A model generated the notes under the pieces. The model was not told the DNA's origin. It saw only the letters and a program-made list of their open reading frames with translations, and made no database searches. From a virus, in IMG/VR virus record IMGVR_UViG_3300030329_004030, positions 1 to 41,228 of that record: a DNA stretch of 41,228 nucleotides; one strand, written 5' to 3'. Positions 1-41,228 of the stretch are shown here, piece after piece (within the stretch, counting starts at the first letter, position 1; each line of letters begins with the position of its first letter). Both the position numbers and the translations under genes were made by a program.

Positions 1-104
1 TACGGCGGGACTCGAATGGGAGTCAATCGGCATGTTTACAAAATCATCCACCAACTTGATGCGGGTCGCTATCTTCGTGACCATTTTCGGGATAGCGATA
101 TTCC
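1..104. repeat. End overlap, left copy (pairs with 41125-41228)
   Basis: Bases 1-104 match 41125-41228 at 102 of 104 positions. From base 7 onward the match is perfect for 98 bp. The two differences, 3 versus 41127 (C/T) and 6 versus 41130 (C/G), are both third codon positions of the RNA polymerase Y-G-G motif and are silent. This indicates a circular assembly or permuted molecule opened inside the polymerase gene, not a biological direct terminal repeat at a packaging site. Confidence 0.9.
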
Positions 105-705
105 CCGTGAAATGGTGCGCCTCGGTGAATTGATTTGGGAGTCGATTGACGAAAGTCTCACTGGTGCCACAGCGGGCATGGACTTTGCCGTCGATGTGGC
201 ACGCATAGCAAACCGCCTTGGAATCCCTCTGCGCTGGGTGACCCCTACAGGGTTTCAGGTTCAAATGAACTATCAGAATTTCAAGAAAACCCGCATCACC
301 ACCCGTCTTCTCGGATCAATTTATCGGCCAACGAGTTACGTGCCCACCGAAACCTTGGACAAGCGTAGGCAGTGCCAAGCAGTGGCCCCCAACTTGATCC
401 ACTCTGCTGATGCGGCGTTCTTGCAGAAGGTGGTCGCCAATCTTGAATTTGATTTGGTGACAATCCATGACTCATTTTCGTGCTTAGCAACAAATGCTGA
501 GCGTCTGAATCAAGTGCTCCGCTCAGAGTTTTGCAAATTGTATGACTCAAATTTCTTGGTCGACTGGTATCAAGACGTTTTGCCCCGTGAGATCCTCCAG
601 GATGTCCCCCGTCCTGCTGCCCAACTCCTGGAGGATCTCACACTCCCCCAACTTGGAAACCTAGACATCGTAGATGTCATTTCTGCAAGGTATGCGTTCT
701 CATGA
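1..705 (+). CDS. T7-type single-subunit RNA polymerase, C-terminal part
   Basis: This is the C-terminal 234 residues of the phage RNA polymerase, cut by the window edge. The frame is open from base 1 (Y-G-G-T-R-M-G, matching the T7 Tyr639 A-Y-G-S region) to TGA at 703-705. Visible motifs are T-P-T-G-F, the Q-A-V-A-P-N-L-I-H-S-A-D-A helix, and the catalytic I-H-D-S-F (the Asp812 equivalent in T7). It ends in R-Y-A-F-S, close to the F-A-F-A terminus of T7 polymerase. Its 5' part is at 39439-41228. Joined through the 104-bp end overlap, the gene is 2391 bp and encodes about 796 residues, somewhat shorter than T7 (883). The enzyme would transcribe the phage middle and late genes from phage-specific promoters. 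The stop overlaps the next start as ATGA. Confidence 0.95.
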   Translation, partial: YGGTRMGVNRHVYKIIHQLDAGRYLRDHFRDSDIPREMVRLGELIWESIDESLTGATAGMDFAVDVARIANRLGIPLRWVTPTGFQVQMNYQNFKKTRITTRLLGSIYRPTSYVPTETLDKRRQCQAVAPNLIHSADAAFLQKVVANLEFDLVTIHDSFSCLATNAERLNQVLRSEFCKLYDSNFLVDWYQDVLPREILQDVPRPAAQLLEDLTLPQLGNLDIVDVISARYAFS

Positions 706-980
706 TCAACTCACAAATCACCCCAGGCCAATTGACAAGTCGCATCTTGAATGTGGCTCCACCGAAAGTGCATGAGGCGTCAAATATTTTGATGAACGCA
801 GGCCAGCACCTCCCACCCGATTCACTCCTGTCTGGCGCAGGTGCGGTCTTCTTGATCATGTGTCGCACCTTTGGTGTTTCCCCTCAAAAAGTCCTTGAAG
901 TCTCTGAGCGAGCCTCTCGAGATATTAAGAGTCGAGATCTGGAAGCTATCGAAGACTACCTGCGGAACGAGGTTATGTGA
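702..980 (+). CDS. Hypothetical protein, 92 aa
   Basis: I do not recognise this protein. The ATG at 702 overlaps the RNA polymerase stop (ATGA), which indicates translational coupling. The sequence is predicted mostly helical, with a hydrophobic central helix (G-A-G-A-V-F-L-I-M) and an acidic C-terminal part (R-D-L-E-A-I-E-D-Y-L). There is no signal peptide and no metal motif. Lying directly after the polymerase and before the SSB, it belongs to the early/middle operon. It ends in an ATG-TGA overlap with the next gene, so 702-1806 is a string of tightly coupled genes. Confidence 0.75.
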   Translation: MINSQITPGQLTSRILNVAPPKVHEASNILMNAGQHLPPDSLLSGAGAVFLIMCRTFGVSPQKVLEVSERASRDIKSRDLEAIEDYLRNEVM

Positions 981-1234
981 TGCTCGATCTGCTCACCGAA
1001 GCGCATGAACAATTCAAGCGCATCGGACACAAGCTGACCCTCGATTTGGAGATAAAATTAATTTTGGAAGGCATCGACGCAGACCTACTGGTGAAGCGAT
1101 TCGACGAAGGGATGACCCCCGCCGCGATTGCGGAAAGTCACGCGAGAGAAATGAAAGTTTTCATTGAACAGAAGGGAGAAGAGCTATGCGAGTCACAAGT
1201 CCGAAAGGTGAGGCAGTCTGGCCGAGCATCATAA
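980..1234 (+). CDS. Hypothetical protein, 84 aa
   Basis: Small charged helical protein with no recognised family. The start is either GTG 977 or ATG 980; I prefer ATG 980, which overlaps the upstream stop as TGATG. It contains a stretch like D-E-G-M-T-P-A-A-I-A-E-S-H-A that could form a helix-turn-helix, but this is weak. The 3' end overlaps the SSB gene by 49 bp in another frame, a long overlap even for this compact operon. The gene may therefore end in a poorly constrained tail (R-K-V-R-Q-S-G-R-A-S). Confidence 0.65.
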   Translation: MLDLLTEAHEQFKRIGHKLTLDLEIKLILEGIDADLLVKRFDEGMTPAAIAESHAREMKVFIEQKGEELCESQVRKVRQSGRAS

Positions 1235-1806
1235 CACCAACGCAATTCCGAGATGGGCCACTCCAATACGAGTGCAAGTTGCGTTTGTCGCTCGATGAGG
1301 CCAGCACGATCAACTTCATCGATGACCTGGAAGCGGAACTTGAAAATGGTGTGGAGCAACTGAATGAGTGGAGAAGTCGTCGAGGCGAAAAGACGCTTAC
1401 GTCAAAGCAATTGACGAAGCGGGCTCCGTTGCCGTGGGCTGAAGAATTGGATGATGACGCGAAGCCGACGGGTAATATGCTGATCAAAACGAAGCTCAAA
1501 GCTGAGCGGAAGCTCAAGGGGAACGTGGTCAGTCAGCGCCCAATGGTTTTTGACGGGGAAGGCAATCCGTTTCCCGTCGACACCCCTGTGTGGTCTGGAT
1601 CGGTGGTCAGTCTTGCCGTTGACCCCTTCCCATACTACGTGCCCTCGATTGGCTATGGGGTCACCCTGCAACTCCGGGGAGTCCAAGTGCATAAAGTTGT
1701 GAATGGTGAGAATCAAGATTCGCCTGAAGCTTTTGGCTTTGTGGTGGCTGAGAGTGAAATTCGGGAGGTGTCTGAGAATGAGGTACTCGCGGCGGAAGAA
1801 TTTTAA
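1186..1806 (+). CDS. Single-stranded DNA-binding protein, T7 gp2.5-like
   Basis: 206 residues, a little shorter than T7 gp2.5 (232). It looks like a single OB-fold protein with several aromatic/basic beta strands (V-W-S-G-S-V-V-S-L-A, Y-G-V-T-L-Q-L-R-G-V-Q). The acidic C-terminus ends in Phe (L-A-A-E-E-F), as in gp2.5, where the acidic tail and terminal Phe contact the polymerase and helicase. It sits immediately before endonuclease I, the T7 order (2.5 then 3). It would coat single-stranded DNA during replication and recombination. The ATG at 1186 follows a GGGAGAAG ribosome site. Assignment rests on tail, size and gene order, since gp2.5 proteins diverge strongly. Confidence 0.85.
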   Translation: MRVTSPKGEAVWPSIITPTQFRDGPLQYECKLRLSLDEASTINFIDDLEAELENGVEQLNEWRSRRGEKTLTSKQLTKRAPLPWAEELDDDAKPTGNMLIKTKLKAERKLKGNVVSQRPMVFDGEGNPFPVDTPVWSGSVVSLAVDPFPYYVPSIGYGVTLQLRGVQVHKVVNGENQDSPEAFGFVVAESEIREVSENEVLAAEEF

Positions 1807-2221
1807 GTACTCAATCCCAGGTGAGGTCAGCGCACCGGGGGGTGATGTAATCAAAGTGCGCTCTCAATTTGAGTGTCATCTACTCCATGATCTGAACAAA
1901 CGCCAAGTGGGCTGGGAATACGAGACGGTCAAGTTGGCGTACACGATCACACACACCTACACGCCAGACATCGTCTTGAGAGGCCCTAACAAGACAATTC
2001 TAGTGGAAGCGAAGGGGCGCTTCATGCCGGGGGACAGGTCGAAGCTCATCGCAGTCAAAGAGCAGTGTGATGTGGATCTTCGATTGGTCTTCTCAAAGGG
2101 TGAAGCGAAATTATCAAAGCGATCAAAGACCACCTATTTCGCATGGGGAAAGCGAAATGGATTTGAAGTGGCCGAGGGGAGAATACCAGAATCATGGGTG
2201 AACGAACTAAGACGCACATAA
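1778..2221 (+). CDS. Endonuclease I / Holliday junction resolvase, T7 gp3-like
   Basis: 147 residues, the same size as T7 endonuclease I (149). The PD-(D/E)XK catalytic set is visible and correctly spaced: E32 (Q-F-E), E47 (G-W-E-Y), D64 (H-T-Y-T-P-D) and E77-x-K79 (V-E-A-K-G). The C-terminal part (L-R-L-V-F-S-K-G-E-A-K-L) also follows T7. It resolves branched DNA before packaging and helps degrade host DNA. The ATG at 1778, preceded by GGGAGG, gives the T7-like length. It overlaps the SSB stop by 29 bp. All active-site residues are present. Confidence 0.95.
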   Translation: MRYSRRKNFKYSIPGEVSAPGGDVIKVRSQFECHLLHDLNKRQVGWEYETVKLAYTITHTYTPDIVLRGPNKTILVEAKGRFMPGDRSKLIAVKEQCDVDLRLVFSKGEAKLSKRSKTTYFAWGKRNGFEVAEGRIPESWVNELRRT

Positions 2222-2234
2222 CAGGGAGAGTGTA

Positions 2235-2429
2235 ATGAGTCAGACAGAAGCGATTGAGCGCCACCTGAAATCTGAAGGGTCGATATCACCTATCGAAGCG
2301 ATCCATGTCTACGGTTGTTACCGATTGGCTGCGCGCATCAAAGACCTGCGAGACAAAGGCATAAAGATCAAGACCACTTTGAACCGTGATCTTCAAGGGC
2401 ACCGATACGCGAGGTACGTGCTGGCATGA
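2235..2429 (+). CDS. Small winged-helix DNA-binding protein
   Basis: 64 residues resembling the small phage helix-turn-helix proteins annotated near replication genes: a helix with S-I-S-P-I-E-A, then Y-R-L-A-A-R-I-K-D-L-R-D-K-G as recognition helix, then a wing (I-K-T-T-L-N-R) and C-terminal R-Y-V-L-A. The ATG at 2235 follows AGGGAG. The role is probably DNA binding, with unknown target. Its 3' end overlaps the start of the exported protein (ATGA at 2426). Confidence 0.75.
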   Translation: MSQTEAIERHLKSEGSISPIEAIHVYGCYRLAARIKDLRDKGIKIKTTLNRDLQGHRYARYVLA

Positions 2430-2803
2430 AAATTATACTTGGAGTGGTGATTATCTTTTGCTTTTGGTCGAGAGCCAGTTGGGGTGAAACAATGTGTTGG
2501 CCCGAGGATGCCAATCCAGGGTTCTGGATGACGATTTCGGGCATTCCTGTCTTTGCTCACCCGTCTTGGGATTCACCACCCCTCAACAATTTTGGGGCCA
2601 ACAAATGTGCGGATGTAGACATCCCACATCCAGTGTGTTTGTCCCAGTTGTCACCCTGGGTGATTGAGATGCAGTCACGACTTTACCGTGATGTTTGTCG
2701 CTTCGACATGGATGGTGATGGCGTCATTGGTCTTGATGACTTAGGTGCGACTTTGAATGCGTTCAATGAGACTTTAGGGCAATCGTGTGAGCCAATTCGT
2801 TAA
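2426..2803 (+). CDS. Exported protein with dockerin/EF-hand-like calcium loop
   Basis: 125 residues. The N-terminus is a signal peptide (M-K-I-I-L-G-V-V-I-I-F-C-F-W, then about residue 20 A-S-W-G-E), so the mature protein should leave the cytoplasm. The mature part has about five cysteines, compatible with disulfides. Near the C-terminus is a perfect EF-hand/dockerin calcium loop (D-M-D-G-D-G-V-I-G-L-D-D) followed by an amphipathic helix (L-G-A-T-L-N-A-F-N). Only one loop is seen; classical type I dockerins have two. An exported calcium-binding protein between a DNA-binding protein and the primase-helicase is out of place for a replication operon. It overlaps the primase start by 17 bp. Function is unknown; binding to a surface or cohesin-like partner is speculation. 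Confidence 0.8.
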   Translation: MKIILGVVIIFCFWSRASWGETMCWPEDANPGFWMTISGIPVFAHPSWDSPPLNNFGANKCADVDIPHPVCLSQLSPWVIEMQSRLYRDVCRFDMDGDGVIGLDDLGATLNAFNETLGQSCEPIR

Positions 2804-4331
2804 GCACGAGGCTTGTGAGAAGTGCGGGAGCAGTGATGCAAAATCAGTGTACGATGATGGGCACACCTTTTGTTTTGCTTGTGAAAGTTATGGGGGCAAG
2901 AGTGTGGAGAGTGATCCGGGTGGAGAGTTCCAAGCTTTGCGTAGCCGCAGAATCGGTGTGGATGTCTGTCGCAAGTTTGATTACCGGCTTGGTGTGGTTG
3001 ATGGCAAGCCCGCGCAGCTAGCTGTATACCACTCCCCGAAAGATGGTACACCCGTTGCGACGAAGGTCCGATTCGCAAACAAAAACTTCAAGTGGATCGG
3101 CCAGCCCAAGCAGGCTGGTCTCTATGGGCAACACCTCTGGAATGGAGGTCGCCGCTTGGTGATCACCGAAGGTGAATTGGATTGTCTCTCCATCGCTGAG
3201 TCTCAATCGGGAGGAAGTTGGCCGGTTGTGTCGTTACCCAATGGCGCGCAAGGTGGTCGGCGCGACTGTCAGAAGCAACTGGAGTGGCTTGAAAAATTTG
3301 ACACTATCGTGCTGTGCCTGGATCAAGATGAGCCTGGGCGTAAAGCCGCTCTGGAGATTGCCGACATACTGACTCCTGGCAAGGCTGTTGTTGCGGAACT
3401 TCCGATGAAGGACGCGAATGAAGTCCTTACGAAAGGTAACGCTGGCGACATCACCCGAGCGATCTTCTCAGCCCGAGAGCTTCGACCAGATGGCATCATC
3501 GAAGCAAGTGAGTTGTGGTCACAAGTTGAGAAAGATGACCGGCAATCAGATGCTCAATTCCCATGGCAATTTCTGAATAACATTTTGTATGGATTGCGAA
3601 CCAGCGAGATCGTCACCATCACAGCCGGGGCGGGGCTTGGAAAATCAGCTTTGGTCAGGGAGATTGTGTACCACCTCCTCCAGTCCGGCCATAAGGTGGG
3701 CGCTTGCTTCCTGGAGGAGACACCCAAGCGGACACTTCTGGGTCTTATGGGAATCCACATCGACCTTCCACTCCACCTTCCAGATGGTCGAGCGAAGGTG
3801 GGCGATACAGATTTGTTGAATGCGTTTGAGGCATTTGGGGGGGACAAACTTTACCTCTATGACCACTTTGGGAGCACTGACCCTGAGCACCTTTATCGAA
3901 AAATAAAGTACATGGCGAAAGGCTGCGGATGCAGGGTCATTGTGCTGGATCACATCTCGATGGTGCTTTCGGGCCTGGGGAACGAACATGGTGATGAACG
4001 TCGATTGCTCGACAACATAATGACCGAGCTTCGGGTGCTCGCTCAACAACTGGATGTGATCATGTTGGTTGTTTCGCATCTTCGGCGACCTCAAGGGACT
4101 GGGTTTGAATCGGGTGCCCAGACCAGTCTCGCCGATCTCCGAGGAAGTTCATCCATTGCTGGGCTCAGTGACCAAGTCATTTCATTGGAGAGAAACCAAC
4201 AAGACGAAGAGACTAAACATGTGACCACTGTCCGAGTTTTAAAGAATAGATTTTCGGGGGAGACGGGGGTGGCTGGCACCCTCCTCTATAACAGGGAGAC
4301 GGGGAGACTGGAAGAGGATGTACCGTTTTAA
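2787..4331 (+). CDS. DNA primase-helicase, T7 gp4-like
   Basis: 514 residues, close to T7 gp4 (566). The N-terminal zinc-binding domain (C-E-K-C-G-S-S-D at residues 9-16, then C-F-A-C) recognises primer sites. The Toprim primase domain follows (V-I-T-E-G-E-L-D, then L-C-L-D-Q-D-E-P-G). The RecA-like helicase domain starts about residue 240, with Walker A (A-G-A-G-L-G-K-S-A) and Walker B-like (C-R-V-I-V-L-D-H-I). The GTG start at 2787 includes the whole zinc domain. It unwinds DNA and synthesises RNA primers at the fork. All key motifs are intact. Confidence 0.96.
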   Translation: MSQFVKHEACEKCGSSDAKSVYDDGHTFCFACESYGGKSVESDPGGEFQALRSRRIGVDVCRKFDYRLGVVDGKPAQLAVYHSPKDGTPVATKVRFANKNFKWIGQPKQAGLYGQHLWNGGRRLVITEGELDCLSIAESQSGGSWPVVSLPNGAQGGRRDCQKQLEWLEKFDTIVLCLDQDEPGRKAALEIADILTPGKAVVAELPMKDANEVLTKGNAGDITRAIFSARELRPDGIIEASELWSQVEKDDRQSDAQFPWQFLNNILYGLRTSEIVTITAGAGLGKSALVREIVYHLLQSGHKVGACFLEETPKRTLLGLMGIHIDLPLHLPDGRAKVGDTDLLNAFEAFGGDKLYLYDHFGSTDPEHLYRKIKYMAKGCGCRVIVLDHISMVLSGLGNEHGDERRLLDNIMTELRVLAQQLDVIMLVVSHLRRPQGTGFESGAQTSLADLRGSSSIAGLSDQVISLERNQQDEETKHVTTVRVLKNRFSGETGVAGTLLYNRETGRLEEDVPF

Positions 4332-4345
4332 AAAGGGAGGGAACA

Positions 4346-4528
4346 ATGGGTGACAAATCAAAGTGTGCGAAAAAGAAACGTGTAGTGGCAGCACCTATGC
4401 TTAAAGAGGTAGCTGTGAATTTTGCGGCTGTGTGTGCCTTTGAAAATGAGAGTGTTGCTTCGATGATTCGGAAATTGATTCATGAGTTCATGGAAGAAAG
4501 GGAGAAAGATGGGCCAAACTGGCATTAA
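4346..4528 (+). CDS. Small basic protein, possible ribbon-helix-helix
   Basis: 60 residues. A lysine-rich N-terminus (K-C-A-K-K-K-R-V-V-A-A) is followed by a segment V-A-V-N-F-A-A-V-C-A-F-E-N-E-S-V-A-S that could be strand plus two helices, then a charged helix (I-R-K-L-I-H-E-F-M-E-E-R). This looks like an Arc/MetJ-type ribbon-helix-helix protein, but the match is by pattern only. The ATG at 4346 follows a strong AAAGGGAGG site. It lies between the primase-helicase and polymerase genes. Confidence 0.65.
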   Translation: MGDKSKCAKKKRVVAAPMLKEVAVNFAAVCAFENESVASMIRKLIHEFMEEREKDGPNWH

Positions 4529-4664
4529 GCCTGATCTAACACCTGTGTGTCATCAGTGCCGAAAGCGCTACGCTGAGATCACCCTACCTGACGGGGTGGT
4601 GATCCAATTCTGTCAGACTTGCACACCTCAAGAGATCGTTGATTTGACTGATGCTGGTCTTTGA
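4509..4664 (+). CDS. Small zinc-finger-like protein, 51 aa
   Basis: Contains two cysteine pairs, C-H-Q-C and C-Q-T-C, separated by a short beta-rich segment (Y-A-E-I-T-L-P-D-G-V-V-I-Q-F), the usual form of a single zinc ribbon. I chose ATG 4509 because it follows AAAGGGAGAAAG; an upstream in-frame ATG at 4482 has no such site. It overlaps the previous gene by 20 bp and the polymerase start by 14 bp. Function is unknown; a replication-associated nucleic-acid-binding role is inferred from position. Confidence 0.7.
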   Translation: MGQTGIKPDLTPVCHQCRKRYAEITLPDGVVIQFCQTCTPQEIVDLTDAGL

Positions 4665-6462
4665 CATTGAGACAAATGGTCTGTTACCCAAAGTCGATAC
4701 CATTCACTGCATCGTAGCTCTCGACACTGAGACGAAACATATGCAGACATTCCGGCCGCATGAGATCGAGGCGGGCCTGGAGGTGCTGAAGGGTGCTGAT
4801 ACGCTCATCGGCCACAACATTTGTGGTTATGATCTTCCGGTCATCCAACACATCACTGGGGTAGACCTTCGGCACATACCTTGCCTCGATACCCTCGCGA
4901 TCTCGCGCGCACTCTTCATCGCCACTCTGCGCGATGCGGACACCAAACGTCTCAAGCAAGGGTTTCCCAAGCGGCTTTTGGGGGCGCACTCATTGGAATC
5001 GTGGGGGTATCGACTCGGGTGCAAGAAGGGGGAATTCGGGAAAGACACTGACTGGTCAACTTTCAGCGAAGAGATGCTCTCGTATTGTAAACGGGATGTC
5101 ATTCTCAATCATCGACTCTGGGAATTCTTGTTTAAGTTTGAGCGAGTTCCAGGAACTCCGGCCATGCCTCTGTTGACGATGAAAGTAGAGTCCCGAATCC
5201 ATGGGATTATGGGTGAACAAGAGCGGGCGGGGATTGAGTTTGATGTCCAGGGAGCCGAGGAGATCTACTCGAAACTGATCGATGAAAAGGTCAAACTTGT
5301 CGATCAATTGAGGGAAGCCTTCCCCCCCATTTGGGTCAACCGTGGACAGTTTGTTCCCAAGCGAGACAATCGAAAAATGGGCTACAAGGAAGGGTGCCCC
5401 CTTACCAAAATCGAATTGGTCGAATTCAACCCCGGTAGTGATATTCAGGTCGCTAATCGACTCAAAAAAATGGGATGGGAACCGGAAGAGTTTACGCCCA
5501 ACGGTCAACCCAAAGTAGATGAGACAAGTCTTGTGGGACTTGACCTTCCTCATGTGCCGAAACTTCTGCAATACAAACTCATCGAGAAGCGTATTGGTCA
5601 AATTGCCGAGGGGAACGTGAGTTGGCTCAAGCTGGAGAAGCAGGGGCGGCTCCATGGCAAGGTCTGGGCGACAGGGACAAGAACCTCCAGGATGTCTGCG
5701 AGCAGACCCAATCTTCAACAAGTGCCTAGGGTTGGGTCTTACTTGGGCGCTGAGTGTCGCGGGTTGTTTGGGCCGAAGGAAGGGTACCTCATGGGCGTGG
5801 ATGCCCGTGCGTTGGAATTACGGATATTATCGAATCGGCTTGCACCCTTTGATGACGGGGCTTTTAGTCGCGAAGTGGTCGAGGGCGATGTGCATGAGAT
5901 GATGAGGAAAGCCACAGGATTGTATTCTCGAGATAACCAGAAGACATTCACATATGCGACAATCTTTGGCGCAGGGATGGTCCGATTGGGAAAAATTGTG
6001 GCTAAAGATTTACGTCAGAGTAATCATCCAGTCACTTCATCTGAAGCGTACCTTGGGAAGCAAGCCCACTCTCGCTTACTCACACGCCTCAAAGGGATGG
6101 GTCCACTGCTGGAGCAGTGCAAGCGTGCTCACAAGCAAGGCTTTATCCAGTTGGTGGATGGGCGATTCGTTCAGAGCTTGACCGAAAGATCCGCCCTGAA
6201 TACTGCGATTCAAGGGGATGGTGCAGCGATCATGAAACGCGCTCAGTTTCTGCTCGACATCTACCTCAATGACATTGACGGTTGGCAATGGGGGCTCACC
6301 GTGCATGACGAATGGCAAATCGTTGCAGACACGGAGGACATAGCACACCGGATTGGAAAACTAGCAGTACAAGCGATTCAAGATACAAAACATCATCTTA
6401 ACTTATTTACCCCCCTCGACGCTGAGTATAAGGTGGGGCGCACTTGGAAGGATACGCACTGA
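4651..6462 (+). CDS. Family A DNA polymerase with 3'-5' exonuclease, T7 gp5-like
   Basis: 603 residues against 704 in T7. The N-terminal exonuclease has D5/E7 (F-D-I-E-T-N-G), G-H-N-I-C-G-Y-D and Y-C-K-R-D-V. The polymerase domain has motif A (G-V-D-A-R-A-L-E-L-R), motif B (R427, K431, Y435) and motif C (V-H-D-E-W). Tyr435 is at the position of E. coli Pol I residue 762; Phe439 replaces the usual Tyr766. The thumb goes almost directly from E-G-C-P-L-T-K to E-F-N-P-G-S-D, where T7 carries its roughly 76-residue thioredoxin-binding loop, so that loop is missing. This is the replicative polymerase, partnered with the gp4-like helicase. Start ATG 4651 overlaps the upstream gene by 14 bp. Confidence 0.96.
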   Translation: MLVFDIETNGLLPKVDTIHCIVALDTETKHMQTFRPHEIEAGLEVLKGADTLIGHNICGYDLPVIQHITGVDLRHIPCLDTLAISRALFIATLRDADTKRLKQGFPKRLLGAHSLESWGYRLGCKKGEFGKDTDWSTFSEEMLSYCKRDVILNHRLWEFLFKFERVPGTPAMPLLTMKVESRIHGIMGEQERAGIEFDVQGAEEIYSKLIDEKVKLVDQLREAFPPIWVNRGQFVPKRDNRKMGYKEGCPLTKIELVEFNPGSDIQVANRLKKMGWEPEEFTPNGQPKVDETSLVGLDLPHVPKLLQYKLIEKRIGQIAEGNVSWLKLEKQGRLHGKVWATGTRTSRMSASRPNLQQVPRVGSYLGAECRGLFGPKEGYLMGVDARALELRILSNRLAPFDDGAFSREVVEGDVHEMMRKATGLYSRDNQKTFTYATIFGAGMVRLGKIVAKDLRQSNHPVTSSEAYLGKQAHSRLLTRLKGMGPLLEQCKRAHKQGFIQLVDGRFVQSLTERSALNTAIQGDGAAIMKRAQFLLDIYLNDIDGWQWGLTVHDEWQIVADTEDIAHRIGKLAVQAIQDTKHHLNLFTPLDAEYKVGRTWKDTH

Positions 6463-8136
6463 ATGGGACCTGAGTTGCAATTCTCGGATGAGCTACACGC
6501 TCAAAAATATCGGGCAGACGGGGAGAGCTTTGAAGCCTCCATGAATCGCATTGCGAATGCTCTGAAGGATTCTCCTGAGCACTTTAAGAACTTCCAGGAC
6601 ATCCTACAGAACCAAAGGTTTCTTCCAGGTGGTCGAGTTCAAGGCTCGATGGGCGCAACGAGAATTGTCTCACCGATCAACTGCTTCATGAGTGGTGACA
6701 TCACGGATTCTTTTGTCCATGACTCTGGCTCGATCATGCAACGCGCCACTGAAGCCGCTGCGACGATGCGCCTGGGTGGTGGGATCGGGACCAACTTCTC
6801 CACCTTGCGACCCAAAGGTGCTCACATACGAAAACTTAATTCCGCATCCAGTGGATCGGTTTCGTTTATGCACATCTTCAACTCAATTGGACTTGCCATC
6901 GCAAGTAGTGGTCATCGGCGTGGGGCTCAGATGGGTGTGCTGCGAGTTGATCATCCAGATATTGAGCAGTTTATCCATGCGAAAAACAACTCAACTGACT
7001 TGACGGGATTTAACATTTCGATCCTTGTCACCAATGAGTTCATGGATGCAGTCATGGACGGTAAGAGTTTCGATCTGAGATTTGAGGGTGAGGTGTATAA
7101 AACGATTGACGCAGCAACCCTCTGGGAGTCAATCATGCGGTCCACCTATGACTACGCTGAGCCAGGGGTGCTCTTCATTGACACAATCAATGACAACAAC
7201 AATCTATCCTATGTCGAGGAGATCACGGGGACAAACCCTTGCGGTGAGATTCCGCTTCCAGCTTACGGCGCTTGCCTTTTAGGGTCATTCAACCTAGTAA
7301 AGTATGTTCGCAAAGCGCATTTCGACTACGAGTTGCTGGAGCAGGACATTCCAGAATGTGTGCGCGCTCTGGACAATGTGATTGATCGAGCATCAGTTTG
7401 GCCCCTCCCAGAGCAAGAGCAGGAAATGAAGGCGAAACGCCGGATCGGGATTGGGCCTACCGGACTCGCGAATGCAGGGGAAGCCCTTGGTTTCGCGTAT
7501 GGCTCTCCGGGATTTGTGAGCTTTACTCAGCGGGTGATGTCTGTCTTGCAGGAGGGGGTGTACAGGGCATCGATGCTTCTTGCGAAAGAAAAGGGAGCGT
7601 TCCCGTTGTACGACCGTGATAAATTTCAAAAGTCCAAATATGTCCAGAGTCTTTCCCGAGAGGTTCAAGATGGCATAAAGAAGTATGGCATCCGCAACTC
7701 ACACCTCCTAGCAATCGCACCCACGGGTACTATCAGTCTGTGCGCGGACAATGTGAGTTCGGGCATTGAACCTGTATTTGCTCATGAATTTGATCGAACG
7801 GTCTTCATGGCTGATGGGCAACGTACTGAAAGTGTTCAAGACTACGGAGTGCGTGAGTTCGGCGTGCGAGGTAAGACTGTGGAGGATCTCACACCGCAGG
7901 AGCACCTTGATGTCTTGGCGGCTTGTGCGCCTTATGTTGATCAATCCATCTCTAAGACGATAAATGTTCCACAAGAAATTCCTTGGGAGGATTTCAAAAA
8001 CATCTACATGGATGCGTACCTTAGAGGCTGCAAGGGAGTGACAACATATCGAACCGGGGGAAAACGAGACGCGATCTTAACCGCTCAAGATTCGTGCTAC
8101 ATCGACCCGGAAACTGGGAGGAGGGAGTGTGGATAA
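6463..8136 (+). CDS. nrdJ: Class II (adenosylcobalamin-dependent) ribonucleotide reductase
   Basis: 557 residues, the compact class II form without an ATP cone. It begins directly after the polymerase stop. Active-site residues are present: C74 (I-N-C-F-M-S-G-D), C260 and E262 (N-P-C-G-E) and C271 (Y-G-A-C-L-L-G). The phosphate-binding loop is A-P-T-G-T-I-S. The C-terminus carries C545 and C556, suited to reducing the active-site disulfide. It reduces ribonucleotides to deoxyribonucleotides for phage DNA synthesis using a cobalamin-generated radical, so it depends on host or environmental B12 rather than oxygen. No thioredoxin or thymidylate synthase gene is seen nearby. Genes of this class are known from marine podoviruses. 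Confidence 0.92.
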   Translation: MGPELQFSDELHAQKYRADGESFEASMNRIANALKDSPEHFKNFQDILQNQRFLPGGRVQGSMGATRIVSPINCFMSGDITDSFVHDSGSIMQRATEAAATMRLGGGIGTNFSTLRPKGAHIRKLNSASSGSVSFMHIFNSIGLAIASSGHRRGAQMGVLRVDHPDIEQFIHAKNNSTDLTGFNISILVTNEFMDAVMDGKSFDLRFEGEVYKTIDAATLWESIMRSTYDYAEPGVLFIDTINDNNNLSYVEEITGTNPCGEIPLPAYGACLLGSFNLVKYVRKAHFDYELLEQDIPECVRALDNVIDRASVWPLPEQEQEMKAKRRIGIGPTGLANAGEALGFAYGSPGFVSFTQRVMSVLQEGVYRASMLLAKEKGAFPLYDRDKFQKSKYVQSLSREVQDGIKKYGIRNSHLLAIAPTGTISLCADNVSSGIEPVFAHEFDRTVFMADGQRTESVQDYGVREFGVRGKTVEDLTPQEHLDVLAACAPYVDQSISKTINVPQEIPWEDFKNIYMDAYLRGCKGVTTYRTGGKRDAILTAQDSCYIDPETGRRECG

Positions 8137-8878
8137 GTGTTTACTGCTCGATGGGGATGTGCTGGCCTATAAGTTTGCGTTTGCGGCCGAGGTCCCAATC
8201 GAATGGGAAGATGGTCTTTGGACTTACCATGCTGATGCCCGAGAGTCGATTGCGGTACTCGATGAATTTATTGATGACTTGAAGGATCGATTTAAGACTG
8301 TCCGATACCGCACATTTCTTTCGAGTGGGGTGAGCTTCCGAAAAAAGGTGTGGGAGGGGTACAAGGCAAACCGTTCAGGGAAGCGGAAGCCTCTACTCCT
8401 CTCGCGCCTCCGAGAGCACCTCATGAGATATCACAACGTTGAGATGCAACTACACATTGAAGCCGATGATCTCATGGGCATTGCGGGCAACCGAAAAAAG
8501 GACATGGTGATCTGCACAATCGACAAAGATCTACAGACCATCCCAGGGAGTCACTACAACTGGGACACTCAGGTCTCTTTTAAAGTGACCCCCAAACAAG
8601 CCTGGATGAAATTCTATGAGCAGACGCTCAGTGGTGATGCTGTCGATGGGTACCCCGGGTGTCCTGGCATTGGCCCCAAACGCGGGGGCAAGATTGTCCA
8701 AGAGGCTTATGAGGGATCGAGAAAGCCACATCAGAGTGTTTGGCAAGCAATTGTGGGAGCCTATGAGAAAGCGGGGAAGACTGAAGAAGACGCTCTGGCA
8801 CAAGCCCGGTGCGCGTACATTTTAAGGACACAGAAAGATTTGAAGGATGGGGAGGCGAGATTATGGACACCACGATGA
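8129..8878 (+). CDS. 5'-3' exonuclease, T7 gp6-like (FEN family)
   Basis: 249 residues starting at GTG 8129, just after GGGAGGAGGGAG and overlapping the reductase stop by 8 bp. FEN-type metal-binding acidic residues are visible: L-L-D-G-D near the N-terminus, I-E-A-D-D-L-M-G, and C-T-I-D-K-D-L. The helix-hairpin-helix region is G-Y-P-G-C-P-G-I-G-P-K-R-G-G-K. It degrades host DNA to nucleotides and removes RNA primers. It is slightly shorter than T7 gp6 (300). The 3' end overlaps the next gene by 16 bp. Confidence 0.92.
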   Translation: MDKCLLLDGDVLAYKFAFAAEVPIEWEDGLWTYHADARESIAVLDEFIDDLKDRFKTVRYRTFLSSGVSFRKKVWEGYKANRSGKRKPLLLSRLREHLMRYHNVEMQLHIEADDLMGIAGNRKKDMVICTIDKDLQTIPGSHYNWDTQVSFKVTPKQAWMKFYEQTLSGDAVDGYPGCPGIGPKRGGKIVQEAYEGSRKPHQSVWQAIVGAYEKAGKTEEDALAQARCAYILRTQKDLKDGEARLWTPR

Positions 8879-9270
8879 CGATCCAAAATGATCTCAGTGA
8901 TCTACATAATGCGAAATGTATGAGATGTGGTTGGGCGCGAAGGGACCATAAAGATCGTTATTGTCCGAGAAATGTTTTTGATGGACGTATTCTGCACTCT
9001 CTCGTTGATACATTCATTGCATATTCTGGACCACCAGAATCACCAATTGAAGAACTCGATGAATTCTCCCGTCCCGCGCATTATGTGGCGGGGAGGAAGT
9101 ACGAGACCTGGGACATAATCATCGATTGGGATCTCGATTACTTGTGCGGCAACGTAATCAAATACATCTCAAGATGTGGACGCAAAGGGGATAAGAAAAG
9201 TGATCTGTTGAAGGCAAAGAAGTACATTGAGAAAGCACTTGAAGGGTTAGATAATGAGGTCACCGATTGA
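8863..9270 (+). CDS. DUF3310 (SaV-like / T7 gp1.7-related) protein
   Basis: 135 residues. The C-terminal half is a typical DUF3310 domain: R-P-A-H-Y, G-R-K-Y-E-T-W-D-I-I, C-G-N-V-I-K-Y-I-S-R and K-A-K-K-Y-I-E-K-A-L. In T7 the related gp1.7 is a nucleotide kinase, so a role in nucleotide metabolism next to the reductase is plausible. The N-terminal third has its own cysteine cluster (C-M-R-C-G-W, then Y-C-P) that looks like a small zinc finger. I start it at ATG 8863 after GGGGAGG. Nucleotide kinase activity is inferred only from the family. Confidence 0.8.
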   Translation: MDTTMTIQNDLSDLHNAKCMRCGWARRDHKDRYCPRNVFDGRILHSLVDTFIAYSGPPESPIEELDEFSRPAHYVAGRKYETWDIIIDWDLDYLCGNVIKYISRCGRKGDKKSDLLKAKKYIEKALEGLDNEVTD

Positions 9271-9358
9271 GGATCATTTATTGGAAGTCTTAATTATAGC
9301 ACTGCTTGTCCTTACCATCATTTCTATCGTTTTTGGAATCAAAGGAAGCTCATTGTGA
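9254..9358 (+). CDS. 34-aa single-span membrane peptide
   Basis: Short frame beginning ATG 9254 inside the end of the DUF3310 gene and ending TGA 9356-9358, overlapping the next start (GTGA). After a charged start (M-R-S-P-I-E-D-H) it is one hydrophobic segment (L-E-V-L-I-I-A-L-L-V-L-T-I-I-S-I-V-F-G) followed by I-K-G-S-S-L. Both overlaps are of the type used elsewhere in this operon, which supports translation. It could be an early membrane-active or regulatory peptide, or an additional holin. No homology claim is made. Confidence 0.6.
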   Translation: MRSPIEDHLLEVLIIALLVLTIISIVFGIKGSSL

Positions 9359-9654
9359 CCACCAGGGGCCGATGCCACCAAATCTTTCGGTGGCTATTGC
9401 GGACCTTCCCACCACCTACCACCACTCGATTGAGGATTGTTGCAGTCCTCCCAAAAGACTACGAAGATTGCTTAGGTGCGTGCATCTGGAATGATGCCGA
9501 TGAGCCCATGATTTGGCTGAAAGACACCAGTCGAAGCGAGACCATCTCAACTCTTATCCATGAGTACGCCCATGTGCTCACTGGTCTTGATCACGAAGAT
9601 GAGTTTTATCTGATGCTTGGGAAGGTCGAACGCGCCTACTGGGACTCGTTCTAG
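9355..9654 (+). CDS. Small HExxH metallopeptidase-like protein
   Basis: 99 residues from GTG 9355. A zincin signature lies in the C-terminal half: L-I-H-E-Y-A-H-V-L, followed by G-L-D-H-E-D-E-F, which could supply the third ligand. The N-terminal part is basic (T-T-R-G-R-C-H-Q-I-F-R-W) and has the strand pattern L-R-I-V-A-V-L-P. Small stand-alone HExxH proteins of this kind occur in phages, usually without known function. It is the last gene before the phage-type promoter at 9656, so it ends the DNA-metabolism operon. Protease activity is inferred from the motif only. Confidence 0.72.
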   Translation: MTTRGRCHQIFRWLLRTFPPPTTTRLRIVAVLPKDYEDCLGACIWNDADEPMIWLKDTSRSETISTLIHEYAHVLTGLDHEDEFYLMLGKVERAYWDSF

Positions 9655-9655
9655 T

Positions 9656-9671
9656 CCACTATAGGAGAAAA
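9656..9671 (+). promoter_or_regulatory. Candidate phage RNA polymerase promoter
   Basis: The motif CCACTATAGGAGAAAA carries the T7-class core CACTATA directly before GG, giving a predicted start at 9664. It lies in the gap between DNA metabolism and the virion genes, where T7-like phages place a class III promoter. A 15/16 match occurs at 39188-39203. Upstream bases differ from T7, as expected for a different specificity loop. Confidence 0.6.
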
Positions 9672-9685
9672 ATGGGAGAAATTTG

Positions 9686-9880
9686 ATGGCTGTTGAGATC
9701 TATTCACTCCCCTACACCTCCGAAGAGCTAATCGAACACTTGGATGAGAAGTACCCCAACCGTTCGATTCAACCAAGTATGACACTTGAGCAAGCTCATC
9801 GAGAGGCAGGAAATCGGGAAGTAGTTGATTACTTAATCACGTTACGTGATTCAAAAGATGAAGACTTGTTGGAGACATAA
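9686..9880 (+). CDS. Conserved small phage protein upstream of the portal
   Basis: 64 residues starting at ATG 9686 after TGGGAGAAATTTG. The sequence (V-E-I-Y-S-L-P-Y-T-S-E-E-L-I-E, then A-H-R-E-A-G-N-R-E-V-V-D-Y-L) is of a type I recall in marine T7-like podoviruses immediately before the portal genes. Function is not known. It is the first gene after the candidate promoter, so it should be expressed with the virion genes. It ends directly at the ATG of the next small gene. Confidence 0.75.
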   Translation: MAVEIYSLPYTSEELIEHLDEKYPNRSIQPSMTLEQAHREAGNREVVDYLITLRDSKDEDLLET

Positions 9881-10060
9881 ATGTGTAGTGTTCCGAAGCA
9901 GAAAGACATCCCCCCTCTTTTGAGCCTGGGGCCACCCCCAAAATCTGCGCGGGTTAAGTTGCGGAAGAAGAAACCGACTCAGCGGAGTGGGTTGAGCATC
10001 ACCCGTGAAGGTGGCTCACTTCCCGGACTAACGATTGGATCGGATTATGCAGGAAGGTAA
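9881..10060 (+). CDS. Proline/basic-rich small protein, possibly T7 gp7.3-like
   Basis: 59 residues, starting M-C-S-V-P-K-Q-K-D-I-P-P and running into P-P-P-K-S-A-R-V-K-L-R-K-K-K-P-T, then R-S-G-L-S-I-T-R. Short proteins with M-C, a polyproline stretch and a basic R-x-G-L-x-I tail sit just before the portal in T7-like phages and are compared with the tail assembly protein gp7.3. The stop at 10058-10060 lies inside the portal gene (14-bp overlap). Virion association is inferred from position. Confidence 0.65.
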   Translation: MCSVPKQKDIPPLLSLGPPPKSARVKLRKKKPTQRSGLSITREGGSLPGLTIGSDYAGR

Positions 10061-11648
10061 GTGTGCGAAACGGTACGCAGCACTAGCGAAAAAGCGGACA
10101 TTCTACCTCGATGAAGCGGAGCATAGTGCCAAGCTCACCATCCCTTCAATGTTCCCACCCAATCGTACTGAGGAAGGTTCAACGCCACACTTCCCTCAAG
10201 ATATCCCATCACCTTGGCAAAACTTTGGTGCTTTTGCAGTGGAGTCACTGGCAGCGAAGTACCTCATCAGTTCATTTCCACCGAATCAAGCATGGTTCAG
10301 ATACGAGGTAACAGAGAAGAGTCTTGACGAAGCACGGGCGGCGGGAGCCGATGAAGAAGATGTTAAGCAGTTGCGGGCTGAAATTCAAAAAGCCTTGGCA
10401 TCAAGGGAACGAACAGTCATCAAGTTCTTTGATCGGGAGAACTTCAGAATTGCCATGGCTGAATCTTTCAGGCATTTGGTGGTGGCGGGTAATGTACTTC
10501 TTAATATTCCCGCTAACGGTGATGGTGCTAGAGTTTTTCATCTGAGTCGGTATGTGGTCAGACGCGGGCCAATGGGTCGAGTTCTCGAGCTAGTGGTGAA
10601 GGAAAGTTTCTCGTTTGATGGTCTCCCCAAACATGTTCGGGAGTTGGCCCCGTACCCGCCCGAGAGCATTGAACAACATAAAGATGAAGATGTTCCGGTC
10701 TACACTCACGCTCACCTTGATGTGGACACTAAGCAATTCCATATCTACCAAGAGGCATTTGGGCAGCCCATTCCAGGCAGTGAAGGCACTGTACCAGAGG
10801 ACAAGACTCCATGGATTCCCCTGCGATTCTACACTGTCGAAGGTGAATCCTATGGACGCTCGTTTGTGGAACTTTACCGAGGTTCGCTCAACTCACTTGA
10901 AGTGCTTCGACGCGCCATTGTAGAAGCGAGTGCGAGTGCGGCCAGAACACTCTTCATGGTCAGGCCCAACGGGTCAACAAAGATTCGGCATCTAGCCTCT
11001 GCGCCTAATGGGGGATTCGTTGGGGGCAGTGCGGATGATGTGAGTGTTCTTCGGATGGACAAGAGTGCTGATTTGAATGTTGCCATGAACGCGGCTGAAG
11101 TCCTTGTTAAAGAATTGTCCTATGCGTTTACTCTTCAGACTGCGATTCAACGCTCTGGAGAAAGGGTCACTTCGACCGAAGTGAGATTGCTGGCTCAAGA
11201 GCTTGAGAGTACCCAGGGGGCCATTTGGTCTGTGTTGGCGAAGGAAATGCAACTGCCCGTTGTGAAGCGAATTGAGTCCATTCTGGAGAGAAAGGGTGAG
11301 ATCACTTCTGTGCCTAAAGGTGTTGTGGAGCCGACAGTGGTCACTGGACTGCAAGCGATTGGACGCAATGCGGACTTGAACAAGCTGAGAGAACTCACAG
11401 CCGACTTCGGTAACGCAGCCCAGGTGATGCCTGAGATTGTTCAGTACCTGAATGCCTCAGTAGTGGCTGAGAAGATTATCCTTGGACACTCAGTGCCCTC
11501 GGATGGGTTGCTCAAGTCACCTGAAGAGGTGCAGGAAGAACAACAAGCAGCACAACAAGCCCAGATGCAACAACAACTGATGGAAGAGGCAAGTAAGGCT
11601 GCGCCTGGAGTAATCCAAGATCAAGTGCAAGGGATGCCCGAGCAATGA
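10047..11648 (+). CDS. Portal (head-tail connector) protein, T7 gp8-like
   Basis: 533 residues from ATG 10047, matching T7 gp8 (536). Portal-like features are P-S-P-W-Q-N-F-G-A near residue 50, the long charged helix with K-S-L-D-E-A-R-A-A-G, the central V-E-G-E-S-Y-G-R-S-F-V-E-L-Y-R-G segment and the glutamine-rich C-terminus (E-E-V-Q-E-E-Q-Q-A-A-Q-Q-A-Q-M-Q-Q-Q). It forms the dodecameric ring through which DNA is packaged and ejected, and to which the tail binds. A TTG at 10035 could extend it by four residues. Confidence 0.93.
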   Translation: MQEGKCAKRYAALAKKRTFYLDEAEHSAKLTIPSMFPPNRTEEGSTPHFPQDIPSPWQNFGAFAVESLAAKYLISSFPPNQAWFRYEVTEKSLDEARAAGADEEDVKQLRAEIQKALASRERTVIKFFDRENFRIAMAESFRHLVVAGNVLLNIPANGDGARVFHLSRYVVRRGPMGRVLELVVKESFSFDGLPKHVRELAPYPPESIEQHKDEDVPVYTHAHLDVDTKQFHIYQEAFGQPIPGSEGTVPEDKTPWIPLRFYTVEGESYGRSFVELYRGSLNSLEVLRRAIVEASASAARTLFMVRPNGSTKIRHLASAPNGGFVGGSADDVSVLRMDKSADLNVAMNAAEVLVKELSYAFTLQTAIQRSGERVTSTEVRLLAQELESTQGAIWSVLAKEMQLPVVKRIESILERKGEITSVPKGVVEPTVVTGLQAIGRNADLNKLRELTADFGNAAQVMPEIVQYLNASVVAEKIILGHSVPSDGLLKSPEEVQEEQQAAQQAQMQQQLMEEASKAAPGVIQDQVQGMPEQ

Positions 11649-11872
11649 AAAAGCGCAACTACAAGAAGGAATACGCGAATTACCACTCCAAACCAGAGCA
11701 GAAAAAGAATCGGGCTTCCCGTAATGCTGCCCGAGCCAAGATGGTGAAGGCTGGAGTGGCGCAAAAGGGTGATGGGAAAGATGTGGATCATCGGGATCGA
11801 AACGCTAAAAACAATCGGTTCAGCAATTTGAGGATTGTATCGAAGTCCTCTAATCGAAGCCGAAACAAGTAA
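11645..11872 (+). CDS. Small HNH endonuclease-like protein
   Basis: 75 residues, very basic, overlapping the portal stop (ATGA). The HNH-like core is G-K-D-V-D-H-R-D-R-N followed by K-N-N-R-F-S-N-L-R-I-V-S, typical of the small phage HNH proteins. The N-terminus (K-K-R-N-Y-K-K-E-Y-A-N-Y-H-S) is a basic DNA-contacting segment. Such genes commonly sit beside portal, scaffold or terminase genes in marine podoviruses. It could nick DNA during packaging or be a free-standing homing enzyme. Confidence 0.85.
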   Translation: MKKRNYKKEYANYHSKPEQKKNRASRNAARAKMVKAGVAQKGDGKDVDHRDRNAKNNRFSNLRIVSKSSNRSRNK

Positions 11873-11883
11873 GGGAGGTATTG

Positions 11884-12102
11884 ATGACTGCGCGTCGAAA
11901 GAAAGCTAAAGCAGTTGAAGAGACTGTGGAAGACGAACCCCTTGAGGCTCGTATTGCCCGCAAGGAAGCGGAGTACCGAGCCCAAAAGAAGAAGGAGGAC
12001 GGTAGAACCGGAGACCCTTTGATTCTAAAGGAAGATCCCAACATTGGTGAATTCTTCCGTGTAGATGTCAAAGAGATGATCCGACAGAGAAGAAAACTTT
12101 AG
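11884..12102 (+). CDS. Charged hypothetical protein, 72 aa
   Basis: Highly charged and helical (A-R-R-K-K-A-K-A-V-E-E-T-V-E-D, then A-R-I-A-R-K-E-A-E-Y-R-A-Q-K-K-K-E). Start ATG 11884 follows AGGGAGG. No family is recognised. Its position between portal and scaffold genes suggests an assembly role; small charged proteins here are often capsid accessory factors. This is inferred from context. Confidence 0.7.
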   Translation: MTARRKKAKAVEETVEDEPLEARIARKEAEYRAQKKKEDGRTGDPLILKEDPNIGEFFRVDVKEMIRQRRKL

Positions 12103-12112
12103 GAGAGATAAG

Positions 12113-12832
12113 ATGAGTACAGAGGGCGAAGAAGTAGCAGTGGTGAGCATTCCCATGGAAAGTGATCCAGAGGAAGCCACCGAAACAAACGAAACACAAC
12201 AGGCTCAGGGAGTTGAGCCCACAACCGAAGAACCTGTTGACAACTCAGATTCAAACGAGTCTTTGGAAATCGAAGAAGCAGCAAAGAATGTCCTGGAACA
12301 AGCTGGGATTGACATGTCTGCATTGACCGAAGAGGTCAACACCAATGGTGAACTATCGTCCGATAGCTTTGAACTGCTGGAGAAAGCAGGATTTCCAAAA
12401 GATCTTGTAAATAATTACATTGCTGGAATTCAAGCGTTGAATGCACAGTCCGAGCAGTTTATGTCGAAAACTGTGTATGAGGCTGCAGGTAGTCAAGAGC
12501 AGTACCACAACATGACGAAGTGGGCTGCGGGAAACATGACCCAACAGCAAATCGATGCTTTTAATTCAGCGATCAACTCTGGTTCAGAGGGTCAAGCGAC
12601 CTTGGCTGTAGCCGGGTTGAGAGCACAATTCAATGCTGCGAATGGCAATGAAGGAGCAACGGTACAAGGGTTGTCCGGTTCCGCGCCATCCGTAGATTTC
12701 TATGAGAACAAAGCCGCAATGGTTGAAGATCTCATGTCTAATAAATACATGGAATCACCTAGCTACCGTAGTATGATCGATCAGAAAATTGCTCGATCGA
12801 TCGAACGGCATGGAGGGTCGATTCCGACTTAG
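12113..12832 (+). CDS. Capsid assembly (scaffolding) protein, T7 gp9-like
   Basis: 239 residues, directly before the major capsid gene. The N-terminal third is strongly acidic and low complexity (P-E-E-A-T-E-T-N-E-T-Q-Q, T-T-E-E-P-V-D-N), the middle is helical, and the C-terminus is a basic helix (D-Q-K-I-A-R-S-I-E-R-H), the part that in scaffolds binds the coat protein. Size, composition and gene order match T7 gp9 (307 residues), though it is shorter. It would direct procapsid assembly and then leave. The ATG follows TAGGAGAGATAAG. Confidence 0.85.
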   Translation: MSTEGEEVAVVSIPMESDPEEATETNETQQAQGVEPTTEEPVDNSDSNESLEIEEAAKNVLEQAGIDMSALTEEVNTNGELSSDSFELLEKAGFPKDLVNNYIAGIQALNAQSEQFMSKTVYEAAGSQEQYHNMTKWAAGNMTQQQIDAFNSAINSGSEGQATLAVAGLRAQFNAANGNEGATVQGLSGSAPSVDFYENKAAMVEDLMSNKYMESPSYRSMIDQKIARSIERHGGSIPT

Positions 12833-12841
12833 GAGTAATAA

Positions 12842-13933
12842 ATGTCAGATGTGACCCTATCTCAGGTATCTGGTCAAGGCATAGGTGGTGGAGACACTAC
12901 TTGGGCCAATCGTCGAAACATATTCCTGGAACAGTTTTCAGGATTGGTGTTGGGGCATTTCAATGCCGCCAATGTAACAATGAACCGGCACACAGTGCGT
13001 AATATCTCATCGGGTAAAAGTGCCCAGTTCCCCGTCACGGGAATTGTGGACTCGTACTTTCACACACCGGGTGCGGAATTGACGTTCGATAATCCGCAGA
13101 CTGCTGCTAAGACAATTGTGATTCAGCAATTGCTTGTTGCATCTGTCTTTCAGGATATCCTTGATGATGCCATGTCTCATTTCGAGACAAAGAACGAGTA
13201 CGCGAAGCAATGCGCCGAAGCTCTCGCTGGACAGATGGATCAGAATGTTCTGACTGCGTTCTCAAAGGCGGCTCGTAGTGCGACGAACCTGTCCAGTGAT
13301 AACGCTGGTGGTGAAGGTGAAATCGTAACAGGAGCGGCGGCTGGGGACATTAACACATCAGCGGAACTAATTGATGCGCTGTTCGTCGCTGCTCGCCTGC
13401 TCGATGAGAAGAACATTCCAGATGCAGGGCGACAAGTATTTGTTGCTCCTTTGCAGTGGTACCTCCTCATCAATGATGACAATACATCGAAGATAGCAGC
13501 ACACCTTGATCGAACCATGGGTGGTGAAGGTTCCCGTTCTGGAAACATCATGCCCCGAATTGCTGGTATGGAAATCGTCAAGACCAATCACATGCCTCAA
13601 GGTCAGGGATCGTCTGGTGTAATCAATAACTCCGCTGGTGAGTTTGAGAACCTAGACGGTGACTACAGTGACGTTATTGCTTTGGTCAATGTCCCGGCTG
13701 CGGTGGGTACCGTGAAACTGTTGGATCTCAAAACAGAGTCGCAGTACGATTTGAGACGCCAAGGTGATATCTATCTAGCCAAAATGGCGGCTGGCACGGA
13801 TGTACTCAGGCCAGAGTGCTCTATCGAAGTGTCAAATGTCGGAGCATCGGGTGGTGATCTCGATACTGATATGACTTCTGGTGGTGCAGTGAATTACGTT
13901 TCGGGTGCTGACGTTTCTGTCCCGTCTCCGTAA
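12842..13933 (+). CDS. Major capsid protein, T7 gp10-like
   Basis: 363 residues. The N-terminal half lines up well with T7 gp10A: F-S-G-L-V-L-G-H-F, R-H-T-V-R-N-I-S-S-G-K-S-A-Q-F-P-V-T-G (in T7 V-R-S-I-S-S-G-K-S-A-Q-F-P-V-L-G), then D-D-A-M-S-H-F-E and E-Y-A-K-Q-C-A-E-A-L-A. The fold is HK97-type. A strong terminator follows at 13955, as after gene 10 in T7. The glycine/threonine-rich last 30 residues after V-S-N-V-G-A-S-G-G could be surface exposed. The ATG follows TTAGGAGTAATAA. Confidence 0.97.
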   Translation: MSDVTLSQVSGQGIGGGDTTWANRRNIFLEQFSGLVLGHFNAANVTMNRHTVRNISSGKSAQFPVTGIVDSYFHTPGAELTFDNPQTAAKTIVIQQLLVASVFQDILDDAMSHFETKNEYAKQCAEALAGQMDQNVLTAFSKAARSATNLSSDNAGGEGEIVTGAAAGDINTSAELIDALFVAARLLDEKNIPDAGRQVFVAPLQWYLLINDDNTSKIAAHLDRTMGGEGSRSGNIMPRIAGMEIVKTNHMPQGQGSSGVINNSAGEFENLDGDYSDVIALVNVPAAVGTVKLLDLKTESQYDLRRQGDIYLAKMAAGTDVLRPECSIEVSNVGASGGDLDTDMTSGGAVNYVSGADVSVPSP

Positions 13934-13954
13934 TCGTAACTCTTAGTAACATTA

Positions 13955-13989
13955 AAGGCCCCTTAGCTTCGGCTAGGGGGCCTTTTTTT
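13955..13989 (+). terminator. Intrinsic terminator after the capsid gene
   Basis: The hairpin AGGCCCCTTAGC, loop TTCG, GCTAGGGGGCCT is followed by seven T. Stem about 12 bp. It is placed as the T-phi terminator of T7, after the capsid gene and before the tail genes, and would reduce transcription of downstream genes relative to capsid. Confidence 0.9.
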
Positions 13990-14003
13990 GGGGCCTGTTC
14001 TAT

Positions 14004-14768
14004 ATGGATGATGTCAACACTTGGCCGCGCCCGAGCTTCGTGGAGTACATGAAGGACGTTGAAGGCAAAGTACTTTCTCCTCAGTCGAAACGTCATATGG
14101 TCTACTGTGATCTAAATGGAAAGACAAGTGGCGAATGCACGATGGAAATCGATGGTGAAGTGAAAGAAGGCTACTGGACAGTTGGTTACGGTCACAACCT
14201 TGGCAAAGGCTCCAAGGCTAAGAATAAATTCATAAAGATCAATGGTGAGATGGTTGATGTCAGTAAAGGCATCACATCTGAGCAAGCGGATTGGCTTTTA
14301 AAAAAAGACATCATTGCCAAGACCAAGATCACTGCGAAGAATATTGAAGACAAGTACCCCGGAAAGTGGGACTCTTGGCCTACTGCCAAAAGAGAGGCAA
14401 TGATCGACTACACGTTCAATCTCGGCAAGAACGTGACAACTGCCTTTAAGAATTTGACTCAAGGAATGGTGGATGATGATCCCATCAAAATTGCCGGGGA
14501 GTTTCAACGGTACACCAATGTGGTCAGGGATTCAGATGGCAATATTACTTCCAAGAAACCCCTAGGTCGCAACAAGAAGTGGTGGAAGCAGTTTGGCGAG
14601 TCTTTGACTGGTATTCCTTATGAGGATACTGATGCGATTCAAAGTGAAGTCCAGTGGATGAAGTCACAAGGAATGGACACCGGACTTTGGGCAGTGGCAC
14701 AACCTCGCCCTGGTGGTCTTTGGGATGTTGAAACTGATGACGAATTCAAACTGGCTATGAGAAAATAA
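14004..14768 (+). CDS. T4-type lysozyme (GH24-like) endolysin
   Basis: 254 residues. The GH24 signature is E20 (M-K-D-V-E-G-K-V), then after an insertion Y-C-D (D36) and T59 in G-Y-W-T-V-G-Y-G-H-N-L-G, corresponding to the E-D-T triad of T4 lysozyme. A second conserved block is R-E-A-M-I-D-Y-T-F-N-L-G. A roughly 90-residue C-terminal extension ends in G-G-L-W-D-V-E-T-D-D-E-F. No signal peptide or membrane anchor is seen, so export would need a holin. Its position between capsid and tail genes also allows it to be a virion-associated lysozyme. T7 instead uses an amidase encoded early. Confidence 0.82.
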   Translation: MDDVNTWPRPSFVEYMKDVEGKVLSPQSKRHMVYCDLNGKTSGECTMEIDGEVKEGYWTVGYGHNLGKGSKAKNKFIKINGEMVDVSKGITSEQADWLLKKDIIAKTKITAKNIEDKYPGKWDSWPTAKREAMIDYTFNLGKNVTTAFKNLTQGMVDDDPIKIAGEFQRYTNVVRDSDGNITSKKPLGRNKKWWKQFGESLTGIPYEDTDAIQSEVQWMKSQGMDTGLWAVAQPRPGGLWDVETDDEFKLAMRK

Positions 14769-14769
14769 A

Positions 14770-15360
14770 ATGACTGAAGTGATCGGACGCACCACCCGGT
14801 TGGAAGCAATCAATACGATGCTCCGCAATATCGGTGAACGTCAGGTGGCGACCCTAGTGGACTCTACCCGAGGTGATGTTGCTGCGGCTGTGTCAGAGTT
14901 GAATGCGATTAGCCGAGCAGTTCAGGGCGAAGGCTGGCACTGGAACTACGAGAAACAAGAACTTTCTCCTGGAACGGATAAGAAGATCTCAGTGCCCTCC
15001 AATGCTCTCTATGCTGGTGTGGTGGGCCAAGCGGGCTACCGGGATGAAGTGGTTCTGCGCGGCGATTACTTTTACAACAAGACCGACAACACCTATCTCT
15101 TCACTGATGACATCGAGGTGGAGATGGTTCTCCAGGTGAGTTTTGAAGAACTCCCAGAGGAAGCTCGACAGTACATCATGATTCGAGCAGCAAGGGTGTT
15201 GGCACAGAACCGTGTAGGTGATCAAACAATCATTCAGTTCTCTGCGGCTGATGAGCAAATGGCCCGAGTCCAACTTGAAACAAGAGAGATGGAATCGGGT
15301 GATTACCATGTCTTCCAAGAATACAACCTCTCGAGGCTTCATAACCCATGGCTCCGTTAG
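14770..15360 (+). CDS. Tail tubular protein A, T7 gp11-like
   Basis: 196 residues, the same as T7 gp11 (196). It opens with T-R-L-E-A-I-N-T-M-L-R-N-I-G-E, characteristic of gp11 proteins, and has E-G-W-H-W-N-Y-E and R-A-A-R-V-L-A-Q-N-R. It forms the gatekeeper ring between portal and nozzle. It starts one base after the lysozyme stop and overlaps tail tubular B by 13 bp. Confidence 0.95.
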   Translation: MTEVIGRTTRLEAINTMLRNIGERQVATLVDSTRGDVAAAVSELNAISRAVQGEGWHWNYEKQELSPGTDKKISVPSNALYAGVVGQAGYRDEVVLRGDYFYNKTDNTYLFTDDIEVEMVLQVSFEELPEEARQYIMIRAARVLAQNRVGDQTIIQFSAADEQMARVQLETREMESGDYHVFQEYNLSRLHNPWLR

Positions 15361-18095
15361 TTTCCCAAGATGTGGATTCTTTGATCGGGGGAGTTTCGCA
15401 GCAACCTGTTGAGATTCGTAAGGACTCCCAGCTTGAGAAAGCGGATAATGTTGAATTTGATCCTGCGGTGGGACTCGCAAAGAGACCCGCTACTGAGTTG
15501 GTAGGGACTCTAAATCAAGCAACTCAGACTACTGTCAACTACCACAACTTCGATGGTGGTGTAGGGCACCGGCATGTGATTCGGGTGACTTCAGGAGCCA
15601 ATGATGCCGATTCAACCATTACCACTATCAATCTACAGACAGGTGTTGCAACAGATTTGGTTCTGACTACGCCACAACAAGAATATCTCAAGGGAGCCAA
15701 TCGGTTCTCATTCTTGTCGATAGGGGACACTACCTATGTGGCGAATGACAACCTGTCAACGAAGATCACCGAGAAGGCTGCGCCGGAATCTGCGGAAGCA
15801 TTGAAGACTTTGTTTTGGTTTCGGCAACCGAAGTTGAATGCTACGAGAGATGGTTATGAATCAATTAAAATCCAATCAAAGAACGAGGAGGGAGTAATTC
15901 AAACTATAGTTGTGACGGGCATAGAAGCTATAGGTGGTACCACTCTTCAGAGTTCGTCTATACATAAGCAACTAGCGTTTAATTGTTTTTACGGATTAAC
16001 TGGATTTGATATTAAGTCATCCACATTTTTATCATCAGATAGATACGTTGTTACGGGGGACTTGGTGTCAGCAACAGTTGATGAGGTAGATATTGACTGG
16101 TACACAGGGTTCTATGAAGAATGTGAGGCCCTGAGAGCGTATATAACCGCAAATGATGCGATTAACGCTGACGCATTAGGTTCATCTGACCATAACTACC
16201 CAGTATCTGGAACTTTTAACTATTCCGATTGGAGTGACTTCCCTAGTGTAGCTACTAGGTATTCTCCTTCTTTGTACTCCCCATGGACTTGGGAACTTCT
16301 AGGAAGTGATCCTACAACATCGGCTGCTGGTGGCGATAGTGAAGAACTTGTATGCGAACCAATCGTTGTAGGTACTTACGATCCTACAAATATCGCAGCC
16401 CAATCTCCCTATAACTTAACCCAAAAGTACTGGGAAGCCGCAGATGGGCACTCAGAAAACGTCTCGATCTTCTCCAATGAGACGGGACCTCTCCTGGAAG
16501 ACCTTCCTCCTATTGCTCCTGACGGTTTCCGAACGAGGATTACTACCGATTCCAATGCAGATGCCGATAGTTACTGGCTGAAGTTTGAACAAGATGATGG
16601 GACATGGATCGAAGATAGAAAGTTAGGAGAATCTATAGGTGTAGAACCAACAACGATGCCGCACAAGTTGGTCTATGAGTATGATGAATTGACTGAGGAG
16701 TGGGTGTTTACATTCAGCACTGAGACTTGGGCTGATCGAACGGTAGGTGAGTCTAGCACTCACTTGAAGCCTTCCTTTATTGGCAAAAACATCACAGACA
16801 TGATTCTTTATCAAGACCGTCTGGTGTTTGCTACCGAGACTAACCTTGTGTTCAGTGAGGCGCGAGAACCCACAAACTTCTGGCGCACTAGCATGGTAAA
16901 CGTCTTGGACTCAGATCGGATTGATATTGAAGTTTCAACCACTTCACCGGGAACGGGTACGATTCTTTCTCTGCATGATTCCCCTCTCGGCCTCTTAGCG
17001 TTCACTGATTCGGCCCAGTACATCATTACCAGTGGGGACAATCCTTTCACGGGGGCCAATCTAGTCACACATCTGATGTCTATGCATCCAGTGTCGAGTG
17101 GTGTAAAGCCTATCTATGCGAATGATCGAATCTATTGGCCCACCACCAAAGATGGCTACACAAAACTTTGGGAGTACAACCTTACCCAGAGTAAGGGTGA
17201 GGCTGTGGATGTCACCGGGCACTGCCCCACGTATATGTCTGGGGCTGCGCCTACATCCATTGCAAGTGATGAACTGGAAAATACAATCTACCTTACGATT
17301 GAAGGTAAGGTCTATGTTTACAGGTATCTCCAAGGGCCTGAGCAAAGGCTTCAGGCCGCATGGAGTCGATGGGTGCCTGCGGTATCGGGCATAATTTCAG
17401 ACTCTCAACACATCGCAGTCTTCGATGATTTCACATATTCGGTGGCTAAAACTGAAGTGTGGAAGTACCTAACAAACAAATCTGCTGATACTCCTGGGTG
17501 GAGGATTCATCTAGATCGTCGCGAGACCTTAACGCTTAGTAGCTACCATGCGGCATCTGATACGAATACCTTCACGGGCTTGAATGGGTACGCCAGCACT
17601 CTCGCTGTGAATGCGGACACGGGCGAGGTCTATGGCACGCTTACAACCGGAGCAAGCCCTGCGATATCTGGAGTGGGAGACCTGACGGGGAAAACCATTA
17701 TTTCAGGTATTCCCTACACAGCCGATATCGAACTCAGTCAGTTTGTCTACAAGCCTAGTGCATCGATGTACCGAACTAGTGTCACTCCCGTGCTGGGAGG
17801 GCGCACTCAATTGAAGACTGTTTCTATCAATTATGTGAGTAGTGGACCCTTTGAAGTCCTTTGTGACATTGGTTCTGAGGTAGAGATTACTAAGCACGAA
17901 GAAACGAACATGGAAGTAGGGATGACGATTGGTGACGGGGTAATGCCCGCAGTAGGCACTGGAGAGTTTATGACTGATGTGGGAGGACGAAGCACCGAGA
18001 CATCTATCTCGATCAAGTCTGATTCCACTCAGCCACTAGTGATCTCTACGTTGCGCTATGAAGTCATGTTCCACCGGAGAGGGGCGTATAGGTGA
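15348..18095 (+). CDS. Tail tubular protein B (nozzle), T7 gp12-like
   Basis: 915 residues, longer than T7 gp12 (794). The start follows the family pattern (V-D-S-L-I-G-G-V-S-Q-Q-P-V-E-I-R). The region F-S-E-A-R-E-P-T-N-F-W-R-T and L-L-A-F-T-D-S-A-Q-Y-I-I-T-S-G-D is also diagnostic. It builds the tail nozzle and carries fibres. The region about 15850-16450 (residues 170-365) is visibly richer in A/T and in A-ending codons than the flanks and may account for the extra length, suggesting an exchanged or inserted domain. It overlaps the next gene by 4 bp (GTGA). Confidence 0.95.
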   Translation: MAPLVSQDVDSLIGGVSQQPVEIRKDSQLEKADNVEFDPAVGLAKRPATELVGTLNQATQTTVNYHNFDGGVGHRHVIRVTSGANDADSTITTINLQTGVATDLVLTTPQQEYLKGANRFSFLSIGDTTYVANDNLSTKITEKAAPESAEALKTLFWFRQPKLNATRDGYESIKIQSKNEEGVIQTIVVTGIEAIGGTTLQSSSIHKQLAFNCFYGLTGFDIKSSTFLSSDRYVVTGDLVSATVDEVDIDWYTGFYEECEALRAYITANDAINADALGSSDHNYPVSGTFNYSDWSDFPSVATRYSPSLYSPWTWELLGSDPTTSAAGGDSEELVCEPIVVGTYDPTNIAAQSPYNLTQKYWEAADGHSENVSIFSNETGPLLEDLPPIAPDGFRTRITTDSNADADSYWLKFEQDDGTWIEDRKLGESIGVEPTTMPHKLVYEYDELTEEWVFTFSTETWADRTVGESSTHLKPSFIGKNITDMILYQDRLVFATETNLVFSEAREPTNFWRTSMVNVLDSDRIDIEVSTTSPGTGTILSLHDSPLGLLAFTDSAQYIITSGDNPFTGANLVTHLMSMHPVSSGVKPIYANDRIYWPTTKDGYTKLWEYNLTQSKGEAVDVTGHCPTYMSGAAPTSIASDELENTIYLTIEGKVYVYRYLQGPEQRLQAAWSRWVPAVSGIISDSQHIAVFDDFTYSVAKTEVWKYLTNKSADTPGWRIHLDRRETLTLSSYHAASDTNTFTGLNGYASTLAVNADTGEVYGTLTTGASPAISGVGDLTGKTIISGIPYTADIELSQFVYKPSASMYRTSVTPVLGGRTQLKTVSINYVSSGPFEVLCDIGSEVEITKHEETNMEVGMTIGDGVMPAVGTGEFMTDVGGRSTETSISIKSDSTQPLVISTLRYEVMFHRRGAYR

Positions 18096-18526
18096 ATGTT
18101 TATGTGGATGCCTCAACCTTAAAAGACGCGAAGTTCCTTTCCCTGCACATGCGGGACCTTGATTGCCGGGAGGTGGATCTCGCAGGGAACAGTCCGCTTG
18201 AAGCATTAACAAAAGGATTAGAACTGAGCGATGAGTGCTTGACGGCATTTATTGATGATGTTCCGATTGCGATGTTTGGAGTGGTTCCTTTTGAATCGGG
18301 TGGAGCCCCTTGGCTTCTTTGCACTGATCGGATTTCAGAGGTCTCGAGAAGGGTGCTTCGGGATGGGAGACGCTGGGTAGATGACCAGCATCAGAAGTAT
18401 GGCTACCTGACAAATGTAGTCTACTCAAAGCATGATGAAGCATTACGATTTATTGAATTCATGAAGTTTGACTTGACCAAACTAGTGGAAGTTAATGGTC
18501 ATGATTTCATTCAGTTTGAGAGGTAG
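18092..18526 (+). CDS. Internal virion protein, T7 gp13-like with GNAT-type fold
   Basis: 144 residues starting GTG 18092 inside the previous stop. Gene order (after gp12, before gp14) and size match T7 gp13 (138). The pattern A-F-I-D-D-V-P-I-A-M-F-G-V-V, G-A-P-W-L-L-C-T-D, then Y-S-K-H-D-E-A-L-R-F-I-E-F-M-K-F resembles an acetyltransferase (GNAT) fold as in other gp13 proteins. Enzyme activity is not implied. It is probably needed for virion core assembly. Confidence 0.8.
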   Translation: MNVYVDASTLKDAKFLSLHMRDLDCREVDLAGNSPLEALTKGLELSDECLTAFIDDVPIAMFGVVPFESGGAPWLLCTDRISEVSRRVLRDGRRWVDDQHQKYGYLTNVVYSKHDEALRFIEFMKFDLTKLVEVNGHDFIQFER

Positions 18527-18528
18527 AT

Positions 18529-19146
18529 ATGTGTACCCCTTTAGCACTTGGGTTGATTACTGGAACTGCAACGGTGCTTAGCACGGCAACTGCAATTACC
18601 GCTGCGGCTCAACAAGCGAACGCACAAAAAGAGGCTAATCAACGCGCAGCCGAGCAAGCCGCAGCACAAGCCACACAAAAGAACTATCAAGCCAACATTG
18701 CGGCTCAGCAAGAAGCGGCTATCGAAACAAGAGAACGGTTCAACATCCGTAAGGCCGAGCAGGAAACCTTGGGCTCTAATATAGCCGAAGCGTCTGCATC
18801 GGGGCTTAGGGGTGGCTATCTCCAGGATGTCTCTCAGGCTATCCAACTGGACGCACGGGAGCAGGAAGCAGGGCTTACAGTACAAAGGATGTTCTTTGAG
18901 TCAGCGAGGAGACAGGGAGGTGCTGTCACGGAGATGCAGCGAGCCAACATGGTTGACAACCTTCCCTCTTATGACAACACAGGGCTCACGATCACTCAAG
19001 GGATCTTGGGAGGTCTCTCGACTGGGTTGAATGTATACAGTGCTGGGGCAGATAGTGGTTTCTTTGATAAGAAAAAACCAAAAACGCCGGCAATGAGCGT
19101 TTCACAAGCGTCTTCCCAGTATGCAAGCTTAGGTTGGGATTATTAA
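18529..19146 (+). CDS. Internal virion protein B, T7 gp14-like
   Basis: 205 residues (T7 gp14 196). It starts M-C-T-P-L-A-L-G with a hydrophobic N-terminal segment. A long alanine/glutamine-rich helical region follows (A-A-A-Q-Q-A-N-A-Q-K-E-A-N-Q), and then F-F-E-S-A-R-R-Q-G-G. gp14 is ejected first and inserts in the outer membrane to begin the DNA channel. Position between the gp13-like and gp15-like genes supports the call. Confidence 0.88.
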   Translation: MCTPLALGLITGTATVLSTATAITAAAQQANAQKEANQRAAEQAAAQATQKNYQANIAAQQEAAIETRERFNIRKAEQETLGSNIAEASASGLRGGYLQDVSQAIQLDAREQEAGLTVQRMFFESARRQGGAVTEMQRANMVDNLPSYDNTGLTITQGILGGLSTGLNVYSAGADSGFFDKKKPKTPAMSVSQASSQYASLGWDY

Positions 19147-19147
19147 T

Positions 19148-22075
19148 ATGGCTATCGAAAAGAACCTAGAGCAACCCCGCAGACCTTTGCAGCGCACCTT
19201 TAATGTGGGTGGGAGTGGCAATACGATGGTAGGAATGCCTCGTATTCAGGACACCAACATTGGTCGCGTGGGGACTGACTTTGGCGTTGCGGTTTCCAAT
19301 GTCCTTAACGTAATTGCTCAGAAGCGCCCAGAGAATATCCAGAAGGGAAGAGAGCTTCGGGCACTTGATCCTGACCTAACTGATGCTGAAATCTTTGAAA
19401 AGCATGGGATCTCTAGGATGTTCTCCAACCAATACCTGGAGGGCATGCATGAGCAACAGGCTGTCGATAGCTTTAGTCGAGGAGTCAATCAAGCGGCTGA
19501 ACGATTAGATGAGGTTGCGGTTGCGGACCCTAGTCTAAGTCCCGTTGATTTATCCGAGTACGATTCGGATATGTGGATGCAGAGTACTGAAGGGCTACCT
19601 GACGAAGTACGTGCAAATGTCCTCATCCGAGCGGCTGAAACCCGAGCAACTCGCGTAGCGAATTCAATGGTTGTTCAGAAGAATAAGCGGATCTTTGATG
19701 TGGGTCGCCAGTACTCTGAGGGGCTGGAAACACTCGATGATACTGATACGGGAGATAATGACGTTAATCGGTGGTTGGATTGGAATTCTGGGTTTCGTAA
19801 AGAGTTTGTGCCTAAAGGTTCAATGTCTGAACGGGAATACCTCGAAGCCATTTACCCAGCAATTGATGCCAAACTTCAAGACCCGGACCTAACTGATGCG
19901 GATTCAGAGAACCTAGAAGCACTCATTAAGCAAGCATTCAAGTCCCATCACGGTTATGAATCAGAATTGTTGAAGAAGTTGAGGAGTAATGACGAAACAC
20001 GGGAGCGTTGGAGGGAAGATGAAGCGGCGGATGAAAAGAGGGAGGAAGCGGATGCAGTGTGGAAGGATGCTATGGATAGTTTTGAACAGGGGGAAGAGCT
20101 TACACCCCAGCAACAGTCCGGTCTAGCTAGACACCGCCTAGCTGCCCCATTTGTTCAAGCAACAAATGCCTTAGTTGTTCTCAACGCTAGGTCGCCTAGT
20201 GAACATAATATGTTGGTTGCAGAGATTGCTTCTGGGGCAGTGACTTATGATCCTTCACTACTAATAAAGTCCACTCCAGCGCAAGGTAAAGAACTCCGAC
20301 AGGCGCGTGACGCAGGTGAGGAAGAAAGGTCTAACTCTGTGTACAGTCTTTGGGGAAACAGTCTAATCCAAAAAATTGCACCAGTTGTAGGTGCGGACTT
20401 AGACCATAGTGAAACCCCATCCTCTAGGGCCCCGCGTAATCCTCGTTTAGGTATACCAACATTATACCAACCAAGCACACCCGGTGGACCGAGTACTTTT
20501 AGCGTGGATTTTGGCAACCAACAGTATGCGTTTCGTTCAACCATCGAGGGTGCTGCTACTGACCGCTGGACTCAATTGAGTAATTCCGCAAGGCATCAAT
20601 TGTTGGTTTCTCATCGAGCAGACATGATTACTGAGTACTTGAGGTGGAATGCCTCTGAAACTCGTAGTTCTGCTGAGCAAATTGCTAAGCGAGAGTCGCT
20701 TCTGGATGCATACACAAAGAGCTTTTCAGAGAAGGTGGATAGCTTAACTCTTGCACCGACTGTGGACTCTCCTGTGGTTGAAACTGCTATGGGGACGGCA
20801 CCTCAAATAGCTTGGGACGAAGCGGCTAATTCAGTGGGGAGTGTTCTTGGGGTAGTTGTGGGGACTCCGTTTGAGGCTTTCGGAGATCATGTCATGGCAC
20901 CTCTGATGGAGTGGGGACTTGAGTCGCCAATACAAAGTCCAGGGGCGTTTCCTGGTCATAGAATCCGTTTTGATCTCGATCCACATCCTCTACTGCGTGA
21001 ACCATCACTACAAGAAACAATGCAGACCAAAGTCAAAGAATTCCAAGACACCTTCAAAGCTATAACATCCGAACGGTTTGAACGAGGACGGGAAGCGGCC
21101 CGAGGGTTTAGTGTGGTTAAGGGTCCAGGCGAGCATCCTTTTCCCGGTTCTCTTGAACGTGGTAGGACAATTGCGCGTGGGTTGGGGGTTACTGCAACTC
21201 CTTCAGTAGACATTTCAGGTATACGTTCTGATCTAGCGATGATCAAAGGTTTAGAACTAAGCCCGAAAGGTCGAAAAGTCCAAAGTCAGATGATTGAGAT
21301 GAGTCATCAGTTACGGGACAAAATTCTGAAAGAAGTCAAGCCTGACCTTGAGTTGTTGAAAGAGTGGGATAGGCAAGCAGTTAGGGACTATGAAGGACGC
21401 GCCCGTGCGCAAGAGGTTGCAAGAGGACTAGAGCTAGCGGAGGCTCCAGAACTACCTGAGATTCCCGATGCATTTCCTCACGGTAGCCCCATGGATAGGT
21501 TGTGGAGGGCCACTCCCGAGTTTCAGCAAAGGGTGCGTTCATCAGAGACGCGGAAGAAAACAAAAGAAGCGATTAAGAAGGGGCTGGAGAAAACAAAAGA
21601 AACGATTAAGAAGGGGCAGGTAGGTACGCGAAAGGTTGTGAGTGGGATAAGTATTGATAAGAGTGTCCCACCTCTCATCACCCCTGAATTGATTGCGGTA
21701 GGAGAACACTTGCAAGGTCGCCTAGAAGACACCCGAGAAAACCTCCAAGGCTTGAGTGTTCAGAAGGTGGATAGGAATGCTTTAGAGGCTCAGCTTGAGG
21801 CAGACATCAAGGACTACGAAGTGTTTAAAAGAGAAGTAGAAAAACTTAGAGATCGCATTGAAGTATCGGTGGATGAAACACTTAGGCTACAGGGGGGGAG
21901 TAAGTTCCAGATACCCACTATTCCAGGGTCCTTAAAGCGTGCGCGTAGCCGGGCGCGAGAGTTGGAAGTCACTACTACCCCAGATCAAATCCTTTCCTTG
22001 ATCCTTACTACTGCTGAGTTGTCTCCTGGCGCGAAAGCAATGAACAAAGATCTTGAAGAGAGAACAGGACAATAA
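19148..22075 (+). CDS. Internal virion protein C, T7 gp15-like
   Basis: 975 residues, longer than T7 gp15 (747). It is mostly helical and charged. N-terminal part: N-V-G-G-S-G-N-T-M-V-G-M-P-R and a repeated D-P-D-L-T-D-A motif. It forms the periplasmic part of the DNA ejection tube. The C-terminal third is unusual: R-G-R-E-A-A-R-G-F-S-V (about residue 646), R-G-R-T-I-A-R-G-L-G-V (671), R-A-Q-E-V-A-R-G-L-E-L (753) and R-A-R-S-R-A-R-E-L-E-V (931) are copies of one motif, two followed by T-x-T-P and later L-S-P. A lysine-rich tandem duplication sits near residue 803. Confidence 0.82.
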   Translation: MAIEKNLEQPRRPLQRTFNVGGSGNTMVGMPRIQDTNIGRVGTDFGVAVSNVLNVIAQKRPENIQKGRELRALDPDLTDAEIFEKHGISRMFSNQYLEGMHEQQAVDSFSRGVNQAAERLDEVAVADPSLSPVDLSEYDSDMWMQSTEGLPDEVRANVLIRAAETRATRVANSMVVQKNKRIFDVGRQYSEGLETLDDTDTGDNDVNRWLDWNSGFRKEFVPKGSMSEREYLEAIYPAIDAKLQDPDLTDADSENLEALIKQAFKSHHGYESELLKKLRSNDETRERWREDEAADEKREEADAVWKDAMDSFEQGEELTPQQQSGLARHRLAAPFVQATNALVVLNARSPSEHNMLVAEIASGAVTYDPSLLIKSTPAQGKELRQARDAGEEERSNSVYSLWGNSLIQKIAPVVGADLDHSETPSSRAPRNPRLGIPTLYQPSTPGGPSTFSVDFGNQQYAFRSTIEGAATDRWTQLSNSARHQLLVSHRADMITEYLRWNASETRSSAEQIAKRESLLDAYTKSFSEKVDSLTLAPTVDSPVVETAMGTAPQIAWDEAANSVGSVLGVVVGTPFEAFGDHVMAPLMEWGLESPIQSPGAFPGHRIRFDLDPHPLLREPSLQETMQTKVKEFQDTFKAITSERFERGREAARGFSVVKGPGEHPFPGSLERGRTIARGLGVTATPSVDISGIRSDLAMIKGLELSPKGRKVQSQMIEMSHQLRDKILKEVKPDLELLKEWDRQAVRDYEGRARAQEVARGLELAEAPELPEIPDAFPHGSPMDRLWRATPEFQQRVRSSETRKKTKEAIKKGLEKTKETIKKGQVGTRKVVSGISIDKSVPPLITPELIAVGEHLQGRLEDTRENLQGLSVQKVDRNALEAQLEADIKDYEVFKREVEKLRDRIEVSVDETLRLQGGSKFQIPTIPGSLKRARSRARELEVTTTPDQILSLILTTAELSPGAKAMNKDLEERTGQ
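21555..21617 (+). repeat. 33-bp tandem duplication inside the gp15-like gene
   Basis: Two 30-base cores starting at 21555 and 21588 differ at one position. They encode K-K-T-K-E-A-I-K-K-G-L then K-K-T-K-E-T-I-K-K-G-Q in frame. The near identity suggests a recent duplication that lengthens a basic helix. Confidence 0.85.
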
Positions 22076-22077
22076 AT

Positions 22078-25000
22078 ATGAATCCGCTTGATGATTTGGA
22101 TGCAGAGCAAAGAGCTGAATTTGAACGCATCCGAAGAGAACGGATGAGAATCAACGAAGAGATTCGTAAGCAAACGCGGGAGTCTGCGGGTTCCCTTACC
22201 AAGCGTGCCGAGGGCACCCCCCGTCCTCCTGGTGCCTCTCCCTCGCCGGTTGAGTCTGACGAAGGGGGTGTCCTCGACACCTTGGGCGATGTGGGTACAC
22301 AAACGGTTGCTGGCGCGATGGATGGCATCGATGCAATGCTCCAGCTTCCATTTGATTTGGTGGGGTCTGATGTTGAAGTAGATCTTCTCAAAAACATTGC
22401 TCCGAGTGAGAACGTCTCTGGGCAGTTGGCGAGAGGCATCGGCCAATTTGGTGTAGGGATGATCCCAGGAGTCTCGGTGGTGAGAACCTTGGGTTATGCC
22501 ACCAAGGGACTCAAAGCGGCTCAAGCGGCTCGCTCCGCTGTGGCGGGCTCCACTTGGAAGACGGCATTAGTCAAAGGTTCTACTGCGGGTGCGGTGGCCG
22601 ACTTTGTAGCCTTCGATGGTAACGAGCAAAGACTCACTGACATGATGGAGGATCTCAGCCCTGAGTACCCTTGGCTTGAGTCGGTGACCTGGGACTACCT
22701 CATATCAGACGAAGACGATAGTGCCGCCGAGGGACGATTCAAGAACGCAGTAGAGGGTCTCATGATTGGTGGCCCCATTGATGTGGTCTTCTCATCATTC
22801 ATGCGTGCAGCAAGGAACCTCAAGACTTCTAAAGCACGCACCCGGATCGATGAGTTTGGTAAGAGGGTTGGTCAGTACAACTCAGAGGTCTTGAGTGCTT
22901 CCAATACTCTCAACGAACTCCGAACGCTCCGGGGAGCTATTGAAGGTGTCCCCAACTTCTCCAAGGCTGAGTTGGACAGTGCGGCCTACCAGATGGAGGA
23001 AGGGGAGACACTTGAGGAAGCGTTGGCTCGATTGTTCCCGAACTCAGGGACTGCTTTGGCGCGTCTTAAAGAGATCAACCCTGAAGTAGCTCAGATTGTT
23101 GAAGGGGATTCTGAGACTGTTTCGGGAGTCCTCCAGAATCTGACTGATATGGAAGATCTCTACCAGAACAACCTCAATGAAAGTCTGGATGGTTGGTTAA
23201 AGGCCCGTACCTCTCCCGATTCAATCGATATGCCACTAGACGATTGGAATAGGATGCAAGCGGAGTTCCCTGAAGGTCTTCTAGATGAAAGGGCTCAAGA
23301 GCTTATTGAGAGATGGGACAAGACTCCTCAGAGCGCAAAGGAGGCGATGAGGGAGATTGATGAGCTTCGCCGGGGTGGAGAAGACCTCAAACGAGACGCG
23401 AAGCTCAAAGAGAGAGTGAGTGTCTTTGACTACCTGAGTGGCAAGCAGCATCTAAAAGGCACCAAAGATGCCACTCGACTCAGGAAAGCTATTCTCGAGA
23501 ACGATTCAGTATCACTAGCACGAATCGCTACGGAAGCTGGAGAAGTTCTTGAGATTAAACTTCCTGAAGAAGGGGAGTCTCTTGAAGACTTCATGAAGTC
23601 GGTTTATGTCGCCACAAAAGGCGATGAAGGTGCCCAGAAGACTGGGGGGCGCACCGCAGGGAAGCCTAAGAAGAATATTGTAACTGAGGCTCAAGCAGAC
23701 AAACTTGTTGAGGACTTCCTCACAGGGCTTCATGTTGAAGGGGCGAATCGTAAAGGGGTAGAGGATCTAGTCAGGGCTATTCAGGGAGGGAAAGATATCA
23801 ATCTAACAACCCTTCCCGAAACCCTGGTTGCTATGCGTAACTTGCTTACGTCAGCGCAAGCCACATTGCTCCAGCGAGCCGGGGCAGTAGCCGATGTAGG
23901 TACTGGGACTCTCTTGGATCAAGCAGAGTTTGATCAATTGTATCGGTTCACTCTCAACCTCCAAGATGCCTTGAGCGGGAACATCACGAAGGTGGCTCAA
24001 TCCCTCCAAGCTCTCAACATTCACTCTACAGGGAAAGCTACGGATGAGTGGTTTCGGAATGTACGAGATGTGGCTGGGGAGGTCACTGACAAGAACCGCT
24101 CTCAGATTGCCAGGATGCTTTTCTCTGCTGACTCTGCGGTGGAACTTAGTGACCTAGTCCGCAAGACTGGGACGAAAGGTCCGGTGGATCATGTTGTGGA
24201 GTACTTCCTCAACTCGATTCTATCGGGTATCCACACTTGGATGATTCAGCCTATTTCTGGCGCAGCCATGACTATCTATATGCCAATGGAGAGATTGGCA
24301 GGTTCCGCCTTGCGCTTAGACGCAAAGGGTGTGCGGGCTGAGATGGCAGGCTTTAAATCATTGATGGATTCGTTTCGAGGGATGATTAAAAGTGTCGCTA
24401 AAGGCTCAAAACTCCCTGAAGGTCAAAAAGTAGTACATGGCACAGACATCTGGGAGAATACGAAGAAGACTTTACTGTCTGGTGAGGGCACATTGGATGC
24501 CCGGACATCCTTTGATGAGATCACTCATGCATGGTCTTCGCAGAACTGGGGTCTTCAAGCAGGAACTACCGGGGCGAGGATGGCAGACCTTCTAGGGAAC
24601 TTTATCCGATTCCCTGGACGCATCATTGCCACCCTGGATGAAGTGGCTAAAGGCTTCAATTACAACCTCAAGCTATCTCGAGATGCTTATGAAGAAGGTA
24701 TAGCCTTAGATGTCGATGACCTTGGAGCCCATGTTAAAGAGTACATGGATAAAGCAGTCACATGGGAAAATATCCTTGATGCTGATGAGCGAGCGATGTT
24801 CCGTACTCACCATGATCGAGCTATCGAGTATGCACGAAGGGCTACCTTCCAGGAGGATTTGAAGGGATTCGGAACTCAAATACAGAACATGACCAGTGCC
24901 CACCCAGGGATGAAGTTGATCCTTCCTTTTGTGAGGACACCTACCAACATTCTGAAGTTCGTGGGACACCGCACCCCAATGCTCCAAAGACTCTTCAAAG

Positions 25001-26130
25001 AACAACGAGAGATCCTCAACGGCACTGATGAAGCCGCTAAACAAGCAGTGAGAGATCGTATGCACTTTTCTACGGCTGTTTGGGGTTCGTCTATGGTGCT
25101 TGCATCCCAAGGGTTTATAACTGGGGGTGGCCCTGCGAGTAGGGATGAACGACAAGCATGGTTTGATGCGGGATGGCAACCTTACTCGATCTGGGTGGGC
25201 ACCAATGCGGATGGCAGTAACCGATGGTGGAGTTTCCAAAAGGGTGACCCACTTGGAATGTTCTTGGGGATGTCTGGAGATATGGCGCATATCTTCACTG
25301 ACAGTCAAGATGAAGATCTTAATTCTGAGATTGGATTTGCTGCGGTGTCTGCTTTGGCTGAGAACCTCAAGAGTCGAAGTTACTTCCTAGGCCTCTCACA
25401 GTTCATGACGGCAATGGAGAACCCTAAGAGGTTCTTTGGTAGCTATGGAGAACGGCAACTGTCCAATATTGTCCCGAACTTCTTTGCCCAGATGAGACGA
25501 TTTGGCCCAGCGGTTAGGGATGAAAGTATGCGGGAAGTGGATGGGTACGTTCAAAGTATGATGAATCGTGTCCCTGGTACTTCTGAGATGTTGACTCCGA
25601 AGTACAACATTTATGGAGATATTCAGAAGTATCCCATGGGTGCTGGTTTTCCAATGATTAATCCCTTCTATGTACGTGAGAATGGGATCACACCCTCAAT
25701 GCTCCTTAAACTCCGCAAGAATGAACTGGATATTGAGTCAGTGAGTCCAGAAGCACGGGTTGCTTTGGCTGCGGTTCAGATCGGGTTTGCGTATGACATG
25801 ACTCGATATGACAAGATTTCTGGAGTGGAACTCACTCAGAAGCAGAAGGAACGGTACATCCAACTCAGTGCAGTGGGACTCAAGGAGAAGTTGACTAGGT
25901 TGGTGAGTAGTACAACCTGGAGACACCTCACTGATCCGCAGTCTGGGGATGAACGTGAGAGTGGGAAGTACCGGGCATTTAGTGCAGAAATTAACGAATC
26001 CAAGCGAAGGGGTGCGCGGGCACTTTTGCGAGAGGATCGTGCGTTAGCGGCATCTGTTCATGCCGAAAAGAGACGAAAGAAAGCACTTCGTTATAACACT
26101 ACAGACTCCGCTTTGGCACAACTGAGGTAG
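22078..26130 (+). CDS. Internal virion protein D, T7 gp16-like
   Basis: 1350 residues, near T7 gp16 (1318), directly before the tail fibre. In T7 this protein forms the inner-membrane part of the DNA ejection channel. The N-terminus here begins D-D-L-D-A-E-Q-R-A-E-F-E-R and a proline-rich linker, then glycine/alanine-rich amphipathic segments (G-I-G-Q-F-G-V-G-M-I-P-G-V). I find no lytic transglycosylase domain there, unlike T7. A conserved-looking later block is G-S-S-M-V-L-A-S-Q-G-F-I-T-G-G-G, D-A-G-W-Q-P-Y-S-I and V-P-N-F-F-A-Q-M-R-R. The C-terminus is basic. Confidence 0.85.
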   Translation: MNPLDDLDAEQRAEFERIRRERMRINEEIRKQTRESAGSLTKRAEGTPRPPGASPSPVESDEGGVLDTLGDVGTQTVAGAMDGIDAMLQLPFDLVGSDVEVDLLKNIAPSENVSGQLARGIGQFGVGMIPGVSVVRTLGYATKGLKAAQAARSAVAGSTWKTALVKGSTAGAVADFVAFDGNEQRLTDMMEDLSPEYPWLESVTWDYLISDEDDSAAEGRFKNAVEGLMIGGPIDVVFSSFMRAARNLKTSKARTRIDEFGKRVGQYNSEVLSASNTLNELRTLRGAIEGVPNFSKAELDSAAYQMEEGETLEEALARLFPNSGTALARLKEINPEVAQIVEGDSETVSGVLQNLTDMEDLYQNNLNESLDGWLKARTSPDSIDMPLDDWNRMQAEFPEGLLDERAQELIERWDKTPQSAKEAMREIDELRRGGEDLKRDAKLKERVSVFDYLSGKQHLKGTKDATRLRKAILENDSVSLARIATEAGEVLEIKLPEEGESLEDFMKSVYVATKGDEGAQKTGGRTAGKPKKNIVTEAQADKLVEDFLTGLHVEGANRKGVEDLVRAIQGGKDINLTTLPETLVAMRNLLTSAQATLLQRAGAVADVGTGTLLDQAEFDQLYRFTLNLQDALSGNITKVAQSLQALNIHSTGKATDEWFRNVRDVAGEVTDKNRSQIARMLFSADSAVELSDLVRKTGTKGPVDHVVEYFLNSILSGIHTWMIQPISGAAMTIYMPMERLAGSALRLDAKGVRAEMAGFKSLMDSFRGMIKSVAKGSKLPEGQKVVHGTDIWENTKKTLLSGEGTLDARTSFDEITHAWSSQNWGLQAGTTGARMADLLGNFIRFPGRIIATLDEVAKGFNYNLKLSRDAYEEGIALDVDDLGAHVKEYMDKAVTWENILDADERAMFRTHHDRAIEYARRATFQEDLKGFGTQIQNMTSAHPGMKLILPFVRTPTNILKFVGHRTPMLQRLFKEQREILNGTDEAAKQAVRDRMHFSTAVWGSSMVLASQGFITGGGPASRDERQAWFDAGWQPYSIWVGTNADGSNRWWSFQKGDPLGMFLGMSGDMAHIFTDSQDEDLNSEIGFAAVSALAENLKSRSYFLGLSQFMTAMENPKRFFGSYGERQLSNIVPNFFAQMRRFGPAVRDESMREVDGYVQSMMNRVPGTSEMLTPKYNIYGDIQKYPMGAGFPMINPFYVRENGITPSMLLKLRKNELDIESVSPEARVALAAVQIGFAYDMTRYDKISGVELTQKQKERYIQLSAVGLKEKLTRLVSSTTWRHLTDPQSGDERESGKYRAFSAEINESKRRGARALLREDRALAASVHAEKRRKKALRYNTTDSALAQLR

Positions 26131-26132
26131 AA

Positions 26133-27107
26133 ATGGCAACCACTGAGAAACTTTATGACGGGGATGAAACCCCGTTCACCATCACCTTTCAGTACATTGA
26201 AGACTCTGATATTCAGGTACAACTGAATACTGTGATTCAAACCATCAACACTCACTACACAATTGTAGGTGGAGTAGTGGTATTTGATGGCAGCATCTCG
26301 CTGAGTGGTACGGATAAGATCGTGATCACGCGAGTGACTGGTGAAGATCCAAAAGTAGCCTGGACTGATGCTGTAAAGATCCTGCCTAGTGACTTAGACA
26401 AAACACTTAAGCAACCACTGTACACCGTCCACGAACTGAAGAGTTCTACCGATACCAATACCACCAGCATCGCTACCAATACCGCCAACATTGCCACTCA
26501 GACGGGAAAGGTTCTTCAAGACTCTCCAGCGGTAACGTCTATTATCTTTGAGCATTTGAACATGGGGGCTTATGCAACTCCCACTAACACCGATGATGTC
26601 CTACTCAATGATTCAGGTGGGACACTGGAGTATGGTGATTACGTTCAACTTCCGAAACCCACCGTTCCCACTGCAATATATGGGAGTGACTGGGATGTTT
26701 CTTCGGCTGTGGATAATTTGAGATTTGGGTGTTTGCGAACTGGTACATACCGAATTTCATTTGATGTGCTGTACGTTGATATGCCTACTGCTAATACAAC
26801 CTTGAGTATAGAGCTATGGGATTCTGCTGGAAGTACTCTCCATCTTGAGCAGAAATTCGTGAACATGCACCACTCGACTGCAACAGCAAACCCCGAGCAC
26901 TTTCGCACATTCACCACACAGTCTGGTAGTACTTACATCACAGGAACCGCTGGCGATTCAACTTCACGCTTACTTATCTGGTATGCGCCTCTGCGAAAAG
27001 GATTTGGTGAAATTCCTCCTGGGGGTAGTACTACCCTAGATTCCAGCTTGACTCCTGCTGATGATATGTCTTTCGTTATGAAGATCAATTTCTGGAGAGT
27101 GCTATGA
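26133..27107 (+). CDS. Tail fibre protein, T7 gp17 N-terminal type
   Basis: 324 residues. The first 120 residues follow the T7 gp17 virion-attachment domain (P-F-T-I-T-F-Q-Y-I, V-V-F-D-G-S-I-S-L, K-I-V-I-T-R-V-T, then Q-P-L-Y-T-V-H-E-L). A short coiled-coil follows (T-N-T-T-S-I-A-T-N-T-A-N-I-A-T). The C-terminal part is beta-rich and could be a jelly-roll receptor-binding tip. It is shorter than T7 gp17 (553), so additional fibre proteins may attach, possibly the protein at 29886. It overlaps the next gene by ATGA. Confidence 0.9.
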   Translation: MATTEKLYDGDETPFTITFQYIEDSDIQVQLNTVIQTINTHYTIVGGVVVFDGSISLSGTDKIVITRVTGEDPKVAWTDAVKILPSDLDKTLKQPLYTVHELKSSTDTNTTSIATNTANIATQTGKVLQDSPAVTSIIFEHLNMGAYATPTNTDDVLLNDSGGTLEYGDYVQLPKPTVPTAIYGSDWDVSSAVDNLRFGCLRTGTYRISFDVLYVDMPTANTTLSIELWDSAGSTLHLEQKFVNMHHSTATANPEHFRTFTTQSGSTYITGTAGDSTSRLLIWYAPLRKGFGEIPPGGSTTLDSSLTPADDMSFVMKINFWRVL

Positions 27108-27418
27108 GTGAACTCCTAGGTCCCCAGGTAATGCAAACATTCCTGGCGTTCTTAGGGGGAATATTGGTGACATTTGGTGGGACCTTTGTGCGAGTACTCA
27201 CCCGAATGGCTCGCGTAGAAGAGCGCATTGAGGACATAGAGGATGACCTTATGTCCATTGAAAAAGCTCTTCCTAGTGTTTGGGAAACGATTCGTTTGGT
27301 TGAGAAGAGTGTTATCCGCATTGAGGAGAGACAGATCTCATCTTCACATGCGTTGATTGATAAAATTGAAACCCTAGTAACCACATTAGAGGAAAAACAT
27401 GGAATGGATTCTCAGTAA
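27104..27418 (+). CDS. Membrane-anchored coiled-coil protein (lysis-region)
   Basis: 104 residues with one membrane segment near the N-terminus (F-L-A-F-L-G-G-I-L-V-T-F-G-G-T-F-V) and a long coiled-coil afterwards (R-V-E-E-R-I-E-D-I-E-D-D-L, then I-R-I-E-E-R-Q-I). Located between fibre and spanin/terminase genes. It may be a holin or holin partner; the T7 type II holin (gp17.5) occupies this place but is smaller. Coupled to the fibre stop and overlapping the next gene by 20 bp. Confidence 0.65.
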   Translation: MSELLGPQVMQTFLAFLGGILVTFGGTFVRVLTRMARVEERIEDIEDDLMSIEKALPSVWETIRLVEKSVIRIEERQISSSHALIDKIETLVTTLEEKHGMDSQ

Positions 27419-27572
27419 CAAAGAGGGACTCTTGGGAATAGGAGTGGCACTCCTGGTGCTTATTGGGACAGTTGTGCGCCTCACGAAAACTCCTGAAGAC
27501 GATAAGTTCTTCAATCGAGTCTTGAACGCAGTGGGACTTGGAAAGTTCACTGTTCAGGACCCGAAGGAGTAA
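27399..27572 (+). CDS. Small membrane protein, holin candidate, 57 aa
   Basis: ATG 27399 to TAA 27570-27572, overlapping the preceding gene. One hydrophobic span (L-L-G-I-G-V-A-L-L-V-L-I-G-T-V-V) is followed by L-T-K-T-P-E-D-D-K-F-F and an amphipathic C-terminal part (V-L-N-A-V-G-L-G-K-F). The K-T-P-x-D-D motif after the span is familiar from small phage proteins annotated as holins. It lies immediately before the spanin pair, which supports a lysis role. Confidence 0.7.
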   Translation: MEWILSNKEGLLGIGVALLVLIGTVVRLTKTPEDDKFFNRVLNAVGLGKFTVQDPKE

Positions 27573-27575
27573 CCC

Positions 27576-27836
27576 GTGTATCTCTGGGCAGTCCTCATAG
27601 GGATCGGGGTGGTGGTCATCTTTATAGTTTTGATTCGATCACTCCAGTCCCAAGCAGCAAACGCTGCGGCTCAAGAGGTGCATAGACGTTATGCGAGGGT
27701 CAACCGTAAGAAACTCGAGAGCTACTTGGAAGTCACTCGTAATCCCCCTCCTGACGATGGGGATCTGGCTGAGCGTTTCAGGCGGCTGCGTGACTCCCAC
27801 GAAACCTTTGATTCCTCCATGTCCACTGCCGAGTGA
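27576..27836 (+). CDS. Inner-membrane spanin, Rz-like
   Basis: 86 residues from GTG 27576. An N-terminal signal anchor (L-W-A-V-L-I-G-I-G-V-V-V-I-F-I-V-L-I) is followed by a charged helical periplasmic domain (S-Q-A-A-N-A-A-A-Q-E-V-H-R-R-Y). A second lipoprotein-like frame is embedded in it from 27691, the classic Rz/Rz1 arrangement. Placed just before the terminase genes like T7 gp18.5. It would span the periplasm with its partner to disrupt the outer membrane, which indicates a Gram-negative host. Confidence 0.8.
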   Translation: MYLWAVLIGIGVVVIFIVLIRSLQSQAANAAAQEVHRRYARVNRKKLESYLEVTRNPPPDDGDLAERFRRLRDSHETFDSSMSTAE

Positions 27837-27945
27837 CCAATTTTTAACTGAACTAGAGAACCATGAAGTCCCCGAGGCGACCCGAGTGTATTTGGGTCGT
27901 CTTCTTATTTTCTGTGAGGGGATTGAGGTGCTTAGAGAGGATTAG
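27691..27945 (+). CDS. Outer-membrane lipoprotein spanin, Rz1-like, overlapping Rz
   Basis: 84 residues in the +1 frame relative to the i-spanin gene, overlapping it by 146 bp and extending past it. A basic start (M-R-G-S-T-V-R-N-S-R) and hydrophobic stretch (L-L-T-M-G-I-W-L-S-V-S-G-G-C) form a lipoprotein-type signal; the lipobox S-G-G-C lacks the usual Leu/Val at -3. The mature part is proline-rich (P-T-K-P-L-I-P-P-C-P-L-P), as in Rz1. The 84-residue length is long for Rz1. Its stop abuts the terminase small subunit start. Confidence 0.75.
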   Translation: MRGSTVRNSRATWKSLVIPLLTMGIWLSVSGGCVTPTKPLIPPCPLPSDQFLTELENHEVPEATRVYLGRLLIFCEGIEVLRED

Positions 27946-28179
27946 ATGCCTGCTGCAAGTCGAGGAGAACTCAGTGAGCTTCACAACCAACTCACTGAAG
28001 TGCTTAAAGAAGAGATGACCACTGGTGAACGGACCCCAGCGATGCTCAATGTAGTGAGGCAGTTCTTGAAGGATTGTGGGATTGAGGTCAGGAGTGACCG
28101 GACTCCCACAGGAATCAAAGAACTGAAAGAGACTTTTGATGAGCATTATGTTGATGGAATGCCTGAATTCGAGAATTAG
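27946..28179 (+). CDS. Terminase small subunit, T7 gp18-like
   Basis: 77 residues, similar to T7 gp18 (89). Helical and charged: S-R-G-E-L-S-E-L-H-N-Q-L-T-E-V-L, then L-N-V-V-R-Q-F-L-K-D-C-G-I-E-V. This is the typical form of small terminases of this group. It recognises phage concatemers and guides the large subunit, whose gene starts directly after the stop. Confidence 0.88.
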   Translation: MPAASRGELSELHNQLTEVLKEEMTTGERTPAMLNVVRQFLKDCGIEVRSDRTPTGIKELKETFDEHYVDGMPEFEN

Positions 28180-29889
28180 ATGAATACAAGTGAAAAAGCC
28201 CGGAAGGACTTCCGCACCTTCCTATGGTTAGTTTGGAATCACTTAGGTCTCCCTGAGCCCACCCCAGTGCAATACGATATGGGACTCTTCATGAGTGATC
28301 CCAATCTGTCCCGGAAGCTCTTGATGGCATTCCGAGGTGTGGGGAAGAGCTATGTGTGTAGTGCTTATGTTCTCTGGAGGTTATATGGGAATCCTAATCT
28401 CAATATCCTGGTAGTCTCAGCCTCGAAGGATCGTTCAGACGCATTTGCACGTTTCACGAAGATGTTGATTCACGATATGCCCCTTCTGAGGGACATGAAG
28501 CCCCGTCACGGGCACGGTTTCGATTCGGTAGAGAAGTTCACAGTGGGTAATGCTGTGGTCAGTCAGTCGCCCTCAGTGAAGTCTGTGGGCCTTTATGGAC
28601 AGATCACAGGTACACGCGCAGACATCATTGTGAGTGATGACTGTGAGGTTCCCAACAACTCCGAGACGATAACCCAACAAGACAAGCTCGCAGAGAGGGT
28701 CAAGGAGTTTGCGGCTATCTTGAAGCCGGATGAGCCCAACGAACCCCAGCGAGAGATAATTTATCTTGGGACTCCCCAAACTGAATCCTCACTATACACA
28801 AAACTACCTGAGAGGGGTTATGTAAGCCGTATCTGGCCTGCAAGGGTTCCCCAACCAAAGGATGTGGACAAATACGAGGGCAAGCTGGCTCCCTTGGTGT
28901 ACGAGAGGATTGACACCAAAGCTCCAGGAACCCCCATCGATACTCGATTTGACCATGAAGAACTCAATGAGAGGGAAGCTGAGTACGGTCGAAGTGGGTT
29001 TAGTCTTCAATATCAACTGGACACTTCACTCTCTGATGCTGATCGGTATCCCCTCAAGTGCCGTGATTTCATTGTCATGGATATTGATAATGATGTGGCC
29101 CCGGAGAAGATCGTTTGGACAAGTGACAAGGAAAAGGCACTCAACATCCCCATGCTAGGTCTGGTGGGCGATAGGTGGTATGGGAGAGTTCCACTTCCCG
29201 ATGAAGCCTTCCTACCTTACCAGGGATCAGTGATGGCAATCGACCCGTCTGGAAGGGGCGCAGATGAGACGGGTTATGTGGTTGTAAAGATGCTCAATGG
29301 GCAACTATTTCTTAGTGCCTGTGGGGGCTTTAAGGGGGGATACGATAAGAAGACCTTGGCAAAGCTCGCCAACATTGCCAAAGAGCAAAAGGTCAATCTC
29401 ATTCTGATTGAGCCTAACTTCGGTGATGGGATGTTCAATGAGCTTTTCAAGCCAGTGTGTCATGCGATCTATAAGGTGACCATTGAAGACGCTCCCAGGG
29501 CTTCCACGATGAAGGAAGGCAGGATCATCGATGTTTTGGAGCCTATTCTCAATCAACATCGGTTGATCATTGATAAGTCTCTCATCGTTAAAGACGCCAA
29601 AGAAACCGATGAAAGTGACCCACACTACATCCATCGGCGTCTAGTCCACCAGTTGACCCGCTTGACCCGTCAAAGGGGAGCCCTCAAGCACGATGACCGC
29701 ATCGATCCCCTTGCGATGGCTTGTGCTTATTGGGTGGATCAAATAGGGGTCAATGTTGAGGAAGCGGCGTCAGATCGCCGAGGTGAAGAGATTGAGAACC
29801 TACTCCATGACTTTATGGGGAGTGTCTTTGGAAGAGAAGAACCGTTACACAGAACTTGGCTGGATCAGTCAGGGATTAGGAGTTCATGA
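28180..29889 (+). CDS. Terminase large subunit, T7 gp19-like
   Basis: 569 residues (T7 gp19 586). ATPase domain: Walker A-type L-M-A-F-R-G-V-G-K-S-Y about residues 47-57, and Walker B D-I-I-V-S-D-D-C-E. Nuclease domain: A-I-D-P-S-G-R-G-A-D-E-T-G with the first catalytic Asp, then L-I-E-P-N-F-G-D-G and, near the C-terminus, K-H-D-D-R-I-D. It cuts concatemeric DNA and powers packaging through the portal. It overlaps the next gene by ATGA. Confidence 0.96.
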   Translation: MNTSEKARKDFRTFLWLVWNHLGLPEPTPVQYDMGLFMSDPNLSRKLLMAFRGVGKSYVCSAYVLWRLYGNPNLNILVVSASKDRSDAFARFTKMLIHDMPLLRDMKPRHGHGFDSVEKFTVGNAVVSQSPSVKSVGLYGQITGTRADIIVSDDCEVPNNSETITQQDKLAERVKEFAAILKPDEPNEPQREIIYLGTPQTESSLYTKLPERGYVSRIWPARVPQPKDVDKYEGKLAPLVYERIDTKAPGTPIDTRFDHEELNEREAEYGRSGFSLQYQLDTSLSDADRYPLKCRDFIVMDIDNDVAPEKIVWTSDKEKALNIPMLGLVGDRWYGRVPLPDEAFLPYQGSVMAIDPSGRGADETGYVVVKMLNGQLFLSACGGFKGGYDKKTLAKLANIAKEQKVNLILIEPNFGDGMFNELFKPVCHAIYKVTIEDAPRASTMKEGRIIDVLEPILNQHRLIIDKSLIVKDAKETDESDPHYIHRRLVHQLTRLTRQRGALKHDDRIDPLAMACAYWVDQIGVNVEEAASDRRGEEIENLLHDFMGSVFGREEPLHRTWLDQSGIRSS

Positions 29890-30989
29890 TGAGGTTTCTG
29901 CTAGTAGTGCTTTTAGTGTTGTTTGCAGGAGGAGCATCCGCACAACACACCAGGGTTGAAGGGGGAGATGGGATCACCGTCTCAGGCACTCCGATGAATC
30001 CAATTATCAGTACAACTGCTGATGACCTCGTAATCAAAGAAGAAGGGACTGCCCTGGGAGATGGGGTTCCTGCGACCTCTATTGATTTCGTGGGAACTGG
30101 GGTGACTGCTGTAGCCGATGCGAGTAACAAAAATGAATTGACGGTGACCTTTACGGGCGGGAGTGGGTCTGGGGGGACGAATGATACTCCCAGCAACTCT
30201 GGAAGTTCTAATGGAGAGACTACTGTAAATGACGCAACAAATGACTTCTCCATTGGTGGCACTGGGAATGTGTCGGGTACTGAGTTCTTCTTCGATACGT
30301 CCGAAGGAACACTTCATCTGAACCACCCTGGAGCGAAGGTGATTGTTGAGCCTCACGCGGACAATGGGTCAGCGATGGTGCTTAGCGAGGGGACCAATGA
30401 TGGCAGTGAGACGTACACGCTCAAGGTGGATGACGGTGGACTTGCCGACAACTACACATGCACAATCGGGTCTGATGGCACTTGGAGTGGGACTGGTTGC
30501 CCAACAAGCCCAACAGCCCCTGAAGAGATCCTCGTTTACGAAATCGCACCCACAGGAACTTGGAACAACGCCTACCCCAGCACAGCCAATTCCACAATCA
30601 CTGCCCATATGCACAAAGGTACAGGCACAACACCAAAAACAATGAGTGGCACGGGAGATGATTTCTTCACACTGAAAAGCGGATCGATCTACGAGATTGT
30701 CTACTGGACCCAAGCGGGTGTGGGCAACTCAGGAGCGTCCGCTGTGAGTTGCCGAACTACCCCCTACCTCAACGGGAATGACGATCCTTACGTCACCTAC
30801 CCACTGACTGTGAACGGAACCGCAGGATCAACGGGTCTCGTTAGACTGATGGGCCGCATCACCTTATGGATCACAGCGTCTTCGGGGGACACTTGGTCTC
30901 CGTATGGTGGCTCCTGCAGCTTTGATAATGATGATGGATCAGCGGGCACTGATGGATCGATCTTTATTGTGGTTAAGAGGTGGACATGA
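29886..30989 (+). CDS. Exported Gly/Thr/Ser-rich fibre-like protein
   Basis: 367 residues. The N-terminus is a clear signal peptide (R-F-L-L-V-V-L-L-V-L-F-A-G-G-A-S-A, cleavage before Q). The mature N-terminal part resembles fibre repeats (G-G-D-G-I-T-V-S-G-T-P, G-T-G-V-T-A-V-A-D). A low-complexity linker follows (G-G-S-G-S-G-G-T-N-D), then a beta-rich C-terminal domain with S-G-T-G-D-D-F-F-T-L-K-S-G-S. Composition suggests a fibre or adhesin, but a cleavable signal is unusual for a virion fibre. Either the hydrophobic start has another role in the virion, or the protein is displayed or released by the infected cell. Start is ATG 29886 or 29889. Confidence 0.75.
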   Translation: MMRFLLVVLLVLFAGGASAQHTRVEGGDGITVSGTPMNPIISTTADDLVIKEEGTALGDGVPATSIDFVGTGVTAVADASNKNELTVTFTGGSGSGGTNDTPSNSGSSNGETTVNDATNDFSIGGTGNVSGTEFFFDTSEGTLHLNHPGAKVIVEPHADNGSAMVLSEGTNDGSETYTLKVDDGGLADNYTCTIGSDGTWSGTGCPTSPTAPEEILVYEIAPTGTWNNAYPSTANSTITAHMHKGTGTTPKTMSGTGDDFFTLKSGSIYEIVYWTQAGVGNSGASAVSCRTTPYLNGNDDPYVTYPLTVNGTAGSTGLVRLMGRITLWITASSGDTWSPYGGSCSFDNDDGSAGTDGSIFIVVKRWT

Positions 30990-32800
30990 TCAAACTTGCA
31001 CTTCTCCTTCTCCTTCTCCCCACCCTCTCCTTTGCCAGTTCCTTCTCCGGCGGATCAGCAAGCCAGAGCGTCCTGGGGAACCAATCTCGAGATAACATCA
31101 ACATCATCGTCTTTATGATTGATGACATTGGTCGCGAGGCTTTCCCGCAACTCAATGCTCTATGGAAGGACGATGGTTCTGATACGTTCGATGATATGGA
31201 CTACGGCAACCGCTACCCAGTCCTTACAGCGAGCGACCTTCCCAACCTTACCAAACTCCAAGAAAACGGGATCACCTTTGATGGGATGTGGTCTGGGACT
31301 CAATGCACACCTAGTCGGAACTTACTCCGAAACGGAGTTTTCGATCCATACGATGGAAGCCCTCAGTTTTCAGGAACCCCCAAGCGCCGCATACAGGATC
31401 AGACTGGGGAAGCGTATAAGATCTACCACTACGGAAAAGAAATTATGGGGTGTTCATCCAACGCTGATAACTGCGGAACGGAAGTGAATGGCCCACAGAA
31501 CAACTACCGGACTGGGTCCGATAGCCATGGCTGGTTAGATGGGACTGTGGGGGGTGTCTTCGGTGAGACCTTCCAAACCTACACAAACACTGACTACACC
31601 GGAGTTGCCACAGATGTACCCAATGACACTGAACTAATGGCAATCAGTGGAGACTACCTCCAACTACAAGATGAATTTGGGTTTGAGCAGGGTAAAGACT
31701 ATATCGAGACCCTTTACGCCTCTCCGATGCCCCAGGGTATAGGGGATCACTGGAGGGGTCAACCGTTCATTATGACGTTAGGGTGGCATGGAGTCCATGC
31801 GTCAGGTGGACCTATCTGTGCATCAGTCACTTCGACCGCTACAAATGGACGGGTAAAGCCTGTTGCGGATCAGGTCACAGCGTACCAGACTGCGGGGAGT
31901 GGGCGTGGAGCGGCGGGGGATTCCGATGCTGCTCCCTATGGACCGGAAACACGAGTCTATAGCAGTAGTTCCACCCCCACCTTCGCCAACGTCACCTCTG
32001 ATGCAGGTACTGGAGCAGACTTCTTCAAGGCCTACTATGATTGTCATATCAATTCTGGTCTAATTTGGCTGGACACAAAGCTAGGTGAACTGATCGATTG
32101 GTTGGGTCCTGAAGGACTTAAGCAGACTCTCATCATCTTCACGGGAGACAATGGCACTGAGTCATACAGCATCCCTAACCGAACCGGGATCTGTCCTCCT
32201 GCCACTTCAGGTGGCGCAGCGGTCACCCACCTGCTTGAAGATGACTCCTCTGAAATTGGGAAGTGTACCATTGCAGGCAGTGAGGTGACTGCTGTAGGCA
32301 AGATGACCGTTTCCGAGACCGGTCTCAATGTGCCCTTTGTGGTCGGCTATGGGCCTATCCCAGAGGCTGTTCGAGGCACCACCTCTAAAGCTAGGTTGAC
32401 CTTTGGGGATGTGGCTGAGACTGTTGTTCAACTGATCGCTCCCAACTCAACAGGGAGTGGCTACTACAGTGAGGGAAGAGACTTCAGTCCAATCATCTTA
32501 GGGACCGAAGCAGACCCTGACCGGCCGAGTGGGTTTGGGGCCACTGTCTCGATGGTAGATGGCACTAGTGTCTCCGCAGTCTTGCAACCGGATGCTAGTG
32601 GGGACATCTACAGGATGTGGAGAAACTATGATGGAGGATCTGGAGTGTGTGACTACATCCAGAACCTTGCGGACTCGAACTGGTATACGAACCTACGAGG
32701 CTCAAGTGATACAGAAGTAGTTGATGCAATTGATGACCTTGATACCGCTATTACTACGGCTTATTCGATCACTGAAGGGGGATCATCATGCGATCCTTGA
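30986..32800 (+). CDS. Exported type I sulfatase (formylglycine-type)
   Basis: 604 residues with signal peptide (L-A-L-L-L-L-L-L-P-T-L-S-F-A, cut near residue 17). Sulfatase S1 motifs occur in the family order: metal-binding D46-D47 (F-M-I-D-D-I-G), L-P-N-L-T-K-L-Q-E-N-G-I-T-F, then the activation motif C107-T-P-S-R with L-L-R-N-G after it, Y-G-K-E-I-M-G where the family has G-K-W-H-L-G, G-W-H-G-V-H, and F-T-G-D-N-G, then G-K-M-T-V-S-E-T-G-L-N-V-P. Cys107 would be converted to formylglycine by a host enzyme; none is encoded here. One active-site His seems replaced by Ile (G-K-E-I), although the alignment there is uncertain. Substrate is unknown, plausibly sulfated polysaccharide. Start ATG 30986 follows AAGAGG. 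Confidence 0.88.
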   Translation: MIKLALLLLLLPTLSFASSFSGGSASQSVLGNQSRDNINIIVFMIDDIGREAFPQLNALWKDDGSDTFDDMDYGNRYPVLTASDLPNLTKLQENGITFDGMWSGTQCTPSRNLLRNGVFDPYDGSPQFSGTPKRRIQDQTGEAYKIYHYGKEIMGCSSNADNCGTEVNGPQNNYRTGSDSHGWLDGTVGGVFGETFQTYTNTDYTGVATDVPNDTELMAISGDYLQLQDEFGFEQGKDYIETLYASPMPQGIGDHWRGQPFIMTLGWHGVHASGGPICASVTSTATNGRVKPVADQVTAYQTAGSGRGAAGDSDAAPYGPETRVYSSSSTPTFANVTSDAGTGADFFKAYYDCHINSGLIWLDTKLGELIDWLGPEGLKQTLIIFTGDNGTESYSIPNRTGICPPATSGGAAVTHLLEDDSSEIGKCTIAGSEVTAVGKMTVSETGLNVPFVVGYGPIPEAVRGTTSKARLTFGDVAETVVQLIAPNSTGSGYYSEGRDFSPIILGTEADPDRPSGFGATVSMVDGTSVSAVLQPDASGDIYRMWRNYDGGSGVCDYIQNLADSNWYTNLRGSSDTEVVDAIDDLDTAITTAYSITEGGSSCDP

Positions 32801-33096
32801 TATTTCTACTACTCATTACCTTCGGTCTTCCCCTCACAGCCTCTAGTGACCCAGACGCACATAGGTACTGCATGGAAGTCCTCTCCAGTCCGCGAGGAGG
32901 CCAAGAAGCGCCCGCTTTGGAGCTGAATAGGAAATTTAGAGGGCTTGTTGAGTCTCAGGAAGAGTGGGACAAGGTAGTTTCGATTGTTCTTGAGACTTGG
33001 CATGTGGCGTGTTTCAGCCTTTATGGAGTTCAGGACACCCGTGCTAGGGATAATCAAATGCCTTGGGTGTCGCCTGGAAGACTTTGCGTTGATTAA
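32788..33096 (+). CDS. Small exported protein with signal peptide, 102 aa
   Basis: Begins M-R-S-L-I-F-L-L-L-I-T-F-G-L-P-L-T-A-S-S, a signal peptide cut after T-A or nearby. The mature part has three cysteines (R-Y-C, V-A-C-F, L-C-V-D) and a helical middle (E-E-W-D-K-V-V-S-I-V-L-E-T-W). No family is recognised. It overlaps the sulfatase stop by 13 bp, so the two are co-translated. It may be a partner, inhibitor or chaperone of the sulfatase; this is inference from coupling and shared export. Confidence 0.7.
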   Translation: MRSLIFLLLITFGLPLTASSDPDAHRYCMEVLSSPRGGQEAPALELNRKFRGLVESQEEWDKVVSIVLETWHVACFSLYGVQDTRARDNQMPWVSPGRLCVD

Positions 33097-33238
33097 GGTC
33101 GAAATGTTTTCGTAAAAAGTCTGAAGGGGTTATCGATATATCATCGAGGTCGCGATACCCCCCGGCTGGGGTCGCGTTGGTGGTCGTTTGGGGTCGCTGG
33201 GGGTCGCTACGATCATGTCGAGACCACCGCCAGCCTAG

Positions 33239-33277
33239 TACGCTGGTGGGGTTTGCTTCAATCGGGCTTGAATTTCA
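33239..33277 (+). repeat. 39-bp imperfect direct repeat, copy A
   Basis: Begins TACGCTGG and ends GGGCTTGAATTTCA. Copy B at 33340-33378 has the same two blocks with the same internal distance, exactly 101 bp downstream. The middle 17 bases are largely different. Copy A ends 15 bp before the candidate -35 box. Confidence 0.75.
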
Positions 33278-33339
33278 CTAGGTGGGATCGGTTTGAATTA
33301 GTTTCGCTTGATTCTATTATCGGCCGTTTTTTGCTTGTT

Positions 33340-33378
33340 TACGCTGGCGCAATCATGCTACGTTGGGCTTGAATTTCA
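33340..33378 (+). repeat. 39-bp imperfect direct repeat, copy B
   Basis: Second copy of TACGCTGG plus GGGCTTGAATTTCA, located after the predicted transcription start and just before the GTG start at 33392. With copy A it brackets the promoter. Confidence 0.75.
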
Positions 33379-33391
33379 GGGGGTGTTTATT

Positions 33392-33622
33392 GTGAATTCC
33401 TGGGAACGCGAATACGCTGAAACAGGTGGGATTAAACGGTGGTGGGGATTTCTTTCGATCCCTCACGCTATCCGTGAATGTGTCACCGCTGAAAATCGAA
33501 TTGATTACTTAAACGATACTTTGAGTGGCTGCGATTGGTGCTGCGGTGGTGGGGACGATGAAGTCTATTTTCTCACTTCAGTTATCAAGCTTGCTACTGC
33601 ATATATAAAGGAGAATAAATGA
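33392..33622 (+). CDS. Hypothetical protein, 76 aa
   Basis: I place the start at GTG 33392, after CAGGGGGTG; an upstream TTG (33308) would run the coding region through the promoter and repeats and is less likely. The protein is W/C-rich: N-S-W-E-R-E-Y-A-E-T-G-G-I-K-R-W-W-G-F-L, then S-G-C-D-W-C-C-G-G-G-D-D-E-V. The C-D-W-C-C cluster could bind metal. No family is recognised. It overlaps the next small gene as ATGA. First gene of the accessory region. Confidence 0.6.
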   Translation: MNSWEREYAETGGIKRWWGFLSIPHAIRECVTAENRIDYLNDTLSGCDWCCGGGDDEVYFLTSVIKLATAYIKENK

Positions 33623-33762
33623 CCACCGAACAAACCCTCAACGAAATCCAACGCGCTGCCGAATTTGCACGCGCCGAAATTCGATCGCTGACGGGGCGCG
33701 AGGCTACCGCGGCCGAAGTCGCAGCATGCGTTAAGTACCTGACCGGGGCAGAGATTAACTAG
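33619..33762 (+). CDS. Small helical protein, 47 aa
   Basis: ATG 33619 overlaps the previous stop and follows AAAGGAGAATAA. The sequence (T-T-E-Q-T-L-N-E-I-Q-R-A-A-E-F-A, A-T-A-A-E-V-A-A-C-V-K-Y-L) gives two amphipathic helices, possibly a helical hairpin. Function unknown. GC-rich third positions and a good ribosome site support it despite its length. Confidence 0.6.
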   Translation: MTTEQTLNEIQRAAEFARAEIRSLTGREATAAEVAACVKYLTGAEIN

Positions 33763-33793
33763 TTCGTACTATCACCAACAAAGGGAGAACATC

Positions 33794-33991
33794 ATGAAGC
33801 AAAAAAAACTCGATCCGAACCAAGTAATAGCCGCAGCCGAGAATTCCATGTTTGGCATGAGTTCAACGGGAATATGCAAATCCTGCGGTGAAGAGCAAGA
33901 AGGCTGCGAGCCGGACGCGCAAGGGTATGAGTGCGAGTCTTGCGGCGCGCCTGCAGTTTACGGGGCTGCAGAATTGCTTTTTGAACTCTAG
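33794..33991 (+). CDS. Zinc-ribbon protein, 65 aa
   Basis: Starts K-Q-K-K-L-D-P-N-Q-V-I-A-A-A-E-N-S-M-F-G and carries C-K-S-C-G-E and, after G-Y-E, C-E-S-C-G-A-P-A-V-Y-G-A, so two CxxC pairs form one zinc ribbon. I recall very similar short proteins in diverse phages and prophages, of unknown function. It has the accessory-region leader CAACAAAGGGAGAACATC before ATG. Confidence 0.8.
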   Translation: MKQKKLDPNQVIAAAENSMFGMSSTGICKSCGEEQEGCEPDAQGYECESCGAPAVYGAAELLFEL

Positions 33992-34002
33992 GGGAGAATA
34001 GA

Positions 34003-34212
34003 ATGTCACCCAAAAAATCAGCAAAACGTAGAGCCATGCGAGCCGGTAAACCGTTAACTACTTTGGCCGACGGGCATCCCCGGAGAATGTCCGATGGTAG
34101 GAACGCGGTCAAGAAAATGTCCCAAGCCCAGAGAGACGAGTTCATTCGGTGGCTTGCTTGGGATCTGGGTCTCGCCGATCAGATCCGCGACATACTTTGC
34201 GAGGAACGATAG
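34003..34212 (+). CDS. Basic hypothetical protein, 69 aa
   Basis: Very basic N-terminal half (S-P-K-K-S-A-K-R-R-A-M-R-A-G-K), then a helical C-terminal half with R-D-E-F-I-R-W-L-A-W-D-L-G-L-A-D-Q-I-R-D. The ATG follows AGGGGAGAATAG. It is cotranscribed with the zinc-ribbon gene and followed by a terminator. A nucleic-acid-binding role would fit the composition but is not shown. Confidence 0.65.
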   Translation: MSPKKSAKRRAMRAGKPLTTLADGHPRRMSDGRNAVKKMSQAQRDEFIRWLAWDLGLADQIRDILCEER

Positions 34213-34223
34213 AAGATAGACGG

Positions 34224-34255
34224 TCCCCTCTAGGTTCGCCTAGGGGGGATTTTTT
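34224..34255 (+). terminator. Intrinsic terminator
   Basis: TCCCCTCTAGG, TTCG loop, CCTAGGGGGGA, then six T. It closes the transcription unit beginning near 33392 and directly precedes the leader of the gp88-like gene. Confidence 0.85.
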
Positions 34256-34282
34256 GTGATCACAACAAAAGGGAGCAACATC

Positions 34283-35098
34283 ATGAATATCGCGAATATC
34301 GCGACCACTGAAGTCCAGGAACTAAGAGAGTATTTCGAGGGACCCCATGGACCCGATAGCCCAATCAGTAAAGGACACCCACTACTATCACAAGGGGCCA
34401 CTAATGCTAAAACTAAGAAGAAGGCCCAGGGGATCTATTCAATCATTCTGTATCTGGCCCCAGCCAAAACTTCAGGCCTCCCTAAAACCCTATGCCCCTG
34501 TGCGACCCTAGGCTGCACCCAAGCGTGTCTCTACACCGCCGGCCATGGCGCAAAGGGTACCGTGCAGGCGGCGCGAATCCGTAAAGCGCGCTGGTATCTA
34601 TTGGATCGCGAAAGATTTCTCGCGAGACTGAATCGGGAACTGGCCCACCACTACAAGAAAGCACAATCTCTCAAGATGTTGATGGCGGTGCGATTGAACG
34701 GAACATCAGATATCGCGTGGGAGAAATTTGACCTTGTGACTTTCAATCGGGCCGGTGTAGTGCACTACGACTATACGAAAATAGAATCGAGAGTAGCTAA
34801 ATCCTCAAAAGTAGGGTGGCCGTTGAACTACACACTAACCCTATCCTATAACGAAAACATGCCAGCGTATAGGGTGCGCAATCTCTCGAAACGTGGTGTA
34901 AACATCGCGGTAGTGACGAATGTTCCTAAAAACAATCCACTACCCACTAGCCTCGAATTCGCTGGACAAAGTATTCCAGTACTAGATGGTCGCGCGGACG
35001 ATTGGAGATGGCGCGATACTCCCGGGCATATCGTGGGATTGTCGGCATTGGGGGCGGCGAAAAGAGACACTAGCGGTTTTGTAGTTACGCCAGCGTAA
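34283..35098 (+). CDS. Phage gp88 / DUF7227-like protein
   Basis: 271 residues from ATG 34283 after AAAAGGGAGCAACATC. The pattern I recognise is Y-S-I-I-L-Y-L-A-P-A, then the cysteine cluster L-C-P-C-A-T-L-G-C-T-Q-A-C-L-Y-T-A-G, R-L-N-G-T-S-D-I-A-W-E, H-Y-D-Y-T-K and the C-terminal G-H-I-V-G-L-S-A-L-G-A-A-K. This family is spread through phages and plasmids with unknown function. The four closely spaced cysteines suggest metal or iron-sulfur binding. It has its own leader and terminator, like an independently acquired cassette. Two TATCGCG motifs fall in its first codons. Confidence 0.8.
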   Translation: MNIANIATTEVQELREYFEGPHGPDSPISKGHPLLSQGATNAKTKKKAQGIYSIILYLAPAKTSGLPKTLCPCATLGCTQACLYTAGHGAKGTVQAARIRKARWYLLDRERFLARLNRELAHHYKKAQSLKMLMAVRLNGTSDIAWEKFDLVTFNRAGVVHYDYTKIESRVAKSSKVGWPLNYTLTLSYNENMPAYRVRNLSKRGVNIAVVTNVPKNNPLPTSLEFAGQSIPVLDGRADDWRWRDTPGHIVGLSALGAAKRDTSGFVVTPA

Positions 35099-35105
35099 CG
35101 ATAGG

Positions 35106-35134
35106 GGCCCTCCAGGTGATGGGGGGCCTTTTTT
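35106..35134 (+). terminator. Intrinsic terminator after the gp88-like gene
   Basis: GGCCCTCC and GGGGGGCC form an 8-bp stem with one G-T pair around a 7-base loop, followed by six T. Confidence 0.82.
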
Positions 35135-35140
35135 CATTCT

Positions 35141-35194
35141 TACTATCATGGTATCGCGGTCGCTGGCTGGAGGTATCGCGGGTGGCGTATCGCG
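35141..35194 (+). promoter_or_regulatory. Operator-like cluster: TACTATCAT and three TATCGCG boxes
   Basis: TACTATCAT (35141-35149) is followed two bases later by TATCGCG (35152), with further copies at 35174 and 35188; the first two are 22 bp apart, two helical turns. The same TACTATCAT-NN-TATCGCG layout, also with 22-bp spacing, precedes the HTH gene at 36112. This looks like a binding array for a regulator. TACTAT could also serve as a -10 box, but no convincing -35 is seen. Confidence 0.5.
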
Positions 35195-35231
35195 GGTGCT
35201 AAGATTTTCAACAACAAAAGGGAGAGAAATC

Positions 35232-35504
35232 ATGACAAAATCAAAACGGACACTTGAATGGCGAACGAATAACGCTTTTGACACCGTACTTCTCATTTCA
35301 CCCGAAAATTTAGTCATAGGAGAGTGGCAAGTCACTCCCGATATTGCGGAGCAGTGGTGCGCTATCTCGTGCGAATCGCATATCGAATTCTGGGAGCCAT
35401 CTCACCCGGACATCACCGACCCCGACGCCTACGGGGAAAGAGTGGAGGGCGATGCGCTCGCCGAGCGAATCCAATTTCATGCGGCGAGGGGAGAGAAATC
35501 ATGA
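35232..35504 (+). CDS. Hypothetical protein, 90 aa
   Basis: The start chosen is ATG 35232, behind CAACAAAAGGGAGAGAAATC; an earlier GTG-type start would run through the operator cluster. The protein contains W-R-T-N-N-A-F-D-T-V-L-L-I-S-P-E-N-L-V and E-Q-W-C-A-I-S-C-E-S-H-I-E-F-W, mixed alpha/beta and acidic. No family is recognised. It overlaps the ASCH-like gene by 4 bp. Confidence 0.65.
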   Translation: MTKSKRTLEWRTNNAFDTVLLISPENLVIGEWQVTPDIAEQWCAISCESHIEFWEPSHPDITDPDAYGERVEGDALAERIQFHAARGEKS

Positions 35505-35872
35505 GGAGTCTCCAGGTAAACGGGCCTTGGTTGGAGAAAATTCTGAGCGGGGAAAAAACAATAGAAACGAGTGGTCAGCCAATTGTAAAAGCGGGAGAGA
35601 GAATAGGTCGAGTTTATCTTAGAAATGAACACGGTATAGCTCTTGGGGTTGCAGTCATAGGTGAGAAATTTGAATACAAGAGCGAACATCATTTTAGATC
35701 ACATCAATCGCTGCATCGTGTCCCGAAGGGGGATGAATTTTATTTCGGTATACGAAAGCGGACCTGGGGATTTCCGATCCTGGCGGTGCGTAGGCTCAAG
35801 AAACCAATCCAACTAAAAACACCCAATGATCAGAGAAGACTCAAGCCCGTACTGGGGAGGGAAAAATCATGA
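35501..35872 (+). CDS. ASCH-domain-like protein
   Basis: 123 residues from ATG 35501. The opening L-Q-V-N-G-P-W-L-E-K-I-L-S-G-E-K-T-I-E-T is the hallmark of ASCH/PUA-like proteins (I-x-x-G-x-K-T-x-E-x-R), followed by A-G-E-R-I-G-R-V-Y-L and G-V-A-V-I-G-E-K-F. ASCH proteins are thought to bind RNA or modified nucleosides; one family member is an amidohydrolase acting on acetylcytidine. Here the usual Arg after K-T-I-E is not in register (E-T-S-G). Three-gene unit with its neighbours at 35232 and 35869. Confidence 0.7.
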   Translation: MRSLQVNGPWLEKILSGEKTIETSGQPIVKAGERIGRVYLRNEHGIALGVAVIGEKFEYKSEHHFRSHQSLHRVPKGDEFYFGIRKRTWGFPILAVRRLKKPIQLKTPNDQRRLKPVLGREKS

Positions 35873-36066
35873 AAATTTACAGTCCTCACCTGCGGCTCGA
35901 CGCTAGGGAACCGAAACGATTCGAGAGCCATGACGCAGCATGCGAAGCGGCCGAATTGCTCCAATCGGGCGATCCCGAATGGACCTATGAGGTCCAAATG
36001 AGAGTCGATGGCTGGTACGGGATCAAGGTCTGGGATGAAAATGGCTTGTTCGTCGCCAACTGGTAA
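35869..36066 (+). CDS. Hypothetical protein, 65 aa
   Basis: Starts ATG 35869 overlapping the ASCH-like stop, with GGGAGGGAAAAATC before it. Contains E-S-H-D-A-A-C-E-A-A-E-L-L and E-V-Q-M-R-V-D-G-W-Y-G-I-K-V-W-D, ending F-V-A-N-W. Probably one alpha/beta domain. No family recognised. Followed at once by a terminator. Confidence 0.65.
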   Translation: MKIYSPHLRLDAREPKRFESHDAACEAAELLQSGDPEWTYEVQMRVDGWYGIKVWDENGLFVANW

Positions 36067-36070
36067 CACC

Positions 36071-36104
36071 GAGGCCCTCTAGGAATCTCCTGGAGGGCCT
36101 CTTT
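36071..36104 (+). terminator. Strong hairpin terminator
   Basis: A 13-bp stem (GAGGCCCTCTAGG with CCTGGAGGGCCTC, one G-T pair) around AATCT, followed by only three T. It ends the 35232-36066 unit. Confidence 0.75.
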
Positions 36105-36111
36105 GCAGTGC

Positions 36112-36159
36112 TACTATCATAATATCGCGCCTACCCCTCTATTGTATCGCGGCTACCCC
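36112..36159 (+). promoter_or_regulatory. Operator-like repeats upstream of the HTH regulator
   Basis: TACTATCAT (36112-36120) and two 15-mers, TATCGCGCCTACCCC (36123-36137) and TATCGCGGCTACCCC (36145-36159), differing at one base and 22 bp apart, exactly as in the cluster at 35141. A further TACTAT at 36178-36183 lies eight bases before the HTH start, so a transcript from it would be nearly leaderless. Likely operators for the adjacent regulator; inference. Confidence 0.55.
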
Positions 36160-36190
36160 TTGTAAACTGCTCAAGTGTACTATAGGATGC

Positions 36191-36703
36191 ATGGAAATCC
36201 ATACAGAGGCGACTGTGGAACTCTCAGAGCCCCCCAAGACTCGGATTAAAAAAATCAAGGTCAAAACTCCGAGCGGGGATATAACCACACGCCGAGCGAT
36301 CAATCTCGATGATGTTGTGCGGGAAATTCTAATCAAATTCCGCGCAGAGTGGGATCTGTCCACCCGAGAGCTAGCCGCGCGCCTTGGGCTCTCCCCGCAG
36401 ACCATTCATGGCTTCCTCGATGAATCGCGGCCAGGGGGCCGAATCCGAATAATCACACACTTGTGTGCCGCTTTGCAGGAGACTCCCGCGACCCTTTTTA
36501 GCCGCTCAGAGTCATTTGCGAGTTTAGATACGAACTTCACGCATCAATTCCGGGGCCTCTTGAACAGTAGCCCTCTCTCCGAGGAAGCTTCGAGCCAACT
36601 GGTCGAAGTTCTCACGCTCGCAAAAAAGTATGGACTTTTTGAGGTCTTGGTAGCCCAAGCCCACGGATTTGTGACGGCGTTCGCTGAAAACCTAGAAGGC
36701 TAG
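36191..36703 (+). CDS. Cro/CI-type HTH regulator, candidate lysogeny repressor
   Basis: 170 residues. After a basic N-terminal region (R-I-K-K-I-K-V-K-T), a helix-turn-helix occupies about residues 45-95: D-L-S-T-R-E-L-A-A-R-L-G-L-S-P-Q-T-I-H-G, then I-I-T-H-L-C-A-A-L. The C-terminal third (L-S-E-E-A-S-S-Q-L-V-E-V-L-T-L-A) is helical and may dimerise. It has no peptidase-type cleavage domain as in lambda CI. Repeats upstream suggest autoregulation. There is no good ribosome site. It is convergent with, and similar in layout to, the gene on the other strand; their stop codons share the palindrome CTAG at 36700-36703. Confidence 0.8.
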   Translation: MEIHTEATVELSEPPKTRIKKIKVKTPSGDITTRRAINLDDVVREILIKFRAEWDLSTRELAARLGLSPQTIHGFLDESRPGGRIRIITHLCAALQETPATLFSRSESFASLDTNFTHQFRGLLNSSPLSEEASSQLVEVLTLAKKYGLFEVLVAQAHGFVTAFAENLEG

Positions 36704-37218
36704 CGGCGCTTCTTCTTGTTTGAAAAATACTGGTCCACCATTGTCATCTTCTCAGGGTGGAGCTTAAGGTGTGCGTCGATGAGCTGTCTCACGCCTTTTC
36801 GCATCGCGCTTTCGAGGCCTAGCATGCGCGCCAACTTCCAGGTGTGGGCGTACTCAGCGACCTCGTCATCACTCAAATGAGCAATGACTGTCCTCGCCAG
36901 GCGCTCATTGGCACTGATGGGCAATTGGTCATCTTCGTACTCAGCGTGCAGCCTCAAAAAATCACTGAGCTTATATTTTGCCATCGCTAGGATTTTGGAA
37001 AGTTCGTGGAGGGTCAACCCCTCCTCCCCCTCCATGAAGGCCTTCCCATGCAGCGGTTCGATGTCGAGCGCGACCCAGAGTGACTCATCTCGAGCATGTG
37101 GTAAATAGGAGTCTATAATTTCGCGGACGTAACCATTTAGGTCGATCGCGGTGATTGTGCGTGGCTTGACCAATGATCCAGCGATCATTCCGCCGGGCGA
37201 GAAAAATTCAAACTCCAT
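36700..37218 (-). CDS. Convergent regulator-like protein, apparent paralog of the HTH gene
   Basis: 172 residues, the only confident minus-strand gene. ATG at 37218 has a strong AGAGGAGGCGAAC site. By eye it lines up with the opposing HTH protein: I-D-L-N-G-Y-V-R-E-I-I-D against I-N-L-D-D-V-V-R-E-I-L-I, then L-H-G-K-A-F-M-E against I-H-G-F-L-D-E, L-S-K-I-L-A-M-A against I-T-H-L-C-A-A-L, and L-S-D-D-E-V-A-E with L-A-R-M-L-G-L against L-S-E-E-A-S-S-Q with L-A-K-K-Y-G-L. The HTH part is more degenerate, so it may bind DNA weakly or act by heterodimerising. It ends in a basic tail (N-K-K-K-R-R). Confidence 0.75.
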   Translation of the reverse strand: MEFEFFSPGGMIAGSLVKPRTITAIDLNGYVREIIDSYLPHARDESLWVALDIEPLHGKAFMEGEEGLTLHELSKILAMAKYKLSDFLRLHAEYEDDQLPISANERLARTVIAHLSDDEVAEYAHTWKLARMLGLESAMRKGVRQLIDAHLKLHPEKMTMVDQYFSNKKKRR

Positions 37219-37238
37219 GTTCGCCTCCTCTAATCGAC

Positions 37239-37253
37239 ATTATCAAATTTGAT
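37239..37253 (-). promoter_or_regulatory. Candidate -10 box overlapped by a 12-bp palindrome
   Basis: On the minus strand GATAAT (37244-37239) is 20-25 bases before the ATG of the convergent regulator. It is overlapped by the perfect palindrome ATCAAATTTGAT (37242-37253), which could be an operator. The -35 match is weak. Confidence 0.45.
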
Positions 37254-37346
37254 TTTTTTGTGCCACTTTTCCCTTGCCCCTGCCCGAAAAATGATGCAAA
37301 ATGAAAAACACGCACGAGTGAATAGAAATCGTATCAATGGGGGGAC

Positions 37347-37390
37347 GGGGGAGAGTGGGCCAGTGATGGAGCCTGCTCTCCCCCTGCTTT
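37347..37390 (+). other. Long GC-rich hairpin, terminator-like
   Basis: GGGGGAGAG (37347-37355) pairs with CTCTCCCCC (37376-37384). Five more inner pairs (TGGGC with GCCTG) make a 14-bp stem around a 10-base loop. Downstream TGCTTTTG has only four T. It lies just before the gene at 37403 and would shield its ribosome site or stop transcription from upstream. Confidence 0.55.
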
Positions 37391-37402
37391 TGAGGGGTGT
37401 CA

Positions 37403-37609
37403 ATGTTTGTATTGGTTGTCAATGGGGTCGATTTCTTCGGGGAAAAGTGGGTTCAAAAGAGCCACCACTGGCGTCTGAAAGAGGCGCGATCACGGTGTCA
37501 TGATGCCAAAGTTTGGTCAGATGGGGGCCAAGTGGTGTGCCATATTTCGCTCAGATACTCCCCCAGGGCGAATAGGCACTGGCAAAATATTCAGGAGTGG
37601 TTGCGCTGA
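37403..37609 (+). CDS. Hypothetical protein, 68 aa
   Basis: ATG 37403 follows GAGGGG at a five-base distance. Sequence: F-V-L-V-V-N-G-V-D-F-F-G-E-K-W-V-Q-K-S-H-H-W-R-L, then C-H-D-A-K-V-W-S-D-G-G-Q-V-V-C-H and R-H-W-Q-N-I-Q-E-W-L. Rich in Trp and His, and beta-rich at the start. Function unknown. It lies between the regulator pair and the MarR-like gene. Confidence 0.55.
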   Translation: MFVLVVNGVDFFGEKWVQKSHHWRLKEARSRCHDAKVWSDGGQVVCHISLRYSPRANRHWQNIQEWLR

Positions 37610-37635
37610 GTCAAGTATCTACCTAGCTTACGCGC

Positions 37636-37935
37636 ATGAGCTTACTTGATATTACGCGCACACTCACCGACCTAGACCTGGACATGACTGTCCTCCAGCT
37701 TCGGGTGCTCCTGGAGATCGAGGCATCCCCGGGCATCACGGGCAAGGCCATCGCTGACCGAATCGGAACTTCGCCAGCCACCATCACTCGAACAGTCGAT
37801 ATCTGGAGTAAAGTTGGTCACAAAAAGAAGGCCGGGCGAAGACTGGTGAGGCGAACTCTTGCCGCCGATAACCGGGAAAAAAATCTCGAACTCACATCCA
37901 AGGGGAAGAAGTTTCTTCGCGACTTAGGCTTGTAA
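37636..37935 (+). CDS. MarR-like winged-helix regulator
   Basis: 99 residues. Winged-helix signature: L-Q-L-R-V-L-L-E-I-E-A-S-P-G-I-T-G-K-A-I, then G-T-S-P-A-T-I-T-R-T-V-D-I-W as recognition helix. A lysine/arginine-rich wing follows (K-K-K-A-G-R-R-L-V-R-R-T) and L-T-S-K-G-K-K-F-L, the typical MarR ending. It lacks the long dimerisation helices of full MarR proteins (about 140 residues). Position directly before the attP-like site and integrase suggests control of integration or of the lysis-lysogeny choice. Confidence 0.75.
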   Translation: MSLLDITRTLTDLDLDMTVLQLRVLLEIEASPGITGKAIADRIGTSPATITRTVDIWSKVGHKKKAGRRLVRRTLAADNREKNLELTSKGKKFLRDLGL

Positions 37936-37949
37936 ATCTAACAGCCTGT

Positions 37950-38005
37950 GGTATTTGAGTACCAGCCCCTCAAGCTGACGCGTCTACCAGTTCCGCCACC
38001 GCCGC
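37950..38005 (-). other. Partial tRNA-Leu(GAG) gene, likely attP core
   Basis: On the minus strand from 38005 the sequence starts GCGGCGG TG GCGGAACTGGTAGACGC, matching the acceptor 5' strand and D-arm of bacterial tRNA-Leu. The anticodon stem-loop TCAGC-TTGAGGG-GCTGG follows (anticodon GAG), then a variable-arm hairpin GGTACTCAAATACC. The T-arm, the 3' acceptor strand and CCA are missing. It lies between the MarR-like gene and the integrase, where phages such as P-SSP7 carry a tRNA-Leu segment as attachment site. So it is probably attP, not a functional tRNA. Confidence 0.82.
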
Positions 38006-38020
38006 ACACGGGCTTGAGGG
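37967..38020. repeat. 9-bp inverted repeat spanning the tRNA fragment
   Basis: CCCTCAAGC (37967-37975, the tRNA anticodon loop region) recurs inverted as GCTTGAGGG at 38012-38020, just outside the tRNA 5' end. The outer arm is not part of the tRNA and may be an integrase-binding site. Confidence 0.55.
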
Positions 38021-38078
38021 TAGCCAACTTGACAAACATTTGCCCGCGCCAACCATACGAAAAATAAGGGAGAATACC

Positions 38079-39077
38079 TTGGAAACCAACGCCATTGACA
38101 CAGCAATTGAAGCACTCCAAAACCAACTAAATGCTCTACTTTTAGCCAGAAATGAGGCCCCACCAGCCCTTCCCACCAGCCCAGATCAAAGTGGGGTCTC
38201 AGAACTGATTGATAATTTTGTTCGATCAAAACTTACTTCTCGCGAATGGTCGGAGAAGTACGCAATCAATGTGACCTTCGCGCTCAAGAAGTGGCACAGA
38301 ACGATGAATCACGGGTCGGTTGGATTAATCACAACAGCCAACCTCCTAGATTATCGGGATCGGCTGTTGGAAATGAAAACCAAGAACGGAACGCCCACCA
38401 GTATCACCACCGTCAACGCCCACATGAAATACCTCTCACAGCTCCTGGAGTACGCTGTGTCGAGAGATATTATTTCCCGCACCCCTGCTACCCACCTGAA
38501 GATTAAGTCGCACCTGAGCGATCTCAGCGACTCTGAGCGGCGGTTGCCGTTTACGCCAGCGGAAGCAGTCCAAGTGATGAAGCTTGGCTGGCTCCCTACT
38601 ATCATGGGGTACACCGGCGCGAGAAATCTTGAGGTACTCCAGCTTCGCAAACGCGATGTGTACGAGGTCGAGGGAATTCTGGTATTTGACCTTCAGACGC
38701 TCGATGCAGGCCAGAGGCGGAAGACCAGAGCATCGAGGCGGCTGATCCCAGTCCACCCACAACTCATCGCAGAGGGCCTTCTGGGCCTCTTGAAAGGTGA
38801 CCCAGAGAGCCCCCTAGTGCCTCGACCAATCAATGATGGCGATTACGTCAAGTCAATCAATCGGCGAATTCGCGCCAAGATCCCTGACCCGAGAAAAACA
38901 CTCTACTCCCTGCGCCACACCTTCCGCACCGAGTTGGCTGATCTAGTCTCCAAAGAGGCCAATCTTGATCGACTGATGGGCCACACTCAGAAGACCATCG
39001 GTCGGAGGGTCTACACAAAATTTGATCTTCAAACTCTCAAAGATGAGTTGTCAAAACTAAAATACCCGCTAGACTAA
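38079..39077 (+). CDS. int: Tyrosine-family integrase
   Basis: 332 residues with the start set at TTG 38079, which follows AATAAGGGAGAATACC. An in-frame TTG at 38040 lacks a ribosome site. The N-terminal core-binding domain (S-E-L-I-D-N-F-V-R-S-K-L, then L-S-Q-L-L-E-Y-A-V-S) precedes the catalytic domain with Arg in T-G-A-R-N-L-E-V-L-Q-L, Lys/Arg in R-R-K-T-R-A-S-R-R-L-I, H-x-x-R in S-L-R-H-T-F-R, the G-H in L-M-G-H-T-Q-K-T and the nucleophile Tyr in R-R-V-Y-T-K-F. All catalytic residues are present, so integration should be possible. The tRNA-Leu fragment adjacent to it is the probable attachment site. Confidence 0.95.
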   Translation: METNAIDTAIEALQNQLNALLLARNEAPPALPTSPDQSGVSELIDNFVRSKLTSREWSEKYAINVTFALKKWHRTMNHGSVGLITTANLLDYRDRLLEMKTKNGTPTSITTVNAHMKYLSQLLEYAVSRDIISRTPATHLKIKSHLSDLSDSERRLPFTPAEAVQVMKLGWLPTIMGYTGARNLEVLQLRKRDVYEVEGILVFDLQTLDAGQRRKTRASRRLIPVHPQLIAEGLLGLLKGDPESPLVPRPINDGDYVKSINRRIRAKIPDPRKTLYSLRHTFRTELADLVSKEANLDRLMGHTQKTIGRRVYTKFDLQTLKDELSKLKYPLD

Positions 39078-39095
39078 GATTCCTTTTGTTGTGCC

Positions 39096-39133
39096 GGCCC
39101 TCGATGGGGAAACTCATCGGGGGCCATTTTTTT
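39096..39133 (+). terminator. Intrinsic terminator after the integrase
   Basis: An 11-bp stem, GGCCCTCGATG with CATCGGGGGCC (one mismatch or wobble), and an eight-base loop, then A and seven T. Confidence 0.88.
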
Positions 39134-39187
39134 GTTTAGACAGGCCCCTCTCAGGGTAGACAAATGATGAGGGGTAGACACCCCAAG

Positions 39188-39203
39188 CCACAATAGGAGA
39201 AAA
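39188..39203 (+). promoter_or_regulatory. Second copy of candidate phage promoter
   Basis: CCACAATAGGAGAAAA differs from the site at 9656 in one base, with predicted start at 39196. It points into the iteron array and the RNA polymerase gene. A phage promoter beside an AT-rich repeat region is reminiscent of the primary origin of T7. Confidence 0.55.
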
Positions 39204-39210
39204 GGTGCCC

Positions 39211-39334
39211 TATAGGTGTCTTATAAGTGTCTTATAAGTGTTCTTATAAGGTAATTAAAATAATAAACATTATTAAAGTACTTATAAAGTACTTTTAAAA
39301 ACCTTTAAAGACACTTAAAGGTCACTTAAGAGTA
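39211..39334. repeat. Helically phased inverted iteron arrays
   Basis: Left array: TATAGGTGTCT (39211), TATAAGTGTCT (39222), TATAAGTGTTCT (39233), TATAAGG (39245). AT centre 39252-39274. Right array: AAAGTACTTAT (39275), AAAGTACTTTT (39286), AAAAACCTTT (39297), AAAGACACTT (39307), AAAGGTCACTT (39317), AAGAGTA. The right units are roughly the reverse complement of the left ones. The period of 10-12 bp places units on one face of the helix. Confidence 0.8.
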
Positions 39335-39393
39335 ATGTTTTTGTTGTCCTTCCCCTTGCAATAACGATTACATTAACGTAAGTTCACACTTGG

Positions 39394-39428
39394 AATCCCC
39401 CCTGGTTCTTTTTGGGGGGATTTTGTTT
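39394..39428 (+). terminator. Terminator-like hairpin (possible attenuator) before RNA polymerase
   Basis: AATCCCCCC (39394-39402) pairs with GGGGGGATT (39414-39422) around an 11-base loop, followed by a T-rich tract. It ends about ten bases before the polymerase ATG, so any transcript entering the gene must pass it. It could work as attenuator, or as terminator for transcripts arriving from the integrase side. Confidence 0.65.
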
Positions 39429-39438
39429 TGGGGTGTTC

Positions 39439-41228
39439 ATGGAAGATGTGATGGTGCAGCGGGGAAAGTCTCGCTACCTCCGCAAGGTGTTGAACGGTGT
39501 CAAGCGCGGCCAAGTCTCCGACACCTCCGTTGCCGCCAAGTCCTTGATTTCCACTCTCCTCCCTGTGGTCATCGAGTCGCTCAAGAACGATGACCCAGAG
39601 CGGGGGGTGGGTGCTCAAGCAGCACATAAGATCGAAGAAGTTGGATTTGAATTCTGTGCGTACATTGGGATTCGAGTTCTCATGGACAAGATGGTCTATG
39701 TCGATTCTCCGCCGAAAGTGTCCACGGTCATCCATCTGATCGGACGCAGTATCCAAGACGAAGCTCTGATGAAGAGCTTCCAAGAGACCGAGCCAAGGAT
39801 CTTTGAGATTGCCAGGGAGCAAGGTCTCAAGAAACGGGGGGCGGGGGTACGTGAAGCCCTCGTATGGCTCATGAAGGGCAACCCGAATCTCGAATGGGAA
39901 CCCTGGGACAACCCTACAAAGGTACGGGTCGGCACAAAGATCCTCTCGCACATCTTGTCGGCGAGTGAGTTCTTCGATCTGAAGACCGTCCAGCACGGAA
40001 AGCGATCAATCAAAAGCATCGTGCCCTCAAAAGACCTCATCAGCCAACTGCGAACTCTCGATCTTCAGGTGGCTCTCAGTCGCCCACTTTATCTGCCCAT
40101 GCTTGAACCTCCTATGGACTGGACAACCCCATACGATGGTGGGTATCGGCATCTGGCCTCGAAGCTTGTCAAGAACACAACCCCAGAGCACCTCCAGGCA
40201 CTTGAGAGTTGCAACATGCCGGAGGTCTACGAGGCACTGAACAAATTGCAGAAAGTGCCTTATCAAATTAACTCTGATGTATTGACTGTGTTGGAACACT
40301 TCTGGCGTGAGGGCGATTCAGTTGCTGGTCTTCCTCCACAAGAACCTCACCCAATCCCTCCATGGCCGAGTGATTTAGGTAAGTGGGTGGATCTCGAAGG
40401 GGAAGAGAAAGACCGGGCATGGGCTTGGAAGAAGATGGCTCAAGCTATCCATGCTGAAAACTCCTCGAATGTCTCCCGAGTGATTTCTACCCGGTCAACT
40501 CTTGAAACTGCAAAAGAACTGGAGGGGCGAGACTTTTACTTCCCGATGTCTTTGGACTTCAGGTCGCGAGTCTACCCCACCCCTGGGTTCTCCCCGATGG
40601 GCGACAAGATGACCCGGGCTTTAATTAGGTTTTCACATTCATGTGTGATTGAGCCATCGTCAGAAGCAGTGCGGTATTTCTTGGCCCACGGGGCGCGCAT
40701 GGCCGGACTGGACAAGATCAATCTCAATGATCAAATCCAGTGGGTCATGCGGAATCGTGAGAGGATCATCGAGTGTTCCATTGATCCAATCTCAGATCTC
40801 TGGTGGGTGCAGCCCTGCGAGGAAGATGGTGAGCCTTGGCTGTTCTTGGCTTGGATGATGGAGGCGGGAGACTTCCTTCTCCATGGGAAAGCATTTGAGA
40901 GTCATCTACCCATCAGCTTCGATGCCACTTGTAGTGCTCTTCAGCACTGGTCAATGGCTCTGAGAGACGAAGAAGGTGCGAAGCGAGTCAACCTCATCGA
41001 CGGTGATCGGGCTGACGTGTACACCGAGGTGTTGAATGTTTTAAAGAAAAAGGTCGATCAAGTCTGGCTTGATTCACCGTATCTAACGCGAAAACTCTGC
41101 AAGACCCCCGCTATGGCTCGAACATATGGGGGGACTCGAATGGGAGTCAATCGGCATGTTTACAAAATCATCCACCAACTTGATGCGGGTCGCTATCTTC
41201 GTGACCATTTTCGGGATAGCGATATTCC
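39439..41228 (+). CDS. T7-type single-subunit RNA polymerase, N-terminal and central part
   Basis: Starts ATG 39439 (M-E-D-V-M-V-Q-R-G-K-S-R-Y-L) after TTTTGGGGTGTTC and stays open to the window edge, where it joins the 1-705 part through the 104-bp overlap. Motifs: L-D-F-R-S-R-V-Y-P-T-P-G-F-S-P-M-G-D (T7 D-W-R-G-R-V-Y), catalytic Asp in F-D-A-T-C-S-A-L-Q-H-W-S (T7 Asp537), R-D-E-E-G-A-K-R-V-N-L, and K-T-P-A-M-A-R-T-Y-G-G (T7 Lys631 and Tyr639). No frameshift is seen. About 796 residues in total. It transcribes phage genes from its own promoters, so its control sets the switch to lytic growth. Confidence 0.96.
   Translation, partial: MEDVMVQRGKSRYLRKVLNGVKRGQVSDTSVAAKSLISTLLPVVIESLKNDDPERGVGAQAAHKIEEVGFEFCAYIGIRVLMDKMVYVDSPPKVSTVIHLIGRSIQDEALMKSFQETEPRIFEIAREQGLKKRGAGVREALVWLMKGNPNLEWEPWDNPTKVRVGTKILSHILSASEFFDLKTVQHGKRSIKSIVPSKDLISQLRTLDLQVALSRPLYLPMLEPPMDWTTPYDGGYRHLASKLVKNTTPEHLQALESCNMPEVYEALNKLQKVPYQINSDVLTVLEHFWREGDSVAGLPPQEPHPIPPWPSDLGKWVDLEGEEKDRAWAWKKMAQAIHAENSSNVSRVISTRSTLETAKELEGRDFYFPMSLDFRSRVYPTPGFSPMGDKMTRALIRFSHSCVIEPSSEAVRYFLAHGARMAGLDKINLNDQIQWVMRNRERIIECSIDPISDLWWVQPCEEDGEPWLFLAWMMEAGDFLLHGKAFESHLPISFDATCSALQHWSMALRDEEGAKRVNLIDGDRADVYTEVLNVLKKKVDQVWLDSPYLTRKLCKTPAMARTYGGTRMGVNRHVYKIIHQLDAGRYLRDHFRDSDI
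41125..41228. repeat. End overlap, right copy (pairs with 1-104)
   Basis: Matches 1-104 at 102/104 positions, perfectly from 41131 on. It shows that the sequence is circular or circularly permuted, with the ends inside the RNA polymerase gene. Confidence 0.9.

Follow-up and report, generated by a model that had tools for sequence, protein, structure and literature searches.

A phage-encoded S1-type sulfatase within a conserved cassette of putatively exported proteins

The stretch of viral DNA that we have analysed (hereafter the window: the whole 41,228 nucleotides of IMG/VR record IMGVR_UViG_3300030329_004030) carries a gene that, judged by profile, alignment and modelled fold, encodes a sulfatase of the S1 type, and a new member of S1 at that. 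The gene travels in company. Across phages that are in part unrelated to one another, we find the same conserved cassette of apparently exported proteins: one fibre-like, one the sulfatase, one small with His/Cys motifs and, often, one of about 155 aa. The original prediction for this DNA was of an exported, phage-encoded S1-type sulfatase, coupled to a fibre-like gene, that might among other things feed a lysogen; the enzyme, its probable export and its coupling stand, and the feeding of a lysogen finds no support.

The ends of this viral record overlap by 104 bp with two mismatches, and an RNA-polymerase-like frame, recognised by reading, runs up to and across them; on these two grounds, we take the record as a complete circularised genome of ~41.1 kb. 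Its genes include primase-helicase, DNA polymerase, ribonucleotide reductase, exonuclease, portal, scaffold, capsid, tail proteins, internal virion proteins, tail fibre and terminases. Matches to phrog_449, 267, 446, 457 and 38 (portal, capsid, tail-tube, terminase) together with the single-subunit RNA polymerase mark a T7-like podovirus, and at 26133-27107 lies a tail-fibre gene distinct from the cassette, its start resembling that of T7. The nearest terminases from cultured phages, 51-54% identical, belong to phages of Rhizobium, Pseudomonas, Bordetella and Roseobacter. Just downstream of the cassette lie HTH regulators and a gene matching tyrosine recombinases weakly, below the Pfam cut-off; Rfam and tRNA searches of the window came back empty. 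The features that matter here are the following.

28180-29889, plus strand: large terminase, given for context (phrog_38, E 6.7e-109), with an ATGA overlap with the fibre-like gene
29886-30989, plus strand: putatively exported fibre-like protein, 367 aa, with a signal-like start, fibre-like repeats and a segment shared among cassettes
30986-32800, plus strand: predicted exported S1 sulfatase gene, stop codon included, 604 aa (PF00884 match, fold class, catalytic columns)
30986-31036, plus strand: signal-peptide-like N-terminus of the sulfatase, MIKLALLLLLLPTLSFA, assigned by the export rule, with a putative cut site
31121-31126, plus strand: codons of metal-site D46-D47, from alignments
31304-31318, plus strand: formylglycine motif C107-T-P-S-R111, from alignments
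31436-31438, plus strand: K151 of the G-K motif, from alignments, the x-H that should follow being replaced (GKEI)
31796-31798, plus strand: active-site H271, from alignments
32147-32155, plus strand: D388-N389-G390, from alignments
32300-32302, plus strand: late lysine K439, from alignments
32788-33096, plus strand: small, putatively exported protein, 102 aa, predicted helical, with two H-x-x-C motifs, directly downstream of the sulfatase

Is it really a sulfatase? Against Pfam PF00884 (Sulfatase), the window protein scores 42.7 bits (E 5.7e-11), the cut-off being 25 bits, and all nine aligned phage sulfatases match the same profile; there is also a weak match to phrog_19870 (function not known), at E 6.8e-6. 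The named motifs—D46-D47, an intact Cys-type maturation motif in C107-T-P-S-R111, D388-N389-G390 and the late K439—lie where they had been placed from the letters alone, and so does the gene itself, downstream of the large terminase and coupled to the fibre-like gene, whose stop its ATG overlaps as ATGA. (GTG at 30980 could also serve as the start, and at its other end, the gene overlaps that of the small protein by 13 bp.) An AlphaFold2 model, built on the nine-sequence alignment, is of low confidence (mean pLDDT 55, pTM 0.67), including around residues 103-107, and suffices for the fold class, not for distances. The 50 highest-ranking PDB matches are sulfatases (E 2.0e-11 and prob 1.00 for the best; TM-scores 0.40-0.45 on the query), the top ones spread over S1_16, S1_7, S1_19 and other subfamilies; a search of a viral structure library gave good matches to giant-virus sulfatases only.

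The active site carries the argument further. In an alignment of 32 bacterial sulfatases, the columns of D46, D47, R111, K151, H271 and D388 are the same residue in 32/32, those of N389 and K439 in 31/32, and the C107 column holds 29 Cys and 3 Ser. Among the nine phage sulfatases, D46 (where covered), C107, R111, K151, H271, D388, N389 and K439 are invariant, D47 being Glu in two; that 8 of 9 catalytic positions should be invariant (hypergeometric P ~4e-10) is not a matter of chance. The calcium site of the solved S1 sulfatase PyuS, made of Asp15, Asp16, Asp276, Asn277 and formylglycine-55 (PMC8746622), corresponds to D46, D47, D388, N389 and C107 of the window protein. By alignment, then, the protein has the Asp-Asp and Asp-Asn of an S1 calcium site, the active-site Lys, His and Lys (K151, H271, K439) and, as CTPSR, the motif C/S-x-P/A-x-R. 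On whether Cys107 and the Asp pairs would come together in space, this match of residues to known families gives an indirect answer only. It lacks the His of G-K-x-H, a common but not universal S1 residue: the replacement suspected from the first reading is real, with I153 in GKEI. The nine phage proteins have I, M, L, Q, T, I, M, Q and G at this position, and the 32 nearest bacterial sulfatases have Gln in 17 and His in 11; since Gln is the commonest residue there among those bacterial enzymes, Ile need not be disabling. Four further cysteines (278, 353, 555 and 602) are conserved in most members.

The maturation motif itself is less steady than the residues around it. Its third residue reads P, A, A, T, A, V, M, P and A across the nine phage sulfatases; that is, C-x-P-x-R survives in two of them, the window's included, and the other seven keep the Cys and the Arg. 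Proline is thus found in 2/9 phage against 30/32 bacterial members (hypergeometric ~5e-5, worked by hand from the counts and uncorrected for relatedness). A formylglycine-generating enzyme, sought in 14 records, was found in none, which means that maturation would fall to the host, as had been supposed.

For export, we used a simple rule only: a charged start, a hydrophobic core and small residues at the cut site. Four of the 37 window genes pass it—the three cassette genes and one at 2426-2803—which supports the signal peptide originally read into the sulfatase. The rule also holds for every complete homologue of the sulfatase, the fibre-like protein and the 155-aa protein, and in the sulfatases, the signal-like start is followed by S-F-S-G-G-S-A-S or similar, as in all complete homologues. 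Every small protein shows the hydrophobic core, though five of eight homologues have no charged start residue. These signal-peptide-like starts suggest that the cassette proteins are exported.

The partners have little to say for themselves in databases. The fibre-like protein matches no Pfam or PHROG family and nothing in phage records; one segment of ~65 aa is common to the same gene in all cassettes and, when sought outside the cassette, was not found without it. The small protein likewise matches no family and was not found in phage records, and its helical model (pLDDT 72) matches no solved structure. By sequence identity, it is more conserved than the sulfatase: its homologues are 44-51% identical to the window's, the sulfatases 20-45%. 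In all 11 loci with visible upstream sequence, a sulfatase lies directly upstream of the small gene. Its Cys28 and Cys75, which lie in the H-x-x-C motifs, disappear together in one phage (L099) and are present as a pair in all other aligned members, the motif His being invariant; this is what one would expect of a disulfide (and an oxidising compartment) or of a shared metal site.

How widespread is the arrangement? The window sulfatase alone as query found no relative in viral contigs, phages (best E 0.5) or plasmids. An alignment with YidJ and AslA of E. coli and an Acinetobacter sulfatase gave a degenerate pattern; its first version found four viral contigs, and later rounds found more. There are now ten cassette phages including the window's, that is, at least nine others, all distinct uncultured IMG/VR phages: L086; L087/L088 (counted as one phage in two assemblies); L089; L090; L099; L100; L096/L097; L094/L136 (99.9% identical over 6.2 kb and counted once); and L133. 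A further contig, L098, includes no more of the cassette than the end of the small gene. They span at least three structural types. The window phage, L094 and L100 are T7-like, with the cassette after the terminase (which in L094 and L100 shares 64% identity with that of the window); L086 and L087/L088 have capsid phrog_1328, portal phrog_1216 and terminase phrog_2, with the cassette after the capsid gene; and the capsid of L097, phrog_371, is of a third type. In every case, the cassette runs in the same direction as its structural or packaging neighbours, in the late genes. All loci of sufficient length show one arrangement of these putatively exported genes, the fibre-like one first, then the sulfatase, then the small one; in L086, L087, L094, L097 and L099, the ~155-aa exported gene precedes them. 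In L094, the sulfatase is remote (20%) and yet occupies the usual position next to a small protein of the ordinary kind (47%), which tells us that this position accepts quite different sulfatases. Fifty other terminase relatives carry no sulfatase (0/50), and the cassette is therefore not a general T7-like gene set.

Closely related phages show where the change is concentrated. L086 and L088, near-identical phages, share 97% identity in the 155-aa protein and 97, 98 and 93% in the three proteins that follow the cassette, against 87% in the small protein and 51% in the sulfatase; the fibre-like protein is 98% identical over its first 50 residues and about 25-28% in its C-terminal part. Over the whole records, sulfatase and fibre-like genes rank second and third in divergence among genes with a counterpart, a ranking that rests on automated gene calls, some of them spurious. 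L089 and L090 repeat the theme, with downstream proteins 80-94% identical and sulfatases only 34%, the two falling in different subclades. Such islands of diverged sulfatase and fibre sequence between near-identical phages suggest exchanged specificity genes, of which they are typical. Over longer distances, the sulfatase is evidently under purifying selection (L086/L087: dN 0.44, dS saturated); the close pair L099/L133 has a dN/dS of ~0.66.

As for where the enzyme came from, neither 50,697 phage records nor 84,980 prokaryote genomes hold a close sulfatase relative at the sensitivity of a pattern search, one that would miss remote prophages. The bacterial and archaeal genomes offer only remote sulfatases, mostly 22-35% identical over partial length and mainly from Verrucomicrobiota, Planctomycetota and Bacteroidota. 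A tree of 45 sequences places the nine phage sulfatases on one side of a branch with support 98/91, and eight of them share a long stem at 100/100; the place of L094 is less sure because of its long branch. One phage clade, apart from the bacterial sulfatases, implies that the gene has long been maintained in phages. We rejected a recent transfer from a bacterium: the pattern search of the 84,980 genomes gave no close relative, the phage sulfatases form one clade, and the gene's GC and GC3 are similar to those of the rest of the phage genome. The best match in the phage collection, in Acinetobacter 'phage' MD-2021a, was also set aside, its sulfatase lying beside porin and LysR genes and looking bacterial. 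A generic bacterial sulfatase query matches 34 records of that collection, mostly unannotated fecal contigs, and isolated sulfatase matches there are accordingly weak evidence for phage genes.

What, then, might the cassette be for? Here we infer—activity, maturation by the host, substrate, host, timing, place of action and benefit alike. The reading to which we give about an even chance is that a late, secreted, Cys-type S1 sulfatase is the enzymatic part of an exported cassette of three to four proteins that desulfates surface or slime polysaccharide, with a specificity directed at sulfated glycans that vary. Cys107 would be converted by the host's formylglycine-generating enzyme or an anaerobic counterpart and the protein sent out through the Sec system; once beyond the cytoplasm, it would strip sulfate esters from polysaccharide of the cell surface or slime, with the fibre-like protein coupled to it perhaps binding the same glycan and the small His/Cys protein assisting or stabilising the enzyme. 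The phage would profit late in infection or at lysis, when a sulfated matrix would be loosened or de-charged, or a sulfated receptor destroyed, so that progeny would not be trapped on debris and could reach the next cell.

Secretion alone does not tell a role in release from one in adsorption or exclusion, and other accounts deserve their turn. The sulfatase and the fibre-like protein could be carried on the particle, desulfating the host capsule during adsorption as a depolymerase-like enzyme would. The cassette does lie among capsid, tail and packaging genes, and its sulfatase and fibre-like C-terminus diverge together, as receptor-binding modules do; we nevertheless think this unlikely, since signal-peptide-like starts would send the proteins out of the cytoplasm, where virions are assembled, and the window phage has its separate T7-like tail-fibre gene. 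A use in the infected or lysogenic cell, whose sulfated coat might be changed to block superinfection or alter the surface, would suit exported proteins and the recombinase gene and HTH regulators just after the window cassette. We consider it distinctly unlikely: the cassette sits in the late block, the window recombinase falls below the Pfam cut-off, and a phage-integrase search of nine relative records (several of them fragments) gave no match. The same lack of integrase matches, with the gene in the late block of every relative, tells against the lysogen-feeding idea.

Two further accounts concern the chemistry. The fold might be kept for glycan binding, or for action on phosphate esters, without formylglycine; the scarcity of the maturation proline and the absent G-K-x-H His would fit, and PyuS also cleaves phosphate esters (PMC8746622). 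With the active-site Cys, Arg, both Lys, His, Asp and Asn invariant, and the full CTPSR kept in the window member, this seems to us improbable. Highly improbable is an auxiliary metabolic gene that scavenges sulfate or sugar from environmental sulfated polysaccharide during infection. Bacterial exported S1 sulfatases do just that, and sulfatases of prophage regions have been called auxiliary metabolic genes (PMC11077953); here, however, no transporter or catabolic gene adjoins the sulfatase, whose conserved partners are instead the fibre-like gene and the small protein, and it diverges locally much faster than its neighbours.

Returning to the secreted desulfating cassette, one may go further, on a rather doubtful footing, and see in it a phage secretion module, undescribed so far, that would destroy the receptors or matrix of hosts with sulfated surfaces; it would be made of a glycan-specific desulfating enzyme, an exchangeable fibre-like binder and a dedicated small His/Cys helper, the enzyme's maturation motif drifting in most members as C-x-[A/T/V/M]-x-R. 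If so, the drift would imply relaxed or helper-assisted maturation. Sulfated polysaccharides are common, above all in marine settings, and hard to degrade. If phages have a conserved sulfatase cassette of their own, then they are equipped to deal with sulfated slime or coats; it would hint at hosts producing coats of this kind, and a phage glycan enzyme that is secreted and not virion-borne could be put to the test. And since the maturation motif loses its proline in proteins whose catalytic residues do not vary, one can test directly how far formylglycine formation extends.

How does all of this compare with what is known? Viral receptor-destroying enzymes of the influenza neuraminidase type take a charged group off the receptor glycan and so free progeny; the likeness would be one of role only, by analogy and without homology. 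Giant-virus sulfatases (Satyrvirus, Terrestrivirus, Tetraselmis virus 1, Yasminevirus) are virus-encoded and share the fold, but they are 11-13% identical in structural alignment, their viruses infect eukaryotes, and we know of no such cassette for them. Phage capsule depolymerases and tailspikes, too, act on host surface polysaccharide, as our enzyme would, and have an exchangeable specificity part; they are virion-borne and cleave polymers, whereas the window protein, of another fold family, has a signal-peptide-like start and is predicted to remove sulfate.

The open-access literature, weak evidence as that alone must be, yielded no phage sulfatase cassette of this kind. It does report, for fish-gut data, sulfatases that lie in potential prophage regions (PMC11077953), a mention of formylglycine-generating enzymes encoded by phages (PMC10232697) and changed sulfatase activity in VHML lysogens (PMC6359870). 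The sulfatase-like genes of phage-labelled contigs (fecal contigs, Acinetobacter MD-2021a, the prophage regions of PMC11077953) are of PF00884 type like ours, but of the ordinary bacterial kind, partly in clearly bacterial DNA and without the cassette; tblastn detects no similarity between them and the window protein. Closest in kind are the bacterial exported S1 carbohydrate sulfatases of PF00884 (with solved members of S1_16, S1_7 and S1_19 such as 9fo1, 7oz9, 6hhm and 6prm), which share the profile, the fold class, the residues of the metal and formylglycine site and the signal peptide. The phage enzymes differ from these in being phage-encoded, in forming a separate clade at best 22-35% identical, in having fixed phage partner genes, in mostly lacking the G-K-x-H/Q residue and in having lost the C-x-P-x-R proline in seven of nine. 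As a phage system, the cassette is putatively exported, conserved and exchangeable, with partners without known function and a maturation motif that drifts.

By a simple rule (a charged start, a hydrophobic core and small residues at the cut site), only one gene of the window outside the sulfatase cassette, at 2426-2803, has a signal-peptide-like start. The cassette's own small protein (32788-33096) shares with its homologues two H-x-x-C motifs, in which the His is invariant, as is M-P-W (alignment A6). In the same alignment, both H-x-x-C cysteines are missing together from the homologue in L099, another cassette-bearing phage. A disulfide and a copper or zinc site are equally possible.

The window's ends (1-104 and 41125-41228) overlap each other by 104 bp with two mismatches, and because of this overlap, we have taken the record to be a complete, circularised genome, one whose RNA polymerase gene is cut in two by the contig ends. 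It includes the following genes:

2426-2803, located among replication genes; its product is small and exported, and has a loop, DMDGDGVIGLDD, that resembles an EF-hand
19148-22075, gene of 975 aa occupying the position of an internal virion protein
34256-35098, GP88-family gene (PF17338, E 1.6e-32)
38040-39077, tyrosine-recombinase-like gene, match under the Pfam cut-off

HTH and MarR-like genes lie close to the last of these, and lysogeny is possible. A PHROG search gave no match for the 975-aa gene.

A sulfatase also occurs in a record filed as Acinetobacter phage (L082, CAKLQH020000052.1); with it are genes for a porin and a LysR regulator and one annotated as pkn1, and this DNA appears bacterial.

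Among other phages, homologues of the GP88-family gene lie close to terminase in L080 and L072. Between two otherwise near-identical phages (records G051 and G052, loci L138-L141), strong divergence extends, in addition to the cassette, to the major capsid gene (69%) and an 840/760-aa gene (26%).
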